Shown in pieces: positions 1 to 50,063 of a stretch of 50,063 nucleotides of DNA. The stretch is from a virus. Position 1 is the first letter of the stretch; every line of letters starts with the position of its first letter. Under the pieces are notes generated by a model that saw nothing but the letters and a program-made list of their open reading frames with translations, was not told the origin of the DNA and made no database searches. Made by a program: the position numbers and the translations under genes. The stretch is taken from positions 1 through 50,063 of IMG/VR virus record IMGVR_UViG_3300028800_000915; one strand, given 5' to 3'.

Positions 1-64
1 GCTCGCCAGTGACGAAGAGCCCAAAGCCGGATCGCATCCCAGGGTCGACCGTGAGGAGCCGCAT
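1..64 (-). CDS. RuvC-like Holliday junction resolvase, N-terminal fragment
   Basis: Only the first 21 codons lie in the window; the gene runs off the left edge. The translation starts MRLLTVDPGMRSGFGLFVTG. The hydrophobic strand followed by DPG-x-R-x-G is the first active-site strand of RuvC/RNase H-fold resolvases, with the Asp as metal ligand. The ATG overlaps the stop of the upstream gene in a TAATG junction, so it is the third gene of a leftward operon with the HTH and GapR-like genes. The inferred role is resolving branched DNA during replication or packaging. Many RNase H-fold proteins begin this way, so the family assignment is tentative until the rest is read. Confidence 0.6.
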   Translation of the reverse strand, partial: MRLLTVDPGMRSGFGLFVTGE

Positions 65-462
65 TACGCCGCGGCCTGACTTTCGACCTTGCGGTTGGCA
101 TAGGCGCCGAACGGCGTGTCCATGCCGAACGCGTCGCGCAGCGCGACAAGCTCGTCCCGCTCCGACGGTTCCATTTCCTTCTCGCGGGCGACTTGCTTGC
201 TCGCCCGGCGATACTCCGAATAGAACCCGCGGAGCACGGCGCGCGAAATGCCGATTTCATTGGCGCCCTTCTCGTACAGGTTCTTGATGTCGACCATGTC
301 CTCGCCGTTCCGCTCTTCCATTTGCTTATGGATGCGGTCCAGCTCCTCGAAAATCGGCTTCGCCGCCTTGCGAATAGCCGAGATATTGTGGCCCTGGCCT
401 GCCGGTTTATTCTCGCCGGCGTTTTTCTTTCTCGAGCCCTTGCCCGTCACCTTGTCTGCCAT
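64..462 (-). CDS. GapR-like (DUF2312-like) DNA-binding protein
   Basis: A 132-residue protein starting at an ATG preceded by AGGAGA at good spacing; an upstream in-frame ATG was rejected because it lacks such a site and would overlap the HTH gene. A lysine-rich N-terminus leads to a GHN motif near residues 24-26. A helical region follows in which DIKNLYEKGANEIGIS-x3-LR (about residues 58-78) matches the pattern of GapR proteins, which bind overtwisted AT-rich DNA in Alphaproteobacteria. The resemblance is by pattern only. It sits between an HTH regulator and a RuvC-like gene, so a role in phage DNA topology or replication is plausible. Confidence 0.55.
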   Translation of the reverse strand: MADKVTGKGSRKKNAGENKPAGQGHNISAIRKAAKPIFEELDRIHKQMEERNGEDMVDIKNLYEKGANEIGISRAVLRGFYSEYRRASKQVAREKEMEPSERDELVALRDAFGMDTPFGAYANRKVESQAAA

Positions 463-463
463 G

Positions 464-742
464 TCACTCTCCTGCGCCGGAATTGAAAACTCTCGCCGCG
501 GTCCGGCCGGCCGTGCGCGATTTCTGAGCCCACGAACGATGGCGCCGGTCCCAGGCGGTGACGTGATCCGCGGCTGTGACGGCGCCGCGCGTTGCGGCGT
601 CAATCTGGATGATGGTTTCAGGCCTGGGGAAGGAAATGCCGCGCTCGATCGTGGAGAGCATGCCGGCCGATTTGAGACCAAGGGCTTTCGCCGCTTGTTC
701 GACAGTGAGTTTATATTTCATTCGCCAGGCGAGAATCAGCAT
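464..742 (-). CDS. Cro/CI-like helix-turn-helix regulator
   Basis: A 92-residue protein. Residues about 13-35 (LTVEQAAKALGLKSAGMLSTIERG) form a helix-turn-helix in which the recognition helix is followed by a phage-type sequence, SFPRPETIIQIDAATRGAVTAADH. This resembles small Cro-like repressors whose C-terminus reads TRGAVTA-D. The alternative start at residue 8 (position 721) is possible because neither ATG has a strong ribosome binding site. It is divergent from the MarR-type gene at 866 and first in a leftward operon. It probably controls the 743-865 region. The Arg-rich tail after residue 65 looks disordered. Confidence 0.7.
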   Translation of the reverse strand: MLILAWRMKYKLTVEQAAKALGLKSAGMLSTIERGISFPRPETIIQIDAATRGAVTAADHVTAWDRRHRSWAQKSRTAGRTAARVFNSGAGE

Positions 743-865
743 GGCGAATCGAAGTATCTGATTTGGTCGACAAACGTCAACTCGTTATTCGTGCACGACG
801 AATTGTGGCACTTGCAAAAAATAGAAATCGGTTGCAGAACTGATTCACCAACAAAGGCACTCGCT
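743..865. promoter_or_regulatory. Divergent promoter/operator region
   Basis: A 123-bp gap between the leftward HTH gene and the rightward MarR-type gene. It is more AT-rich than its flanks. It contains a perfect 10-bp palindrome TCGTGCACGA at 789-798, flanked by ATTCG and CGAAT-like arms. Two TTGCA words also occur, at about 813 and 832. No strong -35/-10 pair could be assigned with certainty. The position suggests the binding site for one or both adjacent regulators. This is inference from layout. Confidence 0.45.
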
Positions 866-1309
866 ATGCCAAGACAGGGACGGAAAATGCCGATTGCAGA
901 AGGTTTATTCGGCCTTTTGGCCGATGCCGCGAACGCCGCCGCGCGCCGTTACCGCGCGAATCACCCCGACGGAATTTCCCTCGGACAATTCAAAGTCCTC
1001 TCAAAACTTATTCACGCCGGACCGCAGCATCAACGCGCGCTCTGCGCGATGACCGGCATTGATCGCTCAACCATGAGCGCGATGCTCCCGACGATGGTGC
1101 GCAATGGATTGATCACCCTCTACCGCTCCCAGGCGGACCGGCGTGTGACGCGCGCCACGGTCACGCCGCGCGGCCTGGAGGAGCACGGCAAAGCGCTGAA
1201 AGCCGTCATGCGCGCCGAAAAGGAATTAGCCAAGGCCTTGAATATCAGCACGTTCCCGATCGTGCGCAACGCCTTGCACAAACTCGCGGAGGTTGGCGCC
1301 GATGCCTAA
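866..1309 (+). CDS. MarR-family transcriptional regulator
   Basis: A 147-residue protein. Residues about 39-105 carry the MarR winged helix: QFKVLSKLIHAGPQHQRALC, then GIDRSTMSAMLPTMVRNGLI as recognition helix, then the wing with RSQADRRVTRATVTPRG, including the conserved DRR. Flanking helices would make the dimer. The start at 866 gives a family-typical length; an alternative ATG at 887 has AGGGACGG before it. The reading frame stays open far upstream but that part overlaps the opposite-strand genes. It opens the rightward early operon, an unusual place for a MarR protein, and probably regulates its own promoter. Confidence 0.8.
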   Translation: MPRQGRKMPIAEGLFGLLADAANAAARRYRANHPDGISLGQFKVLSKLIHAGPQHQRALCAMTGIDRSTMSAMLPTMVRNGLITLYRSQADRRVTRATVTPRGLEEHGKALKAVMRAEKELAKALNISTFPIVRNALHKLAEVGADA

Positions 1310-1508
1310 CCCCCCACCCCAAGAAGGCCGACGCCATGCGTCCTCCGCGAGTACCCCTTACAAGCCGCCGTTTGAAATGCCGCTTCACGATGGCGGCGAA
1401 GGATCCCTCGGGTTCGGCTTCATTGTGATCGTCGCGCTTGGCGTTGCCGGCGCGGCGGTGATCGCCGTGGTCTCCGTCGGTTATGCGCTGAACTACCTGC
1501 TCCCGTGA
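1302..1508 (+). CDS. Small single-span membrane protein
   Basis: A 68-residue protein whose ATG lies inside the end of the MarR-type gene and whose stop overlaps the GTG of the exonuclease gene. The N-terminal 35 residues are polar and Pro-rich. Residues about 38-64 (GFGFIVIVALGVAGAAVIAV and following) form one hydrophobic transmembrane segment, and the chain ends shortly after it. No family was recognised. Tight translational coupling on both sides supports it as a real gene of the early operon. Confidence 0.55.
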   Translation: MPNPPPQEGRRHASSASTPYKPPFEMPLHDGGEGSLGFGFIVIVALGVAGAAVIAVVSVGYALNYLLP

Positions 1509-2788
1509 AACACTTGCTTCTGATCGACGCGACGGGAATCGCGCACCGGGCATTTCACGCCTTTCCGAAGGGCTCCTATCGGGACAGCGATGGCCTGCCA
1601 AATTGGGCCCTGGTCGGGTTCATATCCATCATGACGCATATCCTGCAGAGCGCGCAGGGCGATCCGCCGACCTATGGTGCGGCCGTCTTTGACCCTGAGG
1701 GCCCGACGTTCCGCCACGAGCTCTACCCCCAATACAAGGACCGGCCGGGTCGCGCTGAGGAGCTCAAGGATCAGATTCCTCTGATGTACCACGCATCGGA
1801 AGCCATGGGGATTTTGCCGGTCTCCGTCGCCGGCCTGGAGGCGGACGACGTGATCGCGACCCTGGCGCGGCGCGCGCGGCGCAAAAAGGTCCGGACCACG
1901 ATCGTCTCGAGCGACAAGGATTTTTGTCAGCTAGTCGAAAATGGCTGGATTGAGATTGTTGACGCCTCGAGCCGTGAGCGGATCACGGAGGAGCAAGTCC
2001 TGCGCAAGTTTGGCGTGGCGCCGAACTTGGTCCCTGACGTTCAGGCGCTTTGGGGCGATGCGGTCGATTGCATCCCAGGCGTCGCCGGCATGGGGCGCGA
2101 GACCGCCGCCGGAGTGATCCGCCGCTATGGCAACCTCACCAAGTTTCTGGCGGCCGCGCTGGACGTGAACCGTAAGGAATATCTGAGCCCGCGCGTCGTC
2201 GTCGGCGTGCGCCGGGCGGGCCGCGAGAATATCCAGCTTTTCAAGAAACTGGCGACGCTGCGCGCGAATGCGACCTTCAAAATGGAGCTCGAGAGTCTCC
2301 ACACGTCGCCGCCGGAGTGGGAGCATATCGAGACGTTCGCGAAAAAGACCGGGATCAAGGACAAGCTGGACGCCGCCACGGGCCGGAATGTGAAGCTCTC
2401 CCGGCCGACAGAGGCTCACGACGATCCTTTTCAATGGTGGCGGGATGCGCTGGCCATTGGCGACGCCAAGGTCCAGATGACCGAGCTCCCGCAATGCGGG
2501 TTCTACGAGCGCCGCCTGGTCCGCGGCGGCCCGTTCGTGCCGGCGAAAATATGGCGCGAGGCTGAGATTGATTTCGAGACGGAAAAGCCGACGGGCCGTG
2601 AGGTCCTGAAATGCCGCCTCGGGACACAGCCGGCGGATGCGAACGCGGAATGGCCGCGGCTGTTCGAGCAACCGATCACGGAGGAGAAGTACCTCGAGCG
2701 GATGGGCCTCAAGGGCGCGGACGCGCGCAAGCCAGTGGATTTCATGACGGCGCCGGCGCCGCAATTCAAGAAAAGGAAAATCGCATGA
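1505..2788 (+). CDS. 5'-3' exonuclease, PolA N-terminal-like (PIN/H3TH)
   Basis: A 427-residue protein with a GTG start overlapping the previous stop. It has the two-metal nuclease pattern of the PolA 5'-nuclease family: Asp8 in LLLIDATG, Asp63 in VFDPEGPTFR, the EADD cluster at 112-115, and Asp137/Asp139 in SSDKD. A helix-hairpin-helix-like region follows (about residues 180-200, IPGVAGMGRETA). The C-terminal 200 residues have no recognised domain; family members alone are usually about 250-300 residues. With RecT nearby, the inferred role is resection of DNA ends or primer removal. Its stop overlaps the next start (ATGA). Confidence 0.87.
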   Translation: MKHLLLIDATGIAHRAFHAFPKGSYRDSDGLPNWALVGFISIMTHILQSAQGDPPTYGAAVFDPEGPTFRHELYPQYKDRPGRAEELKDQIPLMYHASEAMGILPVSVAGLEADDVIATLARRARRKKVRTTIVSSDKDFCQLVENGWIEIVDASSRERITEEQVLRKFGVAPNLVPDVQALWGDAVDCIPGVAGMGRETAAGVIRRYGNLTKFLAAALDVNRKEYLSPRVVVGVRRAGRENIQLFKKLATLRANATFKMELESLHTSPPEWEHIETFAKKTGIKDKLDAATGRNVKLSRPTEAHDDPFQWWRDALAIGDAKVQMTELPQCGFYERRLVRGGPFVPAKIWREAEIDFETEKPTGREVLKCRLGTQPADANAEWPRLFEQPITEEKYLERMGLKGADARKPVDFMTAPAPQFKKRKIA

Positions 2789-3858
2789 GTGAGGCTGGCC
2801 TCGGCCACAACAATCCGCCCGGACCCGTCCCACCGGACGTCAGCCGCGTGCTCGCGGACCTCAAGTTGCGTCACCCCATCGCCGCGCGCCTGGCCGAATT
2901 GACGAAGTCTGCCGGCGACTCGCCCGAGACCCTCAAGGATGAAACCCAGGCGACGGACGTCCAGGACCTCATTCGCCAGATGACGACGGCCAAAGCGCAG
3001 TGGAAGGCGACGCGCGGCGTTGAGAAGGAGCCGTGGGCGACGATTGCGGACGCCGTGTTCGGCTATTTCAAGACGCCAGAGGACACACTGGACGGCTGGC
3101 TCAAGAAGCTGAAGCCGCGCCACACCAAGTGGCTTGAGGACAAGGCGGCCGAGGAAGAGGCCGCGCGCGAGGCGCTGGCCAAGGCTGAGCGGGAAACCGC
3201 TGAGCGCGCCCTGGCGGAGGCCGCGGAAGCTGAGAACAGACGGCTCGCGGCGATCGAGAAAGAGAAAGAGGCGGAGCGGGAGAAGCAGCGCGCGATCGAG
3301 GCGGAGGAGAACGCCAGATGGGACAAGATTTGGGCGGAGGCTCGCGTCGAACTGGCCGTCTATGACGCTGCGCGCGCCACTGAGGCCGCGGAGCAGGAGC
3401 GCATCCGCCAGGCCGGCCTAGACGCGCAAGCGGCCGCGGACGCCGCTGAGCGTGACCGTAAGGCCGCTATCGGTGATCAGCGCGCGGCACGCGGGGATGC
3501 GAGGAACGCCCGAGCGGTCCAGGAGACGGCCGCCAGGACGGAAACCCTGAGCATGGGGAAGGCGGAGCGGTCCGACGCGCGCGGCGAAAGAATTGAGCGC
3601 CAGCTCGAGACGGCGACGGACGCTGACCTTTCCCGCACGCGCAGCGGCATGGGGACGGTCGGGTCACTGACGGGTCGGTGGGAAAAGGAAGTGATCGACA
3701 GGGGCAAAATACCCCTTGAGCGTCTACGCGGGTATCTGCACCCGGACGCGGTAGACGCGGCGATCACGCTCTACATGCGGGACAACCGCACTGAGCAGGG
3801 GATCGCGCCACTTGAAGGTGTGAAATTCCATTGGGTGCCAGATTCGAGGATCACATGA
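2785..3858 (+). CDS. Coiled-coil phage protein with N-terminal GHNNPP motif
   Basis: A 357-residue protein, ATG overlapping the exonuclease stop. The N-terminus MSEAGLGHNNPPGP is a motif seen in small alphaproteobacterial phage proteins. Residues about 115-275 are a long charged Ala/Glu/Arg-rich helix predicted as coiled coil. The C-terminal 60 residues (KIPLERLRGYLHPDAVDAAI and after) look globular and may be the functional domain. Function is unknown. Its place between the exonuclease and RecT suggests it works with the recombination set. Confidence 0.6.
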   Translation: MSEAGLGHNNPPGPVPPDVSRVLADLKLRHPIAARLAELTKSAGDSPETLKDETQATDVQDLIRQMTTAKAQWKATRGVEKEPWATIADAVFGYFKTPEDTLDGWLKKLKPRHTKWLEDKAAEEEAAREALAKAERETAERALAEAAEAENRRLAAIEKEKEAEREKQRAIEAEENARWDKIWAEARVELAVYDAARATEAAEQERIRQAGLDAQAAADAAERDRKAAIGDQRAARGDARNARAVQETAARTETLSMGKAERSDARGERIERQLETATDADLSRTRSGMGTVGSLTGRWEKEVIDRGKIPLERLRGYLHPDAVDAAITLYMRDNRTEQGIAPLEGVKFHWVPDSRIT

Positions 3859-4181
3859 GCCTGAATGAAATCATTCTCACGTCTTGCGTGATCTTCGGAC
3901 CGCCCGTCGCATTCATCATCGGCCGGAGCGTGACTGAGGCGAAGCTCCACGGCGACGCCATGCGCAAGGCGATGACAGATGCAGCGCTGGTCGCAGTCAA
4001 CCGAGCGACCGAACGTGCGACCCAGGATGCGCGTACCAGGGCGATCATCTTCGCGGCGGAGACGTTCGCTGATCAATTCATGTTTACCGGACTAGAGGAC
4101 GGCGAGTGCGACTACGCGATCAAGATGCTGGTCGGCGCCTGCGCGATTCCAAAGGAGAAAGATGATGAAGCGACCGCGTAA
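3855..4181 (+). CDS. Membrane-anchored hypothetical protein
   Basis: A 108-residue protein starting in an ATGA overlap with the preceding gene. Residues about 6-26 (IILTSCVIFGPPVAFIIG) are hydrophobic and probably one membrane anchor. The remainder is Ala-rich and helical, with an acidic C-terminus ending KEKDDEATA. No family was recognised. The start at 3855 is preferred over an in-frame ATG at 3831 because of the overlap. Its 3' end overlaps the next gene by 20 bases. Confidence 0.5.
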   Translation: MSLNEIILTSCVIFGPPVAFIIGRSVTEAKLHGDAMRKAMTDAALVAVNRATERATQDARTRAIIFAAETFADQFMFTGLEDGECDYAIKMLVGACAIPKEKDDEATA

Positions 4182-4461
4182 GCCTCGCCCCACTCTCCTT
4201 CAGCGCATTCGGGCCCTGGAAAGCGGCCAGGGAATCATGCGCTCCGTCGACAAGAATATGGTCCGGATTCTATCGAGCCAGGTCGGGGAGCTTCGCGCCG
4301 CCGTGATCCGTTCCAACACCGACAATATCAAACTCTTGGACCGCGTTAATCGCCTCGAGCAGCATTGCTTTGGTATCGACGCGAGAATGGGATTTCACAC
4401 TTCGATCAGTTGGGACGACATTTACGCCGCCCAACTTCTACGGGAGAGAGAAAATGGCTGA
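4162..4461 (+). CDS. Hypothetical helical protein
   Basis: A 99-residue protein with a strong AAAGGAGAAA ribosome site just before its start; a second ATG follows immediately, so the start could be three bases later. The N-terminus is basic (KRPRKPRP). Residues about 35-70 form an amphipathic helix, possibly a short coiled coil (LSSQVGELRAAVIRSNTDNI). It overlaps the neighbours on both sides. Function is not known. The basic N-terminus would allow nucleic acid contact. Confidence 0.5.
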   Translation: MMKRPRKPRPTLLQRIRALESGQGIMRSVDKNMVRILSSQVGELRAAVIRSNTDNIKLLDRVNRLEQHCFGIDARMGFHTSISWDDIYAAQLLRERENG

Positions 4462-5464
4462 GAAAGAAGAGACACTTCCCGCCGTCACGACGGAGGCGCT
4501 TCACCGCGCCGGGTTGCCAAAAGATATGCAGATGGCCGCCGGCCTGGCGATCTTCTTTGATGACGCGCTTTATGCCCGGTGCAAGGCCGTCGCGCTGCGC
4601 ATGTCAGAGGCGGACGGGATCGTCGGCGCACACCTGATCGGCAAGCCGTCCGCATGCCTGGCGATTCTGAGCCGCGCGATCACCTGGAACCTGGATCCCT
4701 TCGCGGTCGCGCAGGCGACGTATCAAACGCCGGGCGGCCGTGTCGGCTATGAGGGCAAATTAGTCCAGGCGATCCTCGAGAACTGTGGCGCCGTCGAGGG
4801 CCGTGTGAACTTCAAGCATGTCGGGAATTGGGAAAAGCTCCGCGGCAAATTCAAGATGGCGAGCGGTCAGGGCGGAAAGTCCTATCCCGTGCAGGCTTGG
4901 GAGCCGGCGGACGAGGTAGGCCTGAGCGTCGTCGTATCCGCGCAAATCAAGGGCGAGGCCGGACCGCGCGAGGAAGAGTTCTGGCTCGCTGAAATGTTCC
5001 CGCGCAATTCGACGCTTTGGGCGACACGGCCGAAGCAACAGATTTGCTACGCCGCGGTTCGAGCGTTTGCGAACATCGCCGCGCCTGGCCTTCTCATGGG
5101 AATTCCATTCGACGTCGACCCGACCGGCTTCTACGGCGACACGCTCACGGATATCACCCCGACGCCGAAGCCGACGGGAACGCTGCGCGACGCGTTCACG
5201 CCGCCACAGACGCCGGATGAACCTGCAAGAAAGCCGCGCAAGTCGCGCAAGAAGGCAACGCCGGCCGGCGCGCCGGTGGAGGAGAGCGAAACCCCGCTGG
5301 CTCGCGGTATGCGTTTGCTTCCCTCACAAACGACGCGAGAGGCCGTTCATGACTTGGGCGAATCCATCCTTACTGAGCTCAGTTCGGAAGCGGAAATCGC
5401 TTCGTGGCGTGAGGCTGTTGCCGGAAAAGCCGCTTCAATCGCTCCGCCGGCAACTGATGCCTAA
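4454..5464 (+). CDS. recT: RecT-family single-strand annealing protein
   Basis: A 336-residue protein. The core matches RecT: ACLAILSRAITWNLDPFAVA near residue 70, YEGKLVQAILENCGAVEG near 100, and the conserved WATRPKQQICYAAVRAFANI near 195, followed by PGLLMGIPFD. The C-terminal 100 residues are basic and disordered (ARKPRKSRKKATPAG). RecT proteins anneal complementary single strands and work with a 5'-3' exonuclease; the exonuclease at 1505 is the likely partner, although their usual RecE/YqaJ partner is a different fold. The start at 4454 follows GGGAGAGAG and overlaps the previous stop. Confidence 0.85.
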   Translation: MAEKEETLPAVTTEALHRAGLPKDMQMAAGLAIFFDDALYARCKAVALRMSEADGIVGAHLIGKPSACLAILSRAITWNLDPFAVAQATYQTPGGRVGYEGKLVQAILENCGAVEGRVNFKHVGNWEKLRGKFKMASGQGGKSYPVQAWEPADEVGLSVVVSAQIKGEAGPREEEFWLAEMFPRNSTLWATRPKQQICYAAVRAFANIAAPGLLMGIPFDVDPTGFYGDTLTDITPTPKPTGTLRDAFTPPQTPDEPARKPRKSRKKATPAGAPVEESETPLARGMRLLPSQTTREAVHDLGESILTELSSEAEIASWREAVAGKAASIAPPATDA

Positions 5465-5711
5465 GAAGCCGCCAACGACGAAACAGGAAGCGGCCTACAA
5501 TGCCGCGGTCGGCCGACGTTTGCGCGAGCGGCGGACCAACGGAATGATGACGCTGGTCGATCTTGGGAAGCGTTCCGGCTTCTCGGTCGGCCAGCTTTCC
5601 CGATATGAAAACGGCAAGAGCTCCATGGGCCCGGCGACGCTGATCGCACTGGCGGATGCCCTGGAGTGTCGGCCGTCAGACTTCTTGGACGGCCTAAGGG
5701 TGAAGCCATGA
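5457..5711 (+). CDS. XRE-family helix-turn-helix protein
   Basis: An 84-residue protein. Residues about 18-75 are a complete HTH_3 domain: LRERR-x3-MMTLVDLGKRSGFSVGQLSRYENGKSSMGPATL, then IALADALECRPSDFL. The SQLSRYE-like recognition helix and the hydrophobic pattern are clear. It overlaps RecT upstream and the next gene downstream by a few bases. It is a small DNA-binding regulator whose target cannot be read from the sequence. It is the second HTH protein in this half of the window. Confidence 0.8.
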   Translation: MPKKPPTTKQEAAYNAAVGRRLRERRTNGMMTLVDLGKRSGFSVGQLSRYENGKSSMGPATLIALADALECRPSDFLDGLRVKP

Positions 5712-6001
5712 CCATCGCGGACAATCTCAACAATCGCTGGCAACTCGGGATCATGCGCTTGCCGCCTCACATGCGCGACGGCATGCGCGCCTATATCGAG
5801 CAGGGCCGACAGGTAGGCGGCTTTCTGACGTTGATGATTGAGGGCCTGCACGTCGCCGCGCTCGAACATGCGGACCCCGTGAACAAGGCGAACATGGCCG
5901 CCTGGCGCGAGTTTTTCGAGAACGACTGCCCGCCGGACTGCCATGGATCGCCGGAAAAGATGCGGGCGTGGAAAGAGCGCGGCGGGTTGAGGGGACGATG
6001 A
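5708..6001 (+). CDS. Conserved-type phage hypothetical protein
   Basis: A 97-residue protein starting in an ATGA overlap, with AAGGGTGAAG upstream. The sequence has the pattern of a small phage family: LPPHMRDGMRAYIEQGRQVGGFL, then a helical part, then CHGSPEKMRAWKERGGL at the C-terminus. No function is known for such proteins. It closes the first GC-rich part of the early operon; the following gene has a clearly different base composition. Confidence 0.6.
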   Translation: MTIADNLNNRWQLGIMRLPPHMRDGMRAYIEQGRQVGGFLTLMIEGLHVAALEHADPVNKANMAAWREFFENDCPPDCHGSPEKMRAWKERGGLRGR

Positions 6002-6987
6002 CCAAACCGAGGAACAAAAAACCGACGCGAAGGAAATGCCTCTCGTGCGGTGCCAAGTTTACGCCCTATGGCTGGCAGACATTTTGTTCGAGACAATGCT
6101 ACCTAAAAAAAATCAATGAGGACGGAAGGGCGCGCACCTTAAAAAGGCAGGAAAATAGATCGCCCCGCGCATGTCCAGTGTGCAACAGGTTCTTTAAGTC
6201 CAAAAACCCCAAGAAAAAATATTGTTCTAAACCTTGCGATGACTTCAACGCGAAACTGAGACAGCGCGTTAGTCGTTCGGAAAACCCTGAACGCCATCTT
6301 GAAATTAAAAGGGCTTGGCTGATCGCCAATCCAAAATCTCGCGCCAGTTCCAGGATGCGAGCCGAAAGGAAGCGCAAGAGAGATCTCGCAAAACGCAGGG
6401 CGGCCGGCCGCTTATGCCGAGAATGCATGAAGCGATTTAAGCCGAAGGGCATCGAGAGCATTTGCTCTGACAATTGCCGTCGCGAGAGAGCCAATAGAAG
6501 GGCGAGACTTGACCCGGGTGCAAAAGCCCGTCGGCGTAAGCACTACCTCGCAAACACTGACAAATACGCCGAGAAAGCCAAAAAGTGGCGACAGGCGAAC
6601 CTAGAGTCCTGCCGCGTTCGCGCGCACGCCTACTATGCAAAAAATAAAGAGAAGATGGCTGCGGCTGCCAAAGCACATTTTTTGAAAAACCCCGCGCAAG
6701 TGAGGGCGCGTAAGCGCGCGTGGTACCTCAAAAACCGCAATGATCAATTGGCGAAGGCGCGCGCGCGGTTAAAAGATCCGGAACTCCGCAAACTCCGCAA
6801 ACTCAAGCAACGGCTGGACTATCACAAACACCGAGACGAACGTCGAGAAAAGGCGGCGGAACGCTACAAGAATCGTTCGAAAGAGCAGAAGCAGCAACAA
6901 GCAGAGAAAGCCACGGCGAGAAATAGGCACATCCGCGCCGTATACAGGGCCGTCAAAGAATTGAACCTCATTCCAATGGAGACTTGA
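5998..6987 (+). CDS. Three-zinc-finger basic protein with 15-residue repeats
   Basis: A 329-residue, very basic protein with three cysteine clusters of the form C-x2-C-x12/13-C-x3-C: Cys14/17/30/34, Cys59/62/76/80 and Cys140/143/156/160. Each begins with a basic CxxC and ends with CS-x2-C, fitting zinc ribbons. Residues 196-255 are four consecutive 15-residue repeats with consensus A-W/Y/F-Y-x2-K-N-x6-A-R-K, and further Lys/Arg-rich helix follows. Similar repeats are seen near endonuclease VII/HNH-type phage proteins, but no nuclease motif is visible here. DNA or RNA binding is inferred. Base composition is lower in GC than its neighbours, suggesting separate acquisition. The start overlaps the previous stop. 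Confidence 0.65.
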   Translation: MTKPRNKKPTRRKCLSCGAKFTPYGWQTFCSRQCYLKKINEDGRARTLKRQENRSPRACPVCNRFFKSKNPKKKYCSKPCDDFNAKLRQRVSRSENPERHLEIKRAWLIANPKSRASSRMRAERKRKRDLAKRRAAGRLCRECMKRFKPKGIESICSDNCRRERANRRARLDPGAKARRRKHYLANTDKYAEKAKKWRQANLESCRVRAHAYYAKNKEKMAAAAKAHFLKNPAQVRARKRAWYLKNRNDQLAKARARLKDPELRKLRKLKQRLDYHKHRDERREKAAERYKNRSKEQKQQQAEKATARNRHIRAVYRAVKELNLIPMET

Positions 6988-6988
6988 A

Positions 6989-7498
6989 ATGGAACAGATA
7001 ACCGAAGGTAAGTTGGCCGCTAAACGGCAGACATGGAAAGAATCAAATCCTCGCGCACTTTTAAGGCGCATCAGGGAAGAAAATCCAAACGCATCGAAAT
7101 CGGCACTTTTACGGCAATTCATCAGCGAATTGCGCGATGAAGAAAATGAGAATTATCTGTTGGTCGCGTTGGAATATGTTTTCGATGCCGCGTGGAACGC
7201 ATCAGTCAAACCCGCCGATTGTGCCCGCCCTCGGAGGAGCGGCGGCGAAGTGAGCGCCAGTAAGGCGATAGCAGTTGCGGCCGCTTCAGAACTCAAAGCG
7301 GCAATCAAAGAAGCCGCGACGCGCATGGTTCTGCTCGACTTAGAAATGCCAAACGGTAAGGCGCTGCGTGATTGCACCGGAAAAGAATGCAAACGGATTG
7401 GCGGGTGGTTGGTGGCCGTCGCTGCCGCGGTAAAGCCTGGCGACGTCATTGGCGCTGTTCTTTCCGAGGCCCAAGTGCGAAGGCTTTATGGCAAATGA
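6989..7498 (+). CDS. Hypothetical protein
   Basis: A 169-residue protein, one base after the stop of the zinc-finger gene, with GGAG seven bases upstream. The N-terminal half is charged and helical (RALLRRIREENPNASKSALL). An Arg/Gly linker near residue 80 leads to a second, Ala-rich half with DLEMPNGKALRDCTGKECKR and a C-terminal helix. The GKxCxxxxG pattern recalls small phage proteins of unknown function. It shares the lower GC of the zinc-finger gene and is probably part of the same inserted unit. Confidence 0.5.
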   Translation: MEQITEGKLAAKRQTWKESNPRALLRRIREENPNASKSALLRQFISELRDEENENYLLVALEYVFDAAWNASVKPADCARPRRSGGEVSASKAIAVAAASELKAAIKEAATRMVLLDLEMPNGKALRDCTGKECKRIGGWLVAVAAAVKPGDVIGAVLSEAQVRRLYGK

Positions 7499-7934
7499 TT
7501 CACCCCGCGCCGTCAGACTGAAACCCGTGAATGACCGTCCAAAGCGCCGAACAATCCCAATGCGCATCAAGCGCGCGGTATGCCAGCGCCAGAAGGGCGT
7601 CTGCGTTTGCGGCTGTGGTCAGCCAGTGTCGGCGAAGCCAAAGACCGGGACGCACTTCGACCACGAGCCCGCGCTCGCCCTGCGGCGCGTCAACCGCCGG
7701 CGGACTGATTTCATCCCGCCGCAATGGTCGTCAAAGCATATCGACGCCCGCTGCGTCGCCTCGCATCACGCAAAGACGCATGGAACCGGCGCGACAACGG
7801 CCGGGACCGACATTGGAAAGATCACGAAGGAACGCAAGCGCGAGCGTCCGCCCAAGCCGAAGTGGCAATGGGGCAAGCGCAAATTTCAGAAGCGGGCGCG
7901 ACCATGGAATTTTTCGAGAAGGAGTGTCACCTAA
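7488..7934 (+). CDS. HNH endonuclease
   Basis: A 148-residue basic protein. Cys39, Cys41 and Cys43 (KGVCVCGCGQP) and Cys89 probably bind a structural zinc. The catalytic pattern is DHEPALALR (Asp58-His59) followed by ARCVASHHAKTHG, with His93/His94 and the downstream Lys/Thr as the final motif of HNH enzymes. A long Lys/Arg tail follows. The protein cuts DNA by a single-metal mechanism. Whether it acts in packaging, recombination or as a free-standing nuclease is not shown; it is far from the terminase genes. It overlaps the genes on both sides. Confidence 0.7.
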   Translation: MANDSPRAVRLKPVNDRPKRRTIPMRIKRAVCQRQKGVCVCGCGQPVSAKPKTGTHFDHEPALALRRVNRRRTDFIPPQWSSKHIDARCVASHHAKTHGTGATTAGTDIGKITKERKRERPPKPKWQWGKRKFQKRARPWNFSRRSVT

Positions 7935-8725
7935 TGCCAGCATCAGTTGAAACTATCACGCCTGACAAAGCGAAAGAGATACTGTCAAAAAACCCGGATA
8001 ACCGAAGGGTTCGGCCCCATGACGTTGCGAAGATTGCCCGCGCGATTGTTGACCGTCGTTGGAGGCTAAACGGAGAGACCCTGAAAATTGGCCGCGATGG
8101 AATTCTTTTGGACGGCCAACACCGGCTCCTCGCCGTCGTGAAATCTGGAATAGCAATCGAAACCTATGTCGTGCGCGACGTTGACCCTGACACCTTCGAC
8201 ACAATTGATATTGGAGCAAAAAGATCGGTGGCCGACACTTTGCGCAGAGCCGGTTGCATGAACGCAAACGTCGTTGGAGGCGGGATACGCGTTGTTGAGC
8301 AGTTGAAAGGGGGTCAGATATTCGAGAGCAATGTAAAAGTCACTCCAGATGAAGCTAGGTTATTTCTTTTGGATCAACCTGCAATTGAATATTCGGCTTC
8401 TATTACGGGGAACTGCCGCCAGATTATCTCTCCTTCAGTCGCGTGCGGGCTACATTTTTTATTCGGGAAAAAAGATGCGGGCTTGGCGGACGCCTTCTTT
8501 GGACTACTCGCCGAAGGCACGGGCATGTCAGCCGGTCATCCGGTATGGGTGCTTCGCGAGAAGCTGCGCACATGGTCACTTGGAAAGCATCGACCGCCGC
8601 AGGTTGAAATTCTCGCCGCCTCGATCCGCGCATGGAACGCGTTCAGAACCGGCAGGTCACTAAAATCGCTACAAGGGACAATCGCGAAGAGCGACGGCAC
8701 TCTCGAAATACCGGAAATTCTGTGA
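7934..8725 (+). CDS. ParB-superfamily-like protein
   Basis: A 263-residue protein whose ATG overlaps the previous stop, with AAGGAGTG upstream. The N-terminal 75 residues resemble the ParB/Srx fold: a strand and helix with DVAKIARAIVDRRWRLNGE, then the signature GILLDGQHRLLAVVKSG at residues 56-72. After this, DTFDTIDIGAKRSVADTLRR is typical of stand-alone phage and plasmid members. The rest is helical with no recognised domain. Function is unknown. The 7934-8720 stretch is again lower in GC. It is one of four ParB-like proteins in the window. Confidence 0.65.
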   Translation: MPASVETITPDKAKEILSKNPDNRRVRPHDVAKIARAIVDRRWRLNGETLKIGRDGILLDGQHRLLAVVKSGIAIETYVVRDVDPDTFDTIDIGAKRSVADTLRRAGCMNANVVGGGIRVVEQLKGGQIFESNVKVTPDEARLFLLDQPAIEYSASITGNCRQIISPSVACGLHFLFGKKDAGLADAFFGLLAEGTGMSAGHPVWVLREKLRTWSLGKHRPPQVEILAASIRAWNAFRTGRSLKSLQGTIAKSDGTLEIPEIL

Positions 8726-8732
8726 GGCCCGT

Positions 8733-10499
8733 ATGAGTTTTCCAATCCCAAAAGATGCGATGGACGATCGCCTTGCGATCCTCGGCACGTCCGGCGCCGG
8801 CAAAACGTACCTTCTCCTCGGTTGCATGGAGCGCTTGATGCACTCCGGCGCGCGCGTGGTCGGAGTGGATCCACTCGGCGTCATGTGGGGATTGCGCCTG
8901 GAGGAGGACGGCAAGCGGGCGTCACAGTTCGGCGTCGTGATCTTCGGCGGCACGCATGGCGACCTTCCCCTGACGGAGCACTCCGGTGCGCTGATCGGTG
9001 AGACTGTGGCCACCATGGGCGAGAGCTGCATCGTCGACCTCTCGGAGCTCCCGACGAAAGCGGCAGAGCGCCGCTTCATGGTCGCCTTCCTGACCGCGCT
9101 CTACGCGAACACGGACGGTCGCAAGCGCGACCCATATCACCTCATGGTCGACGAGGCGGATCGGTACGCGCCACAGAAGCCTCAGGCCGGTGATGAAACC
9201 CTGCTCAACCGCATGGAGGAGATTGTCCGGCGCGGCCGCGTGCGAGGATTCATACCCTGGCTGGTCACGCAACGGCCGGCGGTGCTCAACAAGAATGTGC
9301 TGAGCATGGCGGACGGCTTGGTCCTTCTGAAACTCACCTCGCCCCAGGACCGCACCCAGGTCATGGCCTGGATCGAGGGACAGGCGGACAAGGCGGAGGG
9401 GAAGCGCATCCTTGCGCTCCTGCCGACAATGCAGCGCGGCGAGGGCGTCGTCTGGATTCCTGGCCGCGGGATCCTCGAGCAAGTCAAATTCCCGCCCAAG
9501 GCGACATTTGACAGCTCCAGGAGCCCGAAGCGCGGCGAGCGCCGGCATGACGTGGCCACCAAGCCAATCGACCTGGGAGCGCTCCGTGACCGCCTGGCGA
9601 CGGTTGAGGCCGAAACCAAGGCGAATGATCCGGCCGTATTGCGCGCGCACATAGCGGCATTGCAACGAGAGGTGAAGGAGTTGCGCGTCGCGCCGCCGCC
9701 GGACCTTGGTGCGATCAAGACCGCGCGGGAGAATGGCGCCAAGGAGACGGCAGAGCTCGCGATGAACGTCGGGGAGAAGCTCATGGTTGAGCTGAAAGAT
9801 AGCTTCGATGATCAGCTCGAGAAAATGATATCCAAATTCAAGGAGCAAATCGTCCAGCTCTACGGCGTGCCGGTGCGCGTTCTGTACGGCGCGAAGGGCC
9901 CGCTTCACATCCAGGTGACCGACCCGAAGCCAGCCGTTGTCTTGAGCAAATTAGGCATCCCGATCAACATCGAATATGGAAAAACTAGGGTTGTGAAAAG
10001 CGCGCAATTCGTCGATTTGGGAACTCCGAAGCCCATGGGCGCGGAGCGTAATCCGCTCGGCGTCCTGGCCAGCGTCTACCCGGCCGGCATGACTGAGGCG
10101 CAATGGGCGGTTGCCAGCGGATTGAAGCGCGGCGGCGGGACATGGAACGCTTATGTCTCGAGACTGCGCACCGCGGGCCGGATCGAACGCCGGGGCGATT
10201 CCTACTTCGCCACGCTCCAGGGGGTGACTGATCTTGGTGACGCCGTGCCGACGATGCCGCCGCCAGGTCCACGCCTCGTGGATTTTTGGGCGTCCAGGAT
10301 CAGCGGCGCGGGGCCGATGCTGCGATGGCTCGCGGACAGATATCCGGCATGGACGTCTCGGGAGGCTGTCGGCGCCGCACTGGCCTTAACGCCCGGCGGC
10401 GGGACCTTCAACGCCTATCTGTCTCGGTTGCGCTCGCCCGGATTGATCGAGGTCGACGGTCAGCTCGTGCGCGCGGCGAAGCAAGTCATGGAGGGGTGA
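8733..10499 (+). CDS. HerA-like P-loop ATPase with two C-terminal winged helices
   Basis: A 588-residue protein. Walker A is GTSGAGKT (18-25) and Walker B is HLMVDEADRYA with Asp140/Glu141, followed by a VTQRPAVLNK sensor-like stretch and an Arg-rich segment: the HerA/FtsK-type (DUF87) fold of translocases. Residues about 285-385 are coiled coil. The C-terminus holds two copies of a winged-helix-like unit, each with GGGT-W/F-NAY-x-SRLR (near residues 467 and 565). HerA proteins pump DNA in end processing, so a role in phage recombination or replication is inferred. No NurA-type nuclease partner was seen. Confidence 0.8.
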   Translation: MSFPIPKDAMDDRLAILGTSGAGKTYLLLGCMERLMHSGARVVGVDPLGVMWGLRLEEDGKRASQFGVVIFGGTHGDLPLTEHSGALIGETVATMGESCIVDLSELPTKAAERRFMVAFLTALYANTDGRKRDPYHLMVDEADRYAPQKPQAGDETLLNRMEEIVRRGRVRGFIPWLVTQRPAVLNKNVLSMADGLVLLKLTSPQDRTQVMAWIEGQADKAEGKRILALLPTMQRGEGVVWIPGRGILEQVKFPPKATFDSSRSPKRGERRHDVATKPIDLGALRDRLATVEAETKANDPAVLRAHIAALQREVKELRVAPPPDLGAIKTARENGAKETAELAMNVGEKLMVELKDSFDDQLEKMISKFKEQIVQLYGVPVRVLYGAKGPLHIQVTDPKPAVVLSKLGIPINIEYGKTRVVKSAQFVDLGTPKPMGAERNPLGVLASVYPAGMTEAQWAVASGLKRGGGTWNAYVSRLRTAGRIERRGDSYFATLQGVTDLGDAVPTMPPPGPRLVDFWASRISGAGPMLRWLADRYPAWTSREAVGAALALTPGGGTFNAYLSRLRSPGLIEVDGQLVRAAKQVMEG

Positions 10500-10735
10500 T
10501 GTCTGATCGTTGGCTGTTCGCGATGCTTTGCCTGTCGATATTGTCGCTCGCCCTGGTCGCGGGGAGCGTTTTCCATGCGCCGGCGCCAGTTACGTTTTCG
10601 CTACGGATCAGCGATTGGAAGTGCGCGCGATCACAAACCTTCGTCGCGCCTCAACCGATGCAGGTCGGCCGCTTTTCGACCACGCTTATGACGGCGCGGA
10701 GCCGGTGTATCGAATATCGGATGGTTGGACACTGA
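10499..10735 (+). CDS. Small membrane or exported protein
   Basis: A 78-residue protein with its ATG overlapping the HerA-like gene's stop and GGAGGGG directly upstream. Residues about 5-25 (LFAMLCLSILSLALVAGSVF) form one hydrophobic segment, either a membrane anchor or an uncleaved signal. The remainder is short, basic and Cys-containing. No family was recognised. Its stop overlaps the ATG of the next small gene, which supports both as genes. Confidence 0.45.
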   Translation: MSDRWLFAMLCLSILSLALVAGSVFHAPAPVTFSLRISDWKCARSQTFVAPQPMQVGRFSTTLMTARSRCIEYRMVGH

Positions 10736-10890
10736 TGGCACGCCGCGGTCGGTATCGCCTTGAGCCGCACGGAGCTGAATTTGAGACCGTTGAAGCGGCG
10801 ATTGAATTCGCGCGAAACGACAAGCCGCATCGGCCCTATTCAATCGTGGACCGGCGTTACCGCGATTGTCGTCATTTCCAGGCACTTTGA
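10735..10890 (+). CDS. Small hypothetical protein, last gene of the early operon
   Basis: A 51-residue protein read from the ATG that overlaps the preceding TGA. It begins MARRGRYRLEPHGAEFETVE and continues AAIEFARNDK, a compact beta-strand plus helix pattern also found in small phage proteins with a WxLxRxGRYRLxP-like start. Function is unknown. The frame is open further upstream but would overlap the previous gene entirely. Nothing convincing follows on the plus strand before the converging minus-strand terminator. Confidence 0.45.
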   Translation: MARRGRYRLEPHGAEFETVEAAIEFARNDKPHRPYSIVDRRYRDCRHFQAL

Positions 10891-11033
10891 TCCGGTCGCG
10901 ATGACGGCCGCCACGAACGCGATAGGCTGGCTCCTGGCGGTCATGGAAGCGCCGAACGTCGTGACGGCGCCGACGCGGCGCGTATCGACCCACATGGCGG
11001 CGCACATTGCCGCCGCTGCATTGCTCTCCCTCA

Positions 11034-11069
11034 AATAAAAAACCCCGCCGGGGGCGGCCCGGCGAGGTT
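11034..11069 (-). terminator. Rho-independent terminator after the outer-membrane barrel gene
   Basis: Arms AACCCCGCCGGG (11041-11052) and CCCGGCGAGGTT (11058-11069) pair with one mismatch around a 5-base loop. Read on the minus strand the stem is followed by TTTTATTT, so it ends leftward transcription. It also separates the converging plus-strand early operon from the late genes. Confidence 0.85.
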
Positions 11070-11111
11070 CTCATTCGCAGAAGAAGGCACCTTTTTTTGA
11101 AGGGCCGTGAC

Positions 11112-11672
11112 TCAAATATGCCAGGCGAGGCCCGAACTGACAATGAGGTCGCCGGTGCCGAAGGGACCGAAGCCGCCTTGCTGATAGGTGAGAAGGGTGC
11201 GCCAGCCGACCGTCGGCAGAACCGTCAATTCAGGGCCGGCCGATAGATGCCAACCCCAATTGAACGAGTGATAGGTGTTGATCGACTCGAACGCCGTCAC
11301 GGTCGCTGCGGACGCGGTATAGTTCACCCCGCCGCCGGCCTTGAGGTCAGCCCAATCGGTGAGAGGGACGCGAAAGAATACGTCACCGTGCACTCCCTGC
11401 TCCGTCGCACTGCCGAGGTTCGCTGCGCTGAAGAGGCCCTGATAGCCAGCCTCAACCGATATCCCCTGGAGTACCTCATAGCCGCCGTACAGATTGACGC
11501 CGTATAGCGCCTTCGGCGCGCGGCCGATCGAGCCGGCATTGATACCGGCGCCGTCGAACACGGCGTCCGCACCGAGATAGAAGCCCGTCGATCCGGATGC
11601 GGCCGCGAAAGCAGGCGGCGCCAGGATGATGAACAAGAGCGCCAGGAAGGCGCGAAAGACGTTGCGGAACAT
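11112..11672 (-). CDS. Phage-encoded outer-membrane beta-barrel protein
   Basis: A 186-residue protein with a clear signal peptide (MFRNVFRAFLALLFIILAPP, cleavage after AFA at residue 23). The mature part alternates polar and hydrophobic residues in about eight strands, for example ALYGVNLYGGYEVL, ISVEAGYQGL, VHGDVFFRVPL, DLKAGGGVNYT, NWGWHLSAGPEL and VGWRTLLTYQQGG. This matches a small OmpA/OmpW-type barrel. The last residues GLAWHI lack the usual final Phe. AAAGGGG lies 7 bases before the ATG. It has its own terminator and a candidate operator upstream, like a moron. The inferred role is altering the host surface, for example to block superinfection. A virion role is less likely. Confidence 0.75.
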   Translation of the reverse strand: MFRNVFRAFLALLFIILAPPAFAAASGSTGFYLGADAVFDGAGINAGSIGRAPKALYGVNLYGGYEVLQGISVEAGYQGLFSAANLGSATEQGVHGDVFFRVPLTDWADLKAGGGVNYTASAATVTAFESINTYHSFNWGWHLSAGPELTVLPTVGWRTLLTYQQGGFGPFGTGDLIVSSGLAWHI

Positions 11673-11711
11673 TTGAAACCCCTTTTCGATTCGCGGGGGG
11701 CAGGATACCCC

Positions 11712-11751
11712 AAAAATGATAAAGGTCCCGGAGCCTTTCGGCGCCGGGACC
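11712..11751 (-). terminator. Rho-independent terminator after the winged-helix gene
   Basis: GGTCCCGG-A-GCC (11724-11735) pairs with GGC-G-CCGGGACC (11740-11751) over a TTTC loop. On the minus strand it is followed by TTTATCATTTTT. It lies in the 109-bp gap before the barrel gene and isolates that gene from the upstream winged-helix gene. Confidence 0.8.
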
Positions 11752-11762
11752 AGACATAAGCG

Positions 11763-11780
11763 TTGACCAGGTCAGGTCAA
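11763..11780. promoter_or_regulatory. Candidate operator upstream of the barrel gene
   Basis: The 18-bp sequence TTGACCAGGTCAGGTCAA has perfect 6-bp inverted arms (TTGACC/GGTCAA) and also contains a direct repeat AGGTCAGGTCA. It sits directly after the stop of the OmpR-type winged-helix gene and about 90 bp upstream of the barrel gene. OmpR-type proteins often bind direct repeats, so this may be its site. That is inference. Confidence 0.35.
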
Positions 11781-11781
11781 A

Positions 11782-12108
11782 TTAAGGCGCTGAGCTTCGC
11801 AGCCGGCGCGCCTGAGATATGAGTTTCACATGGCCGCCTCCTATTTGCTCTGGAGTGACGAGACGATACCCCTGCGCGAAAGTGTTGACTATGTCGTAGC
11901 CATGCTGGCGGAAGATTTGGCGCACATAGTGGACGTGCACCTGGAGCGCACCGCGCGTTGTGCTCAGCCGAGATTGCAGCCGTTCGAAGGTGACCGTCGC
12001 GCCATTTGCCTCAATGAGGATCTTGGCCAGCGATGCGCGAGGACAGTCGGTGATATATTTTGTCCCGTCAATTTCAATGAATGGCCGGGAAGTGTTGATA
12101 TTGATCAT
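11782..12108 (-). CDS. Stand-alone OmpR/PhoB-type winged-helix protein
   Basis: A 108-residue protein without a receiver domain. After a short N-terminal beta part (PFIEIDGTKYIT) come helices and the pattern of the Trans_reg_C DNA-binding domain: VTFERLQSRLSTTRGALQVHVHYVRQIFRQHG, then the wing YDIVNTFAQGYRLV at residues about 71-84, where the GYRL ending is diagnostic. It acts without phosphorylation if functional. It lies upstream of the outer-membrane barrel gene with a palindrome between them, so local control of that gene is a reasonable hypothesis. It has its own terminator. Confidence 0.7.
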   Translation of the reverse strand: MININTSRPFIEIDGTKYITDCPRASLAKILIEANGATVTFERLQSRLSTTRGALQVHVHYVRQIFRQHGYDIVNTFAQGYRLVTPEQIGGGHVKLISQARRLRSSAP

Positions 12109-12120
12109 CTTCCCCCAAGC

Positions 12121-12150
12121 AAAAAGGCCCGGAGCTTTCGCTCCAGGCCT
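12121..12150 (-). terminator. Rho-independent terminator after the 116-residue gene
   Basis: AGGCC-C-GGAGC (12125-12135) pairs with GCTCC-A-GGCCT (12140-12150) around TTTC. On the minus strand it is followed by TTTTT (12121-12125). It ends transcription coming from the lysis region before the winged-helix gene. Confidence 0.85.
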
Positions 12151-12176
12151 CTTCGTAAGCTGATTTGCGGCTTGGA

Positions 12177-12527
12177 TTAAGCGGCCGGCGCCGGCACTTG
12201 CGAGGCGGCCGGCGTATTCGCCAGCGTTGCCGCCACGATCTTGGCCGTCTCGCTTCCGAGACCGTCCGAAATCGCCTGTAGCTCGGCCTGCGCGCTTGCC
12301 GGAAGTGCCGGGTTTGCGAGCGCGGCGTCGAGCTTGGCCTTGACGTCGGTAAGCACGGCCGTCTGAGCGTCAGCCGCGTTGTCCAGCGTCAGGATTTTTG
12401 CTGCAAGGTCTTCAAACATGGAGGACTCCTTCTGTTTCAGTGAGCGAAGTTCCGCCAAAATCGCGTCCAGCTTGGCGGTGTTTTCCGGATCAATGAACCG
12501 GACGTTGACGTCAAGCGTGATGTGCAT
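12177..12527 (-). CDS. Helical hypothetical protein
   Basis: A 116-residue protein starting MHITLDVNVRFID, with GGAAAGGTC upstream of the ATG; an in-frame ATG further upstream was rejected for lack of a site. Residues about 20-95 are a helical, coiled-coil-like segment (AKLDAILAELRSLKQKESSM), and the tail is Ala/Pro-rich. No signal or membrane segment was seen. Similar short coiled-coil proteins occur near phage lysis genes, but no function is known. It is followed by a terminator, so it is the last gene of the late transcript here. Confidence 0.5.
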   Translation of the reverse strand: MHITLDVNVRFIDPENTAKLDAILAELRSLKQKESSMFEDLAAKILTLDNAADAQTAVLTDVKAKLDAALANPALPASAQAELQAISDGLGSETAKIVAATLANTPAASQVPAPAA

Positions 12528-12581
12528 GGCGGGACCTTTCCTAGGAAGCGCAGAACATACGCCTCGCATGTGACAGGTCAA

Positions 12582-12887
12582 CTATTTGAACTGCGCGGCC
12601 GCAAGTAATTGTCGACAAGTTGGGACCTCTGCCGGCTGGCCCGTCACGGAATAATATTCCTGAGCCTCCCGCGACAGCATTTCCGTCCAGTATTGCGAGG
12701 CGCGACCATTGCCGCTCGCCTGCGCAATGCAGACCTTCTCCTCGGCTAGGACGATGGATTGCCGAATTTGCTCAGCTTCAATCGCTCGAGCCGGGACAAT
12801 CATCTGCGCGGACGCGGTTGGCGCCCAAAGGTGAACGGTAGCGACGGCAAAAGGAACCGCAAAAACGGCTGAGAGTCTCATGGTCAT
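12582..12887 (-). CDS. Secreted hypothetical protein
   Basis: A 101-residue protein with a signal peptide of about 27 residues (MTMRLSAVFAVPFAVATVHL, then ASA-Q). The mature part has two cysteines, near positions 53 and 91, that could form a disulfide in the periplasm, and an EQIRQSIVLAEEKVCIAQA helix. No family was recognised. It overlaps the preceding gene by 4 bases and belongs to the lysis-region transcript. Confidence 0.5.
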   Translation of the reverse strand: MTMRLSAVFAVPFAVATVHLWAPTASAQMIVPARAIEAEQIRQSIVLAEEKVCIAQASGNGRASQYWTEMLSREAQEYYSVTGQPAEVPTCRQLLAAAQFK

Positions 12888-13306
12888 AGCGCACCCATTT
12901 CATCGCAAGAGGGGAGCCGGTAATCGTGGCCCGCGTGTTCGTTTCTCCAATCGTTGAGAGAATTTTGAAGACCCTCTAACGCATAGCCCTTCACAATGGG
13001 TGCATCGGGGTCGGTTGATTTCATCGCCGCGCACTGCTTCTCGCGGAAAGTGAGGATGTGTTGCTCAGTCTGTTTCGCCAAAATCGTCTCCAGCGTGACG
13101 TCAACGTCATCAAGCGCGGATTGCTGCGCGAAGCCTGAAAACCATGGTCTAGCATATCCGCAAGCCAGCCAGATATGCGCTGCCAGGGACAAAGGTGTGA
13201 CAATCATTAGAGCTGCCACTGTCAACCGCCAGCGATATTGGTGCGCAGGGTCCGCGTCGACCGGCGGAACGAGGGCCGCAATTATCCACTGGACAACTTC
13301 GAACAT
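12884..13306 (-). CDS. Membrane-anchored hypothetical protein of the lysis region
   Basis: A 140-residue protein. Residues about 27-50 (LTVAALMIVTPLSLAAHIWL) form a strong transmembrane segment, and a weaker hydrophobic stretch lies at the N-terminus (FEVVQWIIAALVPP). The C-terminal 90 residues would be periplasmic and contain cysteines near 93 and 134. No family was recognised. The position between the spanins and a secreted protein suggests an accessory lysis role or a second holin-like function. That is inference from context only. Confidence 0.5.
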   Translation of the reverse strand: MFEVVQWIIAALVPPVDADPAHQYRWRLTVAALMIVTPLSLAAHIWLACGYARPWFSGFAQQSALDDVDVTLETILAKQTEQHILTFREKQCAAMKSTDPDAPIVKGYALEGLQNSLNDWRNEHAGHDYRLPSCDEMGAL

Positions 13307-13330
13307 GAATAAGTTCCCCCATCATACCGC

Positions 13331-13657
13331 TTAGCGGAATAGGTCGAAGAGCGTTTTCGGTTTGGTAGGCGCTTGAGCAGCGTCCGGCGTCGCTGGCCAT
13401 GACTTGCGCGCATCGTCGACCGCGTGAAGTTTGTCGCGGCAATCGTCGCCGGCGTCGAACCGGTCACGGATATAGGCGGCCGTTTCCTTGTCGCCGGCGT
13501 TATCGGCCGGCGGTGTTGGATTGTCCCTGCACGTCGTGTCCGGGAGCGGCTGGTAAACGATTTTGGTCTGGACTTCCTGAGCCTGGTTCGCGGCGCACGC
13601 TGTCAAAGAGAGACTTGAAAGCAGGAGAAGAGGTGCAATTCTTAGTGTCCGGATCAT
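13331..13657 (-). CDS. Rz1: Rz1-like outer-membrane spanin lipoprotein
   Basis: A 108-residue protein with a lipoprotein signal: MIRTLRIAPLLLLSSLSLTA followed by Cys21, a good lipobox (LTAC). The mature chain is Pro-rich (PLPDTTCRDNPTPPADN). The first 158 bases lie within the Rz-like gene in another frame, the classic nested Rz/Rz1 arrangement. Rz1 sits in the outer membrane and binds Rz across the periplasm to fuse the membranes in the last lysis step. It is larger than lambda Rz1 and extends well past the end of the partner gene. Confidence 0.75.
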   Translation of the reverse strand: MIRTLRIAPLLLLSSLSLTACAANQAQEVQTKIVYQPLPDTTCRDNPTPPADNAGDKETAAYIRDRFDAGDDCRDKLHAVDDARKSWPATPDAAQAPTKPKTLFDLFR

Positions 13658-13943
13658 TGGCGAGGTCCTGCATGAACTTGGTGAGGCGCGCGGCGCGCGC
13701 AGCGGCGGCCGCGGCAGTCCTACCGTTCGCATCGAGCGCCGCTCTAATGCCGGCCGTGAGATTGTCGATCGCCGCCTGGTTGCCGTCCGCGCGACCTTTT
13801 TCCTGGTCACGTTGAGCCGTGGCGAGCGCGGTCTTGGCTTCGTTCAGGGGCCCGAGGGAAACCTCATAGGCCGCGCCATATCCGCCGGCGGCGCCGACGG
13901 CCAGGAGAACGAGGGCGGCGATCAAGGTCGCGAGCGGGTTCAT
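13500..13943 (-). CDS. Rz: Rz-like inner-membrane spanin
   Basis: A 147-residue protein with an N-terminal transmembrane anchor (LATLIAALVLLAVGAAGGYG, residues 4-24). A periplasmic helical, coiled-coil-prone part follows, with LNEAKTALATAQRDQEKG and an Ala-rich stretch to about residue 105. The Rz1-like gene starts inside it in another frame. The ATG overlaps the stop of the holin candidate (ATGA). The topology and nesting match two-component spanins. Confidence 0.75.
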   Translation of the reverse strand: MNPLATLIAALVLLAVGAAGGYGAAYEVSLGPLNEAKTALATAQRDQEKGRADGNQAAIDNLTAGIRAALDANGRTAAAAAARAARLTKFMQDLANDPDTKNCTSSPAFKSLFDSVRREPGSGSPDQNRLPAAPGHDVQGQSNTAGR

Positions 13944-14215
13944 TTTCCATCTCCATGCTCAGCATCGCCGTCGCCGTTGTCGGCGTCCGCTGCAATCTTC
14001 GCGAGCTTAGTTTTCGTATCGCCGTGCAGAAAGCTCACGACGCCGGTCATGGACGCGGCGATCGCAAATACTTCGTTGCCAGGGTGAAACACGCATCCCC
14101 AAAAGACGCCCAAGCCGCCGGCGTAGATCGTGAACGGCCGCGCGAAGTCCTTCGCCGCGTCCATGATCATTTGCCAGAGGGAAGGTTCCGGCGGAGCTGT
14201 TCCAGGGTTAGACAT
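13940..14215 (-). CDS. Probable holin
   Basis: A 91-residue protein. Two hydrophobic segments, about residues 28-46 (FTIYAGGLGVFWGCVF) and 50-65 (VFAIAASMTGVVSFL), are separated by a short turn. The C-terminus is highly charged and acidic with GDGDAEHGDGK. Small size, two membrane spans, a charged tail and placement between endolysin and spanins fit a holin. The start at 14215 is one base after the endolysin stop; a longer upstream frame overlaps the endolysin. It could instead be an antiholin. Confidence 0.6.
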   Translation of the reverse strand: MSNPGTAPPEPSLWQMIMDAAKDFARPFTIYAGGLGVFWGCVFHPGNEVFAIAASMTGVVSFLHGDTKTKLAKIAADADNGDGDAEHGDGK

Positions 14216-14216
14216 T

Positions 14217-14780
14217 TCAGTGACCGTCGTCCGACCAGTGCGGCGGATCACTGAAGAGCTTGAGACAGCCGAACGTCTTGCCGATGGCGATCACTCGAGC
14301 GTCCATGCCGTCGGCGGATCCATGGAAAGCATAGGGCACACCCTGCGCATCCTTGATAATGGCGCCGCTAAGGACCTTGATCGTCATGTCAACCGCGCGA
14401 CGCTGTGTGTGTCGGCTGATCAATGCCGCCGGGAACGCAATGTCATAAGCCTCGCGCATTGCCACGGCGGCCGCGCGCGCGGCGCCAATGTCCCCGCCAT
14501 GCGTCCAGTCAATGTCGACTCCGGCCATTGCTGGCGCTTCGTCCGGCGCAATTTGATGAAAGGCGCCGTCTCGATCGCGGTAGCCGGCAATCTGGCAGCA
14601 AAAGTGCATGAGATAGGCGCGCTCCGGCGGACGGTATGTCGCGGCGATCGAGACGCTGGCACTTCCATTCTGCAAGGAGGCAATGAAGCCAAGGAATTTC
14701 GGACGCACAGTGTCGAGAAGATCCGCGAGCGATTTGCTCGTGGGAAACTGTGCCGCCCATTGTGCGCCCGAAAGTTCCAT
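14217..14780 (-). CDS. Endolysin, peptidase M15-like
   Basis: A 187-residue protein with the zinc pattern of M15-type peptidoglycan peptidases: SRHTQRRAVDM (His124 and Asp131 as ligands) and HWSDDG near the C-terminus (His181). The conserved stretch ATYRPPERAYLMH precedes them. Such enzymes cleave peptide bonds of the cell wall. No signal peptide is present, so release through a holin is expected; the holin candidate follows directly. The usual Gly of SRHxxGxAxD is replaced by Arg, which is worth noting but still leaves both ligands. Confidence 0.8.
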   Translation of the reverse strand: MELSGAQWAAQFPTSKSLADLLDTVRPKFLGFIASLQNGSASVSIAATYRPPERAYLMHFCCQIAGYRDRDGAFHQIAPDEAPAMAGVDIDWTHGGDIGAARAAAVAMREAYDIAFPAALISRHTQRRAVDMTIKVLSGAIIKDAQGVPYAFHGSADGMDARVIAIGKTFGCLKLFSDPPHWSDDGH

Positions 14781-14830
14781 GTCCGCTACCCTCGAATCAG
14801 GTCAGAAAAATAGCAGGGGACTACCCCGCC

Positions 14831-14980
14831 TCACAGAACCGTTTTTTTGGTGCTTCCGCCGCCGCCCGTATTGCTCGAGCTGCTCGAGCTGGAGGAGCTT
14901 TTCTTGCGTGCAATGAGAAAAGCGACGATCGCGGCGATCAGGAGAACGCCGCCGATAAGTCCAAAGATATGGTCGTGCAT
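14831..14980 (-). CDS. 49-residue membrane peptide with polyserine run
   Basis: A short gene read directly from the sequence. It starts MHDHIFGLIGGVLLIAAIVA, one transmembrane helix ending at ARKK. A run of nine serines, then NTGGGGSTKKTVL and a stop, follow. AAAGGAT stands 7 bases before the ATG. It lies between the cupin gene and the endolysin in the same direction. Topology with a positive stop-transfer and flexible tail fits a small lysis or inner-membrane protein, such as a pinholin or antiholin. No homologue was recognised. Confidence 0.6.
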   Translation of the reverse strand: MHDHIFGLIGGVLLIAAIVAFLIARKKSSSSSSSSSNTGGGGSTKKTVL

Positions 14981-14992
14981 GTCAGTATCCTT

Positions 14993-15310
14993 TCATATTT
15001 GAACCCATTCACTCTTTTGATCAGCGCTGGTCGGTGCCGTGTACTTGCAGACGTTCAGAATTTCCGTGTCGTCTTCCAGCGCGACTATTTCATGGGTGTT
15101 CTCTTTACCATGAAATTCTACTGTCTCGCCAACAATCGCGGTCTTTGACCAACCATCACCGAACAAATGCGCGGATCCACGCGTCACGATTGTTATGTGT
15201 TGCTGATCAGCTTCGTGCGTGTGCATCGGCAAACGATCCGCAGCCTTTTCAAAGCGAAAGCGGATTGCGATGACGGGTCCGTATTGTTCGATGCGTCGGT
15301 ATGTCGTCAT
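14993..15310 (-). CDS. Small cupin-fold protein
   Basis: A 105-residue protein with a single cupin barrel pattern: LPMHTHEADQQHITIVTRGS (His30, His32, His38 as possible metal ligands) and a second motif GETVEFHGKENTHEIVAL with His73. The metal site looks intact. Cupins of this size in phages have no settled role. The ATG overlaps the stop of the glycine-rich adhesin gene, so it is translated with tail fibre genes. It may be a virion or modifying protein for the tail tip, which is inference. Confidence 0.7.
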   Translation of the reverse strand: MTTYRRIEQYGPVIAIRFRFEKAADRLPMHTHEADQQHITIVTRGSAHLFGDGWSKTAIVGETVEFHGKENTHEIVALEDDTEILNVCKYTAPTSADQKSEWVQI

Positions 15311-16116
15311 GTGAAATCCAACTGAACCCCGCCAAGACCACCATTGCCTGACGTATGCCCGGGAACGCTTGCGCCGCCGCCCGCACCGGGTGGATTGCCG
15401 GGACTGCCGCTGCTTGTGCTGCCGCCAGATGCGCCGCCTGTTCCGCCTAGCGTGCCGGGGGCGTTTGCTCCGTTGCTGCTCGCGGTGCCGCCATTACCTG
15501 CTGTGTTCGTCGCGCCGCTGTTTGCATTTGTCGGTGTTGTTCCGCCAGCGCCTTGCACCGGGCCAGACACACCGCCGCTGCCACCGGGGCAGGTAGCCGT
15601 GGACATGCTGAAGGTGCCGGTTGCGCCGCATGTCGATGATCCGCCGGCGGCTCCAGTGCCCGCTGTTGCGCGCCCGGCCGCTGCCGTGGCAAGCGCATAG
15701 CCAACTGTCTGGCTCCAGTTTGCACTGGTCAGAGCTTTCGTCCAATCGCTCAATGATCCGCTGCCGCCGCCGCCCGCGCCGGGGCACGCAGTCGCGCATC
15801 CTCCCGCACCACCGCCACCATAGAGACGGATGCGCATGTTGGCCGCGCCGATGGGAATAGCCCATGACGTGCCGGACGTTTGCATTCCAGAGGACTGCGG
15901 GGCGAAGCCGCCGGCGAAGAGGATTTGCTGAACCGCCGACATTGACGCTTCGTCGGGGATGCGCCAATCGGTGAACGCGCCGGGCGTTTCACGCGAATAG
16001 CGACGCCAGTTCCAGCCGGCGTCGACTTTGATCAGCGCATCGGGAACAAACCGCTTTGAAGGCAGTATTAGCGGCGCGGGGAGTATGAGCTGTTGACGCG
16101 CCAGGATAAGGCTCAT
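15307..16116 (-). CDS. Glycine-rich tail fibre/adhesin protein
   Basis: A 269-residue protein starting in an ATGA overlap with the upstream fibre gene. The first 95 residues are an ordinary globular part (GWNWRRYSRETPGAF and SWAIPIGAANMRIRLYG). Residues about 100-262 are extremely Gly/Ser/Ala/Thr-rich, with strings such as GGGGAGG, GGSGGVSGPVQGAGG and GTGGASGG. This matches polyglycine-II-type tip domains of phage adhesins. Cysteine pairs occur within the Gly-rich part. The likely role is host receptor recognition at the tail tip. Low complexity prevents a closer family call. Confidence 0.65.
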   Translation of the reverse strand: MSLILARQQLILPAPLILPSKRFVPDALIKVDAGWNWRRYSRETPGAFTDWRIPDEASMSAVQQILFAGGFAPQSSGMQTSGTSWAIPIGAANMRIRLYGGGGAGGCATACPGAGGGGSGSLSDWTKALTSANWSQTVGYALATAAAGRATAGTGAAGGSSTCGATGTFSMSTATCPGGSGGVSGPVQGAGGTTPTNANSGATNTAGNGGTASSNGANAPGTLGGTGGASGGSTSSGSPGNPPGAGGGASVPGHTSGNGGLGGVQLDFT

Positions 16117-17711
16117 GTGAGGCCCGATCCGCTGATCCACCATTCCGTCGATGTGCGCTTGACGATCGTGCACTCACCCCATTGCGCGAGAGTGCGGTCA
16201 CCCGTCGCGCCGCTCGGCACCCATCGCAAAACGTCCGTGGTGTTGACGTGAATAGTGAGCGCACCGGCGCCAGATTGCATGAGCGTGAAGGCTGTTCCGC
16301 TTGGATAAGCGATGGTCGCATTCGTCGGAATTGTGAATTGCTGCGCGGTGCCGGCGTTCATATCCGCGAGCTTGCCGCTATCCTGTTGCGTTGCGGTGTG
16401 ACCCGTCGCAAACGGTGAGCCGGTCATCGGCGGGATTTCGAGATAGCCGACGTTGAACGGACCCGCCGCATTGTAGTCCATGGTCTGCATCGGATGGATG
16501 CCGGAGTGACCGTTGACCGTGAACGCGACGACTGCCGTCGCCGGTGCATAGATGGAAACCGCGCCGTTCGTCGGGGCTTGCAGGAAGGCGACGCCGGCCG
16601 TCGTATAAAGGTACGTGCCCGCCGAATTGGCCGATATTTGGCCATATACCGTCGAGTTCGCGGCATCGACAAATTGCAGAACGGCTAGACCGTCACTCGT
16701 GCGAGCGCCGATGCGAGCGCCAATACCGACGGAAGTAGTCGGCCAGAAGTGTCCGCCGACGCCGGAATTGATATTCGCCGTCGTGATCAATCCAGCCTGC
16801 ACACCGCCGGGAAATTGCGGACCGAGATTGATGACGCGGGTATCAATGATGTTCGACGTGTTCGTGAGCGTTGTCGTCGCCGTTCCGATGTATAGATCAC
16901 AGACTGGAACGCCGTTGACGGGCCCGGTCGGCGCAACAGGAATTGATGCCGGCGTGCCCTTCGTCCAGGTCGGCAAGCCTGTCGTCGCGTCAATGGTCAC
17001 GCGGTCAATTCGCGGATTAACGGTTTGCGTCGGAATAGTGAACGTGATCGGCGTCGTGATCGACGATGAGGCAGTTCCGGACAACGTGATCGACGTCGAT
17101 CCGACCGACGCGACGGTTTGCGAGCCTGTAATGTTTGCGGCCGAGACGCTCAGGCCGATGGCGATGCCGTGGAAGGCGAGCCAGCCGGCCGGGAATCCGT
17201 CAACCGTGTTGTTCGAGTGCGTCGTGCCACTCACGACACCGCCGACGCCTTGGGAGACGATGATTTGAGCCGTGCCTGTCACAACGGATTGAGAGGCAGA
17301 GCAATTCAGCTGGCCAGTGCCAGGCGCGCCGGTCGCGATGGCGACCGAGCTCAAATAAGTGTTGGCGGCGAAAATCTGCGTGAGCGTGCCAGCGTTATAA
17401 TAATAGCTCCAGACTTCCATGCCGGCCAGCATGCCGTCAGTCTGATTGACGGACGTGAGGTTTGCAGAGCCGCTCGTGGCAGTGCCTTGCGTGATTCCTC
17501 CGACCTCGAGCTTCGTGGTTCCTTGGAGAATCACGCCTGGGTCGATCAAAATCGACATATTTGCGCCGGTCGGATATTCGCGCGGCGCCCAAAGCCCTGC
17601 GCACCGATCGTCCAGCGCGTTCTGCGCGTCCATCGTATTCAGCCAATCGGCCAGCGTTTGCTGAGTGTTGTTCGTCAAGCGTTGCTTTGCGGAGGGCAGG
17701 GATCCGGTCAT
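16113..17711 (-). CDS. Tail fibre or tail appendage protein
   Basis: A 532-residue protein rich in Thr, Ser, Gly and Ala with beta-strand character. The N-terminus (LTNNTQQTLADWLNTMDAQN) probably attaches to the tail. Around residues 50-320 are beta-rich repeats (SGSANLTSVNQTDG, GTAQIIVSQGVGGVV) and a segment with RIDRVTIDATTGLPTWTKGT, a pattern shared by tail appendage proteins. The C-terminal 90 residues (PSGTAFTLMQSGAGALTIHV and VPSGATGDRTLAQW) recall fibre C-terminal modules. It lies directly downstream of the hub and upstream of the adhesin. Confidence 0.65.
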   Translation of the reverse strand: MTGSLPSAKQRLTNNTQQTLADWLNTMDAQNALDDRCAGLWAPREYPTGANMSILIDPGVILQGTTKLEVGGITQGTATSGSANLTSVNQTDGMLAGMEVWSYYYNAGTLTQIFAANTYLSSVAIATGAPGTGQLNCSASQSVVTGTAQIIVSQGVGGVVSGTTHSNNTVDGFPAGWLAFHGIAIGLSVSAANITGSQTVASVGSTSITLSGTASSSITTPITFTIPTQTVNPRIDRVTIDATTGLPTWTKGTPASIPVAPTGPVNGVPVCDLYIGTATTTLTNTSNIIDTRVINLGPQFPGGVQAGLITTANINSGVGGHFWPTTSVGIGARIGARTSDGLAVLQFVDAANSTVYGQISANSAGTYLYTTAGVAFLQAPTNGAVSIYAPATAVVAFTVNGHSGIHPMQTMDYNAAGPFNVGYLEIPPMTGSPFATGHTATQQDSGKLADMNAGTAQQFTIPTNATIAYPSGTAFTLMQSGAGALTIHVNTTDVLRWVPSGATGDRTLAQWGECTIVKRTSTEWWISGSGLT

Positions 17712-17714
17712 GGC

Positions 17715-20700
17715 CTAGTTTCCTGAGACGATAAGATTGACGTTACCAGCGACCGGGCTCGCAAGCGAACCGTTGTAATAGGTGATCGTGACTTGTGTGG
17801 CCGTGATGCCAGATGCGCCGACGGCTGTTCCATTCGTGTCCGCCGGCGTGCCCTGCACGTTCGGAACATTGTGGAATGGTCCGAGCCCCAAGGCCGCGAA
17901 CGTGAACGTCGTGCCAATTGCTGAAACTGCCAGCGGTCCGACCGGCGTCGTGGTGAGCGGCGCGTCAACGCCGATGTCGAATTGCGAAAGCACTTGCGGC
18001 GCGGCCGCCGAGTCGATGATGCGCGCGTTATTGTATCGCGACGTGATGTAGCCAACCGTCCACGGGGCGTAGACGTTCGGGTCCGAGGCGCCCGTCAACC
18101 AGGTGTCGAGATAGGTCGAGAACGTCGGTCCGAGTGTGTTCCACGGCGCCGAATATCCGCCGACGTTGAAATAGATGCGCGACGCCGAGTTGAACCCTTC
18201 GTCATACGTCGGCGCGGTGTAGGTCGGGTTCGCGACGGGATTGAAGCCGCAATAGAGCTGAGAAAAGAGCGTGCACGAGCCCGCGAGTGTCAAACTGTCA
18301 GGCGTCAAGACGCCAGTATAGTGAAGCAGATAGCCGACTTTCGTTCCGAGCCAGTCCGGCTCCTGCTTCAAACTCGCGATCGTGGTATTCGAATTGATGA
18401 CGGTGACGTTGACGCTCGAGGCCGGTCCAACCTGGTTGGCGATATTGCGTCCACGGATGTAAACGGCCCATCCGCCAGGGGGAATGCCGACGGTAGTTTC
18501 GGCGGTTTGGCGCGATGCTTCCGTGAGAAGCGTCGCGGTGTTGACCGTTCCGCCGATCGGTCCATACAGAATGTCATAGCCCTTAATTCCCGCGCTCGTC
18601 AGGTCGGTCCATGAAAGCGCGAAGGCGTTGCCGTTTTGCGACGCGTTGAAATTCTGCACGGCCGCGGGAACCGGCGGACCGGCGATCGTGTGCGAATATG
18701 CCGGCACACTCGCGATGGATTGCTTTCCCGCGCCGTAGATATTGAACGAAACGAGCTTCACCCAAAACGTCTTGCCGATATCAGCCGGCGTGTACGGGAG
18801 CTGGAACACGCCAGAGTCCAGGCGGACGAATTGAGCGCCGATGGCGTGTGAAACCGGCGTAGAGCCCCATTGGCCGCGACGGAGATAGCCGGCGTGAGGA
18901 TAGCCTGGGTCTCCCACCTTCAGCGTGCCGAGCGAGTAATTGTAGGTCGCCGTCAGCGTCGCTTGCTGATAGGAAATGTATTCGCCGCCGTTGTCCGCGA
19001 TATAGCAGAGTGTGACGTCGTTATCCGCGTCAGACTTCGTGCCGCCATTGAGCACGCCGAATGATTTGCTGAGGTCGACGGAGATATTGCTCGTCGTGTC
19101 CGGATCGGTGCCGGCCGGCACGACGGCCGTGAGCAAGCCCATCTTCGACGGTCCGAACATGGTGCCGGATGAAAACGGATAGGTCGTGCCGTCCGTCGAT
19201 AGCCAAATTTCGCAACCGCCCCAATTGGGGTTCTGTGTCGCGGACATGGTTGCGAGCCATGATTCGAGCGTCGTCGCGCCCTGAGACAGCTGCACCGGGA
19301 CGTCGAAGATCGCGGGCGCCGCGGCGTTGCCAGGGTCGACGTTGAAATCCTGGATCAGCCCTTGTCCTGGCGTGAGCACGAAGGCCGGTGCCGCGCCGAT
19401 GGACCCGGGGAACTCCTCAGCGATGATGCTGATCGACCCGTCGTCATTTTCCTGAAGGTCCTTGGTGCGCACCGGAAGGTTGGAAATGCCAGCGAAATTC
19501 GGCTCCGTGAGCGCGACCACGTCCATCGGATCGAGCATGGAATAGCGAACGTCAACCTGGAATGAATAGCTGTTGAGGAGATATTCATCCTGGGCCTGCA
19601 TGTGCAGGGATGTTGTCGCCGCGTTGATATCACAGAAGAGGTGCAGCGATTTTGCCGAACCTGCGCGGCGGCCATATTGCTCAACAAGCGCCTGGTCGAC
19701 GTAGTGCACGATCGCCGGCGCGTACTGGTTGGCGCGATCGAGGACCTCCAGCTTGAGGTCATTTATCTGATCGCTCTTGCGCTTACGCGTGAGGACGACG
19801 GGATCACCCTGGTTGCTGGCAGAGTTCGCCATGAAATCGTCGACGGTGAGCGAGAACAATGCGGTGTTGACGGGCGAGTATGTCTTGCCGTTGGCGGTGA
19901 TGCCGACCGTGCCGCGCGGAATCATCTGAAGGACGCCGGAGGAAACGATGACCTCAGAGTAGGTTGCCAGCGCGATATCGTCGATATTCGTTGAACATGG
20001 CGAATACTGATCATAAGCCGGCGAAATCCAAAGCCCGTTGGCGATGGTGAAGTTTTGGTAGTTCACCATCGTCCCGACGGACGCATAATTGAGCTGGATG
20101 GCGTGACCTACCTGCGCGGCGTTGAACGCATAAACGCCGCCGCTCGTGAAGCTATATTGCCCCGCGCCAGGCGTGCCGGTCACGCATGTCAGCGAAACGC
20201 CGGCCGTCGCGTCGTAAACGCTCAGATTGTAGGAAAAACCGGACGCATTGTTGGCGGTGACTGACAGCGCGCATGTCCGCGCCTCATTGTTGTTCGTGAC
20301 CTGGCCGACGCTATTCGCGGCCATACCCATGCCGTAGACGGCGTTCGTGAGCATGTCCGGAACGACTTGGCTTGCATCAGCATCGCCGCCTGAGCGACAG
20401 CCGTTGCCGCCATAGGTTCCGGGCGCCGTGTTCTGCAGGAAGGCCTCAACCTCCCAATTCAGGTTCGGGAGGTTTGCCGACGCGCCGAGGTCGTAGTTCG
20501 CGGCCTCAACCGTGACCATGCCGCTATAGCCAAGAGAGTGGCCGGCATAGTTCGACAGATAGGACCAGGCGGCTTGACCGTATGCGCCGAGCGAGACAGT
20601 GAAGCCAGGCGTTCCAGCGCTGTGAGTTTGCGAAACCCAAGAGCTGTAGATACTTGAAATCGGACCTTCACAGAGAAGGCCGATGATCGAGGCGGTGTAA

Positions 20701-20930
20701 TCGTCGGTCGTTCCGCCGCCCTTGCCGCCGCCGCCGCCGACAAGTCCGCCTTTGCCGCTTGTGCTCGTCGACTTCGGATTATTCTTGAAATCCAGGTAGT
20801 CGATCAGATTCCAGCCGATGCGCGTCGTTCCATAGACGACGGGAACCGGCACGCCATAGGCGCTTGTCTGAATTGCGATGCCCGTGAGCTTCGGGCTTTG
20901 GGCCGCATTCGTATTGCCCGAGCCAGCCAC
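17715..20930 (-). CDS. Tail hub/tip protein with FN3 domain (TipJ/megatron-like)
   Basis: A 1071-residue protein. Residues 1-110 have the typical start SPKLTGIAIQTSAYGVPVPV followed by GxxRIGWNLIDYLDF and a Gly/Lys-rich loop. The middle part contains phage tail-3-like segments (LDRANQYAPAIVHYVD, PMDVVALTEPNFAGISNLPV and IIAEEFP). An FN3-like domain lies at about 755-845 (FALSWTDLTSAGIKGYDILY, AVYIRGRNIANQVG). Residues 238-284 hold an Ig-like module also seen in the tail tube protein. This is the large hub protein that follows the NlpC/P60 gene in GTA-like tails, forming the baseplate that contacts the cell. Confidence 0.8.
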   Translation of the reverse strand: MAGSGNTNAAQSPKLTGIAIQTSAYGVPVPVVYGTTRIGWNLIDYLDFKNNPKSTSTSGKGGLVGGGGGKGGGTTDDYTASIIGLLCEGPISSIYSSWVSQTHSAGTPGFTVSLGAYGQAAWSYLSNYAGHSLGYSGMVTVEAANYDLGASANLPNLNWEVEAFLQNTAPGTYGGNGCRSGGDADASQVVPDMLTNAVYGMGMAANSVGQVTNNNEARTCALSVTANNASGFSYNLSVYDATAGVSLTCVTGTPGAGQYSFTSGGVYAFNAAQVGHAIQLNYASVGTMVNYQNFTIANGLWISPAYDQYSPCSTNIDDIALATYSEVIVSSGVLQMIPRGTVGITANGKTYSPVNTALFSLTVDDFMANSASNQGDPVVLTRKRKSDQINDLKLEVLDRANQYAPAIVHYVDQALVEQYGRRAGSAKSLHLFCDINAATTSLHMQAQDEYLLNSYSFQVDVRYSMLDPMDVVALTEPNFAGISNLPVRTKDLQENDDGSISIIAEEFPGSIGAAPAFVLTPGQGLIQDFNVDPGNAAAPAIFDVPVQLSQGATTLESWLATMSATQNPNWGGCEIWLSTDGTTYPFSSGTMFGPSKMGLLTAVVPAGTDPDTTSNISVDLSKSFGVLNGGTKSDADNDVTLCYIADNGGEYISYQQATLTATYNYSLGTLKVGDPGYPHAGYLRRGQWGSTPVSHAIGAQFVRLDSGVFQLPYTPADIGKTFWVKLVSFNIYGAGKQSIASVPAYSHTIAGPPVPAAVQNFNASQNGNAFALSWTDLTSAGIKGYDILYGPIGGTVNTATLLTEASRQTAETTVGIPPGGWAVYIRGRNIANQVGPASSVNVTVINSNTTIASLKQEPDWLGTKVGYLLHYTGVLTPDSLTLAGSCTLFSQLYCGFNPVANPTYTAPTYDEGFNSASRIYFNVGGYSAPWNTLGPTFSTYLDTWLTGASDPNVYAPWTVGYITSRYNNARIIDSAAAPQVLSQFDIGVDAPLTTTPVGPLAVSAIGTTFTFAALGLGPFHNVPNVQGTPADTNGTAVGASGITATQVTITYYNGSLASPVAGNVNLIVSGN

Positions 20931-21428
20931 TTATCGCCATTCCTTCACGCTGAAAAAGCGGCGCTTGCGCAGTTGTCCGCGGATTTCGGACACCTCGAAA
21001 ACCTTGAGAAGCGTGTAATTCGCAAGGGCGTCGTCAGTGTTGACCGGTTGCTTGGCCCAAGCGTGGATCACAGTCGGCCATTCCACGACGATTGCGGCGT
21101 GCGAATAGCACATGCCGAACTGTAGAAGCATGATATCCGCCGGCTGTGGCGGCCCTTCAATTTCGTTGCAGAAGTTGAGCATGCCGGGGCAATCGTCCTT
21201 GCCGACCAGGTACAGCTCAGCCTCGTTGTGCATGTGCCAGTCCGGCGGATAGTGCGGGATCGGCAAGCGGTCAATGACGCCCGCGTTTTCATAGACGCCG
21301 GCGACGAAGGTCAGGCAATCACAACCGCCATTCTTACCCTTCACGCGACCACTCGGGATGTACGGCGTGCCGATCCACTCCCTGGCTTCAGCGATGACGG
21401 CGGCTCTGGCTTCAAGTTCTGTGCGCAT
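20931..21428 (-). CDS. NlpC/P60-family tail peptidase
   Basis: A 165-residue protein with the catalytic triad of NlpC/P60 enzymes: Cys38 in NGGCDCLTFV, His110 in CYSHAAIVV and His122 in VIHAW. The start is in a TGATG overlap with the DUF2163 gene; a longer upstream frame was rejected. Located between the DUF2163 protein and the hub, it matches the cell-wall peptidase of GTA-type tails, which opens peptidoglycan locally during DNA entry. Cys36 near the catalytic Cys and several others make it Cys-rich. Confidence 0.82.
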   Translation of the reverse strand: MRTELEARAAVIAEAREWIGTPYIPSGRVKGKNGGCDCLTFVAGVYENAGVIDRLPIPHYPPDWHMHNEAELYLVGKDDCPGMLNFCNEIEGPPQPADIMLLQFGMCYSHAAIVVEWPTVIHAWAKQPVNTDDALANYTLLKVFEVSEIRGQLRKRRFFSVKEWR

Positions 21429-22327
21429 CAGATTGCCGTTGAAGGTTGGGGGACAAAGGGCATGCCGCGGAAACGGCTGGCGACGGTCCCGCCGAACTTC
21501 GGGCAACCGTTCGAATCCGTCGGTGATTTATTGCAGCCGTAATAGAGCGTGAACGTGTTGCCGGCCGACGGCGCGCCAGGCAGGAAGCCGGCGAGGAGGA
21601 CCGTCGCGGTCGTTCCAGACAATCCGACCTTTTTGCAGGTCACGGAGTAATTGTTGAAATTGCCGCTCGAGAACACGAGCTTCCCGAAGTCAAACGTGCC
21701 GGCGGCGAACGTGCCCGCCAGCGTAGCGGTGAACCCGGATAGCGTCGGCGTGCCCGTGAGAGTGCCAGTCGTCTTGAACGAGTTGATCGCGATTCCGCAC
21801 GCCGTATCGCCCCAATTGTTCATGCAGGACGCTTGCGCCAGGTTGCGCGGGAAGTTCTGGTTGAGGAGCTCAGTGGGCGAGTTGATCGAGAACGTCGCGA
21901 CAGAGCTTCCGGCGTCGACCGAGGCGACCCGGCCGACAAAAAACTTGATCGGTCCGCGCGTCGTATCGCCGTATGTCGGCATGAAGAGGCGCCAGAGCGT
22001 CGCGGACGCGCCGTCGAAGAGGCCGTTCAGCACCGCCTGGAGGAATGGCACGCCGAGGACGGTCGAGGATCCCGGCATGACGTCCATTGTCAAAGTGTCG
22101 ACACTCGTGCCGGTCGACCAATGGCATTTTGCCTTCGCGCCGGTTCGATCGAGGTATGGTCCGATTTGGCCGCCGGCTGGGTACGAATTCCCGTTGAAAC
22201 CGAGGTCGGCGTCGCCGGCGCAATAGCGCAGCGTCGTCCCGCCCACGAGAGCAAAGTCCCAACAATCGACCTGGAAAAATTGACGGCTCTGCAGGAGCGT
22301 GCCGAGCTGAGGGGAATAGGGCTTCAT
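21428..22327 (-). CDS. DUF2163/BR0599-family tail protein
   Basis: A 299-residue protein. The N-terminal part (DFALVGGTTLRYCAGDADL, WSTGTSVDTLTMDV, FVGRVASVDAGSSVATF) matches DUF2163, and the C-terminus (YYGCNKSPTDSNGCPKFGG, then FRGMPFVP) matches the phage BR0599-type module. Four cysteines near the end of family members usually bind metal or form disulfides. It is the homologue of the GTA baseplate component encoded between the DUF2460 and NlpC/P60 genes, as here. Confidence 0.8.
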   Translation of the reverse strand: MKPYSPQLGTLLQSRQFFQVDCWDFALVGGTTLRYCAGDADLGFNGNSYPAGGQIGPYLDRTGAKAKCHWSTGTSVDTLTMDVMPGSSTVLGVPFLQAVLNGLFDGASATLWRLFMPTYGDTTRGPIKFFVGRVASVDAGSSVATFSINSPTELLNQNFPRNLAQASCMNNWGDTACGIAINSFKTTGTLTGTPTLSGFTATLAGTFAAGTFDFGKLVFSSGNFNNYSVTCKKVGLSGTTATVLLAGFLPGAPSAGNTFTLYYGCNKSPTDSNGCPKFGGTVASRFRGMPFVPQPSTAI

Positions 22328-22560
22328 GCCTTCACCCCTTCCGCGTAAACGACATGGATCACGCCGGGCTCGTCGCGGTCGACCATTCCGTAGCCCTGCA
22401 AAATCGTGCCGGGCTCAGGGTGCATATATTCGCCGGCCGCGAGCGATCGACCGACAAATTCGCCCATGAGGTCGCAAGCCTCTTGCTTCGTATCCGCCGC
22501 GACGCGCGCACTGACTACTGTGCGGTCGGCCTGGGTAAAGATGAAAAGCCAGAGGCGCAT
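22324..22560 (-). CDS. Small hypothetical protein within the tail-tip module
   Basis: A 78-residue protein starting MRLWLFIFTQADRTVV, a beta strand followed by a helix (AADTKQEACDLMGEFVGRSL) and a second beta part ending VIHVVYAEG. The start at 22560 was chosen because the longer frame overlaps the DUF2460 gene. It overlaps the DUF2163 gene start by 4 bases. No function is known. It is the only addition to an otherwise GTA-like gene order. Confidence 0.5.
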   Translation of the reverse strand: MRLWLFIFTQADRTVVSARVAADTKQEACDLMGEFVGRSLAAGEYMHPEPGTILQGYGMVDRDEPGVIHVVYAEGVKA

Positions 22561-22567
22561 CGTCGTC

Positions 22568-23188
22568 CTATTTGATCGACGTGAAAGATAGCTTTTGGAG
22601 CTCATAAACCGTGTTGAGAAACTTCTTGAAGCTGATCGTGTCGTCGTCGAATCGGCACGGGAAATAGTAATTGTATGTCACGGTGATCGCACCTGTCGGC
22701 GCCGCGGTGAATGTCACGATGCCGGGTGTCGACGAAGACCAATCGCTGACCGTGTAGTCCGTGCCGTAGACCTTGGTGACGCCAGCAACCTTCAGGATGA
22801 AGTTCGCACCGCCGCCCGTGAGGTTTGGCGCCAGGACCGGGATGGCGAAGCCGCCGAAGGTGCGCACGAGCTGGAATGTCGTGACGACGCCGGCGCCAGT
22901 GCCGATGCCTTGGCTCGTGACCGAGCTATCGTCTGGATCAGTGAAGAGGAAAGAGTCCCATCCGCCGCCGAGCGTCTCGAAAAATCCCTGGAGCTGAGAT
23001 TGCTCAGTCTGTGAGGGTCCCTGGCGGAGCGCATTGTAAGCCTGAGTCCACTGATATCGCGGATAGGCCTGGTCGCGGATGCGGGTTTCCTTGCCGCTGA
23101 TCGACGTCGGCCGACGCGTGGCGAAGATCGGCGCCTTGTCATACTCAATCCACAGGCCTGGAAGGACGGGGATCGTTCCAGTGCTCAT
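22568..23188 (-). CDS. DUF2460-family distal tail protein
   Basis: A 206-residue protein. It opens with PGLWIEYDKAPIFATRRPTS and shows the DUF2460 pattern: ARxxYxLx-like YNALRQGPSQTEQSQLQGFF, GGWDSFLFTDPDD, GTGAGVVTTFQLVRTFGG, and the ending YYFPCRFDDDTISFKKFL followed by LSFTSIK. DUF2460 proteins form the distal tail ring that joins the tube to the hub. Its ATG overlaps the stop of the tape measure gene (ATGA). Confidence 0.85.
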   Translation of the reverse strand: MSTGTIPVLPGLWIEYDKAPIFATRRPTSISGKETRIRDQAYPRYQWTQAYNALRQGPSQTEQSQLQGFFETLGGGWDSFLFTDPDDSSVTSQGIGTGAGVVTTFQLVRTFGGFAIPVLAPNLTGGGANFILKVAGVTKVYGTDYTVSDWSSSTPGIVTFTAAPTGAITVTYNYYFPCRFDDDTISFKKFLNTVYELQKLSFTSIK

Positions 23189-25602
23189 CGCTGGCCTCGC
23201 ATGATCTTCTGCAGATTGCGATTATTGAGGCGGACCTCGCGCTCAACCGCCTGCGCGACTTTGCGGGAAAACTCTGGCGTGACCGGTCCGCCGCCATAAT
23301 TGTGCACGGTGACGGAGACGGGCGAATGAATATCGCCGCCGCCTTTGCCGCCAATGTCGCCGTCACGAATAGCCTGCGCAGGGTTGCGGGGAATGATCAT
23401 TTCACCTTGGTGAACGATAGCCGAGCCAGTTTTCGGCACTTCCCAGGCGCCGGTCTCGAACATGCCGACGAAGGCGAACGAGCTGGCCGCTGCCATCATT
23501 GACGCGCCGAACGCCGGCGCCGTGAGGTCAAGCGGATACGGTGCGAGAGCCATGGATGCGACGCCGTTGGCGCCGGCCAGGGCCGAAGCCGTCGCAATTC
23601 CGCTCGCGAGCTGTTCCTTTTGCGTCGACTGGCCGAGCACGAGGTTTTTGATTTGGGTTTCAGCCCAATCCTCCACCATGCCGACGCCCATATTCACGAA
23701 GGCTTGGAGCACGCCGGTCGCGATTTGCTGCATGCCCTTGGCGAACGTCGTGCCCTGGAACAGCATCCCGTTTATCGCATTGGAGAACGTCGATTTGATC
23801 GAATTGGACAGCGTCGTCCACTTTTGCTGTTCCTGCGTGACGAGCTGGTTGTCCATCTGGCCGACCTGGCGGTCAAATCCAGCGACCAATGCGGCGCGAT
23901 CCTTCATCGCCTTCGCGTAGTCCGCAGTTCCCTTGATCAATCCCGCATGCTCGTCGTCGAAGCGCTTCAAAATTTGCGCCTCGATTTGCCGCGTCAGCCA
24001 TACCTCTTGGTCATGCTTTTGCTGCGCGTTGATCCGATGCTGCGCGAATTCCTGGTTGAGCTCGTCAATGCCGGAGGTGAGGCGATCCTTTTGATCCGTG
24101 ATGTATTCAGCGAGCTCGTCATCCGCGATTTGCTGCTTCTGCTTTGCCGCATCCTTCGCCGCTTTGACCTCAGCATTGTTCAATTCGATATCAGTCTGAG
24201 CGATCTTTTGCTTGACTTCCATGATTTGCGCCGCGTTCAGCTTGGCGCCAAGGAGAAGGTCGATCCATACCGCGCGCGCGCGGGAGAGGCGCTCGATATT
24301 GTCTTGCTGTTCGTCAGCCTTGATCGTGGCGATCGTGGTTTCGGCCGCCTTGATTTGCTCCGCGCCCATATTCGAAAAGCCGGACGTATTTGGGCCGGCC
24401 TGGGACTTGCCGAGCTTGAGCAGTTCGATATTCGCCTGCTTCAGCGCAGCGTTGTATTCATCCAGCTTCTTCTGATCGTCAGGCGTCAACCATCCGCCCT
24501 TCATGGAGTCGATGGCGGTTTTCAAATCCGTGATGTGGGCTTTCACCGCGTCAATGCGGGTTCCGACATGATCCTCAGCCGCGGCGGCAAGGTCAGCCTT
24601 CGCAATCATGCCGGCGTGCGCTTGCGCCATGGCGGCGATCGCATCGGCCGCCGTTTCGACCGTGCCGTGGAACAAGCCGGCGTCGCGCACGGCCTGGAGC
24701 GTCTTTTGATCGACAAGATCGAACGCGTAGGCGAGCCCGAGCAATGCGTGCTCAAACGCCAGCGCCGCCGGCGCCGCCTGGTTGCTCAGGACGTCCGACG
24801 CCTGGGTCAAACTCTGGCGCGTGCGCTCGGCGCCCTCAGTGACCGTCGGGTCCATCGCAAGGCCGAGGTCCTGCATCTTACGCGTGAGCGCTTCAGTTCC
24901 TTGCGCCCATGATTCCAGCGCGGGACGAAGCTCCTCACCGGACCGACCGAAGAGAACCACTTCCAATCGTGATTGCTCAGCGACGTCCGTGATGTGCAGG
25001 AGCGCGTTAGCGAGCAGGGGAAGCGCTTGCTCAGCCGGAAGCATGGCGTCGACACCGAGCTCGCGGAACGCGTCGGCCTGAGACTTGACGCCCTGTTGAG
25101 CTTTGCCCTGGCTGTCATTGAATTTGCGGATTGCGGAATCGACCGTCGCCGTTTCGACGCCGGCAAGTCTTGCACTTTCCTGGAAATCGCGCAGCGCAGT
25201 GGAGGTGAGGCCGAGAACTTCGGACTCGTGTTCGACGTCCGCCGCAGTGTTGAGCGCTTCCTTCCCAAAGCCAATGATGGCGCCGATGCCGACGGCAATG
25301 CCGACTTGCGCCAGCGCATCGCTCAAGACGCCGGCGGACTCGGCCAGGCCTTTGAACGAGAAGCCCTGCATTTCCTTCAGGTCAGTTTTCAACCCTTGGA
25401 CGCGGGACTGAGCCTGGAGCATAGCTTCCGAGGCTTGGAGAAGTTGGGGACGAAACTGGTCCGCCATGCCGCTCTGAGCAGCTTGGGCCGCGAGGTCGCG
25501 GAAGGCCTTTTGGGTCTCGCGCAATTGCTGTTGAGCAATTCCGAGGTTGGCCTGGACGGAGACGACGTCCGCTGTGATTTTGACGTCGATATTTGAAGGC
25601 AT
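23185..25602 (-). CDS. Tail tape measure protein
   Basis: An 805-residue, mostly helical protein placed between the tail chaperones and DUF2460. The N-terminal 95 residues are coiled coil (NLGIAQQQLRETQKAFRDLA). A hydrophobic region at 95-115 (DALAQVGIAVGIGAIIGFG), the tape-measure-type stretch LGLTSTALRDFQESARLAG, and later coiled coils follow. Further hydrophobic segments lie near the end (SALAGANGVASMALAPYPLD). The C-terminus has GEMIIPRNPAQAIRDGD. At roughly 0.15 nm per residue a tail of about 120 nm would follow; that is an estimate from general knowledge. No lysozyme motif was seen. Confidence 0.85.
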   Translation of the reverse strand: MPSNIDVKITADVVSVQANLGIAQQQLRETQKAFRDLAAQAAQSGMADQFRPQLLQASEAMLQAQSRVQGLKTDLKEMQGFSFKGLAESAGVLSDALAQVGIAVGIGAIIGFGKEALNTAADVEHESEVLGLTSTALRDFQESARLAGVETATVDSAIRKFNDSQGKAQQGVKSQADAFRELGVDAMLPAEQALPLLANALLHITDVAEQSRLEVVLFGRSGEELRPALESWAQGTEALTRKMQDLGLAMDPTVTEGAERTRQSLTQASDVLSNQAAPAALAFEHALLGLAYAFDLVDQKTLQAVRDAGLFHGTVETAADAIAAMAQAHAGMIAKADLAAAAEDHVGTRIDAVKAHITDLKTAIDSMKGGWLTPDDQKKLDEYNAALKQANIELLKLGKSQAGPNTSGFSNMGAEQIKAAETTIATIKADEQQDNIERLSRARAVWIDLLLGAKLNAAQIMEVKQKIAQTDIELNNAEVKAAKDAAKQKQQIADDELAEYITDQKDRLTSGIDELNQEFAQHRINAQQKHDQEVWLTRQIEAQILKRFDDEHAGLIKGTADYAKAMKDRAALVAGFDRQVGQMDNQLVTQEQQKWTTLSNSIKSTFSNAINGMLFQGTTFAKGMQQIATGVLQAFVNMGVGMVEDWAETQIKNLVLGQSTQKEQLASGIATASALAGANGVASMALAPYPLDLTAPAFGASMMAAASSFAFVGMFETGAWEVPKTGSAIVHQGEMIIPRNPAQAIRDGDIGGKGGGDIHSPVSVTVHNYGGGPVTPEFSRKVAQAVEREVRLNNRNLQKIMRGQR

Positions 25603-25604
25603 TT

Positions 25605-25973
25605 TTACATCCCCGGAAAGTCGCCAATGCCGCCGCCGAGGTCAGCTTGGGTCGGCTTCCCCTTAATCGGGGTGAGCCCGCGCATGGCGGCCATGTCCAT
25701 CGGACTCATGGCGCCGCCGGACTTCCATAGAGCCTCGAGCTGAGCCAGATGCTCCTGCGGCGTCTTTGGACCGGTCTCCGGACGCCAGGTTGTTTGCGCG
25801 ACAGCCAGGATGGCGAGCAGCTCCGGCTCGGGAGGATTAGTCTCCCAATATTCGAAGAGGTCGGTGGCCTGCGGGAGCGTCATCGTGCGAACTTCGTCCG
25901 GCAGTTTTTTAAGTGCCGTGCAAAGCCGCGCGATGATTTTCGACCAAACTACGCCGCGCCCGCCGGTGCTTCC
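25605..25973 (-). CDS. Tail assembly chaperone T, made by -1 frameshift from the upstream G gene
   Basis: The frame is open from the slip site at 25970-25976 to 25605. Its first residues after the shift read GSTGGRGVVWSKIIARLCTA, clearly coding in character. The last 92 residues start at an internal ATG (25883) and end GGGIGDFPGM. In long-tailed phages the G protein and a longer G-T fusion, made by -1 frameshift, act as chaperones for tape measure and tube assembly. The relative frames here are exactly -1 and the T frame has no stop between. Free translation from 25883 is possible but no ribosome site is evident. Confidence 0.75.
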   Translation of the reverse strand, partial: GSTGGRGVVWSKIIARLCTALKKLPDEVRTMTLPQATDLFEYWETNPPEPELLAILAVAQTTWRPETGPKTPQEHLAQLEALWKSGGAMSPMDMAAMRGLTPIKGKPTQADLGGGIGDFPGM

Positions 25974-26275
25974 CCCGGTTTTGGCTTCTTCATGCCGGTT
26001 ACGGACAGGATCGTATCGAACGCGGCCATGAGTTCGCCATCCTCGAGGCGCATGGCCTTCAGGCTGTCATCCGTCAACGTCGGGTTTTCCGGTGCGGCCG
26101 CGGCTAGGATCACACTGCGCACGCGTTGCTGAGAGCGCCGCGCTTCGACCTGGGGATCAGGGTCCTCCGCCAGGGAGACGCCAACCTGAAGATCCTCGAG
26201 CTGGCCGAGTGTGAGCGGGACCGTGAATTTGTACGGCTTCCCCTCGAGCAAAATTTCGATAATGCGCTGAGCCAT
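25949..26275 (-). CDS. Tail assembly chaperone G
   Basis: A 108-residue protein starting MAQRIIEILLEGKPYKFTVP, with a helical middle (LGQLEDLQVGVSLAEDPDPQ) and an Ala/Pro-rich C-terminus MKKPKPGEAPAGAA just at the slip site. It lies between the tail tube gene and the tape measure gene, the position of lambda G/T-type chaperones. The upstream gap contains a long hairpin. It is needed in excess over the fusion. It is not part of the virion in known systems. Confidence 0.75.
   Translation of the reverse strand: MAQRIIEILLEGKPYKFTVPLTLGQLEDLQVGVSLAEDPDPQVEARRSQQRVRSVILAAAAPENPTLTDDSLKAMRLEDGELMAAFDTILSVTGMKKPKPGEAPAGAA
25970..25976 (-). other. Probable -1 ribosomal frameshift site
   Basis: On the minus strand, G-GGG-GAA in the G frame (codons CCG-GGG-GAA). 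A -1 slip reads GGG-GGA-AGC and enters the T frame. Re-pairing is perfect for the P-site GGG but poor for GAA, so this differs from the lambda GGGAAAG type. Upstream CCAAAACC is a weaker alternative. A GC-rich sequence follows directly and may form a stimulating structure. Confidence 0.55.
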
Positions 26276-26290
26276 TGATATCCCATGAGG

Positions 26291-26323
26291 TTTGGAGCCC
26301 GACGCGAATCGCCGAGCCCCAAA
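26291..26323 (-). terminator. Long hairpin after the tail tube gene
   Basis: On the minus strand TTTGGGGCTCGGCG pairs with CGTCGGGCTCCAAA around ATTCG, a 14-bp stem with three G-U pairs. It sits in the 60-bp gap between the tail tube and chaperone G genes. There is no T-run, so it is an attenuator or mRNA-stabilising hairpin rather than a full terminator. It could set the large expression difference between these genes. Confidence 0.5.
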
Positions 26324-26335
26324 TCTCTAGCAGAA

Positions 26336-27142
26336 TTAGCCCTGCGAGCCGACCGACAGCGTGAAGACGTTACCAGAGGCGTTCTGGAAAAACCCGAAGT
26401 CATATTCGGGCATCGCGAAGTCTGTAATCTTGTGGCCCATCGTCCACTTGGTACAGATCGCGTTGAAAATGCGCAGGTAATAGGTCGAACCATATAGGAT
26501 CGACTTATAGTCCAGCTGGAACGTCGGCGTGGAGCCGATGATCGGGTTCGCAAAGGTTTGAGATTGCCCCGCCGCCGAAGTATAGGTGTAGGCGAACGAG
26601 ATATACACCGAAATCGCGGACACGTTGTCGGCTGAGGCGAACACATAGGCGCCGGCCGTCACCTTGTATTGGCCGGCGACTGGCGTGCCGGATGGGATCA
26701 CAGTGAAGACCTGGCCCGTCGCCGCGTTCACGACGCCGAGGTCCAGATTAAACGATCCCGTGTTCGGGATCAGCATCGTGGTCGCGGTTTCAGTGGTCGA
26801 CGCCGTGATGGTGAACGGCGTGGCCGGGATCAGCTTCGCAAGCGACGTGTATGTGTCGTATTGCGTGCCGGCGGTCCACGTTCCACCGAGAACCAAAGCG
26901 TTCAGCGCCTTGCCGGAGAGTGCCGCGGCCTTGACCTTACCGGTCGCCTTTGCCGTGCCGCGCGCGACGAGGAGGGGCAGCTGGTTCTGACCGTAGAGCT
27001 CCTTGTTCTCAAAGGACAAGTCCGTCGAGAATTCGTTGCAGTAGCCGACGTTGACCGGCGAAAGATCGCCGGCGTCCGTGCGCGTCACCCATAGGATGCC
27101 GGGGCCAAAAACACCCTGAGGCGCAATGTTCGTATTCGCCAT
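26336..27142 (-). CDS. Major tail tube protein with inserted Ig-like module
   Basis: A 268-residue protein directly before the chaperones, where the tube gene lies in long-tailed phages. The N-terminus (GPGILWVTRTDAGDLSPVNV, then GYCNEFSTDLSFENKELYG) and the C-terminus (MGHKITDFAMPEYDFGFFQN, SGNVFTLSVG) match the beta-sandwich tube fold. Residues about 130-195 contain an extra Ig-like unit (SGTPVAGQYKVTAGAYVFAS, SVYISFAYTYTSAAG). This resembles a unit in the hub protein and probably decorates the tube surface. It is flanked by hairpins on both sides, suggesting its own expression level. Confidence 0.8.
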   Translation of the reverse strand: MANTNIAPQGVFGPGILWVTRTDAGDLSPVNVGYCNEFSTDLSFENKELYGQNQLPLLVARGTAKATGKVKAAALSGKALNALVLGGTWTAGTQYDTYTSLAKLIPATPFTITASTTETATTMLIPNTGSFNLDLGVVNAATGQVFTVIPSGTPVAGQYKVTAGAYVFASADNVSAISVYISFAYTYTSAAGQSQTFANPIIGSTPTFQLDYKSILYGSTYYLRIFNAICTKWTMGHKITDFAMPEYDFGFFQNASGNVFTLSVGSQG

Positions 27143-27167
27143 GGTAGTCCATTCCTCTCGTGATTAG

Positions 27168-27181
27168 CCCGCGCTCGCGGG
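27168..27181 (-). terminator. Short hairpin upstream of the tail tube gene
   Basis: CCCGCG-CT-CGCGGG, 6-bp perfect arms, in the 51-bp gap between the tail completion gene and the tail tube gene. On the minus strand there is no T-run after it, while on the plus strand TTTGGTT follows. It is more likely an mRNA processing or stability element for the tube transcript than a terminator. Confidence 0.3.
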
Positions 27182-27193
27182 TTTGGTTGAAAA

Positions 27194-27628
27194 TTACGGC
27201 AGAGTAATTTTGACGGTCATCGCCGCCTTACCCTGGCCGTCAGTTGCTCCGTCGTCCTTGTCCGTTCGGCCAGCGATGCGGCACCAATTGACCGTTCGAC
27301 CGATCGTGAATTGCTTGGTATTCGGATCGTCCCAGGCGAACGCCTGGCGCACTTCCTTCATGCGCGCGTTCAATGTCGTGTCAGGCGGCAAGTTCGGATC
27401 CGTGTCCGCCGGCACATAAAGGAAAAGATCGAGCTCGAGCTCCGTGACGTTGAAGGCCGCGTTGTGCCACTCGTCGTCCTGGCCAATGTGTCGAATTTGG
27501 AGCGCCGGTTGCGTCTTGACCTCGGTCCAATGCTGCGCGCGCCGGCTGATATTCGGGATCGTTCCGCTGAGCTTGCCCTGGAGATTGGTGAGCAAATTAT
27601 TCAGCACTGTCTCGAAATCGTCGTTCAT
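27194..27628 (-). CDS. Tail completion/terminator protein
   Basis: A 144-residue protein immediately before the tail tube gene, the position of tail terminator proteins (lambda U-like, or GTA g8-type). It begins with an amphipathic helix (FETVLNNLLTNLQGKLSGTI), continues with beta strands (QPALQIRHIGQDDEW, ELELDLFLYVPADTDPN) and ends KAAMTVKITLP. The alpha/beta order fits the family, but identity is by position and fold pattern. The start overlaps the preceding stop. Confidence 0.6.
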   Translation of the reverse strand: MNDDFETVLNNLLTNLQGKLSGTIPNISRRAQHWTEVKTQPALQIRHIGQDDEWHNAAFNVTELELDLFLYVPADTDPNLPPDTTLNARMKEVRQAFAWDDPNTKQFTIGRTVNWCRIAGRTDKDDGATDGQGKAAMTVKITLP

Positions 27629-28128
27629 TGATCACCTTCAGCGGTCGCCTGGTCGACGGCTTGGCGGAGCTCTTGCTCAGCGTCGCCTGCAATCGAACCT
27701 TCGGCGCGCACGAGCATGTGTGCCGGTGCGATATTCACGGTTCGCGTATGGCGTTTGATCACGACGTCGATCGGTGCAGAGATGCGCCGACCAAAAACCG
27801 TGGAGCGACTCTCGTCGTGAAGTTTCTGAGAAAACGAGCTGTGAACGCCCCATTCGACGGCGCCGGCTTTCTCATAGTCGCCCGAGAACGTGACGCGGCC
27901 GACGATCTTCACGCCCTTGTCGTCAAAAACTTCCTTCTTAACGAAGCTTGCCAGGCGCCGACGGCTTTCCGTCTTGCCGCGCGGGATGAAAAATAGAACG
28001 CGTTCCTCGAGCTTGCCGGCCAGTGACGTGATCTTGGTGAGCAGAACGTCGTGCAGCTTCTTCGGGAATTCGTCGAAGCGCAGTGCTACCTCGCGGTCGC
28101 CCGCGACGAATACGCCAAAATCATCCAT
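27625..28128 (-). CDS. HK97 gp10-like head-tail/neck protein
   Basis: A 167-residue protein with the gp10-like pattern: LRFDEFPKKLHDVLLTKITS as an N-terminal helix, then EKAGAVEWGVHSSF and a later basic stretch (APIDVVIKRHTRTVNIAP) with the closing PAHML segment. Such proteins complete the tail or neck. It sits between the head-tail stopper candidate and the tail terminator, as expected. The C-terminal helix EQELRQAVDQATAEGDQ is charged. Confidence 0.65.
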   Translation of the reverse strand: MDDFGVFVAGDREVALRFDEFPKKLHDVLLTKITSLAGKLEERVLFFIPRGKTESRRRLASFVKKEVFDDKGVKIVGRVTFSGDYEKAGAVEWGVHSSFSQKLHDESRSTVFGRRISAPIDVVIKRHTRTVNIAPAHMLVRAEGSIAGDAEQELRQAVDQATAEGDQ

Positions 28129-28130
28129 GG

Positions 28131-28514
28131 CTATCCTCGAACGGTGATTTCGATCCGCGCGAGCACGTCGTCCACCAATATCGGTGTGACCAGAGCCACG
28201 AAGCGCTTATTGCCGGCGACCACGATCGCATCCGTTCGATTGGGAAGCGGAAGCCCGTCCGTCAGAGGCCAGCCGGCCGCGTCAAGCTCCGTGCCGGATA
28301 GGATGATCCTCGTGTCTGAGGCTTGCGGCGGTGTTGGCGGCGTGACCGTCAACCCCTGCACATTGTCGGCCGGGATGTTCGTGCGGACGAAGCCCTTGAA
28401 GGTGCATGAAATAGAATTGCCGCCGCCGGTCGCCCTGGTGATCACGACAGTTTGGCCAGTCTTGCGCAACCGCGCGTCGAGAGCGGTCCGCCACTTCGAA
28501 TATGCGAGCGTCAC
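28131..28514 (-). CDS. Probable head-tail stopper protein
   Basis: A 127-residue protein with a GTG start overlapping the connector's stop. Its beta-rich body (GQTVVITRATGGGNSISCTF, GFVRTNIPADNVQGL, DTRIILSGTEL, RFVALVTPILVDDVLARIEI) resembles stopper proteins in gene order and size. The N-terminus AYSKWRTALDARLRKTG is a basic helix. It is assigned by position between connector and gp10-like protein; direct family evidence is limited. Confidence 0.5.
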   Translation of the reverse strand: MTLAYSKWRTALDARLRKTGQTVVITRATGGGNSISCTFKGFVRTNIPADNVQGLTVTPPTPPQASDTRIILSGTELDAAGWPLTDGLPLPNRTDAIVVAGNKRFVALVTPILVDDVLARIEITVRG

Positions 28515-29182
28515 GCGAGAACGATATCGCGATAGTTTTCGAGGAGGTCCTCGATATCCGGCGTGATATTGCCGTTGCCCTGAGCTCCCATCCCGTATTC
28601 CTCGCGCCCGATTCCGGCGATGTCCTCACTCTTCAGGAATGGATCGCGGTCACGGCTGATCCAGCGCGCCTTGATCATTCGAAGGCAGGCTTCCTCAACG
28701 TCGGCGGGAAGCGTGCAATTGTCGACCGGCGGCAATGTGAAGCCGGCTGTGTAGACGATGATCAGCGGCTTGCCGTGCCAATCGGTTTGATACCCGTTTT
28801 CGTCCAGGCGATAGATCGCGTTGCTGTCCAGGTCGACCTCATAATCCGTCCCGACGACAAGAAGAGTTCCATCCTCAGTCACGCTCGTCACGGCCGTCAG
28901 CGGCGTGCGCGCGGGAATGTAATAGCCCTTCCGGTTCGGAATGAACGCCGGCCGGTTCATGTGTTGCGGCCGCACAAGGTCCTGATATGTCGCCTGCGCA
29001 AACTGCCGATTGCAGAATTGCACGATCGCGCCCGAGGCCTGTTTGATCAGGCGCTTGAGGTAGATATCGTCCTGCGGCGTTGCGCCATTGAGAACCAGGT
29101 CGCCCTTGACGTTGATCAGCGACGTCAAGTCCGTCGAAACCGGCGGCGTGATCACTGTGGTGATGACGTAGTTCTGGCCCAT
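28511..29182 (-). CDS. Head-tail connector (adaptor) protein
   Basis: A 223-residue protein. Features of the gp6-like adaptor are visible: DDIYLKRLIKQASGAIVQFC near residue 38, RPAFIPNRKGYYIPARTPL, TVTEDG-like TSVTEDGTLLVVGTDYEVD, and a C-terminal helical part LPADVEEACLRMIKARWIS with ILENYR-type DLLENYRDIVL. It forms the ring beneath the portal. It is separated from the capsid gene by an unusually long block of other virion genes. Confidence 0.75.
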   Translation of the reverse strand: MGQNYVITTVITPPVSTDLTSLINVKGDLVLNGATPQDDIYLKRLIKQASGAIVQFCNRQFAQATYQDLVRPQHMNRPAFIPNRKGYYIPARTPLTAVTSVTEDGTLLVVGTDYEVDLDSNAIYRLDENGYQTDWHGKPLIIVYTAGFTLPPVDNCTLPADVEEACLRMIKARWISRDRDPFLKSEDIAGIGREEYGMGAQGNGNITPDIEDLLENYRDIVLA

Positions 29183-29542
29183 TTACATCGGCCCCGCTTG
29201 GAGGACCGCGACGCGGCCCTGTTCGACAATCGTCTTGTTCGCCGCGCCGGTCGCGTCCGTCAGCTGCACGCCGTGGAAATACCAGCCGTCAGTTCCGGTG
29301 CTATCAGCGTTCGCCAGGTTGAGGCGGACCAATCCGTCGACCCCGGTATTCACGAAGCTCAATCCACCCAGGGACTTCTTCTTGGTGATCACCGCCGTCA
29401 GCGATACGTCGCGGTACATGATCCACTCAATTTCGGCCATGCCCGAGACGTCAAGCGCATTGCCGGCGCCGTCCGTGATCGTGAAGACCGGCGCGGATGC
29501 GCGGCCGGCGTAGATCGTGAAATCTTGCGAGTAGGCGGTCAT
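29183..29542 (-). CDS. Virion protein, BppU-like N-terminal beta domain
   Basis: A 119-residue beta-rich protein: MTAYSQDFTIYAGRASAPVF, TITDGAGNALDVSGMAEIEW, LTAVITKKKSLGG and VRLNLANADSTG. This order is typical of the Ig-like fold found at the start of phage baseplate upper proteins and in small structural proteins. It is translationally coupled to the repeat protein upstream and to the connector downstream. A decoration or appendage role is inferred. Confidence 0.55.
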   Translation of the reverse strand: MTAYSQDFTIYAGRASAPVFTITDGAGNALDVSGMAEIEWIMYRDVSLTAVITKKKSLGGLSFVNTGVDGLVRLNLANADSTGTDGWYFHGVQLTDATGAANKTIVEQGRVAVLQAGPM

Positions 29543-30834
29543 TGATCCACTTCCCCGCTAAGGTTTGTCGTCGGCTTCGTTCCGCTCAGTGTGACCGTCG
29601 GCTCAGTTGCCGCCAGGGTCACGGCCGGCTTCGTCGCGGACAAATTCACTGGCGGCTTCGTGGCCGAAAGGTTTGTCGTCGGTGCCGTACCCAGGAGCCG
29701 CGGGACGCTCAACAGCGCCTTCGCGACCGAGCTCGGCACGAGCTGGATCATGGATTGCACGGCCGCCGCCGATAGCCGTGGAAGCGGCCTGACGGGAAGC
29801 GATAGGGGTGCAAACCATTTGTCGACCGTCACGACCTCCGCGACCAAGGTGCGGAGCGTGGCGAAGAATGACTGCTTCTGCGGAACCGGCGGAGGCAGAA
29901 CCGGCTGTGAAAGCGCGGCAAACCATCCAAACGACGGCGGCGGAACGAAGGTCGGAACCCATAGGGCGCGCGGCGATCCAAGAGTCCTGGTCGCCTGGAT
30001 CCTCAGAGGCTCCGATAGCGGCCTAAACCATTTATCGAGGGTCACAACCTCGCTGGATGAGATGAGCGTCGCCGGACCGAACCACGCGTCAGACAAATTC
30101 CTGACGACGACGCGCGGCACTGGAAGCGAAAGCGCCACATGCCAGTCCATTGGCAGTGGCGGAACGAAGGTCGGCCCAAACGATGCGGAAGGTGATCGCG
30201 GCGCCGCGGCCAGGCGCAAGGGCTCAGAAAGAGCACGGAACCATTTATCTACCGTGACCACTTCCGCGGCGGCCGGCGGCAGGATCGGTCCGACCGTTGA
30301 CGTCTGCGCCGCTGAAGCCAGCCATGGGGCCGGACGCGCCGGTTCCGATAGCGCGCGGAACCACTTGTCCGGGGTAGTGACCTCCGGGCGGGTGAGGCCT
30401 GAAGGGTCGACCGTAAAATATGGCCGCAAGGACGACGGCAGGCCGGCCAGCGTCCGCGCCGGCTCGGCGAGCGGGCGAAACCACTTGTCGACTGTGACGA
30501 CTTCGGACGAGACGACGGGTGCAATAGGCGCAACCGTCAACCCTTGCGCCGAGGACTTCAGCGCCGGCAGGACCGGACGCGAAAGCGGCGCGAACCAACC
30601 CATGGCCGGCGGCGGGACCAATACCGGGCCGACCGAGGCCGTGACCGCCAGAGACACCGCGGCGGCGATGACCCGGCGCGAAAGCGGCTGGAACCAATCG
30701 AAGGACGGCGCGCTCGACGTCGTTCCGCCGTTTTGATCGACGTTTATTCCGCCGACGCCTTCCTGCGTCGTCCCGGTCTCGTCGACGATTATCGACGTCG
30801 GGAAACTACTGACGACGTACTGTTTATCCGTCAC
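29539..30834 (-). CDS. Trp-repeat virion protein with C-terminal nonapeptide repeats
   Basis: A 431-residue protein built from nine imperfect repeats of 33-40 residues. Each carries D-K-W-F-R/A-P/A-L-S-E-P-x-R or a close variant, with Trp at 47, 80, 118, 158, 198, 231, 269, 304 and 340. An EVVTVDKWF lead-in is common and Pro/Ala-rich spacers with short strands lie between. Residues 386-426 are four to five tandem 9-residue repeats (TTNLSATKP, PVNLSATKP, AVTLAATEP, TVTLSGTKP). No catalytic motif was seen. The setting among virion genes suggests a structural or decorating fibre. The N-terminal 45 residues are beta-like. Confidence 0.7.
   Translation of the reverse strand: MTDKQYVVSSFPTSIIVDETGTTQEGVGGINVDQNGGTTSSAPSFDWFQPLSRRVIAAAVSLAVTASVGPVLVPPPAMGWFAPLSRPVLPALKSSAQGLTVAPIAPVVSSEVVTVDKWFRPLAEPARTLAGLPSSLRPYFTVDPSGLTRPEVTTPDKWFRALSEPARPAPWLASAAQTSTVGPILPPAAAEVVTVDKWFRALSEPLRLAAAPRSPSASFGPTFVPPLPMDWHVALSLPVPRVVVRNLSDAWFGPATLISSSEVVTLDKWFRPLSEPLRIQATRTLGSPRALWVPTFVPPPSFGWFAALSQPVLPPPVPQKQSFFATLRTLVAEVVTVDKWFAPLSLPVRPLPRLSAAAVQSMIQLVPSSVAKALLSVPRLLGTAPTTNLSATKPPVNLSATKPAVTLAATEPTVTLSGTKPTTNLSGEVDQ
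29557..29679 (-). repeat. 27-nt tandem repeats encoding nonapeptides
   Basis: About four and a half imperfect 27-nt units, each encoding x-x-x-L-S/A-A/G-T-K/E-P. Units vary at silent and coding positions, so the array is old enough to have diverged. Variable unit number between relatives is expected. Confidence 0.75.
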
Positions 30835-32411
30835 GCCAGGACGACCTTCGGATCAACGCGAAGAGTCGTGAGGCTGGCCGCCGCGACCTTGACCGTGAAT
30901 TTGATAATTCCATTCATGGCCGGGGTGAAAGTGACCTGAAGTTTCTTGGTCGTTGGCGTCGTCATGCCCGTTGTCGTCCACGTTGCGCTTGACGCGGTTA
31001 GCGCCGAGCCGGTTCCGAGGACCGTCGCAAGGCCGCCGCTTACCGTGACCGTCTGAGGCGTTCCGGAGTTGCTGAGATATTCGGCCTCCAGCCAGATATC
31101 CGCGTTTGTGTAAGAGCCCGTGTCGACCGACGCGTCGAACAGGATTTCGACCGTCGCCGTCATGGATGCGTTCGAGAACGCGCCGGCGATCACATTCTGC
31201 TTGGCAATCGGAATTGTTTCGAACGCGCCAAAGAAGGGCTCAGTGTTCGCCGTCGTCTGGATTTTCCAGGCGTAGTTCGTCGTCCCGTCGCTTGCGCCGC
31301 CGCTACGGACGTTCGTCAGTTCCGTGGTGAGCGTGCCGAAATAGTCGTTGACGAATTGGCGCGCCGGCGAGTTCGACCCGGAAACGTCGCATCCGTCGAA
31401 CACAACGCGCGAACCGTGGAATTTGGTTTGCTGTGTGCCGAGCGTGACCGATGCGCCGAGTTTGCAGTTTTTGAACAGGGCGCGGACCGTTTCCGTGAAC
31501 GCGCCGAAAATCGTCTTGCCAGAGCCAGCGGCGCTCAAGTCCATGCCATAGACTTCGATTTGCGCGCGTCCCGGCGTCAATCCGCCGGCGCCGAAAAGTG
31601 TCGTCGGGATTGCGGTTCCGGCGAGTGCGCCGCCGAACAGCCGCATCAAAATGCCCTGCGGAACAATCGAAGAGCCGACCGCTCCGGAGAAGTTAAACGT
31701 CGTGTTGTAGCTCTCGAACACGCCGTTCGCATTGGCCGACGTGAACGTCATATTTCCGCTGGTCGTTCCGCCCAGTTTCAGCGTGCAGTTGTCCATGCGG
31801 ATATATTGGCCGGCGACGCCCAATGAGTTCGCCGTCGCGCCGTTTCCGGACTGGAACAGAATTCCGTTGATGTAGGTGATGCCGGTTTGCGTCGCGCCTA
31901 GTGTGAGCGTTGCCGCGCCGGTTGCTGTTTCGGATGCGCCGGTTGTGATGTCGGATTCGACGGGCGGGACAGAACCGCCGTTCGCTACAGTCTTGACGCA
32001 AAGGATGATCGAAGGCGATGCGTCGGTTCCGATGTTCGTCATTGGGTATGACGCGGCAACCGAATAGGCGTGATCGTTTCCGACGTAAATCTTGTCGCCA
32101 GCGGCAGCCCATCCGGCGGCTTGCGCGTTCGCAATACGCGCGTGTGGCGCGCTCCAATTGTAGGTCGGGTTTCCTGTGACCTCGGTCCAGTCTGTGATCG
32201 TATTGTCCACCGGCGATGCGCTGCCGGCCGTCAGAACCCAAGCCGGCTCCGCGCCAGCGGACACGCCGCCAAGCGCGGTTCGAAAGCATCGCTCGCTGCC
32301 GACCGCCGGCGCCGCCAGTTGGCGCACAATCGAGCCCGCGCCGTAGGTATGGCCGGCCGCCCACTGCGCTACGGCGTTTCGGCTCGCGCTCGAGACATAT
32401 TGCGCCGTCAT
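30831..32411 (-). CDS. Large beta-rich virion protein
   Basis: A 526-residue Gly/Thr/Ala-rich protein. The N-terminus has SRNAVAQWAAGHTYGAGSIV and WTEVTGNPTYNWSAPHARI, a pattern seen in phage proteins with a carbohydrate-binding-like start. The middle (residues about 150-370) alternates strands and turns (YIRMDNCTLKLGG, VFESYNTTFNFSG, VVFDGCDVSG, ALFKNCKLG) in a way that suggests a right-handed beta-helix. The last 120 residues look like a jelly roll (VTVSGGLATVLGTG, MNGIIKFTVKVAA). The function may be a head fibre or spike. The start overlaps the stop of the preceding gene. Confidence 0.6.
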   Translation of the reverse strand: MTAQYVSSASRNAVAQWAAGHTYGAGSIVRQLAAPAVGSERCFRTALGGVSAGAEPAWVLTAGSASPVDNTITDWTEVTGNPTYNWSAPHARIANAQAAGWAAAGDKIYVGNDHAYSVAASYPMTNIGTDASPSIILCVKTVANGGSVPPVESDITTGASETATGAATLTLGATQTGITYINGILFQSGNGATANSLGVAGQYIRMDNCTLKLGGTTSGNMTFTSANANGVFESYNTTFNFSGAVGSSIVPQGILMRLFGGALAGTAIPTTLFGAGGLTPGRAQIEVYGMDLSAAGSGKTIFGAFTETVRALFKNCKLGASVTLGTQQTKFHGSRVVFDGCDVSGSNSPARQFVNDYFGTLTTELTNVRSGGASDGTTNYAWKIQTTANTEPFFGAFETIPIAKQNVIAGAFSNASMTATVEILFDASVDTGSYTNADIWLEAEYLSNSGTPQTVTVSGGLATVLGTGSALTASSATWTTTGMTTPTTKKLQVTFTPAMNGIIKFTVKVAAASLTTLRVDPKVVLA

Positions 32412-32890
32412 TGTCCGGCCGCCGCTCTAATGTTCGCCGCGATAGTCGCCGCCGGCGTCAATTTGTTCGTGCGCAGCGTCGTCACTTGTCCTGCGGTCAA
32501 TCCGAAAGCGTTCTGAAGCTGCAAATTCGTGAGCGTGCTCAGAAAGTCGCCAATCATGACGGCCTGCAATTGCGTGGCCACGGCATAGGCCGCGCGCAGC
32601 GCCACGACATTGTCCGCCACGATCGAGTAAACGAAGGCCGGCGTTGCCAGCGATCCGAGCGACAGAACCGCCGAAATGTTGTCGCTAACTTCGTTCGACG
32701 AGAGGTCCGCGAGCAGTTGCGTCGCCGCCGCGGCGAGGTGCGCAGCCTGGTCCGTCGCTTTGTCCGCGAGATAACCGCTTCGAATGGTGCGGCCATTGCT
32801 GAGAACAAACGTCTCGACGACTTCTATAGCCCCGTCAGAGGCTCGCGCGTTCCCCGGCGTTGAGGTTTGCGACGTGACGGTGACGGCCAT
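32408..32890 (-). CDS. Hypothetical virion-associated protein
   Basis: A 160-residue protein. The N-terminus is extended and polar, followed by VVETFVLSNGRTIRSGYL and an Ala-rich helical body (DKATDQAAHLAAAATQLLAD) with FGLTAGQVTTLRTNKLTPAA near the end. AGAGGTGA lies upstream of the ATG. No family was recognised. It is coupled to the beta-rich 526-residue gene and may be its partner or chaperone. Confidence 0.5.
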   Translation of the reverse strand: MAVTVTSQTSTPGNARASDGAIEVVETFVLSNGRTIRSGYLADKATDQAAHLAAAATQLLADLSSNEVSDNISAVLSLGSLATPAFVYSIVADNVVALRAAYAVATQLQAVMIGDFLSTLTNLQLQNAFGLTAGQVTTLRTNKLTPAATIAANIRAAAGQ

Positions 32891-32899
32891 GGGTCACCT

Positions 32900-33178
32900 C
32901 TATAGGCCGTAGGATCGGCGCGCGGCTTCGCGGGCTTCCATGCGCTCCATGGCTTTTTCCCACGTTTCGCAAAGTTCGCCGCGGTCGAGTTTCCGAACGC
33001 AATTCGGACAGATAAGACCGTCGCAAGTGTGGCACCGCCCGCCAAGTTCGGTGGGCGATGCCTTGTACGGGACCACGACGTTTTTCTGGCAATGCTTGCA
33101 AACGAAGCCTTCGCGCACGCTGTCGTCGCGCGTGCCTTCCAGCCCAAAGCCATAAATCGTGAAGCCCGCTTTGCGCAC
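32900..33178 (-). CDS. Two-zinc-site small protein
   Basis: A 92-residue protein with seven cysteines in zinc-binding spacing: Cys27/30, Cys49/52, Cys57/60 and Cys70, in CKHC, CHTC and CPNC motifs. The N-terminus MRKAGFTIYGFGLEGTRDD is conserved-looking, and the C-terminal helix is rich in Met/Glu/Arg. The start is GTG with a GGAA-type site upstream. Similar zinc proteins occur next to capsid genes in alphaproteobacterial phages; a role in head assembly is possible but unproven. Confidence 0.55.
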   Translation of the reverse strand: MRKAGFTIYGFGLEGTRDDSVREGFVCKHCQKNVVVPYKASPTELGGRCHTCDGLICPNCVRKLDRGELCETWEKAMERMEAREAARRSYGL

Positions 33179-33181
33179 GCT

Positions 33182-33643
33182 TTACTGTTCCTCGAACAGG
33201 CAGGAACCGCCGAAGGAGCCCGTATAGGCCGGCGACAGGGCGCGAATGGCTAGGCCGTTGTTCGCCGTCGCCGGGATCACGATTTCGGAACCGGGGTTCG
33301 CGACCCACCGATAAGAGGCGCGCTGGTTGAGGAACTCGTCGATGAGGTCCGTGCCGGCCGTGAACGAGGCGGACTCGACGGTCGCGTTCGAACCGAACGT
33401 CGCGACGCAAGCCGCGTCCGCCGGATCGAGCGGCGTCGGCGTGACGGACGTGTCCGTGCCGTTCGCGGTTGTGCGGATGGCATTGAACTCGAGGACGTTA
33501 TCGGCAGGCGCTCCGCCGGCGCCGACGAGCAGGTCGTAAAACTTGATACGACGCATGGACGCGGCTGGCGCGCGGACGTGCCCGGCGGTCTTGAACGTGG
33601 TCGTGTTCGTGGTCTGCGAAAACTTCGCGGCATACTTCGCCAT
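33182..33643 (-). CDS. Virion structural protein
   Basis: A 153-residue protein starting MAKYAAKFSQTTNTTTFKTA, with a strong AGGAG site. Beta-rich (MRRIKFYDLLVGAGGAPADN, VLEFNAIRTTANGTD) with an ending YTGSFGGSCLFEEQ. It resembles small phage structural proteins that start with an MxKYAxxxSxT segment. Position close to the capsid gene supports a head-decoration role. No catalytic residues were seen. Confidence 0.55.
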   Translation of the reverse strand: MAKYAAKFSQTTNTTTFKTAGHVRAPAASMRRIKFYDLLVGAGGAPADNVLEFNAIRTTANGTDTSVTPTPLDPADAACVATFGSNATVESASFTAGTDLIDEFLNQRASYRWVANPGSEIVIPATANNGLAIRALSPAYTGSFGGSCLFEEQ

Positions 33644-33660
33644 GGATGGCTCCTGTGAGG

Positions 33661-34008
33661 TTAAGTGAGGGGTGTCGTGATGACCTGGAGGATTTGGTCA
33701 CCTGTTTGGTTGACGGGAGAGGCGAGCGTGCCCGACCGAATTTTGATCATGACGACGCCGCGGAACACTGCCGGGTCCAGCCCGATCACATAGCCAGCGA
33801 CGGCCGGCACGACGATCGCGTAGAGCCCTGCCTTGTCGCAGAACTCAAAAAAGTTCGTCCCGTCGTAAGACGCCTGGAGCGAGAGGTTCGCGGCGTTCCA
33901 CGTCGACGGGACCGCAATCCCGGTGAGGTGACGCGGCGCGAGCGGGATTGCCGGCGAGAGCGCCGTCCCGTTTGAGATTGTGACGGGCGTGACTGTGGGA
34001 GTGGTCAT
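33661..34008 (-). CDS. Small beta-sandwich virion protein
   Basis: A 115-residue protein: TVTPVTISNGTALSPAIPLA, GIAVPSTWNAANLSLQASYD, TNFFEFCDKAGLYAIVV, then YVIGLDPAVFRGVVMIKIRS. The pattern matches small phage proteins with a jelly-roll or Ig-like fold that bind particle surfaces. AAGGGG lies upstream of the ATG. Function is inferred from the neighbourhood. Confidence 0.55.
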   Translation of the reverse strand: MTTPTVTPVTISNGTALSPAIPLAPRHLTGIAVPSTWNAANLSLQASYDGTNFFEFCDKAGLYAIVVPAVAGYVIGLDPAVFRGVVMIKIRSGTLASPVNQTGDQILQVITTPLT

Positions 34009-34044
34009 GATGACCCCTTGTCAGAATTTCGGGAGCGGCACCGC

Positions 34045-34266
34045 TTATTCGGCGGGAGGCGACTCTTCGGGCAGAGTCTCGTCGGCCGGGATCTCCTGCG
34101 CGTCGAGGTCGGACACCGGAACGTAATTGAACCCGCCGTCGAACGAAACAAAACTGCCTTCGCCAGTGGCGCGCGTGGCGTTCACAGTGCGGTCCTGGCC
34201 CATATGCTTGACGGCATCGCCGAGCGCCGGACCGGAATAGACAAGGGGTGGTGTTTCGTCGGACAT
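34045..34266 (-). CDS. Small acidic hypothetical protein
   Basis: A 73-residue protein with the C-terminus strongly acidic and Pro-rich (LDAQEIPADETLPEESPPAE). The core TVNATRATGEGSFVSFDGGF may form a beta hairpin. AGGAGA stands before the ATG. A strong hairpin lies just upstream of it. No family was recognised. It may be a minor virion component or a chaperone for the neighbouring beta-rich proteins. Confidence 0.5.
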   Translation of the reverse strand: MSDETPPLVYSGPALGDAVKHMGQDRTVNATRATGEGSFVSFDGGFNYVPVSDLDAQEIPADETLPEESPPAE

Positions 34267-34288
34267 GGGGTTCTCCTGAGAAAGGGGC

Positions 34289-34316
34289 GACGCGCGCGAC
34301 GCGAGCCGCGCGCGTC
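34289..34316 (-). terminator. Strong hairpin between two structural genes
   Basis: GACGCGCGC (34289-34297) and GCGCGCGTC (34308-34316) pair perfectly around a 10-base loop. On the minus strand only CCCCTTTC follows, a weak T-run. It probably reduces read-through or stabilises the upstream mRNA. Confidence 0.5.
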
Positions 34317-34320
34317 AATC

Positions 34321-35076
34321 TTATGCGCGATTCGCCCGGACCTGAACATTGTCCACGAGCAAGGTGCCGACGCCGGTGCCGCTCGCCTTGTAGACGGACT
34401 GGTAGGCCTGCACGATCGCGCTCGCCCCGGTCGCCGCGAACGCGACGTTTGCGAGACCGCTGATTTCATTCCCGTCCACAGAGAACCGGACGTTCGTCAC
34501 GTCCGTCGCGTCGAACTTGAGAATGTGCCAGTCCGTCGTCAGGAACGCCGGGACGACGGAACTTGCATCGATGGCGTTGACCGTCGTTCCGTCGTTCGAC
34601 CGCAAGATTAGCTTGCCGTTTCCGAGGAACCCGAAGCCAAGATAGAACGACGCGTTGTCAGGGCCGTCGATCCATGCGGACTGGACGCCCATGACCATCT
34701 GAACGGCCGCGACGCTCGGAAGCACGGACAGCTTGATGCGGCTTTCCCAAATCAAGCCTTTCGTAATATCGAGCGAAAGGTTGTCGCCCATGTAGAACGC
34801 GCCGTCTTCCTTTTCGGAGTTCGCGGCAAGGGCGAGCGAAATCTGTCCGCCGGCGGCGTTCGAGACTGCGGCGACAGTCGGCGGACCGGCGCCGACGATT
34901 TTCTTGATCCACGGGTAGCCTAGCGTGGCGGTTGTCGGGAGCGTGGCGACGTGCGACGCGCCGATAAACTCGTCCTCGAAAAGGATTGGATTGTTGGCGA
35001 GCAACGTCTCGCCGGTGAGTGTGTCGAATTCAGTATGTGCGCCGGCCTTGTACTGGCCGCGAGAATTGAGAGGCAT
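34321..35076 (-). CDS. LamG-like (concanavalin-type) virion protein
   Basis: A 251-residue protein. The beta order from residue 30 onward fits a jelly-roll lectin-like fold: LFEDEFIGASHVATL, ISLALAANSEKEDGAFYMGD, LIWESRIKLSVLPSVAAVQM, ASFYLGFGFLGNGKLILRSN, DWHILKFDATDVTNVRFSVD, and VQAYQSVYKASG with LLVDNVQVRANRA at the end. This ending is typical of such domains in phage structural proteins. TAGGAGA stands upstream. It probably decorates the capsid or binds host surface sugars. Confidence 0.65.
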   Translation of the reverse strand: MPLNSRGQYKAGAHTEFDTLTGETLLANNPILFEDEFIGASHVATLPTTATLGYPWIKKIVGAGPPTVAAVSNAAGGQISLALAANSEKEDGAFYMGDNLSLDITKGLIWESRIKLSVLPSVAAVQMVMGVQSAWIDGPDNASFYLGFGFLGNGKLILRSNDGTTVNAIDASSVVPAFLTTDWHILKFDATDVTNVRFSVDGNEISGLANVAFAATGASAIVQAYQSVYKASGTGVGTLLVDNVQVRANRA

Positions 35077-35092
35077 AGAAGTCTCCTATCCG

Positions 35093-35110
35093 GCGTCCGG
35101 GCGGACGCCG
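35093..35110 (-). other. Intergenic hairpin before the LamG-like gene
   Basis: The 95-bp gap between two virion genes holds GGCGTCC-GGGC-GGACGCC (7-bp perfect stem) and, just beside it, an 8-bp inverted repeat GGCGCGCC. Neither is followed by a clear T-run. They may attenuate transcription after the preceding gene. Confidence 0.4.
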
Positions 35111-35171
35111 CAAAAGTTGCGGATTGGGAGAGAGGCGCGCCAGCGTTCGCCGGCGCGCCGCCCGGTAGGCT

Positions 35172-35654
35172 TTAGACGCGAATGGTCGGCGGTGACGCCT
35201 GCGCGTATGCCGGCAGATAGAAGATATCTGCGGTCGTGATGTTCGCGGCGTTGCTGGCGCCGGTCGAGATGCCGATGTGGTTGAACCCATTCGCTACGTC
35301 CAGCGCCGTCTCGGGCTGGATTTCGAAAATGACGCGCTTGTTCTTGAGCGCGGCAGAGGTCGTGAACGTCGCGGCGGCGGTCTGAGCGGTATTGCCGTCC
35401 GCGCCGGACGTGTCCTGGTTCGCCCAAATCGGAACCGCTGCGATGGCTTTGGACGACGTTCCCGACGTGTCCTTCGCCTGAAGCGGCGAGAACAGAACGG
35501 TGGCGGCGTTGCCCTGCGCGACCTTCGCGATAATCCACGCCTTGAGCATGGTTTTCAGCGAAACGTAGGTCGACGTACGGCCAGCGGCGTCGGTTGCGGG
35601 GTTGAGAAGTTCGTCGGACGGAAGCTGATACGGAAGGCTGAACTGGCGGGCCAT
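35172..35654 (-). CDS. Virion structural protein directly after the capsid gene
   Basis: A 160-residue protein starting MARQFSLPYQLPSDELLNPA, with AAAAGGAG upstream. The body contains SLKTMLKAWIIAKVAQGNA, a helix, then beta strands (KRVIFEIQPETALDVANGF, NHIGISTGASNAANIT) and ends QASPPTIRV. The gene follows the capsid gene and its terminator, so decoration of the head is the likely role. No family was identified by pattern. Confidence 0.55.
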   Translation of the reverse strand: MARQFSLPYQLPSDELLNPATDAAGRTSTYVSLKTMLKAWIIAKVAQGNAATVLFSPLQAKDTSGTSSKAIAAVPIWANQDTSGADGNTAQTAAATFTTSAALKNKRVIFEIQPETALDVANGFNHIGISTGASNAANITTADIFYLPAYAQASPPTIRV

Positions 35655-35701
35655 GGGCCTGCTCCTTTTTGCCGTCCCCCAATGCGGCGAAAGAGGGAAA
35701 G

Positions 35702-35728
35702 ACGGGCGAGGTGGGGGACCTCGCCCGT
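35702..35728 (-). terminator. Terminator after the major capsid gene
   Basis: ACGGGCGAGGT (35702-35712) and ACCTCGCCCGT (35718-35728) form an 11-bp perfect stem with a 5-base loop. On the minus strand CTTTCCCTCTTT follows. It lies in the 108-bp gap after the capsid gene and would limit expression of downstream virion genes. Confidence 0.75.
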
Positions 35729-35762
35729 TTCACTCAAACCCGGCTCATGGAGCCGAATTCGT

Positions 35763-37133
35763 TTAGCGATTGGCGAGCACGATGAAGGGCGAACGCGTGT
35801 TCGTTCCCTTGAAGGGCGTGATCGCGGAGTGCCACATCGGACGTCCGTCGACGCGGTACGTGATGCGGAAGCGCATTTCGTCCGTGTCGAAGGCGATGTG
35901 CATGGAGGTGGCGAAGTTGACGCCGCCCTTGTCGACCAGCGTGTACTGGCTGAGGTCGACCAGCGCGATATCGCCGGACGTTCCCATCGCGGCATTGTAT
36001 TCCGTCGCGATCACCGGGCGGCCGAGCAAGGTCGCATACGGCGCGCCCGACGCTCCGCCAGGCGGCAGGAAGACGGGAAGTCCGCCGGTGCCGACAGGGA
36101 TGGAGAGGCCGAGCAATTGCGCCTCTGCGTCCTGGTTGATCAGCCACACCGCGTTTGAACGCGAACGCGCCCACAAGCGGGAGAACATCGCCGTGATGTT
36201 ATTGTAGGTGACCGTCGCGGCCGCCTGACCGGTTTCCTTGGCCTGTGTGACCAGGGCCGCGGCGTTCAGGATGCCGAGCGGCTGACCCGCGCCGGAGCCT
36301 TCCCAAACGGCGTCCTCGACCATGAACATCACTTCCTCGGAGAACGCCTGGCCGGCGATCGACGTCAGGGCAGTGCTGTCCTGAAGCAGTTCATCGGTGA
36401 CGGTCATTTTGGAAATGAGCTTTTTCAGGTCGAACTCGACCATGCGGAACTTCGGACGCGACTCCGTACCGGCAACGCCTTCAGCCTGCCAGTTCGATTG
36501 CACGCCGCCCCAACGGGAACCGGTCGCACGGGACGATTCGTCGACGCCCGGAATTTTGAGCCCGTTCGCATTGGCGCTGATCGGGATCTTGTTCACGCGG
36601 CCCATGATTTCGCCCATGTCATGCGCGAGCATGAAAATGGTATTCGCGAAATCGGTTTGGACGAGGAATCCGCCGCCGGTCGGATCGACTTCGCCTGCGC
36701 CGGTCGGGGCGCGGACGAGACGAGGATCCGTGACGGAGCCCTTGGACGCATAGTGCCGGAAAACGTCCTGCAGCTGTTCGCCAAGATTGCCGTACTTCTG
36801 GTCCGCCTTCTTGAAGCCGAGCTCTGCGCGGCTGCGACGAAGGTAGGATTCGAACGTGCGCATGCCCGGCGACGTCACGTCACGGGCGTGCATGAGCGAG
36901 ACGGCGCGCTCCGCGGAGGTGTCGATCAGCTCCTCGACGTCACCCTCTGCCGGCTGAACCGGGCGGGCGAGCGATGCCGAACGCTTTTCAGCCTTTTCAG
37001 CGCGCTCGATTTGCGCCTCGAGGTCAACAATTTCGGCTTCCTTCGCGTCGAACTTGGCACCGTCTTCGGCCAGGTTCGGTAGTTCATCAATCGCCGCGGC
37101 TCGTGCCTGGCGAAGTTCGATCAAAGTGCGCAT
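35763..37133 (-). CDS. HK97-fold major capsid protein
   Basis: A 456-residue protein. Residues 1-60 form a charged coiled coil (MRTLIELRQARAAAIDELPN), the delta domain that is cleaved by the prohead protease. The mature fold follows: GAGEVDPTGGGFLVQTDFAN, the E-loop region, LIDE-like KLISKMTVTDELLQDSTALT, EVMFMVEDAVWEGSGAGQPL with GILN, and the P-domain ending DEMRFRITYRVDGRPMWHSA with ITPFKG. These are hallmarks of the phage capsid family. It is bounded by strong hairpins on both sides. Confidence 0.93.
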   Translation of the reverse strand: MRTLIELRQARAAAIDELPNLAEDGAKFDAKEAEIVDLEAQIERAEKAEKRSASLARPVQPAEGDVEELIDTSAERAVSLMHARDVTSPGMRTFESYLRRSRAELGFKKADQKYGNLGEQLQDVFRHYASKGSVTDPRLVRAPTGAGEVDPTGGGFLVQTDFANTIFMLAHDMGEIMGRVNKIPISANANGLKIPGVDESSRATGSRWGGVQSNWQAEGVAGTESRPKFRMVEFDLKKLISKMTVTDELLQDSTALTSIAGQAFSEEVMFMVEDAVWEGSGAGQPLGILNAAALVTQAKETGQAAATVTYNNITAMFSRLWARSRSNAVWLINQDAEAQLLGLSIPVGTGGLPVFLPPGGASGAPYATLLGRPVIATEYNAAMGTSGDIALVDLSQYTLVDKGGVNFATSMHIAFDTDEMRFRITYRVDGRPMWHSAITPFKGTNTRSPFIVLANR

Positions 37134-37157
37134 GAATGGGTCTCCCTATAGCGCATG

Positions 37158-37178
37158 AAAAAGGACGCCGAAGCGTCC
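37158..37178 (-). terminator. Terminator between prohead protease and capsid genes
   Basis: On the minus strand GGACGC-TTCG-GCGTCC followed by TTTTT: a 6-bp stem closed by a C(UUCG)G-type tetraloop. It lies in the 99-bp gap upstream of the capsid gene and is a textbook intrinsic terminator. Capsid transcription probably needs read-through, antitermination or its own promoter. Confidence 0.85.
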
Positions 37179-37232
37179 AGGGGCCCTCGCCAGAAGGAGA
37201 GGGATTCTCGGGCGGCGGATTTCCGCCGGGAA

Positions 37233-38486
37233 TTACTTCTTGAGAACGCGAGCGCGGGCGCGGCGAATGCGCGTTGCCTTGGCTTTGGCCTCGTCGTCGA
37301 CCGCCGCGGCGCGCTTGGCTTCCTCAGCCAGGCGCACGGCTTCAGCCGCTTTTTCGGCTTGGCTCTGCGCCGGTGCGAGCGCGGCGCGCCCCTTCTTGAG
37401 CTCGTCGAGCTCTGCCTTGAAATCGTCCAAGGCCTTGCGGATCGCGGATGTGTCGATCGTCAGAGTGAGCGTGGACTTGGGATCAGGGACCTCAACGGCT
37501 TCCTGCATCTTGCGGCCGATCACGCCGAGCTTGATCAGCATGCGCTGCGCGGGCGACTTGGCCGCCGCCTCGAGCGCCTCGACAAAATCGACGTCACCGC
37601 CATCATCTTCAGTGCCGGCAAAAAGCTCCGTCACCTCTTCAACGGTCATGTCGACCAGAATTTGGCCAAGCTCCTTGGCGGCCGCCAGGAGACGATCGGG
37701 GATCGTCGATCCATCCTCCTCAACGTCCGCTTCCCATTCGACGTCCGCCTGGACGCTCATGAGATAGGAAATGAGGCTCGCCAGTGTGCCGACCGAATAG
37801 AGGCCGCGGACGGTTGACTTAGAAGTCAACGCGGCCGTCTGAGGCTTTGAAGGTGCAGGCATTTTTGCGTTTCTCCGCATGGCTTCCAGTTGCGACCGCG
37901 GGACCATGACCATGGATCCGCCATCAAGAGTTTTCTCCGCCCATTCGACGAATGGTCCGGTGTCAATGCCGTGCGCGCGCGCTTCGACGATCGCGGTGGA
38001 CAGCGCCGGCACGGGAACCTGGGAAACCTCGAGCAATTCCTGCTTCAGGAAGTCGATACCGTTCATGCGCGTCTTGTCGGTCGAATATTTCCATTCGAGC
38101 GGGAGCCACGAGACGGAGACCGCATTGAGAAAGCCGCGCTTGACCATCTGAAAGATCGTGTCCGCGAACGGGTAGACGTCCTTCTCCATGTATTCGACCG
38201 TGCCGCGCAGCTTCCCGCCGACGGTTGCGATCGAGGTCACGCGGCCGACGGGCGGTTGGTTGCCATCATGCGCGAACAGAAAGACCGGATTTTTCAGGAA
38301 CGGTCCCAAGCTCCAGCCGTTTGACGCGATCGTGTGACCATCGCGCGCAACGCTGTCATCACTGAAAATGTAGCTGATCTTGCGGCTGTCGCCAGACACC
38401 TCCGGCGTGCTCGCGCTCGCGCGCATGAGCATCGACTCGCCGGGAGCCGAGCTATCGAGCTCCTTCGCCGTGCTGATCAGCTTCAT
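37233..38486 (-). CDS. HK97-type prohead protease with scaffold-like C-terminus
   Basis: A 417-residue protein. The first 200 residues are the S78-type protease: YIFSDDSVARDGHTIASNGW, the His motif PVFLFAHDGNQPPVGRV with His73, and the Ser motif LNAVSVSWLPLEW with Ser124. The C-terminal half is acidic then coiled-coil (ELDELKKGRAALAPAQSQAE) and Lys/Arg-rich at the end, a scaffold-like region about 200 residues longer than the minimal protease. It cleaves capsid delta domains during maturation. It lies between portal and capsid genes as usual. Confidence 0.85.
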   Translation of the reverse strand: MKLISTAKELDSSAPGESMLMRASASTPEVSGDSRKISYIFSDDSVARDGHTIASNGWSLGPFLKNPVFLFAHDGNQPPVGRVTSIATVGGKLRGTVEYMEKDVYPFADTIFQMVKRGFLNAVSVSWLPLEWKYSTDKTRMNGIDFLKQELLEVSQVPVPALSTAIVEARAHGIDTGPFVEWAEKTLDGGSMVMVPRSQLEAMRRNAKMPAPSKPQTAALTSKSTVRGLYSVGTLASLISYLMSVQADVEWEADVEEDGSTIPDRLLAAAKELGQILVDMTVEEVTELFAGTEDDGGDVDFVEALEAAAKSPAQRMLIKLGVIGRKMQEAVEVPDPKSTLTLTIDTSAIRKALDDFKAELDELKKGRAALAPAQSQAEKAAEAVRLAEEAKRAAAVDDEAKAKATRIRRARARVLKK

Positions 38487-38495
38487 GCTTGTCTC

Positions 38496-39842
38496 CTAGA
38501 CTGTGGGCGCGCCGTCGGGATCGTCGCCGGGGCCCGATTGCGGGTCGGACGTCGGATCAGCGGCCGGGTCCCCGGGTCCGCCTTCGCCGCCGGCGCCGGA
38601 TTGGTCACTGCCAAGCGGCGCCATGTTCAATGGCTGCATGATTTCGTCGCCGTCCTCGACCGGGTTGAGGCCTTCGGACATGCGCACTTCGTTCGTCGAT
38701 AGGATTCCGGACGTCTTACCGATGCGCCACACACCGTAACGCGCCGTGATGTCAGCCTTGAGGAGCGAAGACTCGTCAAAGTCGACGAAGAGGTTTTGGC
38801 GGCGGAGGTCGAACTGCCAATCGAGACGCTTTTCCCAAATATCGCTGTGGCTCGTGAGCGTGTTGTTCCGATATTCCTGGGATTGCTGCACGATATTGTT
38901 GAACGTGCCCTTCGTCAGGTCCCCGATCATGTGCGGCGGGACGCGGAACAGCCGGCAAATCTCAACGACCTGGAATTGGCGCGCCGCGAGGAACTGCATA
39001 TCCGCGAAGGTCATGGTGATCGACTGCCATTTCAGGCCTTGCTCGAGCACCGCCGTCTTGCCGCTGTTGAGCAATCCGGAATGAACCATGTCCCAATTCT
39101 GCTTCAGCCGGTCCGCGGCGTCCTTCGTGAGCGTCTTGTCCGTTGTGAGGACGCCTGACGGCCGCGCGCCGTTACCGAGGATCTTTGCATATTGCTGTTC
39201 CTGGCCGAGCGAGAGCGCGATCGCCTCGCGCGCCAGGGCGATGCGGGATTGTCCCACCAATCCGTTCGCGCTGAGGTCCTTCAAGTGAAAGACGTCGCGG
39301 TACGGGATCAGCAAGGGCAAGCCGCGCAACACTGCGAGCTCGTGAAGGCCGGCGCGCGTCACCATCCAGAAGAGCGAGCCGTCCGGCGATTCCCATAGGC
39401 GACAGCGATCCGGATTGACCGGAACGAGCATGATCGGATCGCCGCGGTTATTCCGGACGATCACCGCATGCGCATTGCCGCGCAGGAGATAGAACGTGAC
39501 CATCTGGCGGCAGAATTCCGGCCACGTCTGCCAGTCATTCGGCTTCCAGAGCAAATTGTAGAGGACATGCGTGTCCGCGACCTCGCGGCCGCCTTTCACA
39601 TGCCCGAACATATCCACGCGGCGCAAGATTTGCGGCGTGAGCTTCGAAATATCCTCAGAAAGCACCGACACGCATGACATGACGGCCGTCGCCTGCATGG
39701 CCGTTTGCTGGTTGATCGAAATGCCCGTCGCGGAAGGCGAGGAGTAAAGGCCTCCGCCGATGAAACTCTCGTCACTGCCGGTGCGCATGAACGCCGTCAC
39801 GGCGTCTCTCACGCGGCCGAGTAGCGTGCGTTCTTCGGCCAT
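38496..39842 (-). CDS. HK97-type portal protein
   Basis: A 448-residue protein with the portal family order: INQQTAMQATAVMSCVSVLS, LWKPNDWQTWPEFCRQMVTF, GNAHAVIVRNNRGDPIMLVP, and EICRLFRVPPHMIGDLTKGT followed by FNNIVQQSQEYRNNTLTS. The C-terminus is a disordered Gly/Asp/Pro tail. The dodecameric ring forms the DNA channel. The gene starts 15 bases downstream of the large terminase gene and is followed by the protease. Confidence 0.92.
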   Translation of the reverse strand: MAEERTLLGRVRDAVTAFMRTGSDESFIGGGLYSSPSATGISINQQTAMQATAVMSCVSVLSEDISKLTPQILRRVDMFGHVKGGREVADTHVLYNLLWKPNDWQTWPEFCRQMVTFYLLRGNAHAVIVRNNRGDPIMLVPVNPDRCRLWESPDGSLFWMVTRAGLHELAVLRGLPLLIPYRDVFHLKDLSANGLVGQSRIALAREAIALSLGQEQQYAKILGNGARPSGVLTTDKTLTKDAADRLKQNWDMVHSGLLNSGKTAVLEQGLKWQSITMTFADMQFLAARQFQVVEICRLFRVPPHMIGDLTKGTFNNIVQQSQEYRNNTLTSHSDIWEKRLDWQFDLRRQNLFVDFDESSLLKADITARYGVWRIGKTSGILSTNEVRMSEGLNPVEDGDEIMQPLNMAPLGSDQSGAGGEGGPGDPAADPTSDPQSGPGDDPDGAPTV

Positions 39843-39857
39843 CGTGTCTCCGCTTCG

Positions 39858-41645
39858 TTACAGGACCAGCAAACCCCGCTCTTCGTAAACAGAGCCGCCC
39901 GACCCGCCAGGGATCGTCGCAACGCCGATGCTCATGGCCAGGGAAACCATGCCGTCGATACGTCGCGTCGCCTTCTGCTTATCGAACATGCGATGGCCGG
40001 TGCGATTTTCGGCGTAGACCACGCCGCCGGCGCACATCGCCATGACAGGGTTCGTGTCGACCTCAATCCGGCCCTCGAGAAGCGCGGCTTCAGTCTTGTT
40101 GATCGAGTCAGGCATCCAGAGCGCGATTTCGTTCGCGCCGGCTTCCTCTGCCGCCTCTTCGTCCTCGCGCTTGCCGATCACGCGACGGTTGAAGCCCTGC
40201 GGATGCACCATGCACGGCAAAACGATGCCGGCTTGATCCAAATGGTCGGTCAGCTGCTCCAGGCCGTATTGGTCGGCGCCGATTTTCATCGGTGCATAGC
40301 GCGCGTTGAGATCCGCGAGCGCGTCAGCGACCCAGGGATATGAAATGCGCTTGCCTGGCACGGCTTCCATGAAGCCCTTGCTCACCCAAAGCTCATAGGG
40401 CGCGCGGTCATTTTTGGCGCGTTCCCGGAGCGTGTCAGCCGGCGTCCAGAACCATGTTTTTGAAGCGAATTTCCACTTGTCGATCGTCCAATCCAACACC
40501 CAGGTCAGCGTGAACGCGGTCAAGTCCCGCGTGCGGGACAGGTCAAGGCCGCCGAAGCACTCGTAACCCTTGGCGCTGAGCTCGTCCGGGTCCAGCTTTC
40601 GCTCCGCGGCGATCCAAAGCCGCTTCGGGATTGCAGAGCTCTCGCTCTCCGTCCACTGGCAGAAGTTCAATCGGCGGGTGAGCCCTTCTTTCGAAGGCAT
40701 ACCCTTGGCTTCCTCGACCTGTTCGCGGATGTACGGAAGCTGAATTGACACTCCGATGTTCGGATTTGCCTTGATCCAGCATGTTTCGTCATCGAAAGGC
40801 TCGTCACCCTCGTCCAGGGAGGCGATATAGCCGAACCAGGCGTCATTCGGTGTCTCGCCGGTCACAACCTCGACCGTGTAGTCATGCTCCTGGCCGCAAA
40901 CGGTTTTCTTGTCGAAGCCGGAGTTCGTGATTTCGAAAATGAGCGCTTCCTGGTTGCCCTTCGTGCCGGCGCGCATCATTTCAATGATCGTGTTGTCCGG
41001 ATGCTCGTGAACCTCGTCGATCAGCACGCAATAGGGTCGCGGACCGCTTTTGCCCTTCTTTTCCGCCGATATCGGTTTGAAAAAGCCGCCGAGAGCGTTG
41101 CTGAGCTCCCCGACCATCTTTTCGCCGTGCGCCGTGAGGCGCCGATGCAGCGCCGGGCTCCGTTCGTACATGGAGACGGCGTCGCGGAACAAAATGCGGG
41201 CCTGATCGAGCCCTGAAGCCGCTGAATAGACCTCCGCGCGATACTTACGTAGTCCCGAAAGCATGTAATGGCCGATACCGGCGGCCATCGGTGACTTGCC
41301 TGAGCCCTTCGCGACCTCAACGAAGGCGCGTCGGAAGCGTCGAAAGCCGAGTGAATTCTTCCAGCCGAAGAGCGAACCGACGATAAACGCCTGCCATGGC
41401 TGCAAAATGAACGGGATCACCTGGCTCACAACCTGGTTGAACTCGTCCTTTGCCTCAATTTCGACCGTCAGGACGTCCCGGAAGAAGCCAATCGCGCGCT
41501 CAGCGGCAGAAACGTCCCACAGAAGCCCGCGTCCAGGACCGTCAACCAGGTCCTTGAGGTGTCTCTCGCATGCTGCGCGCACATAAGGACCGGCGAGAAT
41601 TCGCTTTTGCGTGACCGCTTCGGCGTATTCAGTAACGGGATCCAT
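39858..41645 (-). CDS. terL: Terminase large subunit
   Basis: A 595-residue protein with a packaging ATPase and a nuclease. Walker A is VAKGSGKS (residues 111-118) and Walker B is CVLIDEVHEH with Asp210/Glu211. The RNase H-like nuclease has Asp368 in FGGLDLSRTRDLTAF and Asp374, and a third acidic site in KIGADQYGLEQL. LQPWQAFIVGSLFGW is typical of phage HK97-type terminases. It is the first gene of the leftward late operon and is divergent from the plus operon at 41748. The small subunit lies unusually far away. Confidence 0.93.
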   Translation of the reverse strand: MDPVTEYAEAVTQKRILAGPYVRAACERHLKDLVDGPGRGLLWDVSAAERAIGFFRDVLTVEIEAKDEFNQVVSQVIPFILQPWQAFIVGSLFGWKNSLGFRRFRRAFVEVAKGSGKSPMAAGIGHYMLSGLRKYRAEVYSAASGLDQARILFRDAVSMYERSPALHRRLTAHGEKMVGELSNALGGFFKPISAEKKGKSGPRPYCVLIDEVHEHPDNTIIEMMRAGTKGNQEALIFEITNSGFDKKTVCGQEHDYTVEVVTGETPNDAWFGYIASLDEGDEPFDDETCWIKANPNIGVSIQLPYIREQVEEAKGMPSKEGLTRRLNFCQWTESESSAIPKRLWIAAERKLDPDELSAKGYECFGGLDLSRTRDLTAFTLTWVLDWTIDKWKFASKTWFWTPADTLRERAKNDRAPYELWVSKGFMEAVPGKRISYPWVADALADLNARYAPMKIGADQYGLEQLTDHLDQAGIVLPCMVHPQGFNRRVIGKREDEEAAEEAGANEIALWMPDSINKTEAALLEGRIEVDTNPVMAMCAGGVVYAENRTGHRMFDKQKATRRIDGMVSLAMSIGVATIPGGSGGSVYEERGLLVL

Positions 41646-41673
41646 TTAGATGCGTTTTCCAGCAAAAAAGAAG

Positions 41674-41707
41674 TTGCTCATGATGCTGATGGGTGTACCG
41701 TACCCAT
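41674..41707 (+). promoter_or_regulatory. Promoter and operator for the second early operon
   Basis: TTGCTC (41674-41679), 16-bp spacer, TACCGT (41696-41701). The palindrome GGGTGTACCGTACCC (41691-41705), within the longer inverted repeat ATGGGT-N7-ACCCAT, covers the -10 box. The same spacing and GGGT-N7-ACCC palindrome occur at 44934-44967, which strengthens both calls. Transcription would start just before the hairpin leader at 41714. Confidence 0.6.
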
Positions 41708-41713
41708 ATTGAA

Positions 41714-41747
41714 GTTGCGTTGGCGCGCAACAAACCGCGAGGAACCC
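41714..41747 (+). promoter_or_regulatory. Hairpin leader element, copy 1
   Basis: Stem GTTGCG/CGCAAC (41714-41719 and 41726-41731) with loop TTGGCG, then AAACCGCGAGGAACCC and ATG. The last part contains the ribosome site GAGGAA. Compared with copies at 42580 and 44971, the stem bases change with compensation while the loop and ACCGCGAGGAA stay fixed. With the promoter placed at 41696-41701 the hairpin lies close to the mRNA 5' end. Confidence 0.7.
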
Positions 41748-41924
41748 ATGAACTACCGCATTGAAGCGGAAACCGCAAAACAACCCGAAACGCCGGCGCA
41801 TCCGGCCGTCGGCATGCTTATGCGCAGCGGCGCGACCGTCTACTACGCCCACTTCCGGGGCATGTACGTCGAAAGCCTCCAGCTACGCGCAATCGAAACC
41901 CTATTCGAAGGAGCTGCTCAATGA
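41748..41924 (+). CDS. Small hypothetical protein, first gene of the second early operon
   Basis: A 58-residue protein starting MNYRIEAETAKQPETPAHPA and ending LQLRAIETLFEGAAQ. It is mostly helical with a beta part in the middle (GATVYYAHFRGMYVESLQL). The start is fixed by the leader's GAGGAA; the frame is open further upstream but would run through the promoter. No family was recognised. Its stop overlaps the next ATG. Confidence 0.6.
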   Translation: MNYRIEAETAKQPETPAHPAVGMLMRSGATVYYAHFRGMYVESLQLRAIETLFEGAAQ

Positions 41925-42160
41925 GCGCACAAACTACCGCCCGCAAGGCCGCCGCGATGCGCGCCGTTCTCGCCGTGGTCCTGGAGGCCGTCAAAGCCGC
42001 CGGACCGCAAGGCGCGCCGGCCGGTCCAATGTATGCCGCGCTCATGGCGCAAGGCTGCACCCTGGATCAATTTCAGGCGATCATGGGCGCCTTGGTCAAA
42101 ACCGGCAAAGTCCGGGCGAGCGCCAATGGCGAGCTCTACACTTTCATTGCCGACCTTTAG
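41921..42160 (+). CDS. Winged-helix-like small protein
   Basis: A 79-residue protein starting in an ATGA overlap. The pattern is helix (ARKAAAMRAVLAVVLEAVKA), helix (APAGPMYAALMAQGCTLDQF), helix with QAIMGALVKTGKVRAS and a two-strand wing ending GELYTFIADL. This fits a small winged helix that could bind DNA or another phage protein. The target is unknown. It is followed by a strong AGGAGG site for the next gene. Confidence 0.55.
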   Translation: MSAQTTARKAAAMRAVLAVVLEAVKAAGPQGAPAGPMYAALMAQGCTLDQFQAIMGALVKTGKVRASANGELYTFIADL

Positions 42161-42169
42161 GAGGCCGAT

Positions 42170-42574
42170 GTGATCACGATCCACTTCAAAAGCATTGACG
42201 GATACCGCGGCCGCCGGAGCTTCAAAGCCTTGGCCGCTGCAAAAAAATATGCCGTGAAACTCGTGGGTGAGAACCCGGAAATCGGTTCATTTTACGCTGT
42301 GGCCGGCGACGGCGTTGTCCGGATAACCGCCGACGGCGCGAGGATAGCCGATCTTTTCCCACAACCCGAAGCCGCGCCACGCGCGCGACACTGCACTTGC
42401 GAGGTCTCCCAGGTTTACGGCGGCGACTGCATCCACACACTTGCGGGCGAAGAGGCGCGTCTCGAAAAAGACGCCGCGACATGCTTCTGCTCAGAGGTCC
42501 AGCTTAAAAATGTCGGCTGCAATTGTGACGCGCAGCCAAAACCGGCTTTCAATGACGATGACGTGCCGTTCTAA
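42170..42574 (+). CDS. Cys-rich protein with SSB-like C-terminal tail
   Basis: A 134-residue protein with a GTG start and TTAGGAGGCCGAT upstream. Residues 1-62 are a beta/alpha part (TIHFKSIDGYRGRRSFKALA, then VRITADGARIADLF). Residues 75-119 hold seven cysteines (CTC, C87, CFC, CNC) that could bind zinc. The chain ends FNDDDVPF, close to the DDDIPF tip by which SSB recruits replication and repair enzymes. There is no OB-fold pattern, so it may mimic or compete with host SSB rather than bind single-stranded DNA. That is inference. Confidence 0.55.
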   Translation: MITIHFKSIDGYRGRRSFKALAAAKKYAVKLVGENPEIGSFYAVAGDGVVRITADGARIADLFPQPEAAPRARHCTCEVSQVYGGDCIHTLAGEEARLEKDAATCFCSEVQLKNVGCNCDAQPKPAFNDDDVPF

Positions 42575-42579
42575 ACCCC

Positions 42580-42614
42580 TGGCTCTTGGCGAGCCACAAC
42601 CGCGAGGAAATCGA
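42580..42614 (+). promoter_or_regulatory. Hairpin leader element, copy 2
   Basis: Stem TGGCTC/GAGCCA (42580-42585 and 42591-42596) with loop TTGGC, then CAACCGCGAGGAAATCGA and ATG. No promoter-like sequence precedes it, so here the element is internal to the operon between two genes. The stem sequence differs from copy 1 at most positions but pairs perfectly. Confidence 0.7.
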
Positions 42615-42998
42615 ATGTCTAGCTGCTTTTTTTACAGTGCCGGCCCCGTGGCCTGCACCGAATGTGACTGGAAGGGCGACGCCGACGCCGGCGAGCCTAT
42701 TGCTGACGTCCAGGAGCGGTTAACCGCCGGCGACGTCATTGAAATCCCGTGTTGCCAATGCCCGGAGTGCGGAAGCCTCTGCATGATCGTGCGGCCGCCG
42801 GCCGAGCTGGACAAGTTTCTGGCGAGCGAACGGCTGCGCGAACGCGCGGACGAAGTGTTGGCCATACTGAAGCGCGCCGTTCCATGGCTGGCCAGGGCCC
42901 AGGTTGAGGGCGTGCACCTGACTTGCGCCATGCCGAATGACTTGGTGCGAACTCTTCAGCGCGCCGAGGCAATCCTGAAACAAATCGAAGGGAACTGA
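42615..42998 (+). CDS. Zinc-ribbon hypothetical protein
   Basis: A 127-residue protein. Cys14/Cys17 (ACTECDWKG) and Cys49/Cys52 (CCQCPECGSL) form a zinc ribbon, with more cysteines next to them. The rest is helical (LRERADEVLAILKRAVPWLA, RTLQRAEAILKQIEGN). The start is fixed by the leader's GAGGAA; the open frame further upstream overlaps the preceding gene. Function is unknown. It is one base before the methyltransferase fusion gene. Confidence 0.6.
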   Translation: MSSCFFYSAGPVACTECDWKGDADAGEPIADVQERLTAGDVIEIPCCQCPECGSLCMIVRPPAELDKFLASERLRERADEVLAILKRAVPWLARAQVEGVHLTCAMPNDLVRTLQRAEAILKQIEGN

Positions 42999-42999
42999 C

Positions 43000-44937
43000 A
43001 TGACCTACTTCACTGCTACCTATAGCCCGGATGACAACAAGCTCCGGCTTTACGCCACATCCCGCCTGGATTCGGAAACCTACGCCAAGGTGAAGGCCGC
43101 CGGCTTTCGTTGGGCGCCGAAACAGGACCTTTTCGTTGCTCCCGCCTGGACGCCGTTCCGCGAGGATCTTTTGACCGAGCTGGCCGGCGAAATTGAGGAC
43201 GAAGACAAGAGTTTGACGGATCGCGCCGAGGAGCGGGCCGAGCGTTTTGACGAATACCGCGACAAGCGCCTGGCGGATGCTGAGCGCGCGCGCGACGGCG
43301 TTTCCCGCATTGCCGACCACATCCCGTTGGGTCAGCCCATCCTGATAGGCCACCATTCCGAGAAACATGCGCGAAAAGACGCCGAACGCATCGAAAACGG
43401 CATGAGAAAGGCCGTAAAAATGTGGAAAACGTCGAATTATTGGAAATCCAGGGCTCTTGGAGCCATTCAACACGCGAAATACAAGGAGCTCCCGGCCGTC
43501 AGGCACCGCCGGATCAAGACGATCGAGGCGGACAAACGCAAGACTGAACGCTCGATAGCCATGCTCGAGAGCCGTTTGGCGGCCTGGACCGGGCTTCACA
43601 ACCTCCCCGAAGAGGCTCAACTGGCCGCGGCGATGCGTTTTGCGGACGCGGAATGGTCAAGTGTGCGGCTTTCAGACGGCACAATTGCCGATTCCACGCA
43701 TTCAGCGCTTCGTGACGGCAAGGTGACGCCGGCGGAAGTGCGCGAACAGCGCCTCAGGAGCCTCCCGGCGACCATCGCGCACCATCAGCGCTGGATTGAG
43801 CACCACGACAACCGCTTGGTCTATGAGCGCGCCATGCTGGCCGAGCAAATCGGCGCGGACGCGTCGACCAACCCCATGGCGGACCGTTTTGACCTCAAGG
43901 TCGGCGGCCGCGTCCTTTGCGACAACGCCTGGGTCGTGATCCTGAAGGTGAACAAGGCCGGCGGCGTCATAACCTCCGTGACGACGACACCGCCGCGCGC
44001 CGTGACCTGGCAACGGCACTGGAAGTATGGCGTCGAAAAGATCGCGGACTACCAGGCGCCGTCGGACGAGGACGCCGCCAAGGTAAAGGCCGCGACCGCG
44101 CTTCCGCCGATCTGCAACTATCCCGGCGCGGACTACATACCCATGCTGAAGGCCGATTGGGACAAAAAACACCGGGACTATAAATGCCTCCGGGTGATCG
44201 CCGCGACGGAAACGACGGGCGCGCACCGCGTGCGACGCGTCATGACCGGCGGATACAAGACCGGCTACGTGTTTCTGACGGACGTGAAAGTGGTCGAACC
44301 GCCCAAACCTACCGCCAGGCCTTCCCTGCCGGCCGCTGAGCGCGTCATGCCTTCAGAGTATGCGGCGCCACGGCCGCGCGAGGACCAGCCTCAGGACGCC
44401 GAATTTAAGGCTCTGCAGGACACTCTCAAGACGGGCGTCAAAGTAGTCGTGGCGCCTCAGCTCTTCCCCACGCCGGCCGCTGTGGCCGAGCGCATGGTGA
44501 AATTGCTGGAGCTTGAGCCTGGAGCTCGCCGGACCCTGGAACCTTCAGCCGGCACCGGCGTCCTGGCTGAAGCCGCGCGCACCGCCGGCGCCATGACAAC
44601 CCTCGTTGAAGTGAACTATGACTTGGCGCATCGCCTGCGCAATTCATTTGACGACGTGCACACGGCCGACTTTCTGAAGTGCACGAGCGCCGAGCTTGGC
44701 ATGTTCGACCGGATCATCATGAACCCGCCATTTGCCGGCCGGGCGGACGTTGACCACATCAACCACGCCCAAGGCTTCCTGAAGCCTGGCGGACGCCTTG
44801 TGGCGCTCTGCGCGGACGGTCCACGACAGCGCGCCGTGTTCGAACAGGTCGCAACCGCCTACATCCCGCTCGAGCCCGGCGCCTTCAAGGAACAGGGAAC
44901 CAACGTAAATGTAGCGATTGTCGTAATAGACGCTTGA
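43000..44937 (+). CDS. DUF3560 plus N6-adenine methyltransferase fusion
   Basis: A 645-residue protein. The N-terminal part resembles DUF3560: TYSPDDNKLRLYATSRLDSE, then AGFRWAPKQDLFVAPAWTP, a charged coiled coil and the basic stretch with HRRIKTIEADKRKTERSIAM. The C-terminal 160 residues are a class I methyltransferase with the SAM motif LEPSAGTG (513-520) and catalytic NPPF (575-578), the signature of amino (N6-adenine) methylation. The link between is basic and may bind DNA. The likely role is modification of phage DNA, perhaps against restriction. The downstream promoter overlaps its stop codon. Confidence 0.8.
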   Translation: MTYFTATYSPDDNKLRLYATSRLDSETYAKVKAAGFRWAPKQDLFVAPAWTPFREDLLTELAGEIEDEDKSLTDRAEERAERFDEYRDKRLADAERARDGVSRIADHIPLGQPILIGHHSEKHARKDAERIENGMRKAVKMWKTSNYWKSRALGAIQHAKYKELPAVRHRRIKTIEADKRKTERSIAMLESRLAAWTGLHNLPEEAQLAAAMRFADAEWSSVRLSDGTIADSTHSALRDGKVTPAEVREQRLRSLPATIAHHQRWIEHHDNRLVYERAMLAEQIGADASTNPMADRFDLKVGGRVLCDNAWVVILKVNKAGGVITSVTTTPPRAVTWQRHWKYGVEKIADYQAPSDEDAAKVKAATALPPICNYPGADYIPMLKADWDKKHRDYKCLRVIAATETTGAHRVRRVMTGGYKTGYVFLTDVKVVEPPKPTARPSLPAAERVMPSEYAAPRPREDQPQDAEFKALQDTLKTGVKVVVAPQLFPTPAAVAERMVKLLELEPGARRTLEPSAGTGVLAEAARTAGAMTTLVEVNYDLAHRLRNSFDDVHTADFLKCTSAELGMFDRIIMNPPFAGRADVDHINHAQGFLKPGGRLVALCADGPRQRAVFEQVATAYIPLEPGAFKEQGTNVNVAIVVIDA

Positions 44938-44967
44938 TCAGGAATACGGATAGGGTAGTATCTACCC
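44934..44967 (+). promoter_or_regulatory. Second promoter and operator of the plus operon
   Basis: TTGATC (44934-44939, overlapping the methyltransferase stop), 16-bp spacer, TAGTAT (44956-44961). The palindrome GGGTAGTATCTACCC (44953-44967) covers the -10 box as in the 41674 promoter. It would drive the 50-residue protein, ParB and downstream genes. The repeated layout suggests control of both by one repressor. Confidence 0.6.
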
Positions 44968-44970
44968 AAC

Positions 44971-45007
44971 GGTTGCTTTGGCGAGCGACCCAAACCGCGA
45001 GGAACCA
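44971..45007 (+). promoter_or_regulatory. Hairpin leader element, copy 3
   Basis: Stem GGTTGCT/AGCGACC (44971-44977 and 44984-44990, one G-U pair) with loop TTGGCG identical to copy 1, then CAAACCGCGAGGAACCA and ATG. It begins a few bases after the predicted transcription start of the 44934 promoter, as in copy 1. Confidence 0.7.
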
Positions 45008-45160
45008 ATGTTTACAAAAGACGAACTGGAAATGCTGAAAACCCTTTTGTTTGAAGAGGCTCAGCGCATGGACGACGACGGCAACGATGGCGCGTTTGAG
45101 GCCAGCCCCTTTGCCAAAATTTACGACAAGGTGTGCGCCGAACTGGAAGGTGCGAAATGA
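45008..45160 (+). CDS. Small acidic hypothetical protein
   Basis: A 50-residue protein starting MFTKDELEMLKTLLFEEAQR, a helix, followed by an acidic loop (MDDDGNDGAFEASPF) and a second helix AKIYDKVCAELEGAK. The start is set by the hairpin leader; a 10-codon upstream extension would read through the element. Its stop overlaps the ATG of the ParB gene. No family was recognised. Confidence 0.55.
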   Translation: MFTKDELEMLKTLLFEEAQRMDDDGNDGAFEASPFAKIYDKVCAELEGAK

Positions 45161-46044
45161 ACGCGCTCCCTATTGCCACCATCTGGCCGAATCCGGATCA
45201 ACCGCGCAAAACCTTCGACCCGGACCTGATCCGTGAGCTGGCGGCGTCCATCAAGGCTGAAGGCCTCCGCCAGGCCATCCTTGTCCGCCCGCGACCCGCC
45301 GGCGGTTATGAAATCGTTTTCGGTGAACGCCGTTGGCGCGCGCACTGCCTTCTGACCGACCAGGGCGTCCCTGGCTTCGCGGCGATCAACGCCGAGGTCA
45401 AGGAAATGACCGACCGCGAGCGGGACGTCACGGCTATCGTTGAAAACCTCCAGCGCGCCGACGTGAAGCCGCTCGAGGAAGCCCGCGCCTTCCGCCGCCT
45501 GGTCGACCAGGGCATGACGGTTGAGGAGCTGAGCGTCGCCACGGGCGCGACGCGGTACAAAATCGAATGGCGCCTCCGGCTTCTTGGCCTGGCGCCTGAG
45601 ATTCTCCGGCTCTACGAGACCGGCAATATCGACCTTCAACAGGCGACGGAGATTGCCAGGCTCCCGACGGAGGCCGAGCAGCGTCAAATCCTGACGAAGA
45701 TCAACCGCGGCCTGATCGTCGGCTGGCGCACCCTGCACAATGCGATCGACGCGATGCTGGACACGGAGAAAGCCGCCGACCTGTTCGGTGACATGACCGT
45801 GAAGGCGACCAACGAAGAGTGCGCCGTCCTAAACCGCATGGAGCGTAAGATCGAAAGCGTCGTGCACATGGTTGCGGCCGGATGGGACGACGGCGAATGC
45901 GTGATCGCCGCCAAGGTCTCCCGTGACCGGTCCAATACGATGGCCGAAAAGATTGCGCTGATCCGCCGGAGCCTGACCCGGATGGAAAGCGACTTGCGTC
46001 ACCTGACAGCCCAGGCGTCAATCGTTCTCGAGAAGGTTGCGTAA
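45157..46044 (+). CDS. ParB/Spo0J-family protein
   Basis: A 295-residue protein with the ParB pattern: an N-terminal segment PNPDQPRKTFDPDLIRELAA, the nucleotide-binding signature GYEIVFGERRWRAH (residues 50-63), the conserved TAIVENLQRADVKPLEEARA, then a helix-turn-helix (MTVEELSVATGATRYKIEWR). The C-terminal 100 residues are helical. No ParA gene was seen in the window. ParB proteins bind CTP and centromere-like DNA; here it may act in partition, replication control or gene regulation. It overlaps the preceding small gene. Confidence 0.8.
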   Translation: MNALPIATIWPNPDQPRKTFDPDLIRELAASIKAEGLRQAILVRPRPAGGYEIVFGERRWRAHCLLTDQGVPGFAAINAEVKEMTDRERDVTAIVENLQRADVKPLEEARAFRRLVDQGMTVEELSVATGATRYKIEWRLRLLGLAPEILRLYETGNIDLQQATEIARLPTEAEQRQILTKINRGLIVGWRTLHNAIDAMLDTEKAADLFGDMTVKATNEECAVLNRMERKIESVVHMVAAGWDDGECVIAAKVSRDRSNTMAEKIALIRRSLTRMESDLRHLTAQASIVLEKVA

Positions 46045-46047
46045 AGT

Positions 46048-46104
46048 GGCCGGCGGGCTTGGCGTCCCGCCGGCCTGGAGCGGGTTCTTCCCGGGCCCGC
46101 GAGG
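46048..46104 (+). promoter_or_regulatory. Intercistronic hairpin, possible diverged leader copy 4
   Basis: GGCCGGCGGG (46048-46057) and CCCGCCGGCC (46066-46075) form a 10-bp perfect stem whose 8-base loop contains TTGGCG. CCGCGAGG follows at 46097-46104. Both words are conserved in the three leaders, but here about 24 extra bases separate them and the ATG is 35 bases further on. No T-run follows, so it is not a terminator. Confidence 0.4.
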
Positions 46105-46138
46105 GCGCCAGGGTTCACACCACGAAGCGGAGATTATC

Positions 46139-46357
46139 ATGCTGGACGGCAAACGCGAGCAAAACCGGGACATTCTCCGCAATATGATCGTGGACAACCA
46201 TTTGACCCGCCAACAGACGGCGGACCTGCTTTATCAGAGCATTCACACGCTCAACGCCTGGCTAAAACCGGCGACCTCTAGTAGTTCAAACCCGGCGCCC
46301 AAGTGGGCGATCGAGCTCTTGGCCTACAAGCTGGCCGACCCGGCGGTGAAACGATGA
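46139..46357 (+). CDS. Small helix-turn-helix protein
   Basis: A 72-residue protein with AAGCGGAG upstream of the ATG. Residues about 20-45 (HLTRQQTADLLYQSIHTLNA) form a helix-turn-helix, and WLKPATSSSSNPAPKWAIEL leads to a C-terminal helix. This pattern occurs in small phage regulators. The gene follows the structured gap 46045-46138 and overlaps the next start by 4 bases. It could be the repressor of the operon's paired operators, though nothing shows this directly. Confidence 0.6.
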   Translation: MLDGKREQNRDILRNMIVDNHLTRQQTADLLYQSIHTLNAWLKPATSSSSNPAPKWAIELLAYKLADPAVKR

Positions 46358-46791
46358 AGGCATACAACGGCTTCTCTGGCGAACTGCGAAACAAAGCGCA
46401 GGCATGGCTGCGCGCCGAGTGGGCGGCTGGCCGTCTCGCGCGGCCGGCCAAATGCTGCGCATGCGGCCAGGACAAGGGTGTCATTGACGCTCATGCCGAG
46501 GACTACAGCCTCCCGTTCGCCGCCGGCAAGACGGATGAATTCCACCTCTGTTTCATTTGCCATATGATCGTGCATTGCCGCTTCCGCAATCGCACGCATT
46601 GGGACCGATATCGTGAAACCATCCGCGCCGGCGGACACTTCGCGCCGTATTTCAGCCGTCAATTCGGTCGTTTTGTAGCTGAGCACCTTGACGGGCCCGA
46701 CCTCTTCGCCAGGGCGATGGTCGGCTTCGTACCAGGTGAAACTCCGGCCCGGCTGGTTCTGGACGAAATTGATCAAAAGACACGCTGGTAG
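46354..46791 (+). CDS. HNH-like zinc protein
   Basis: A 145-residue protein with a metal-binding arrangement like HNH proteins: Cys34 to Cys37 in KCCACGQDKG, the DAHAEDYS motif with His47, and LCFICHMIVHCRFRN with Cys66/Cys69, His70 and His74. WDRYRETIRAGG follows. It matches a phage protein type whose nuclease activity is uncertain. The start overlaps the stop of the HTH gene. Its 3' end overlaps the oppositely oriented methyltransferase by 19 bases. Confidence 0.6.
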   Translation: MKAYNGFSGELRNKAQAWLRAEWAAGRLARPAKCCACGQDKGVIDAHAEDYSLPFAAGKTDEFHLCFICHMIVHCRFRNRTHWDRYRETIRAGGHFAPYFSRQFGRFVAEHLDGPDLFARAMVGFVPGETPARLVLDEIDQKTRW

Positions 46792-47330
46792 CTGACAGCG
46801 CCGGTACGCTTCACTTCCCTGAAGTAGCCCGAGACGAGCTCGACTTCTTGGTCGATCGACGAAAGCGCATTGGTCGCCCGCGGCGTCGGCACGCGCCCCT
46901 CAATGAAAAGCTCCTTCACGCCAACGCCCCCGAGAAGCGCGACGAATTCGCGGCCGAACTCCAGGTCATCCCCGAAGAGCTCCGGAAACACGCGGCGCGC
47001 GAGCACGACGTCAATTCGGTTCTCCGCGACGATGGTGATCACCGCGTCGCATGTTTCACGTGAAACAGTTAACGCATAAAAATCCACTGGCACGCCGGCG
47101 ACTTCCGCCATGCGCACCACGGCCTCGTCGGCCTCAATGCCTACCGCGTGCGTCGTGAGCCCGTTTTCTTTGAACACGCGGGCGCCTAGCAGGCCGAAGG
47201 AACAGCCAAGGTCGAGCACGCGTGAGCCCGTCATGTTCGCGATGGTCGCGGCCGCCATGGCGTCGTGGATCCGGGGGAACGTCTTGTTCGCCCGCCATTC
47301 CGCCAGGTGATTTTGATCGTCGAACCTCAC
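46773..47330 (-). CDS. Class I SAM-dependent methyltransferase
   Basis: A 185-residue protein. Motif I is RVLDLGCSFGLLGARVF (residues about 37-53), and AVGIEADEAVVRMAEVAGVP carries the acidic residue that binds the SAM ribose. The later part (VLLGGVGVKELFIEGRVPTP) fits the remaining sheet. No NPPY or PC motif marks it as a DNA base methyltransferase, so the substrate is open. The start is GTG in a GTGA overlap with the ParB-like gene, so it is translated with the PAPS-reductase-like cassette. Confidence 0.75.
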   Translation of the reverse strand: MRFDDQNHLAEWRANKTFPRIHDAMAAATIANMTGSRVLDLGCSFGLLGARVFKENGLTTHAVGIEADEAVVRMAEVAGVPVDFYALTVSRETCDAVITIVAENRIDVVLARRVFPELFGDDLEFGREFVALLGGVGVKELFIEGRVPTPRATNALSSIDQEVELVSGYFREVKRTGAVSYQRVF

Positions 47331-47839
47331 GCCTTGGCCACCTCGGCCGGATACCAGGCTTTCGAATAGCGATAGTCCTTGATGTTTTTCATCTTGAACA
47401 CGCCGTCCTGGTAGAGAAGGTCGACCTCGTCCTTGGTCGCGCCAATTTCAATCGCGACCTCCTGCGGATCGCACTTGTGAACGTCGATCAGCTCCCGAAC
47501 AATTTCGGACATGCGCACGGCGACGTGACTGCCCTTGGCCCGGTTCATGCGGATCGTGAAGATCATGGCCTGGTCGCGCGCGATATCCAGTACCGCGCAG
47601 GGAACCTTGCCGGCGTAGCGCTTCAGTAGCGGCGCACTCTCGAGCGCCAGGCGCGAGCGGTGGAAGCCGTCAATGATCGTGCCGTCCTTGGTGATCAGGA
47701 TCGGCTGCACCCATCCCGTGAGGAGCAAGGACCGTTCGAGAAGCCGGAGCTCCGGCGTGAATACGACGTTCGGGTTGTAATCGTTGGCGTTTAGCGTCGC
47801 CGCGTCGCGCCATTCAATCGCGGAAATCGGATCGTTCAC
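47327..47839 (-). CDS. ParB/IbrB-like nuclease-domain protein
   Basis: A 170-residue protein. The ParB-type fold is read from LNANDYNPNVVFTPELRLLE, SLLLTGWVQPILITKDGTII and the signature DGFHRSRLALE (residues 57-67). The C-terminal 70 residues are helical (ARDQAMIFTIRMNRAKGSHV, ATKDEVDLLYQDG). Stand-alone ParB proteins beside a PAPS-reductase-like gene are known as IbrB and IbrA in other bacteria. The GTG start overlaps the partner's stop (GTGA), as expected for coupled translation. Confidence 0.7.
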   Translation of the reverse strand: MNDPISAIEWRDAATLNANDYNPNVVFTPELRLLERSLLLTGWVQPILITKDGTIIDGFHRSRLALESAPLLKRYAGKVPCAVLDIARDQAMIFTIRMNRAKGSHVAVRMSEIVRELIDVHKCDPQEVAIEIGATKDEVDLLYQDGVFKMKNIKDYRYSKAWYPAEVAKA

Positions 47840-48912
47840 GCCCTGGCCTTTTGCTGAGGGAGAATCTCTCGTTTGAAGCTGCCCGCCATGAAGGTTGAAA
47901 GCAAATACCGCGGCGGATAGAGGTCCGGGTTTTTCATGGCGCGGACCATGACGTGCTCGAACTTCTTGACCGCCATGTCGTATTGGCGGTCCTCCGTGAT
48001 ATTCTCGTCAATCCAAAGCCTTACGCCTTCGTAAGTCTGCCCGTATTGCAGCTGAAGCGCCTCGCGGTCCAATTCCTTGAAGTAGCGCTCATGCGCCAGC
48101 ATTTCCGGAAAGACCTTGGTCACTCGCTGGTAGAAATCCGGGACGGTCGTTTTGATCAGGTCGAACTTCTTGGCGGATTCGGCGTGCAGCGGCGTTGAAA
48201 CCCGGAGGCTCTGGCCGGCCCACATTTGCAGGTCATAGAGTTTGCAGTACCGAATGTCCCGGTCAAAGAAGTACCGGAAAATGTCGTTTTCTTCCCAATC
48301 AAACAACGGCTTGCAGAGCTTGACGTTCGAGGCTCGCGGGTCCGTCACGCCGTTGATGTAGTTCTCGTTCAATTTGTTAACGCAAGACCGGAACCGAATT
48401 AACGATTCACTCGATCGCACGCCGGTGAGGAAGGCAATCTTCCCGCGGTAATGCTGCGCGGTGAAGCCGTCCATCGAATACTGATCGAAAACCCGATCGT
48501 CGCCAGGCTCGAGCGATATCCCCCACGCCGGCTTCTCGCGCACCCAGGCGCGCGCCGGGTCCCATTGGACATAGGACCGGCAAACCCCGAGCACATACTT
48601 GGTCGACGCCAGCGGCACGGTGAACCAAAGCATCTTGATCCACGGCAACTGGCGATAGCCGTCAACGAAGTTGATCACTTCGTCAGGAATGAGCTCTTCA
48701 TCGCGGAACACGACGTCCAGCGGCTTGGTGATGCCGCGCTCCTGCATGACCTCGCGGACCAGGTGCAGCGTGGCCAGGCTGTCCTTGCCGCCGGAAAACA
48801 TGACCACGACGGTGTCGAAAATGTCGAAGATATGATGGATGCGGGCCCGCGCTTCCGTCAGGACGTCCGTCTCAATGTAGACCTTGACCCTAGGCACGGG
48901 CGGCGCCGTCAA
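47836..48912 (-). CDS. IbrA-like PAPS reductase-family (PP-loop) protein
   Basis: A 358-residue protein with the PP-loop SGGKDSLATLH (residues 40-50) preceded by a hydrophobic strand. LDVVFRDEELIPDEVINFVD and RQLPWIKMLWFTVPL follow, then IAFLTGVRSSESLIRFRSC, the segment that contacts sulfonucleotide in PAPS reductases. The LFDWEENDIFRYFFDRDIRY part is also family-typical. It lacks the ECGLH motif of true assimilatory enzymes. IbrA-type proteins are of uncertain function; a nucleic acid or nucleotide modification role is inferred. The start is TTG at 48912 or GTG at 48897; neither has a clear ribosome site. Confidence 0.75.
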   Translation of the reverse strand: MTAPPVPRVKVYIETDVLTEARARIHHIFDIFDTVVVMFSGGKDSLATLHLVREVMQERGITKPLDVVFRDEELIPDEVINFVDGYRQLPWIKMLWFTVPLASTKYVLGVCRSYVQWDPARAWVREKPAWGISLEPGDDRVFDQYSMDGFTAQHYRGKIAFLTGVRSSESLIRFRSCVNKLNENYINGVTDPRASNVKLCKPLFDWEENDIFRYFFDRDIRYCKLYDLQMWAGQSLRVSTPLHAESAKKFDLIKTTVPDFYQRVTKVFPEMLAHERYFKELDREALQLQYGQTYEGVRLWIDENITEDRQYDMAVKKFEHVMVRAMKNPDLYPPRYLLSTFMAGSFKREILPQQKARA

Positions 48913-49555
48913 GGAACAGCGCCAGGCGCGCGCCGAGCGTCTCCTCGTCCGGGTGCATGATCTTCAGCCGCTTGAGAAACGCGAACCAAGCGGCTTGCTG
49001 AGCTTCGTCGTCAAACACGATATTGAACTGGATGATCGACTTCATCGGCCGCGGCGGTCCGTCCTCATGCGCGTTTGTGGTCGCTGTGAGGGGAACCAGG
49101 CGGGCTAGTTCCTTTTCGTCAAATCCCAAATCGTCCAGGTTGACGCCGGCGAGCGTGAGGTCCCCGAGCTCCTGTCCCAGGAGATCCTCGTCCCACTCAG
49201 AATTCAGTGCGAGCTTATTGTCCAGGACCGCGAAGGCCCGGCATTGCTCCTCGGTCCAGCCCTTCGCGACGATGACGCGCGCCGTGGCGAACCCCTCGTG
49301 TTTCATGGCCTCCAGGCGACCGTGTCCCGAAATCAGCGTGCCGTCCTCCTTCACCAGGAGCGGCCATACCTGGCCGAACTTGCGCATGGAGCTGCGCAAA
49401 TCCTCAATTTGCTTCTTCGGGTGCTTCCTGGCGTTGCGGACGTTCGATTTGATCCGCTCGACCGGCCATTCCTCGACGGTATAGGCCGGCATGGCCGGCG
49501 GCGCGCCGGCGCGTCTACGAGTTGAAATAGCGCTCTGTTTTGTCAAACGGGTCAC
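48890..49555 (-). CDS. ParB-like nuclease-domain protein next to the small terminase
   Basis: A 221-residue protein. The N-terminal part has VEEWPVERIKSNVRNARKHP, IEDLRSSMRKFGQVWPLLVK and the signature GTLISGHGRLEAMKHEGF (residues 72-89). WTEEQCRAFAVLDNKLALNS follows, all typical of phage ParB proteins found beside terminase or DNA methylase genes. The first 21 residues, from a GTG at 49555, overlap the small terminase by 41 bases; an internal ATG at 49492 is an alternative start. In related phages this protein may be fused to a DNA methylase; here it stands alone. Confidence 0.75.
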   Translation of the reverse strand: MTRLTKQSAISTRRRAGAPPAMPAYTVEEWPVERIKSNVRNARKHPKKQIEDLRSSMRKFGQVWPLLVKEDGTLISGHGRLEAMKHEGFATARVIVAKGWTEEQCRAFAVLDNKLALNSEWDEDLLGQELGDLTLAGVNLDDLGFDEKELARLVPLTATTNAHEDGPPRPMKSIIQFNIVFDDEAQQAAWFAFLKRLKIMHPDEETLGARLALFLDGAARA

Positions 49556-50009
49556 CCTGGCCAGGCTGGAGGTTTCGCTCGTCCGTTGGAGACAGACCGA
49601 GAATTGCTACCAGCGAACGCCATTGGCGCCAAGCCTCATTGAGCTGCGGCACGTAGGGGTGAGTTTTGATTTGGATGCCGTTGCGGGTTTTCTTCGCTCC
49701 GCCCTGGCTCGCGTCATAAATTTCTTTATTGATGGTCGGCATCGCCTCACGGAACGCCCGGATGCGGATGCAAACGACGCAATATTCCTGGATCACGTCG
49801 ACGTAGCGGGCCTTGAGGCGATCGACGGACGGCTCAGCCAATATCCTGGCGACGCGCTTCCATTCCTTTTTCATTTCCGGGCTCAGGCCGCGCGGCTGTA
49901 AAGCCTTGATAGCGCGGCGAATACTCGCTTCAACGCGGGCTTCGTCCTCAGCGCCGCCGAACTCGCGGATTGGGACGACATTCTCGAGTTTTCGCTTCCG
50001 ACCTCGCAT
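49515..50009 (-). CDS. terS: P27-family terminase small subunit
   Basis: A 164-residue protein. The N-terminus is basic (MRGRKRKLENVVPIREFG). A helical DNA-binding part (IKALQPRGLSPEMKKEWKRV) and the family ending GIQIKTHPYVPQLNEAWRQW with RSLVAILGLSPTDERNL are diagnostic of P27-type small terminases. It binds the packaging start site and regulates TerL. The large subunit gene lies about 8 kb away to the left, an unusual separation. Upstream to the window edge there are only 54 bases, AT-rich, with no gene seen. Confidence 0.82.
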   Translation of the reverse strand: MRGRKRKLENVVPIREFGGAEDEARVEASIRRAIKALQPRGLSPEMKKEWKRVARILAEPSVDRLKARYVDVIQEYCVVCIRIRAFREAMPTINKEIYDASQGGAKKTRNGIQIKTHPYVPQLNEAWRQWRSLVAILGLSPTDERNLQPGQGDPFDKTERYFNS

Positions 50010-50063
50010 GATTCCCTAGTTTTGGGCTTTTTCTGTTGAATTTTCAAATTTCACACGTTTTGG

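Follow-up and report, generated by a model that had tools for sequence, protein, structure and literature searches.

A short hairpin that precedes start codons in the DNA of a phage is very probably a so far undescribed RNA control signal, kept by selection, for the genes that it precedes, as judged from its fixed loop and its freely changing but paired stems in about a dozen otherwise unlike phages. The window analyzed here is a stretch of 50,063 nucleotides (IMG/VR phage record IMGVR_UViG_3300028800_000915), in which the arrangement stem, UUGGC(G) loop, stem, and conserved tail ACCGCGAGGA occurs three times, 4 to 6 nt 5' of the start codons at 41748, 42615, and 45008. We refer to these copies as type A.

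In all three window copies, the hairpin is followed by ACCGCGAGGAA and then by the start codon. The first hairpin (41714-41731, plus strand; GTTGCG - TTGGCG - CGCAAC, loop at 41720-41725) lies just 3' of a palindromic operator- or promoter-like site (GGGTGTACCGTACCC, 41691-41705, plus strand), and its tail at 41734-41743 contains the Shine-Dalgarno sequence GAGGA. The second (42580-42596, plus strand; TGGCTC - TTGGC - GAGCCA, loop at 42586-42590, tail at 42599-42608) is internal and has no promoter-like palindrome upstream. The third (44971-44990, plus strand; GGTTGCT - TTGGCG - AGCGACC, loop at 44978-44983, tail at 44994-45003) again directly follows such a palindrome (GGGTAGTATCTACCC, 44953-44967, plus strand). 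GGGTA-N5-TACCC sites resembling the window palindromes are also found 5' of copies in the records L074, L156, and L298. The exact loop-plus-tail pattern has these three occurrences in the window record, all on the plus strand, and a reversed-pattern control over the whole record gave no match. Another site, GGCTCTTGGAGCC at about 43453-43465, lies within a coding gene without the tail and was set aside. The initial annotation had described the same element before the three genes, with differing stems that stay paired apart from one G-U pair, two copies at the expected mRNA 5' end, and one internal copy, all of which holds, the G-U pair being that of copy 3. Its placement of the genes in one operon does not hold, as the genes form a co-directional block with two promoter-proximal copies and an internal one, and its count of three, while correct, missed a related fourth element at 46048-46104.

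The open reading frames led by the three copies, all on the plus strand, encode 58 amino acids (41748-41924; no Pfam or PHROG match), 127 amino acids (42615-42998), and 50 amino acids (45008-45160), respectively. Next in the block after the second is a 645-amino acid protein with DUF3560 and DNA methyltransferase-like parts (43000-44937, plus strand), and the third is followed by a ParB-like protein (ParB_N and HTH_ParB; 45157-46044, plus strand). Among all records, the genes downstream of the elements include those for ArdC-type antirestriction proteins, amidoligase, and DUF2958 proteins.

Each of the three window hairpins is the predicted minimum-energy fold, and the type A main hairpin is predicted to form in its mRNA context with a mean pairing of 0.92. 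The folding energy by itself is unexceptional (z about -0.7), and the case for structure therefore rests on covariation. When 24 type A copies from 11 records were aligned, compensatory changes on both sides were observed at seven of seven stem pairs, with a covariation score of 0.906 compared with 0.206 ± 0.041 for shuffled alignments and at most 0.21 when the helix was slid. Even two downstream proteins that are 85% identical are preceded by quite different paired stems (GGGCT/AGCCC vs GGCGACG/CGTTGCC). The earlier proposal that compensatory stems around an invariant loop reflect selected RNA structure, which hinged on the existence of further such copies, is thus borne out: 22 more were found, distributed over ten further viral records and a metagenome-assembled contig, and sequence comparison makes a selected RNA structure a well-supported interpretation.

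Single records carry up to five type A copies, with internal ones also in L074 and L156, and the carriers belong to two phage lineages with unrelated structural genes. No single gene or protein is common to all element-bearing records, several of which are fragments. Among the homologues of one downstream gene at 50 other viral loci, the element was seen only in the contig already known and is therefore not tied to that gene. Relatives of the DUF2958 gene in plasmids and phages had no copies in the four regions checked. The metagenome-assembled contig (L208, assigned to Thermomicrobiales, with a copy scoring 35.8 bits) is probably a mis-binned phage contig, because the other 60 members of the class lack the element and the genes of L208 match those of the phages L017 and L039. 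Covariance-model and exact-pattern searches of about 1,690 bacterial genomes (a Chloroflexota class, Alphaproteobacteria, four alphaproteobacterial orders, and 30 mixed genomes), in which the large covariance-model searches scored the top candidates per genome and part of the match loci were fetched, gave no true copies, only coding or stemless matches.

The association of loop, tail, and start codon was compared with chance in several ways. The element-bearing records (318 kb) contain 1,255 six-base-loop hairpins with 929 different loop sequences, of which TTGGCG is the most frequent, and CGCGAGG follows within 54 nt 3' of 24 of 25 TTGGCG hairpins compared with 17 of about 1,230 other hairpins. 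A stem of at least 5 bp accompanies 2 of 93 chromosomal loop-plus-tail matches; in the loci collected before, it accompanies 22 of 163 distinct matches. Each of these 22 has a start codon next, and such a stem is present in none of the 33 matches that lack a start codon, a comparison for which many loci were fetched with patterns that demanded a start codon. Most copies were retrieved with exact patterns, which makes the conserved loop and tail a partly circular result; the link between the two is nevertheless not merely an effect of the search pattern, as the tails of the type B element came to light in a search that used only the hairpin portion of the model. The type A copies are always in the sense of the gene, with AGGA 4 to 9 nt from the start codon, and the linker between stem and tail is A-rich (44 of 81 bases).

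The fourth element of the window, type B (46048-46104), is a sister element in which a hairpin with the same UUGGCG loop is followed, about 20 nt downstream, by CCCGCGAGG. Its stem measures 10 to 12 bp across records. In the window, the 10-bp hairpin GGCCGGCGGG - C TTGGCG T - CCCGCCGGCC (46048-46075, plus strand) begins directly 3' of the parB stop codon, and the conserved GCCCGCGAGG (46095-46104, plus strand) could form GCCC-GCGA-GGGC with the next bases. Compensatory changes cover 10 of 12 type B pairs (score 0.667 vs 0.219). Type B is present in 9 of 12 records, usually 5' of a small helix-turn-helix gene; the 72-amino acid protein after the window copy (46139-46357, plus strand) is 53% identical to the HTH-like protein 3' of type B in L156. 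Type B was also considered as an intrinsic terminator, that is, a G+C-rich hairpin directly followed by a T run, and no such site was called at 46048-46075.

We lean toward the view that the element is an RNA operator, bound by a putative trans-acting factor, that controls the translation and perhaps the stability of early and anti-defense genes. It would then be a cis-acting leader of early and accessory genes in a set of phages, consisting of a short hairpin whose stem must only pair, the invariant UUGGC(G) loop, the A-rich linker, and the invariant tail with its Shine-Dalgarno sequence. Loop and tail would be contacted together by the factor, more likely a protein than an RNA, which may be host-encoded or widely shared and would set ribosome access to GAGGA; at 5'-terminal hairpins, the factor might also protect the mRNA. 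The functions proposed in the initial annotation (protein or small-RNA recognition, translation control, and mRNA stabilization) are all candidates on sequence grounds. Type B, bearing both sequence marks on a longer stem, could be a second target, serving either as feedback on the small HTH-like gene or as a sponge. Counting against this explanation are the lack of any protein common to all records, the partly circular conservation of the two marks, and the tail mini-hairpin CC-GCGA-GG, for which folding alone in type A is predicted to be unstable (mean probability 0.11). Rather more doubtful is the wider idea of a phage RNA regulon, in which one factor, most likely host-encoded, would read the UUGGCG hairpin and CCGCGAGG on many early and anti-defense mRNAs of unrelated phages, with type B as a dedicated feedback or sponge RNA.

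An unlikely alternative is a factor-free mRNA leader, in which a 5'-terminal hairpin delays decay and leaves the ribosome site accessible, so that nothing beyond RNA stability and ribosome binding fixes loop and tail. The stable hairpin, the A-rich linker, and the position of the promoter-proximal copies only a few nt from where the mRNA 5' end is expected all agree with it. The internal copies (copy 2 of the window and those in L074 and L156) do not, and stability demands neither one loop sequence nor ACCGC before the Shine-Dalgarno sequence; moreover, loop and tail recur in type B, where no Shine-Dalgarno sequence is needed. A simple structural role of the hairpin would need no factor but would leave the fixed tail unexplained.

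Quite improbable is a put-like antiterminator, where the nascent RNA (hairpin and tail, or the two predicted hairpins of type B) acts on RNA polymerase. The putRNA of phage HK022 is an early-transcript RNA that acts in cis to suppress pausing and termination, which makes it a precedent for RNA acting alone and resembles type A as a phage RNA element proposed to act in cis (PMC9378689). Copies do recur along long gene blocks, and type B lies near the end of a gene block; however, the spacing between type A and the start codon is short and fixed, and type A includes the ribosome site, neither of which antitermination requires. HK022 putRNA is, to our knowledge, not tied to start codons.

An H-type pseudoknot between GCG of the loop and CGC of the tail, forming a small stand-alone switch at the Shine-Dalgarno sequence, would suit the complementarity seen in most copies and the A-rich linker, and we regard it as very improbable. 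Linker and stem length are uncorrelated in type A (rho -0.08), no loop-tail covariation was seen in its copies, and the variant G1:23409 retains a perfect stem with AGC in place of CGC. The length comparison and this variant are also the observations that bear on a preQ1-I-like pseudoknot, in which loop and tail pair and the linker spans the stem. Finally, promoter-like palindromes adjoin several copies, yet a DNA-level repressor site or hairpin promoter is scarcely credible given that the arms vary freely with pairing kept, unlike DNA operators, that internal copies lack the palindrome, that the element is always on the strand of the gene, and that the window record, whose largest ORF is a 1071-amino acid tail protein, encodes no N4-type giant virion polymerase.

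The initial annotation could not match the element to a named RNA family, and Rfam 15 gave no credible match at gathering or permissive thresholds; the literature searched contained nothing that corresponds to the loop sequence or to phage motifs of a similar kind. Among the closest parallels are the SAS and ESAS of cluster K mycobacteriophages, for which the accessible text describes a short conserved sequence repeated within one phage just 5' of many non-structural gene starts, about half of the copies with an upstream inverted repeat, and suggests an unproven role in translation (PMC3203893). Type A copies are likewise repeated just 5' of non-structural start codons; however, their tail ACCGCGAGGA does not match the 13-bp SAS consensus GGGATAGGAGCCC, and the ESAS has arms conserved in sequence around a variable spacer, whereas type A has compensated, varying arms around a fixed loop (PMC3203893). 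These phages differ from ours, and that text describes no type B counterpart (PMC3203893). In T4 and RB69, a phage protein controls translation by binding, 5' of gene 43, a small hairpin whose loop is conserved, and type A similarly has a conserved-loop hairpin adjoining the ribosome site, but gene 43 is a single autoregulated gene with the loop UAAC, whereas type A has another loop and serves multiple genes in multiple phages (PMC3014915). T4 RegA, one phage factor acting on the translation start regions of about 30 mRNAs, is comparable to the proposed control of many mRNAs by one factor, although RegA sites are without clear secondary structure (PMC3014915).

The element is a compact and well-supported RNA motif without an Rfam entry. 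It flags accessory genes (those for antirestriction, amidoligase, DUF2958, and small unknown proteins) in phages to which no single gene is common, and searches for these genes and cassettes can make use of it immediately. It turns the function of start-associated phage repeats into a directly testable question. Should a host factor read the motif, this would show by what means unrelated phages join a single post-transcriptional circuit of the host. Under the regulon reading, the variability of the stems would allow one genome to contain many copies without long repeated DNA. Terminase relatives gave no information on the host; the DUF2958 relatives, an Rcc01698-like tail domain, and a parS-like site indicate that the carrier phages probably infect Alphaproteobacteria.

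Three copies of a hairpin leader (type A) lie on the + strand of the window, each consisting of a paired stem, a TTGGC(G) loop, and a tail that holds the Shine-Dalgarno sequence ahead of a start codon: GTTGCG-TTGGCG-CGCAAC, then ACCGCGAGGAA and the start codon at 41748 (copy 1); TGGCTC-TTGGC-GAGCCA, then ACCGCGAGGAA and the start codon at 42615 (copy 2); and GGTTGCT-TTGGCG-AGCGACC, then ACCGCGAGGAA and the start codon at 45008 (copy 3). Their stems, loops, and start codons are precisely those claimed in the initial annotation. Across the 50,063-base record the exact loop-plus-tail pattern occurs only these three times, always on the + strand, and the reversed pattern, taken as a control, gave 0 occurrences. 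The folding energy of each hairpin is ordinary for its base composition (z ~ -0.7), so energy by itself would have missed selection.

Contigs of viruses and genomes were scanned with the pattern for further copies (the window record being a viral contig from IMG/VR), and the matches were filtered for stems adjoining the loop. Type A was found in the fetched records L017 (two copies), L039 (three), L074 (five), L156 (four), and L298 (two) and also in L038, L071, L102, L134, L208, and L293 (L294 is the same sequence as L293), and a start codon follows every copy. The copy at 3499 in L074 has a stem of only 3 bp. Two degenerate copies come on top of these: G1:23409 in the L017 record has the tail ACAGCGAGGGA, and L298:1204 has a different loop with an unchanged tail. 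L208 (JADLCW010000359.1) was binned as Thermomicrobiales; it looks like phage sequence akin to L017 and L039 and is therefore probably mis-binned.

When 24 type A copies were aligned, leaving out L102 and the two degenerate copies, both-side changes were observed at 7/7 stem pairs, and the covariation score was 0.906 vs 0.206 +/- 0.041 in shuffles and <=0.21 once the partner was slid by 1-3 columns. The compensatory changes around a fixed loop, proposed from the window alone, were thus borne out. Because stem filtering had shaped the candidate set, all hairpins with a six-base loop and a stem of at least 6 bp were also counted, with less bias, in twelve records (n = 1,255). TTGGCG was the commonest loop (25 hairpins; its complement 24, the next loop seven), and CGCGAGG lies within 54 nt after 24 of these 25 vs after 17 of the remaining hairpins; as every record had been fetched for holding at least one copy, about half of the TTGGCG cases are independent. 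The same loop-plus-tail pattern has 93 matches in chromosomes, of which only two carry a stem of at least 5 bp.

A sister element (type B) was first seen through the hairpin part of the model, as longer hairpins without an adjacent tail. It comprises a 10-12 bp stem around TTGGCG, ~20 nt, and then GCCCGCGAGG(A/G)C, usually with a stop codon shortly upstream, and its stem also covaries (10/12 pairs, 0.667 vs 0.219). Since the type B tails were outside any search pattern when first noticed, they lend independent support to the link between loop and tail. Nine of the twelve records carry type B, those that lack it being fragments of 4-7 kb, and a further contig (L562) has one; the window copy (46048-46104) is flanked by parB and a small gene. 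Wherever the downstream gene is clear (seven cases), its product is a small protein of 65-80 aa, mostly with weak helix-turn-helix or transcriptional-regulator matches. Moreover, a self-contained cassette of type A, a short ORF, and type B is found in L071 (G004 ~18430-18660), L134 (5800-6150), and L293 (4990-5450), where it sits on the opposite strand with terminase-like genes on one side and portal-like genes on the other.

The variable paired arms, fixed loop, single strand, and ribosome site at fixed spacing show that the element is an RNA-level signal, and we infer that loop and tail are read by a factor. In type A, the loop-to-tail distance centres on 9 nt regardless of stem length, and the length of the A-rich linker is uncorrelated with that of the stem; joint recognition of loop and tail thus fits better than a pseudoknot. 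The main type A hairpin is predicted to form (0.92). The tail could close as CC-GCGA-GG, a mini-hairpin predicted to be unstable alone in type A (mean 0.11); several type B elements are predicted to contain it within a larger hairpin. A factor stabilizing this mini-hairpin would cover GAGGA and cause repression, and one holding the tail open would cause activation.

Among described features, the closest are the SAS/ESAS repeats, the T4 gene 43 operator, and the RegA regulon. SAS/ESAS are repeats of cluster K mycobacteriophages (PMC3203893) that resemble type A in their repeated position at start codons; their sequence is a different one, and their arms are conserved, whereas the arms here are variable. 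By these features the element is not a member of SAS/ESAS, the function of which is still unverified in PMC12699233. The T4 gene 43 operator and the RegA regulon each illustrate one half of the proposed mechanism (PMC3014915). The element is a candidate phage translational operator, a membership that hinges on a binding protein; it is a structured leader motif of phages, so far undescribed, that is paired with a sister element.

A 15-bp palindrome, GGGT-N7-ACCC, is located upstream of window copies 1 and 3 and, with TATAAT-like centres, upstream of copies in L074, L156, and L298, and TTGACA-type promoter-like sequences occur immediately upstream in L039, L102, and L208. Given these directly adjoining sites, the promoter-proximal hairpins should lie at the mRNA 5' end or close to it. 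Other copies are internal, including window copy 2, in agreement with the earlier placement of two window copies at the expected 5' end and one internally. An A-tract with GTTGC ~20 bases upstream of the palindrome (window 41640-41690; L156 upstream of 1089) appears to be conserved across promoters from different phages.

The genes downstream of type A include ones for Amidoligase_2, DUF6011, DUF2958, and an antirestriction protein that is ArdC-like and has MPTase-PolyVal, and a DUF3560-methyltransferase protein is encoded a little after window copy 2. ArdC and related domains are known from conflict proteins of phages and plasmids (PMC5512222, PMC7213743). Judged by gene content, the ArdC-like and related genes suggest early, defence-related expression. 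A parS-like site, GTTTCACGTGAAAC, lies at 47053-47068 of the window inside a gene near the phage's ParB-like gene; its core recurs in L039 (G3:34506) and imperfectly in L102 (G6:8808) and L293 (G10:1513). The PAPS-reductase-like gene of the window (46773-49555, - strand) shares 75% identity with an L156 gene and ~50% with Mycobacterium and Arthrobacter phage genes, which adjoin a ParB-like nuclease gene.

Shared structural genes place the window in a group with L071, L074, L134, and L293 and set L017, L038, L039, L102, and L208 in a second; accessory genes tie L156 and L298 to the first. The best clue to the host comes from DUF2958 relatives: wherever these occur in a named phage whose host is stated, that host belongs to Alphaproteobacteria, which points to this class. 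No gene common to all element-bearing records was found. Searches for true copies gave 0 in ~1,690 bacterial genomes (mostly Alphaproteobacteria), 0 in the neighbourhood of related genes at 50 other viral loci, and 0 in four named plasmids and phages. The element therefore appears rare and specific to these mobile elements, and it seems to be shared through horizontal transfer or because the hosts are the same, not through descent of whole genomes.

Another start-associated repeat, CTAACTTGGAGA, precedes at least three genes of Roseobacter phage CRP-3 (L675; 1286, 2361, and 3006). Hairpins directly before A-rich ribosome sites, with loops unlike the TTGGCG type, were also observed at mobile-element genes of a Salipiger plasmid (L674; 4001 and 5380) and a Phaeobacter plasmid (L677; 3998), and hairpins in this position may be a more widespread feature of mobile elements in Alphaproteobacteria.
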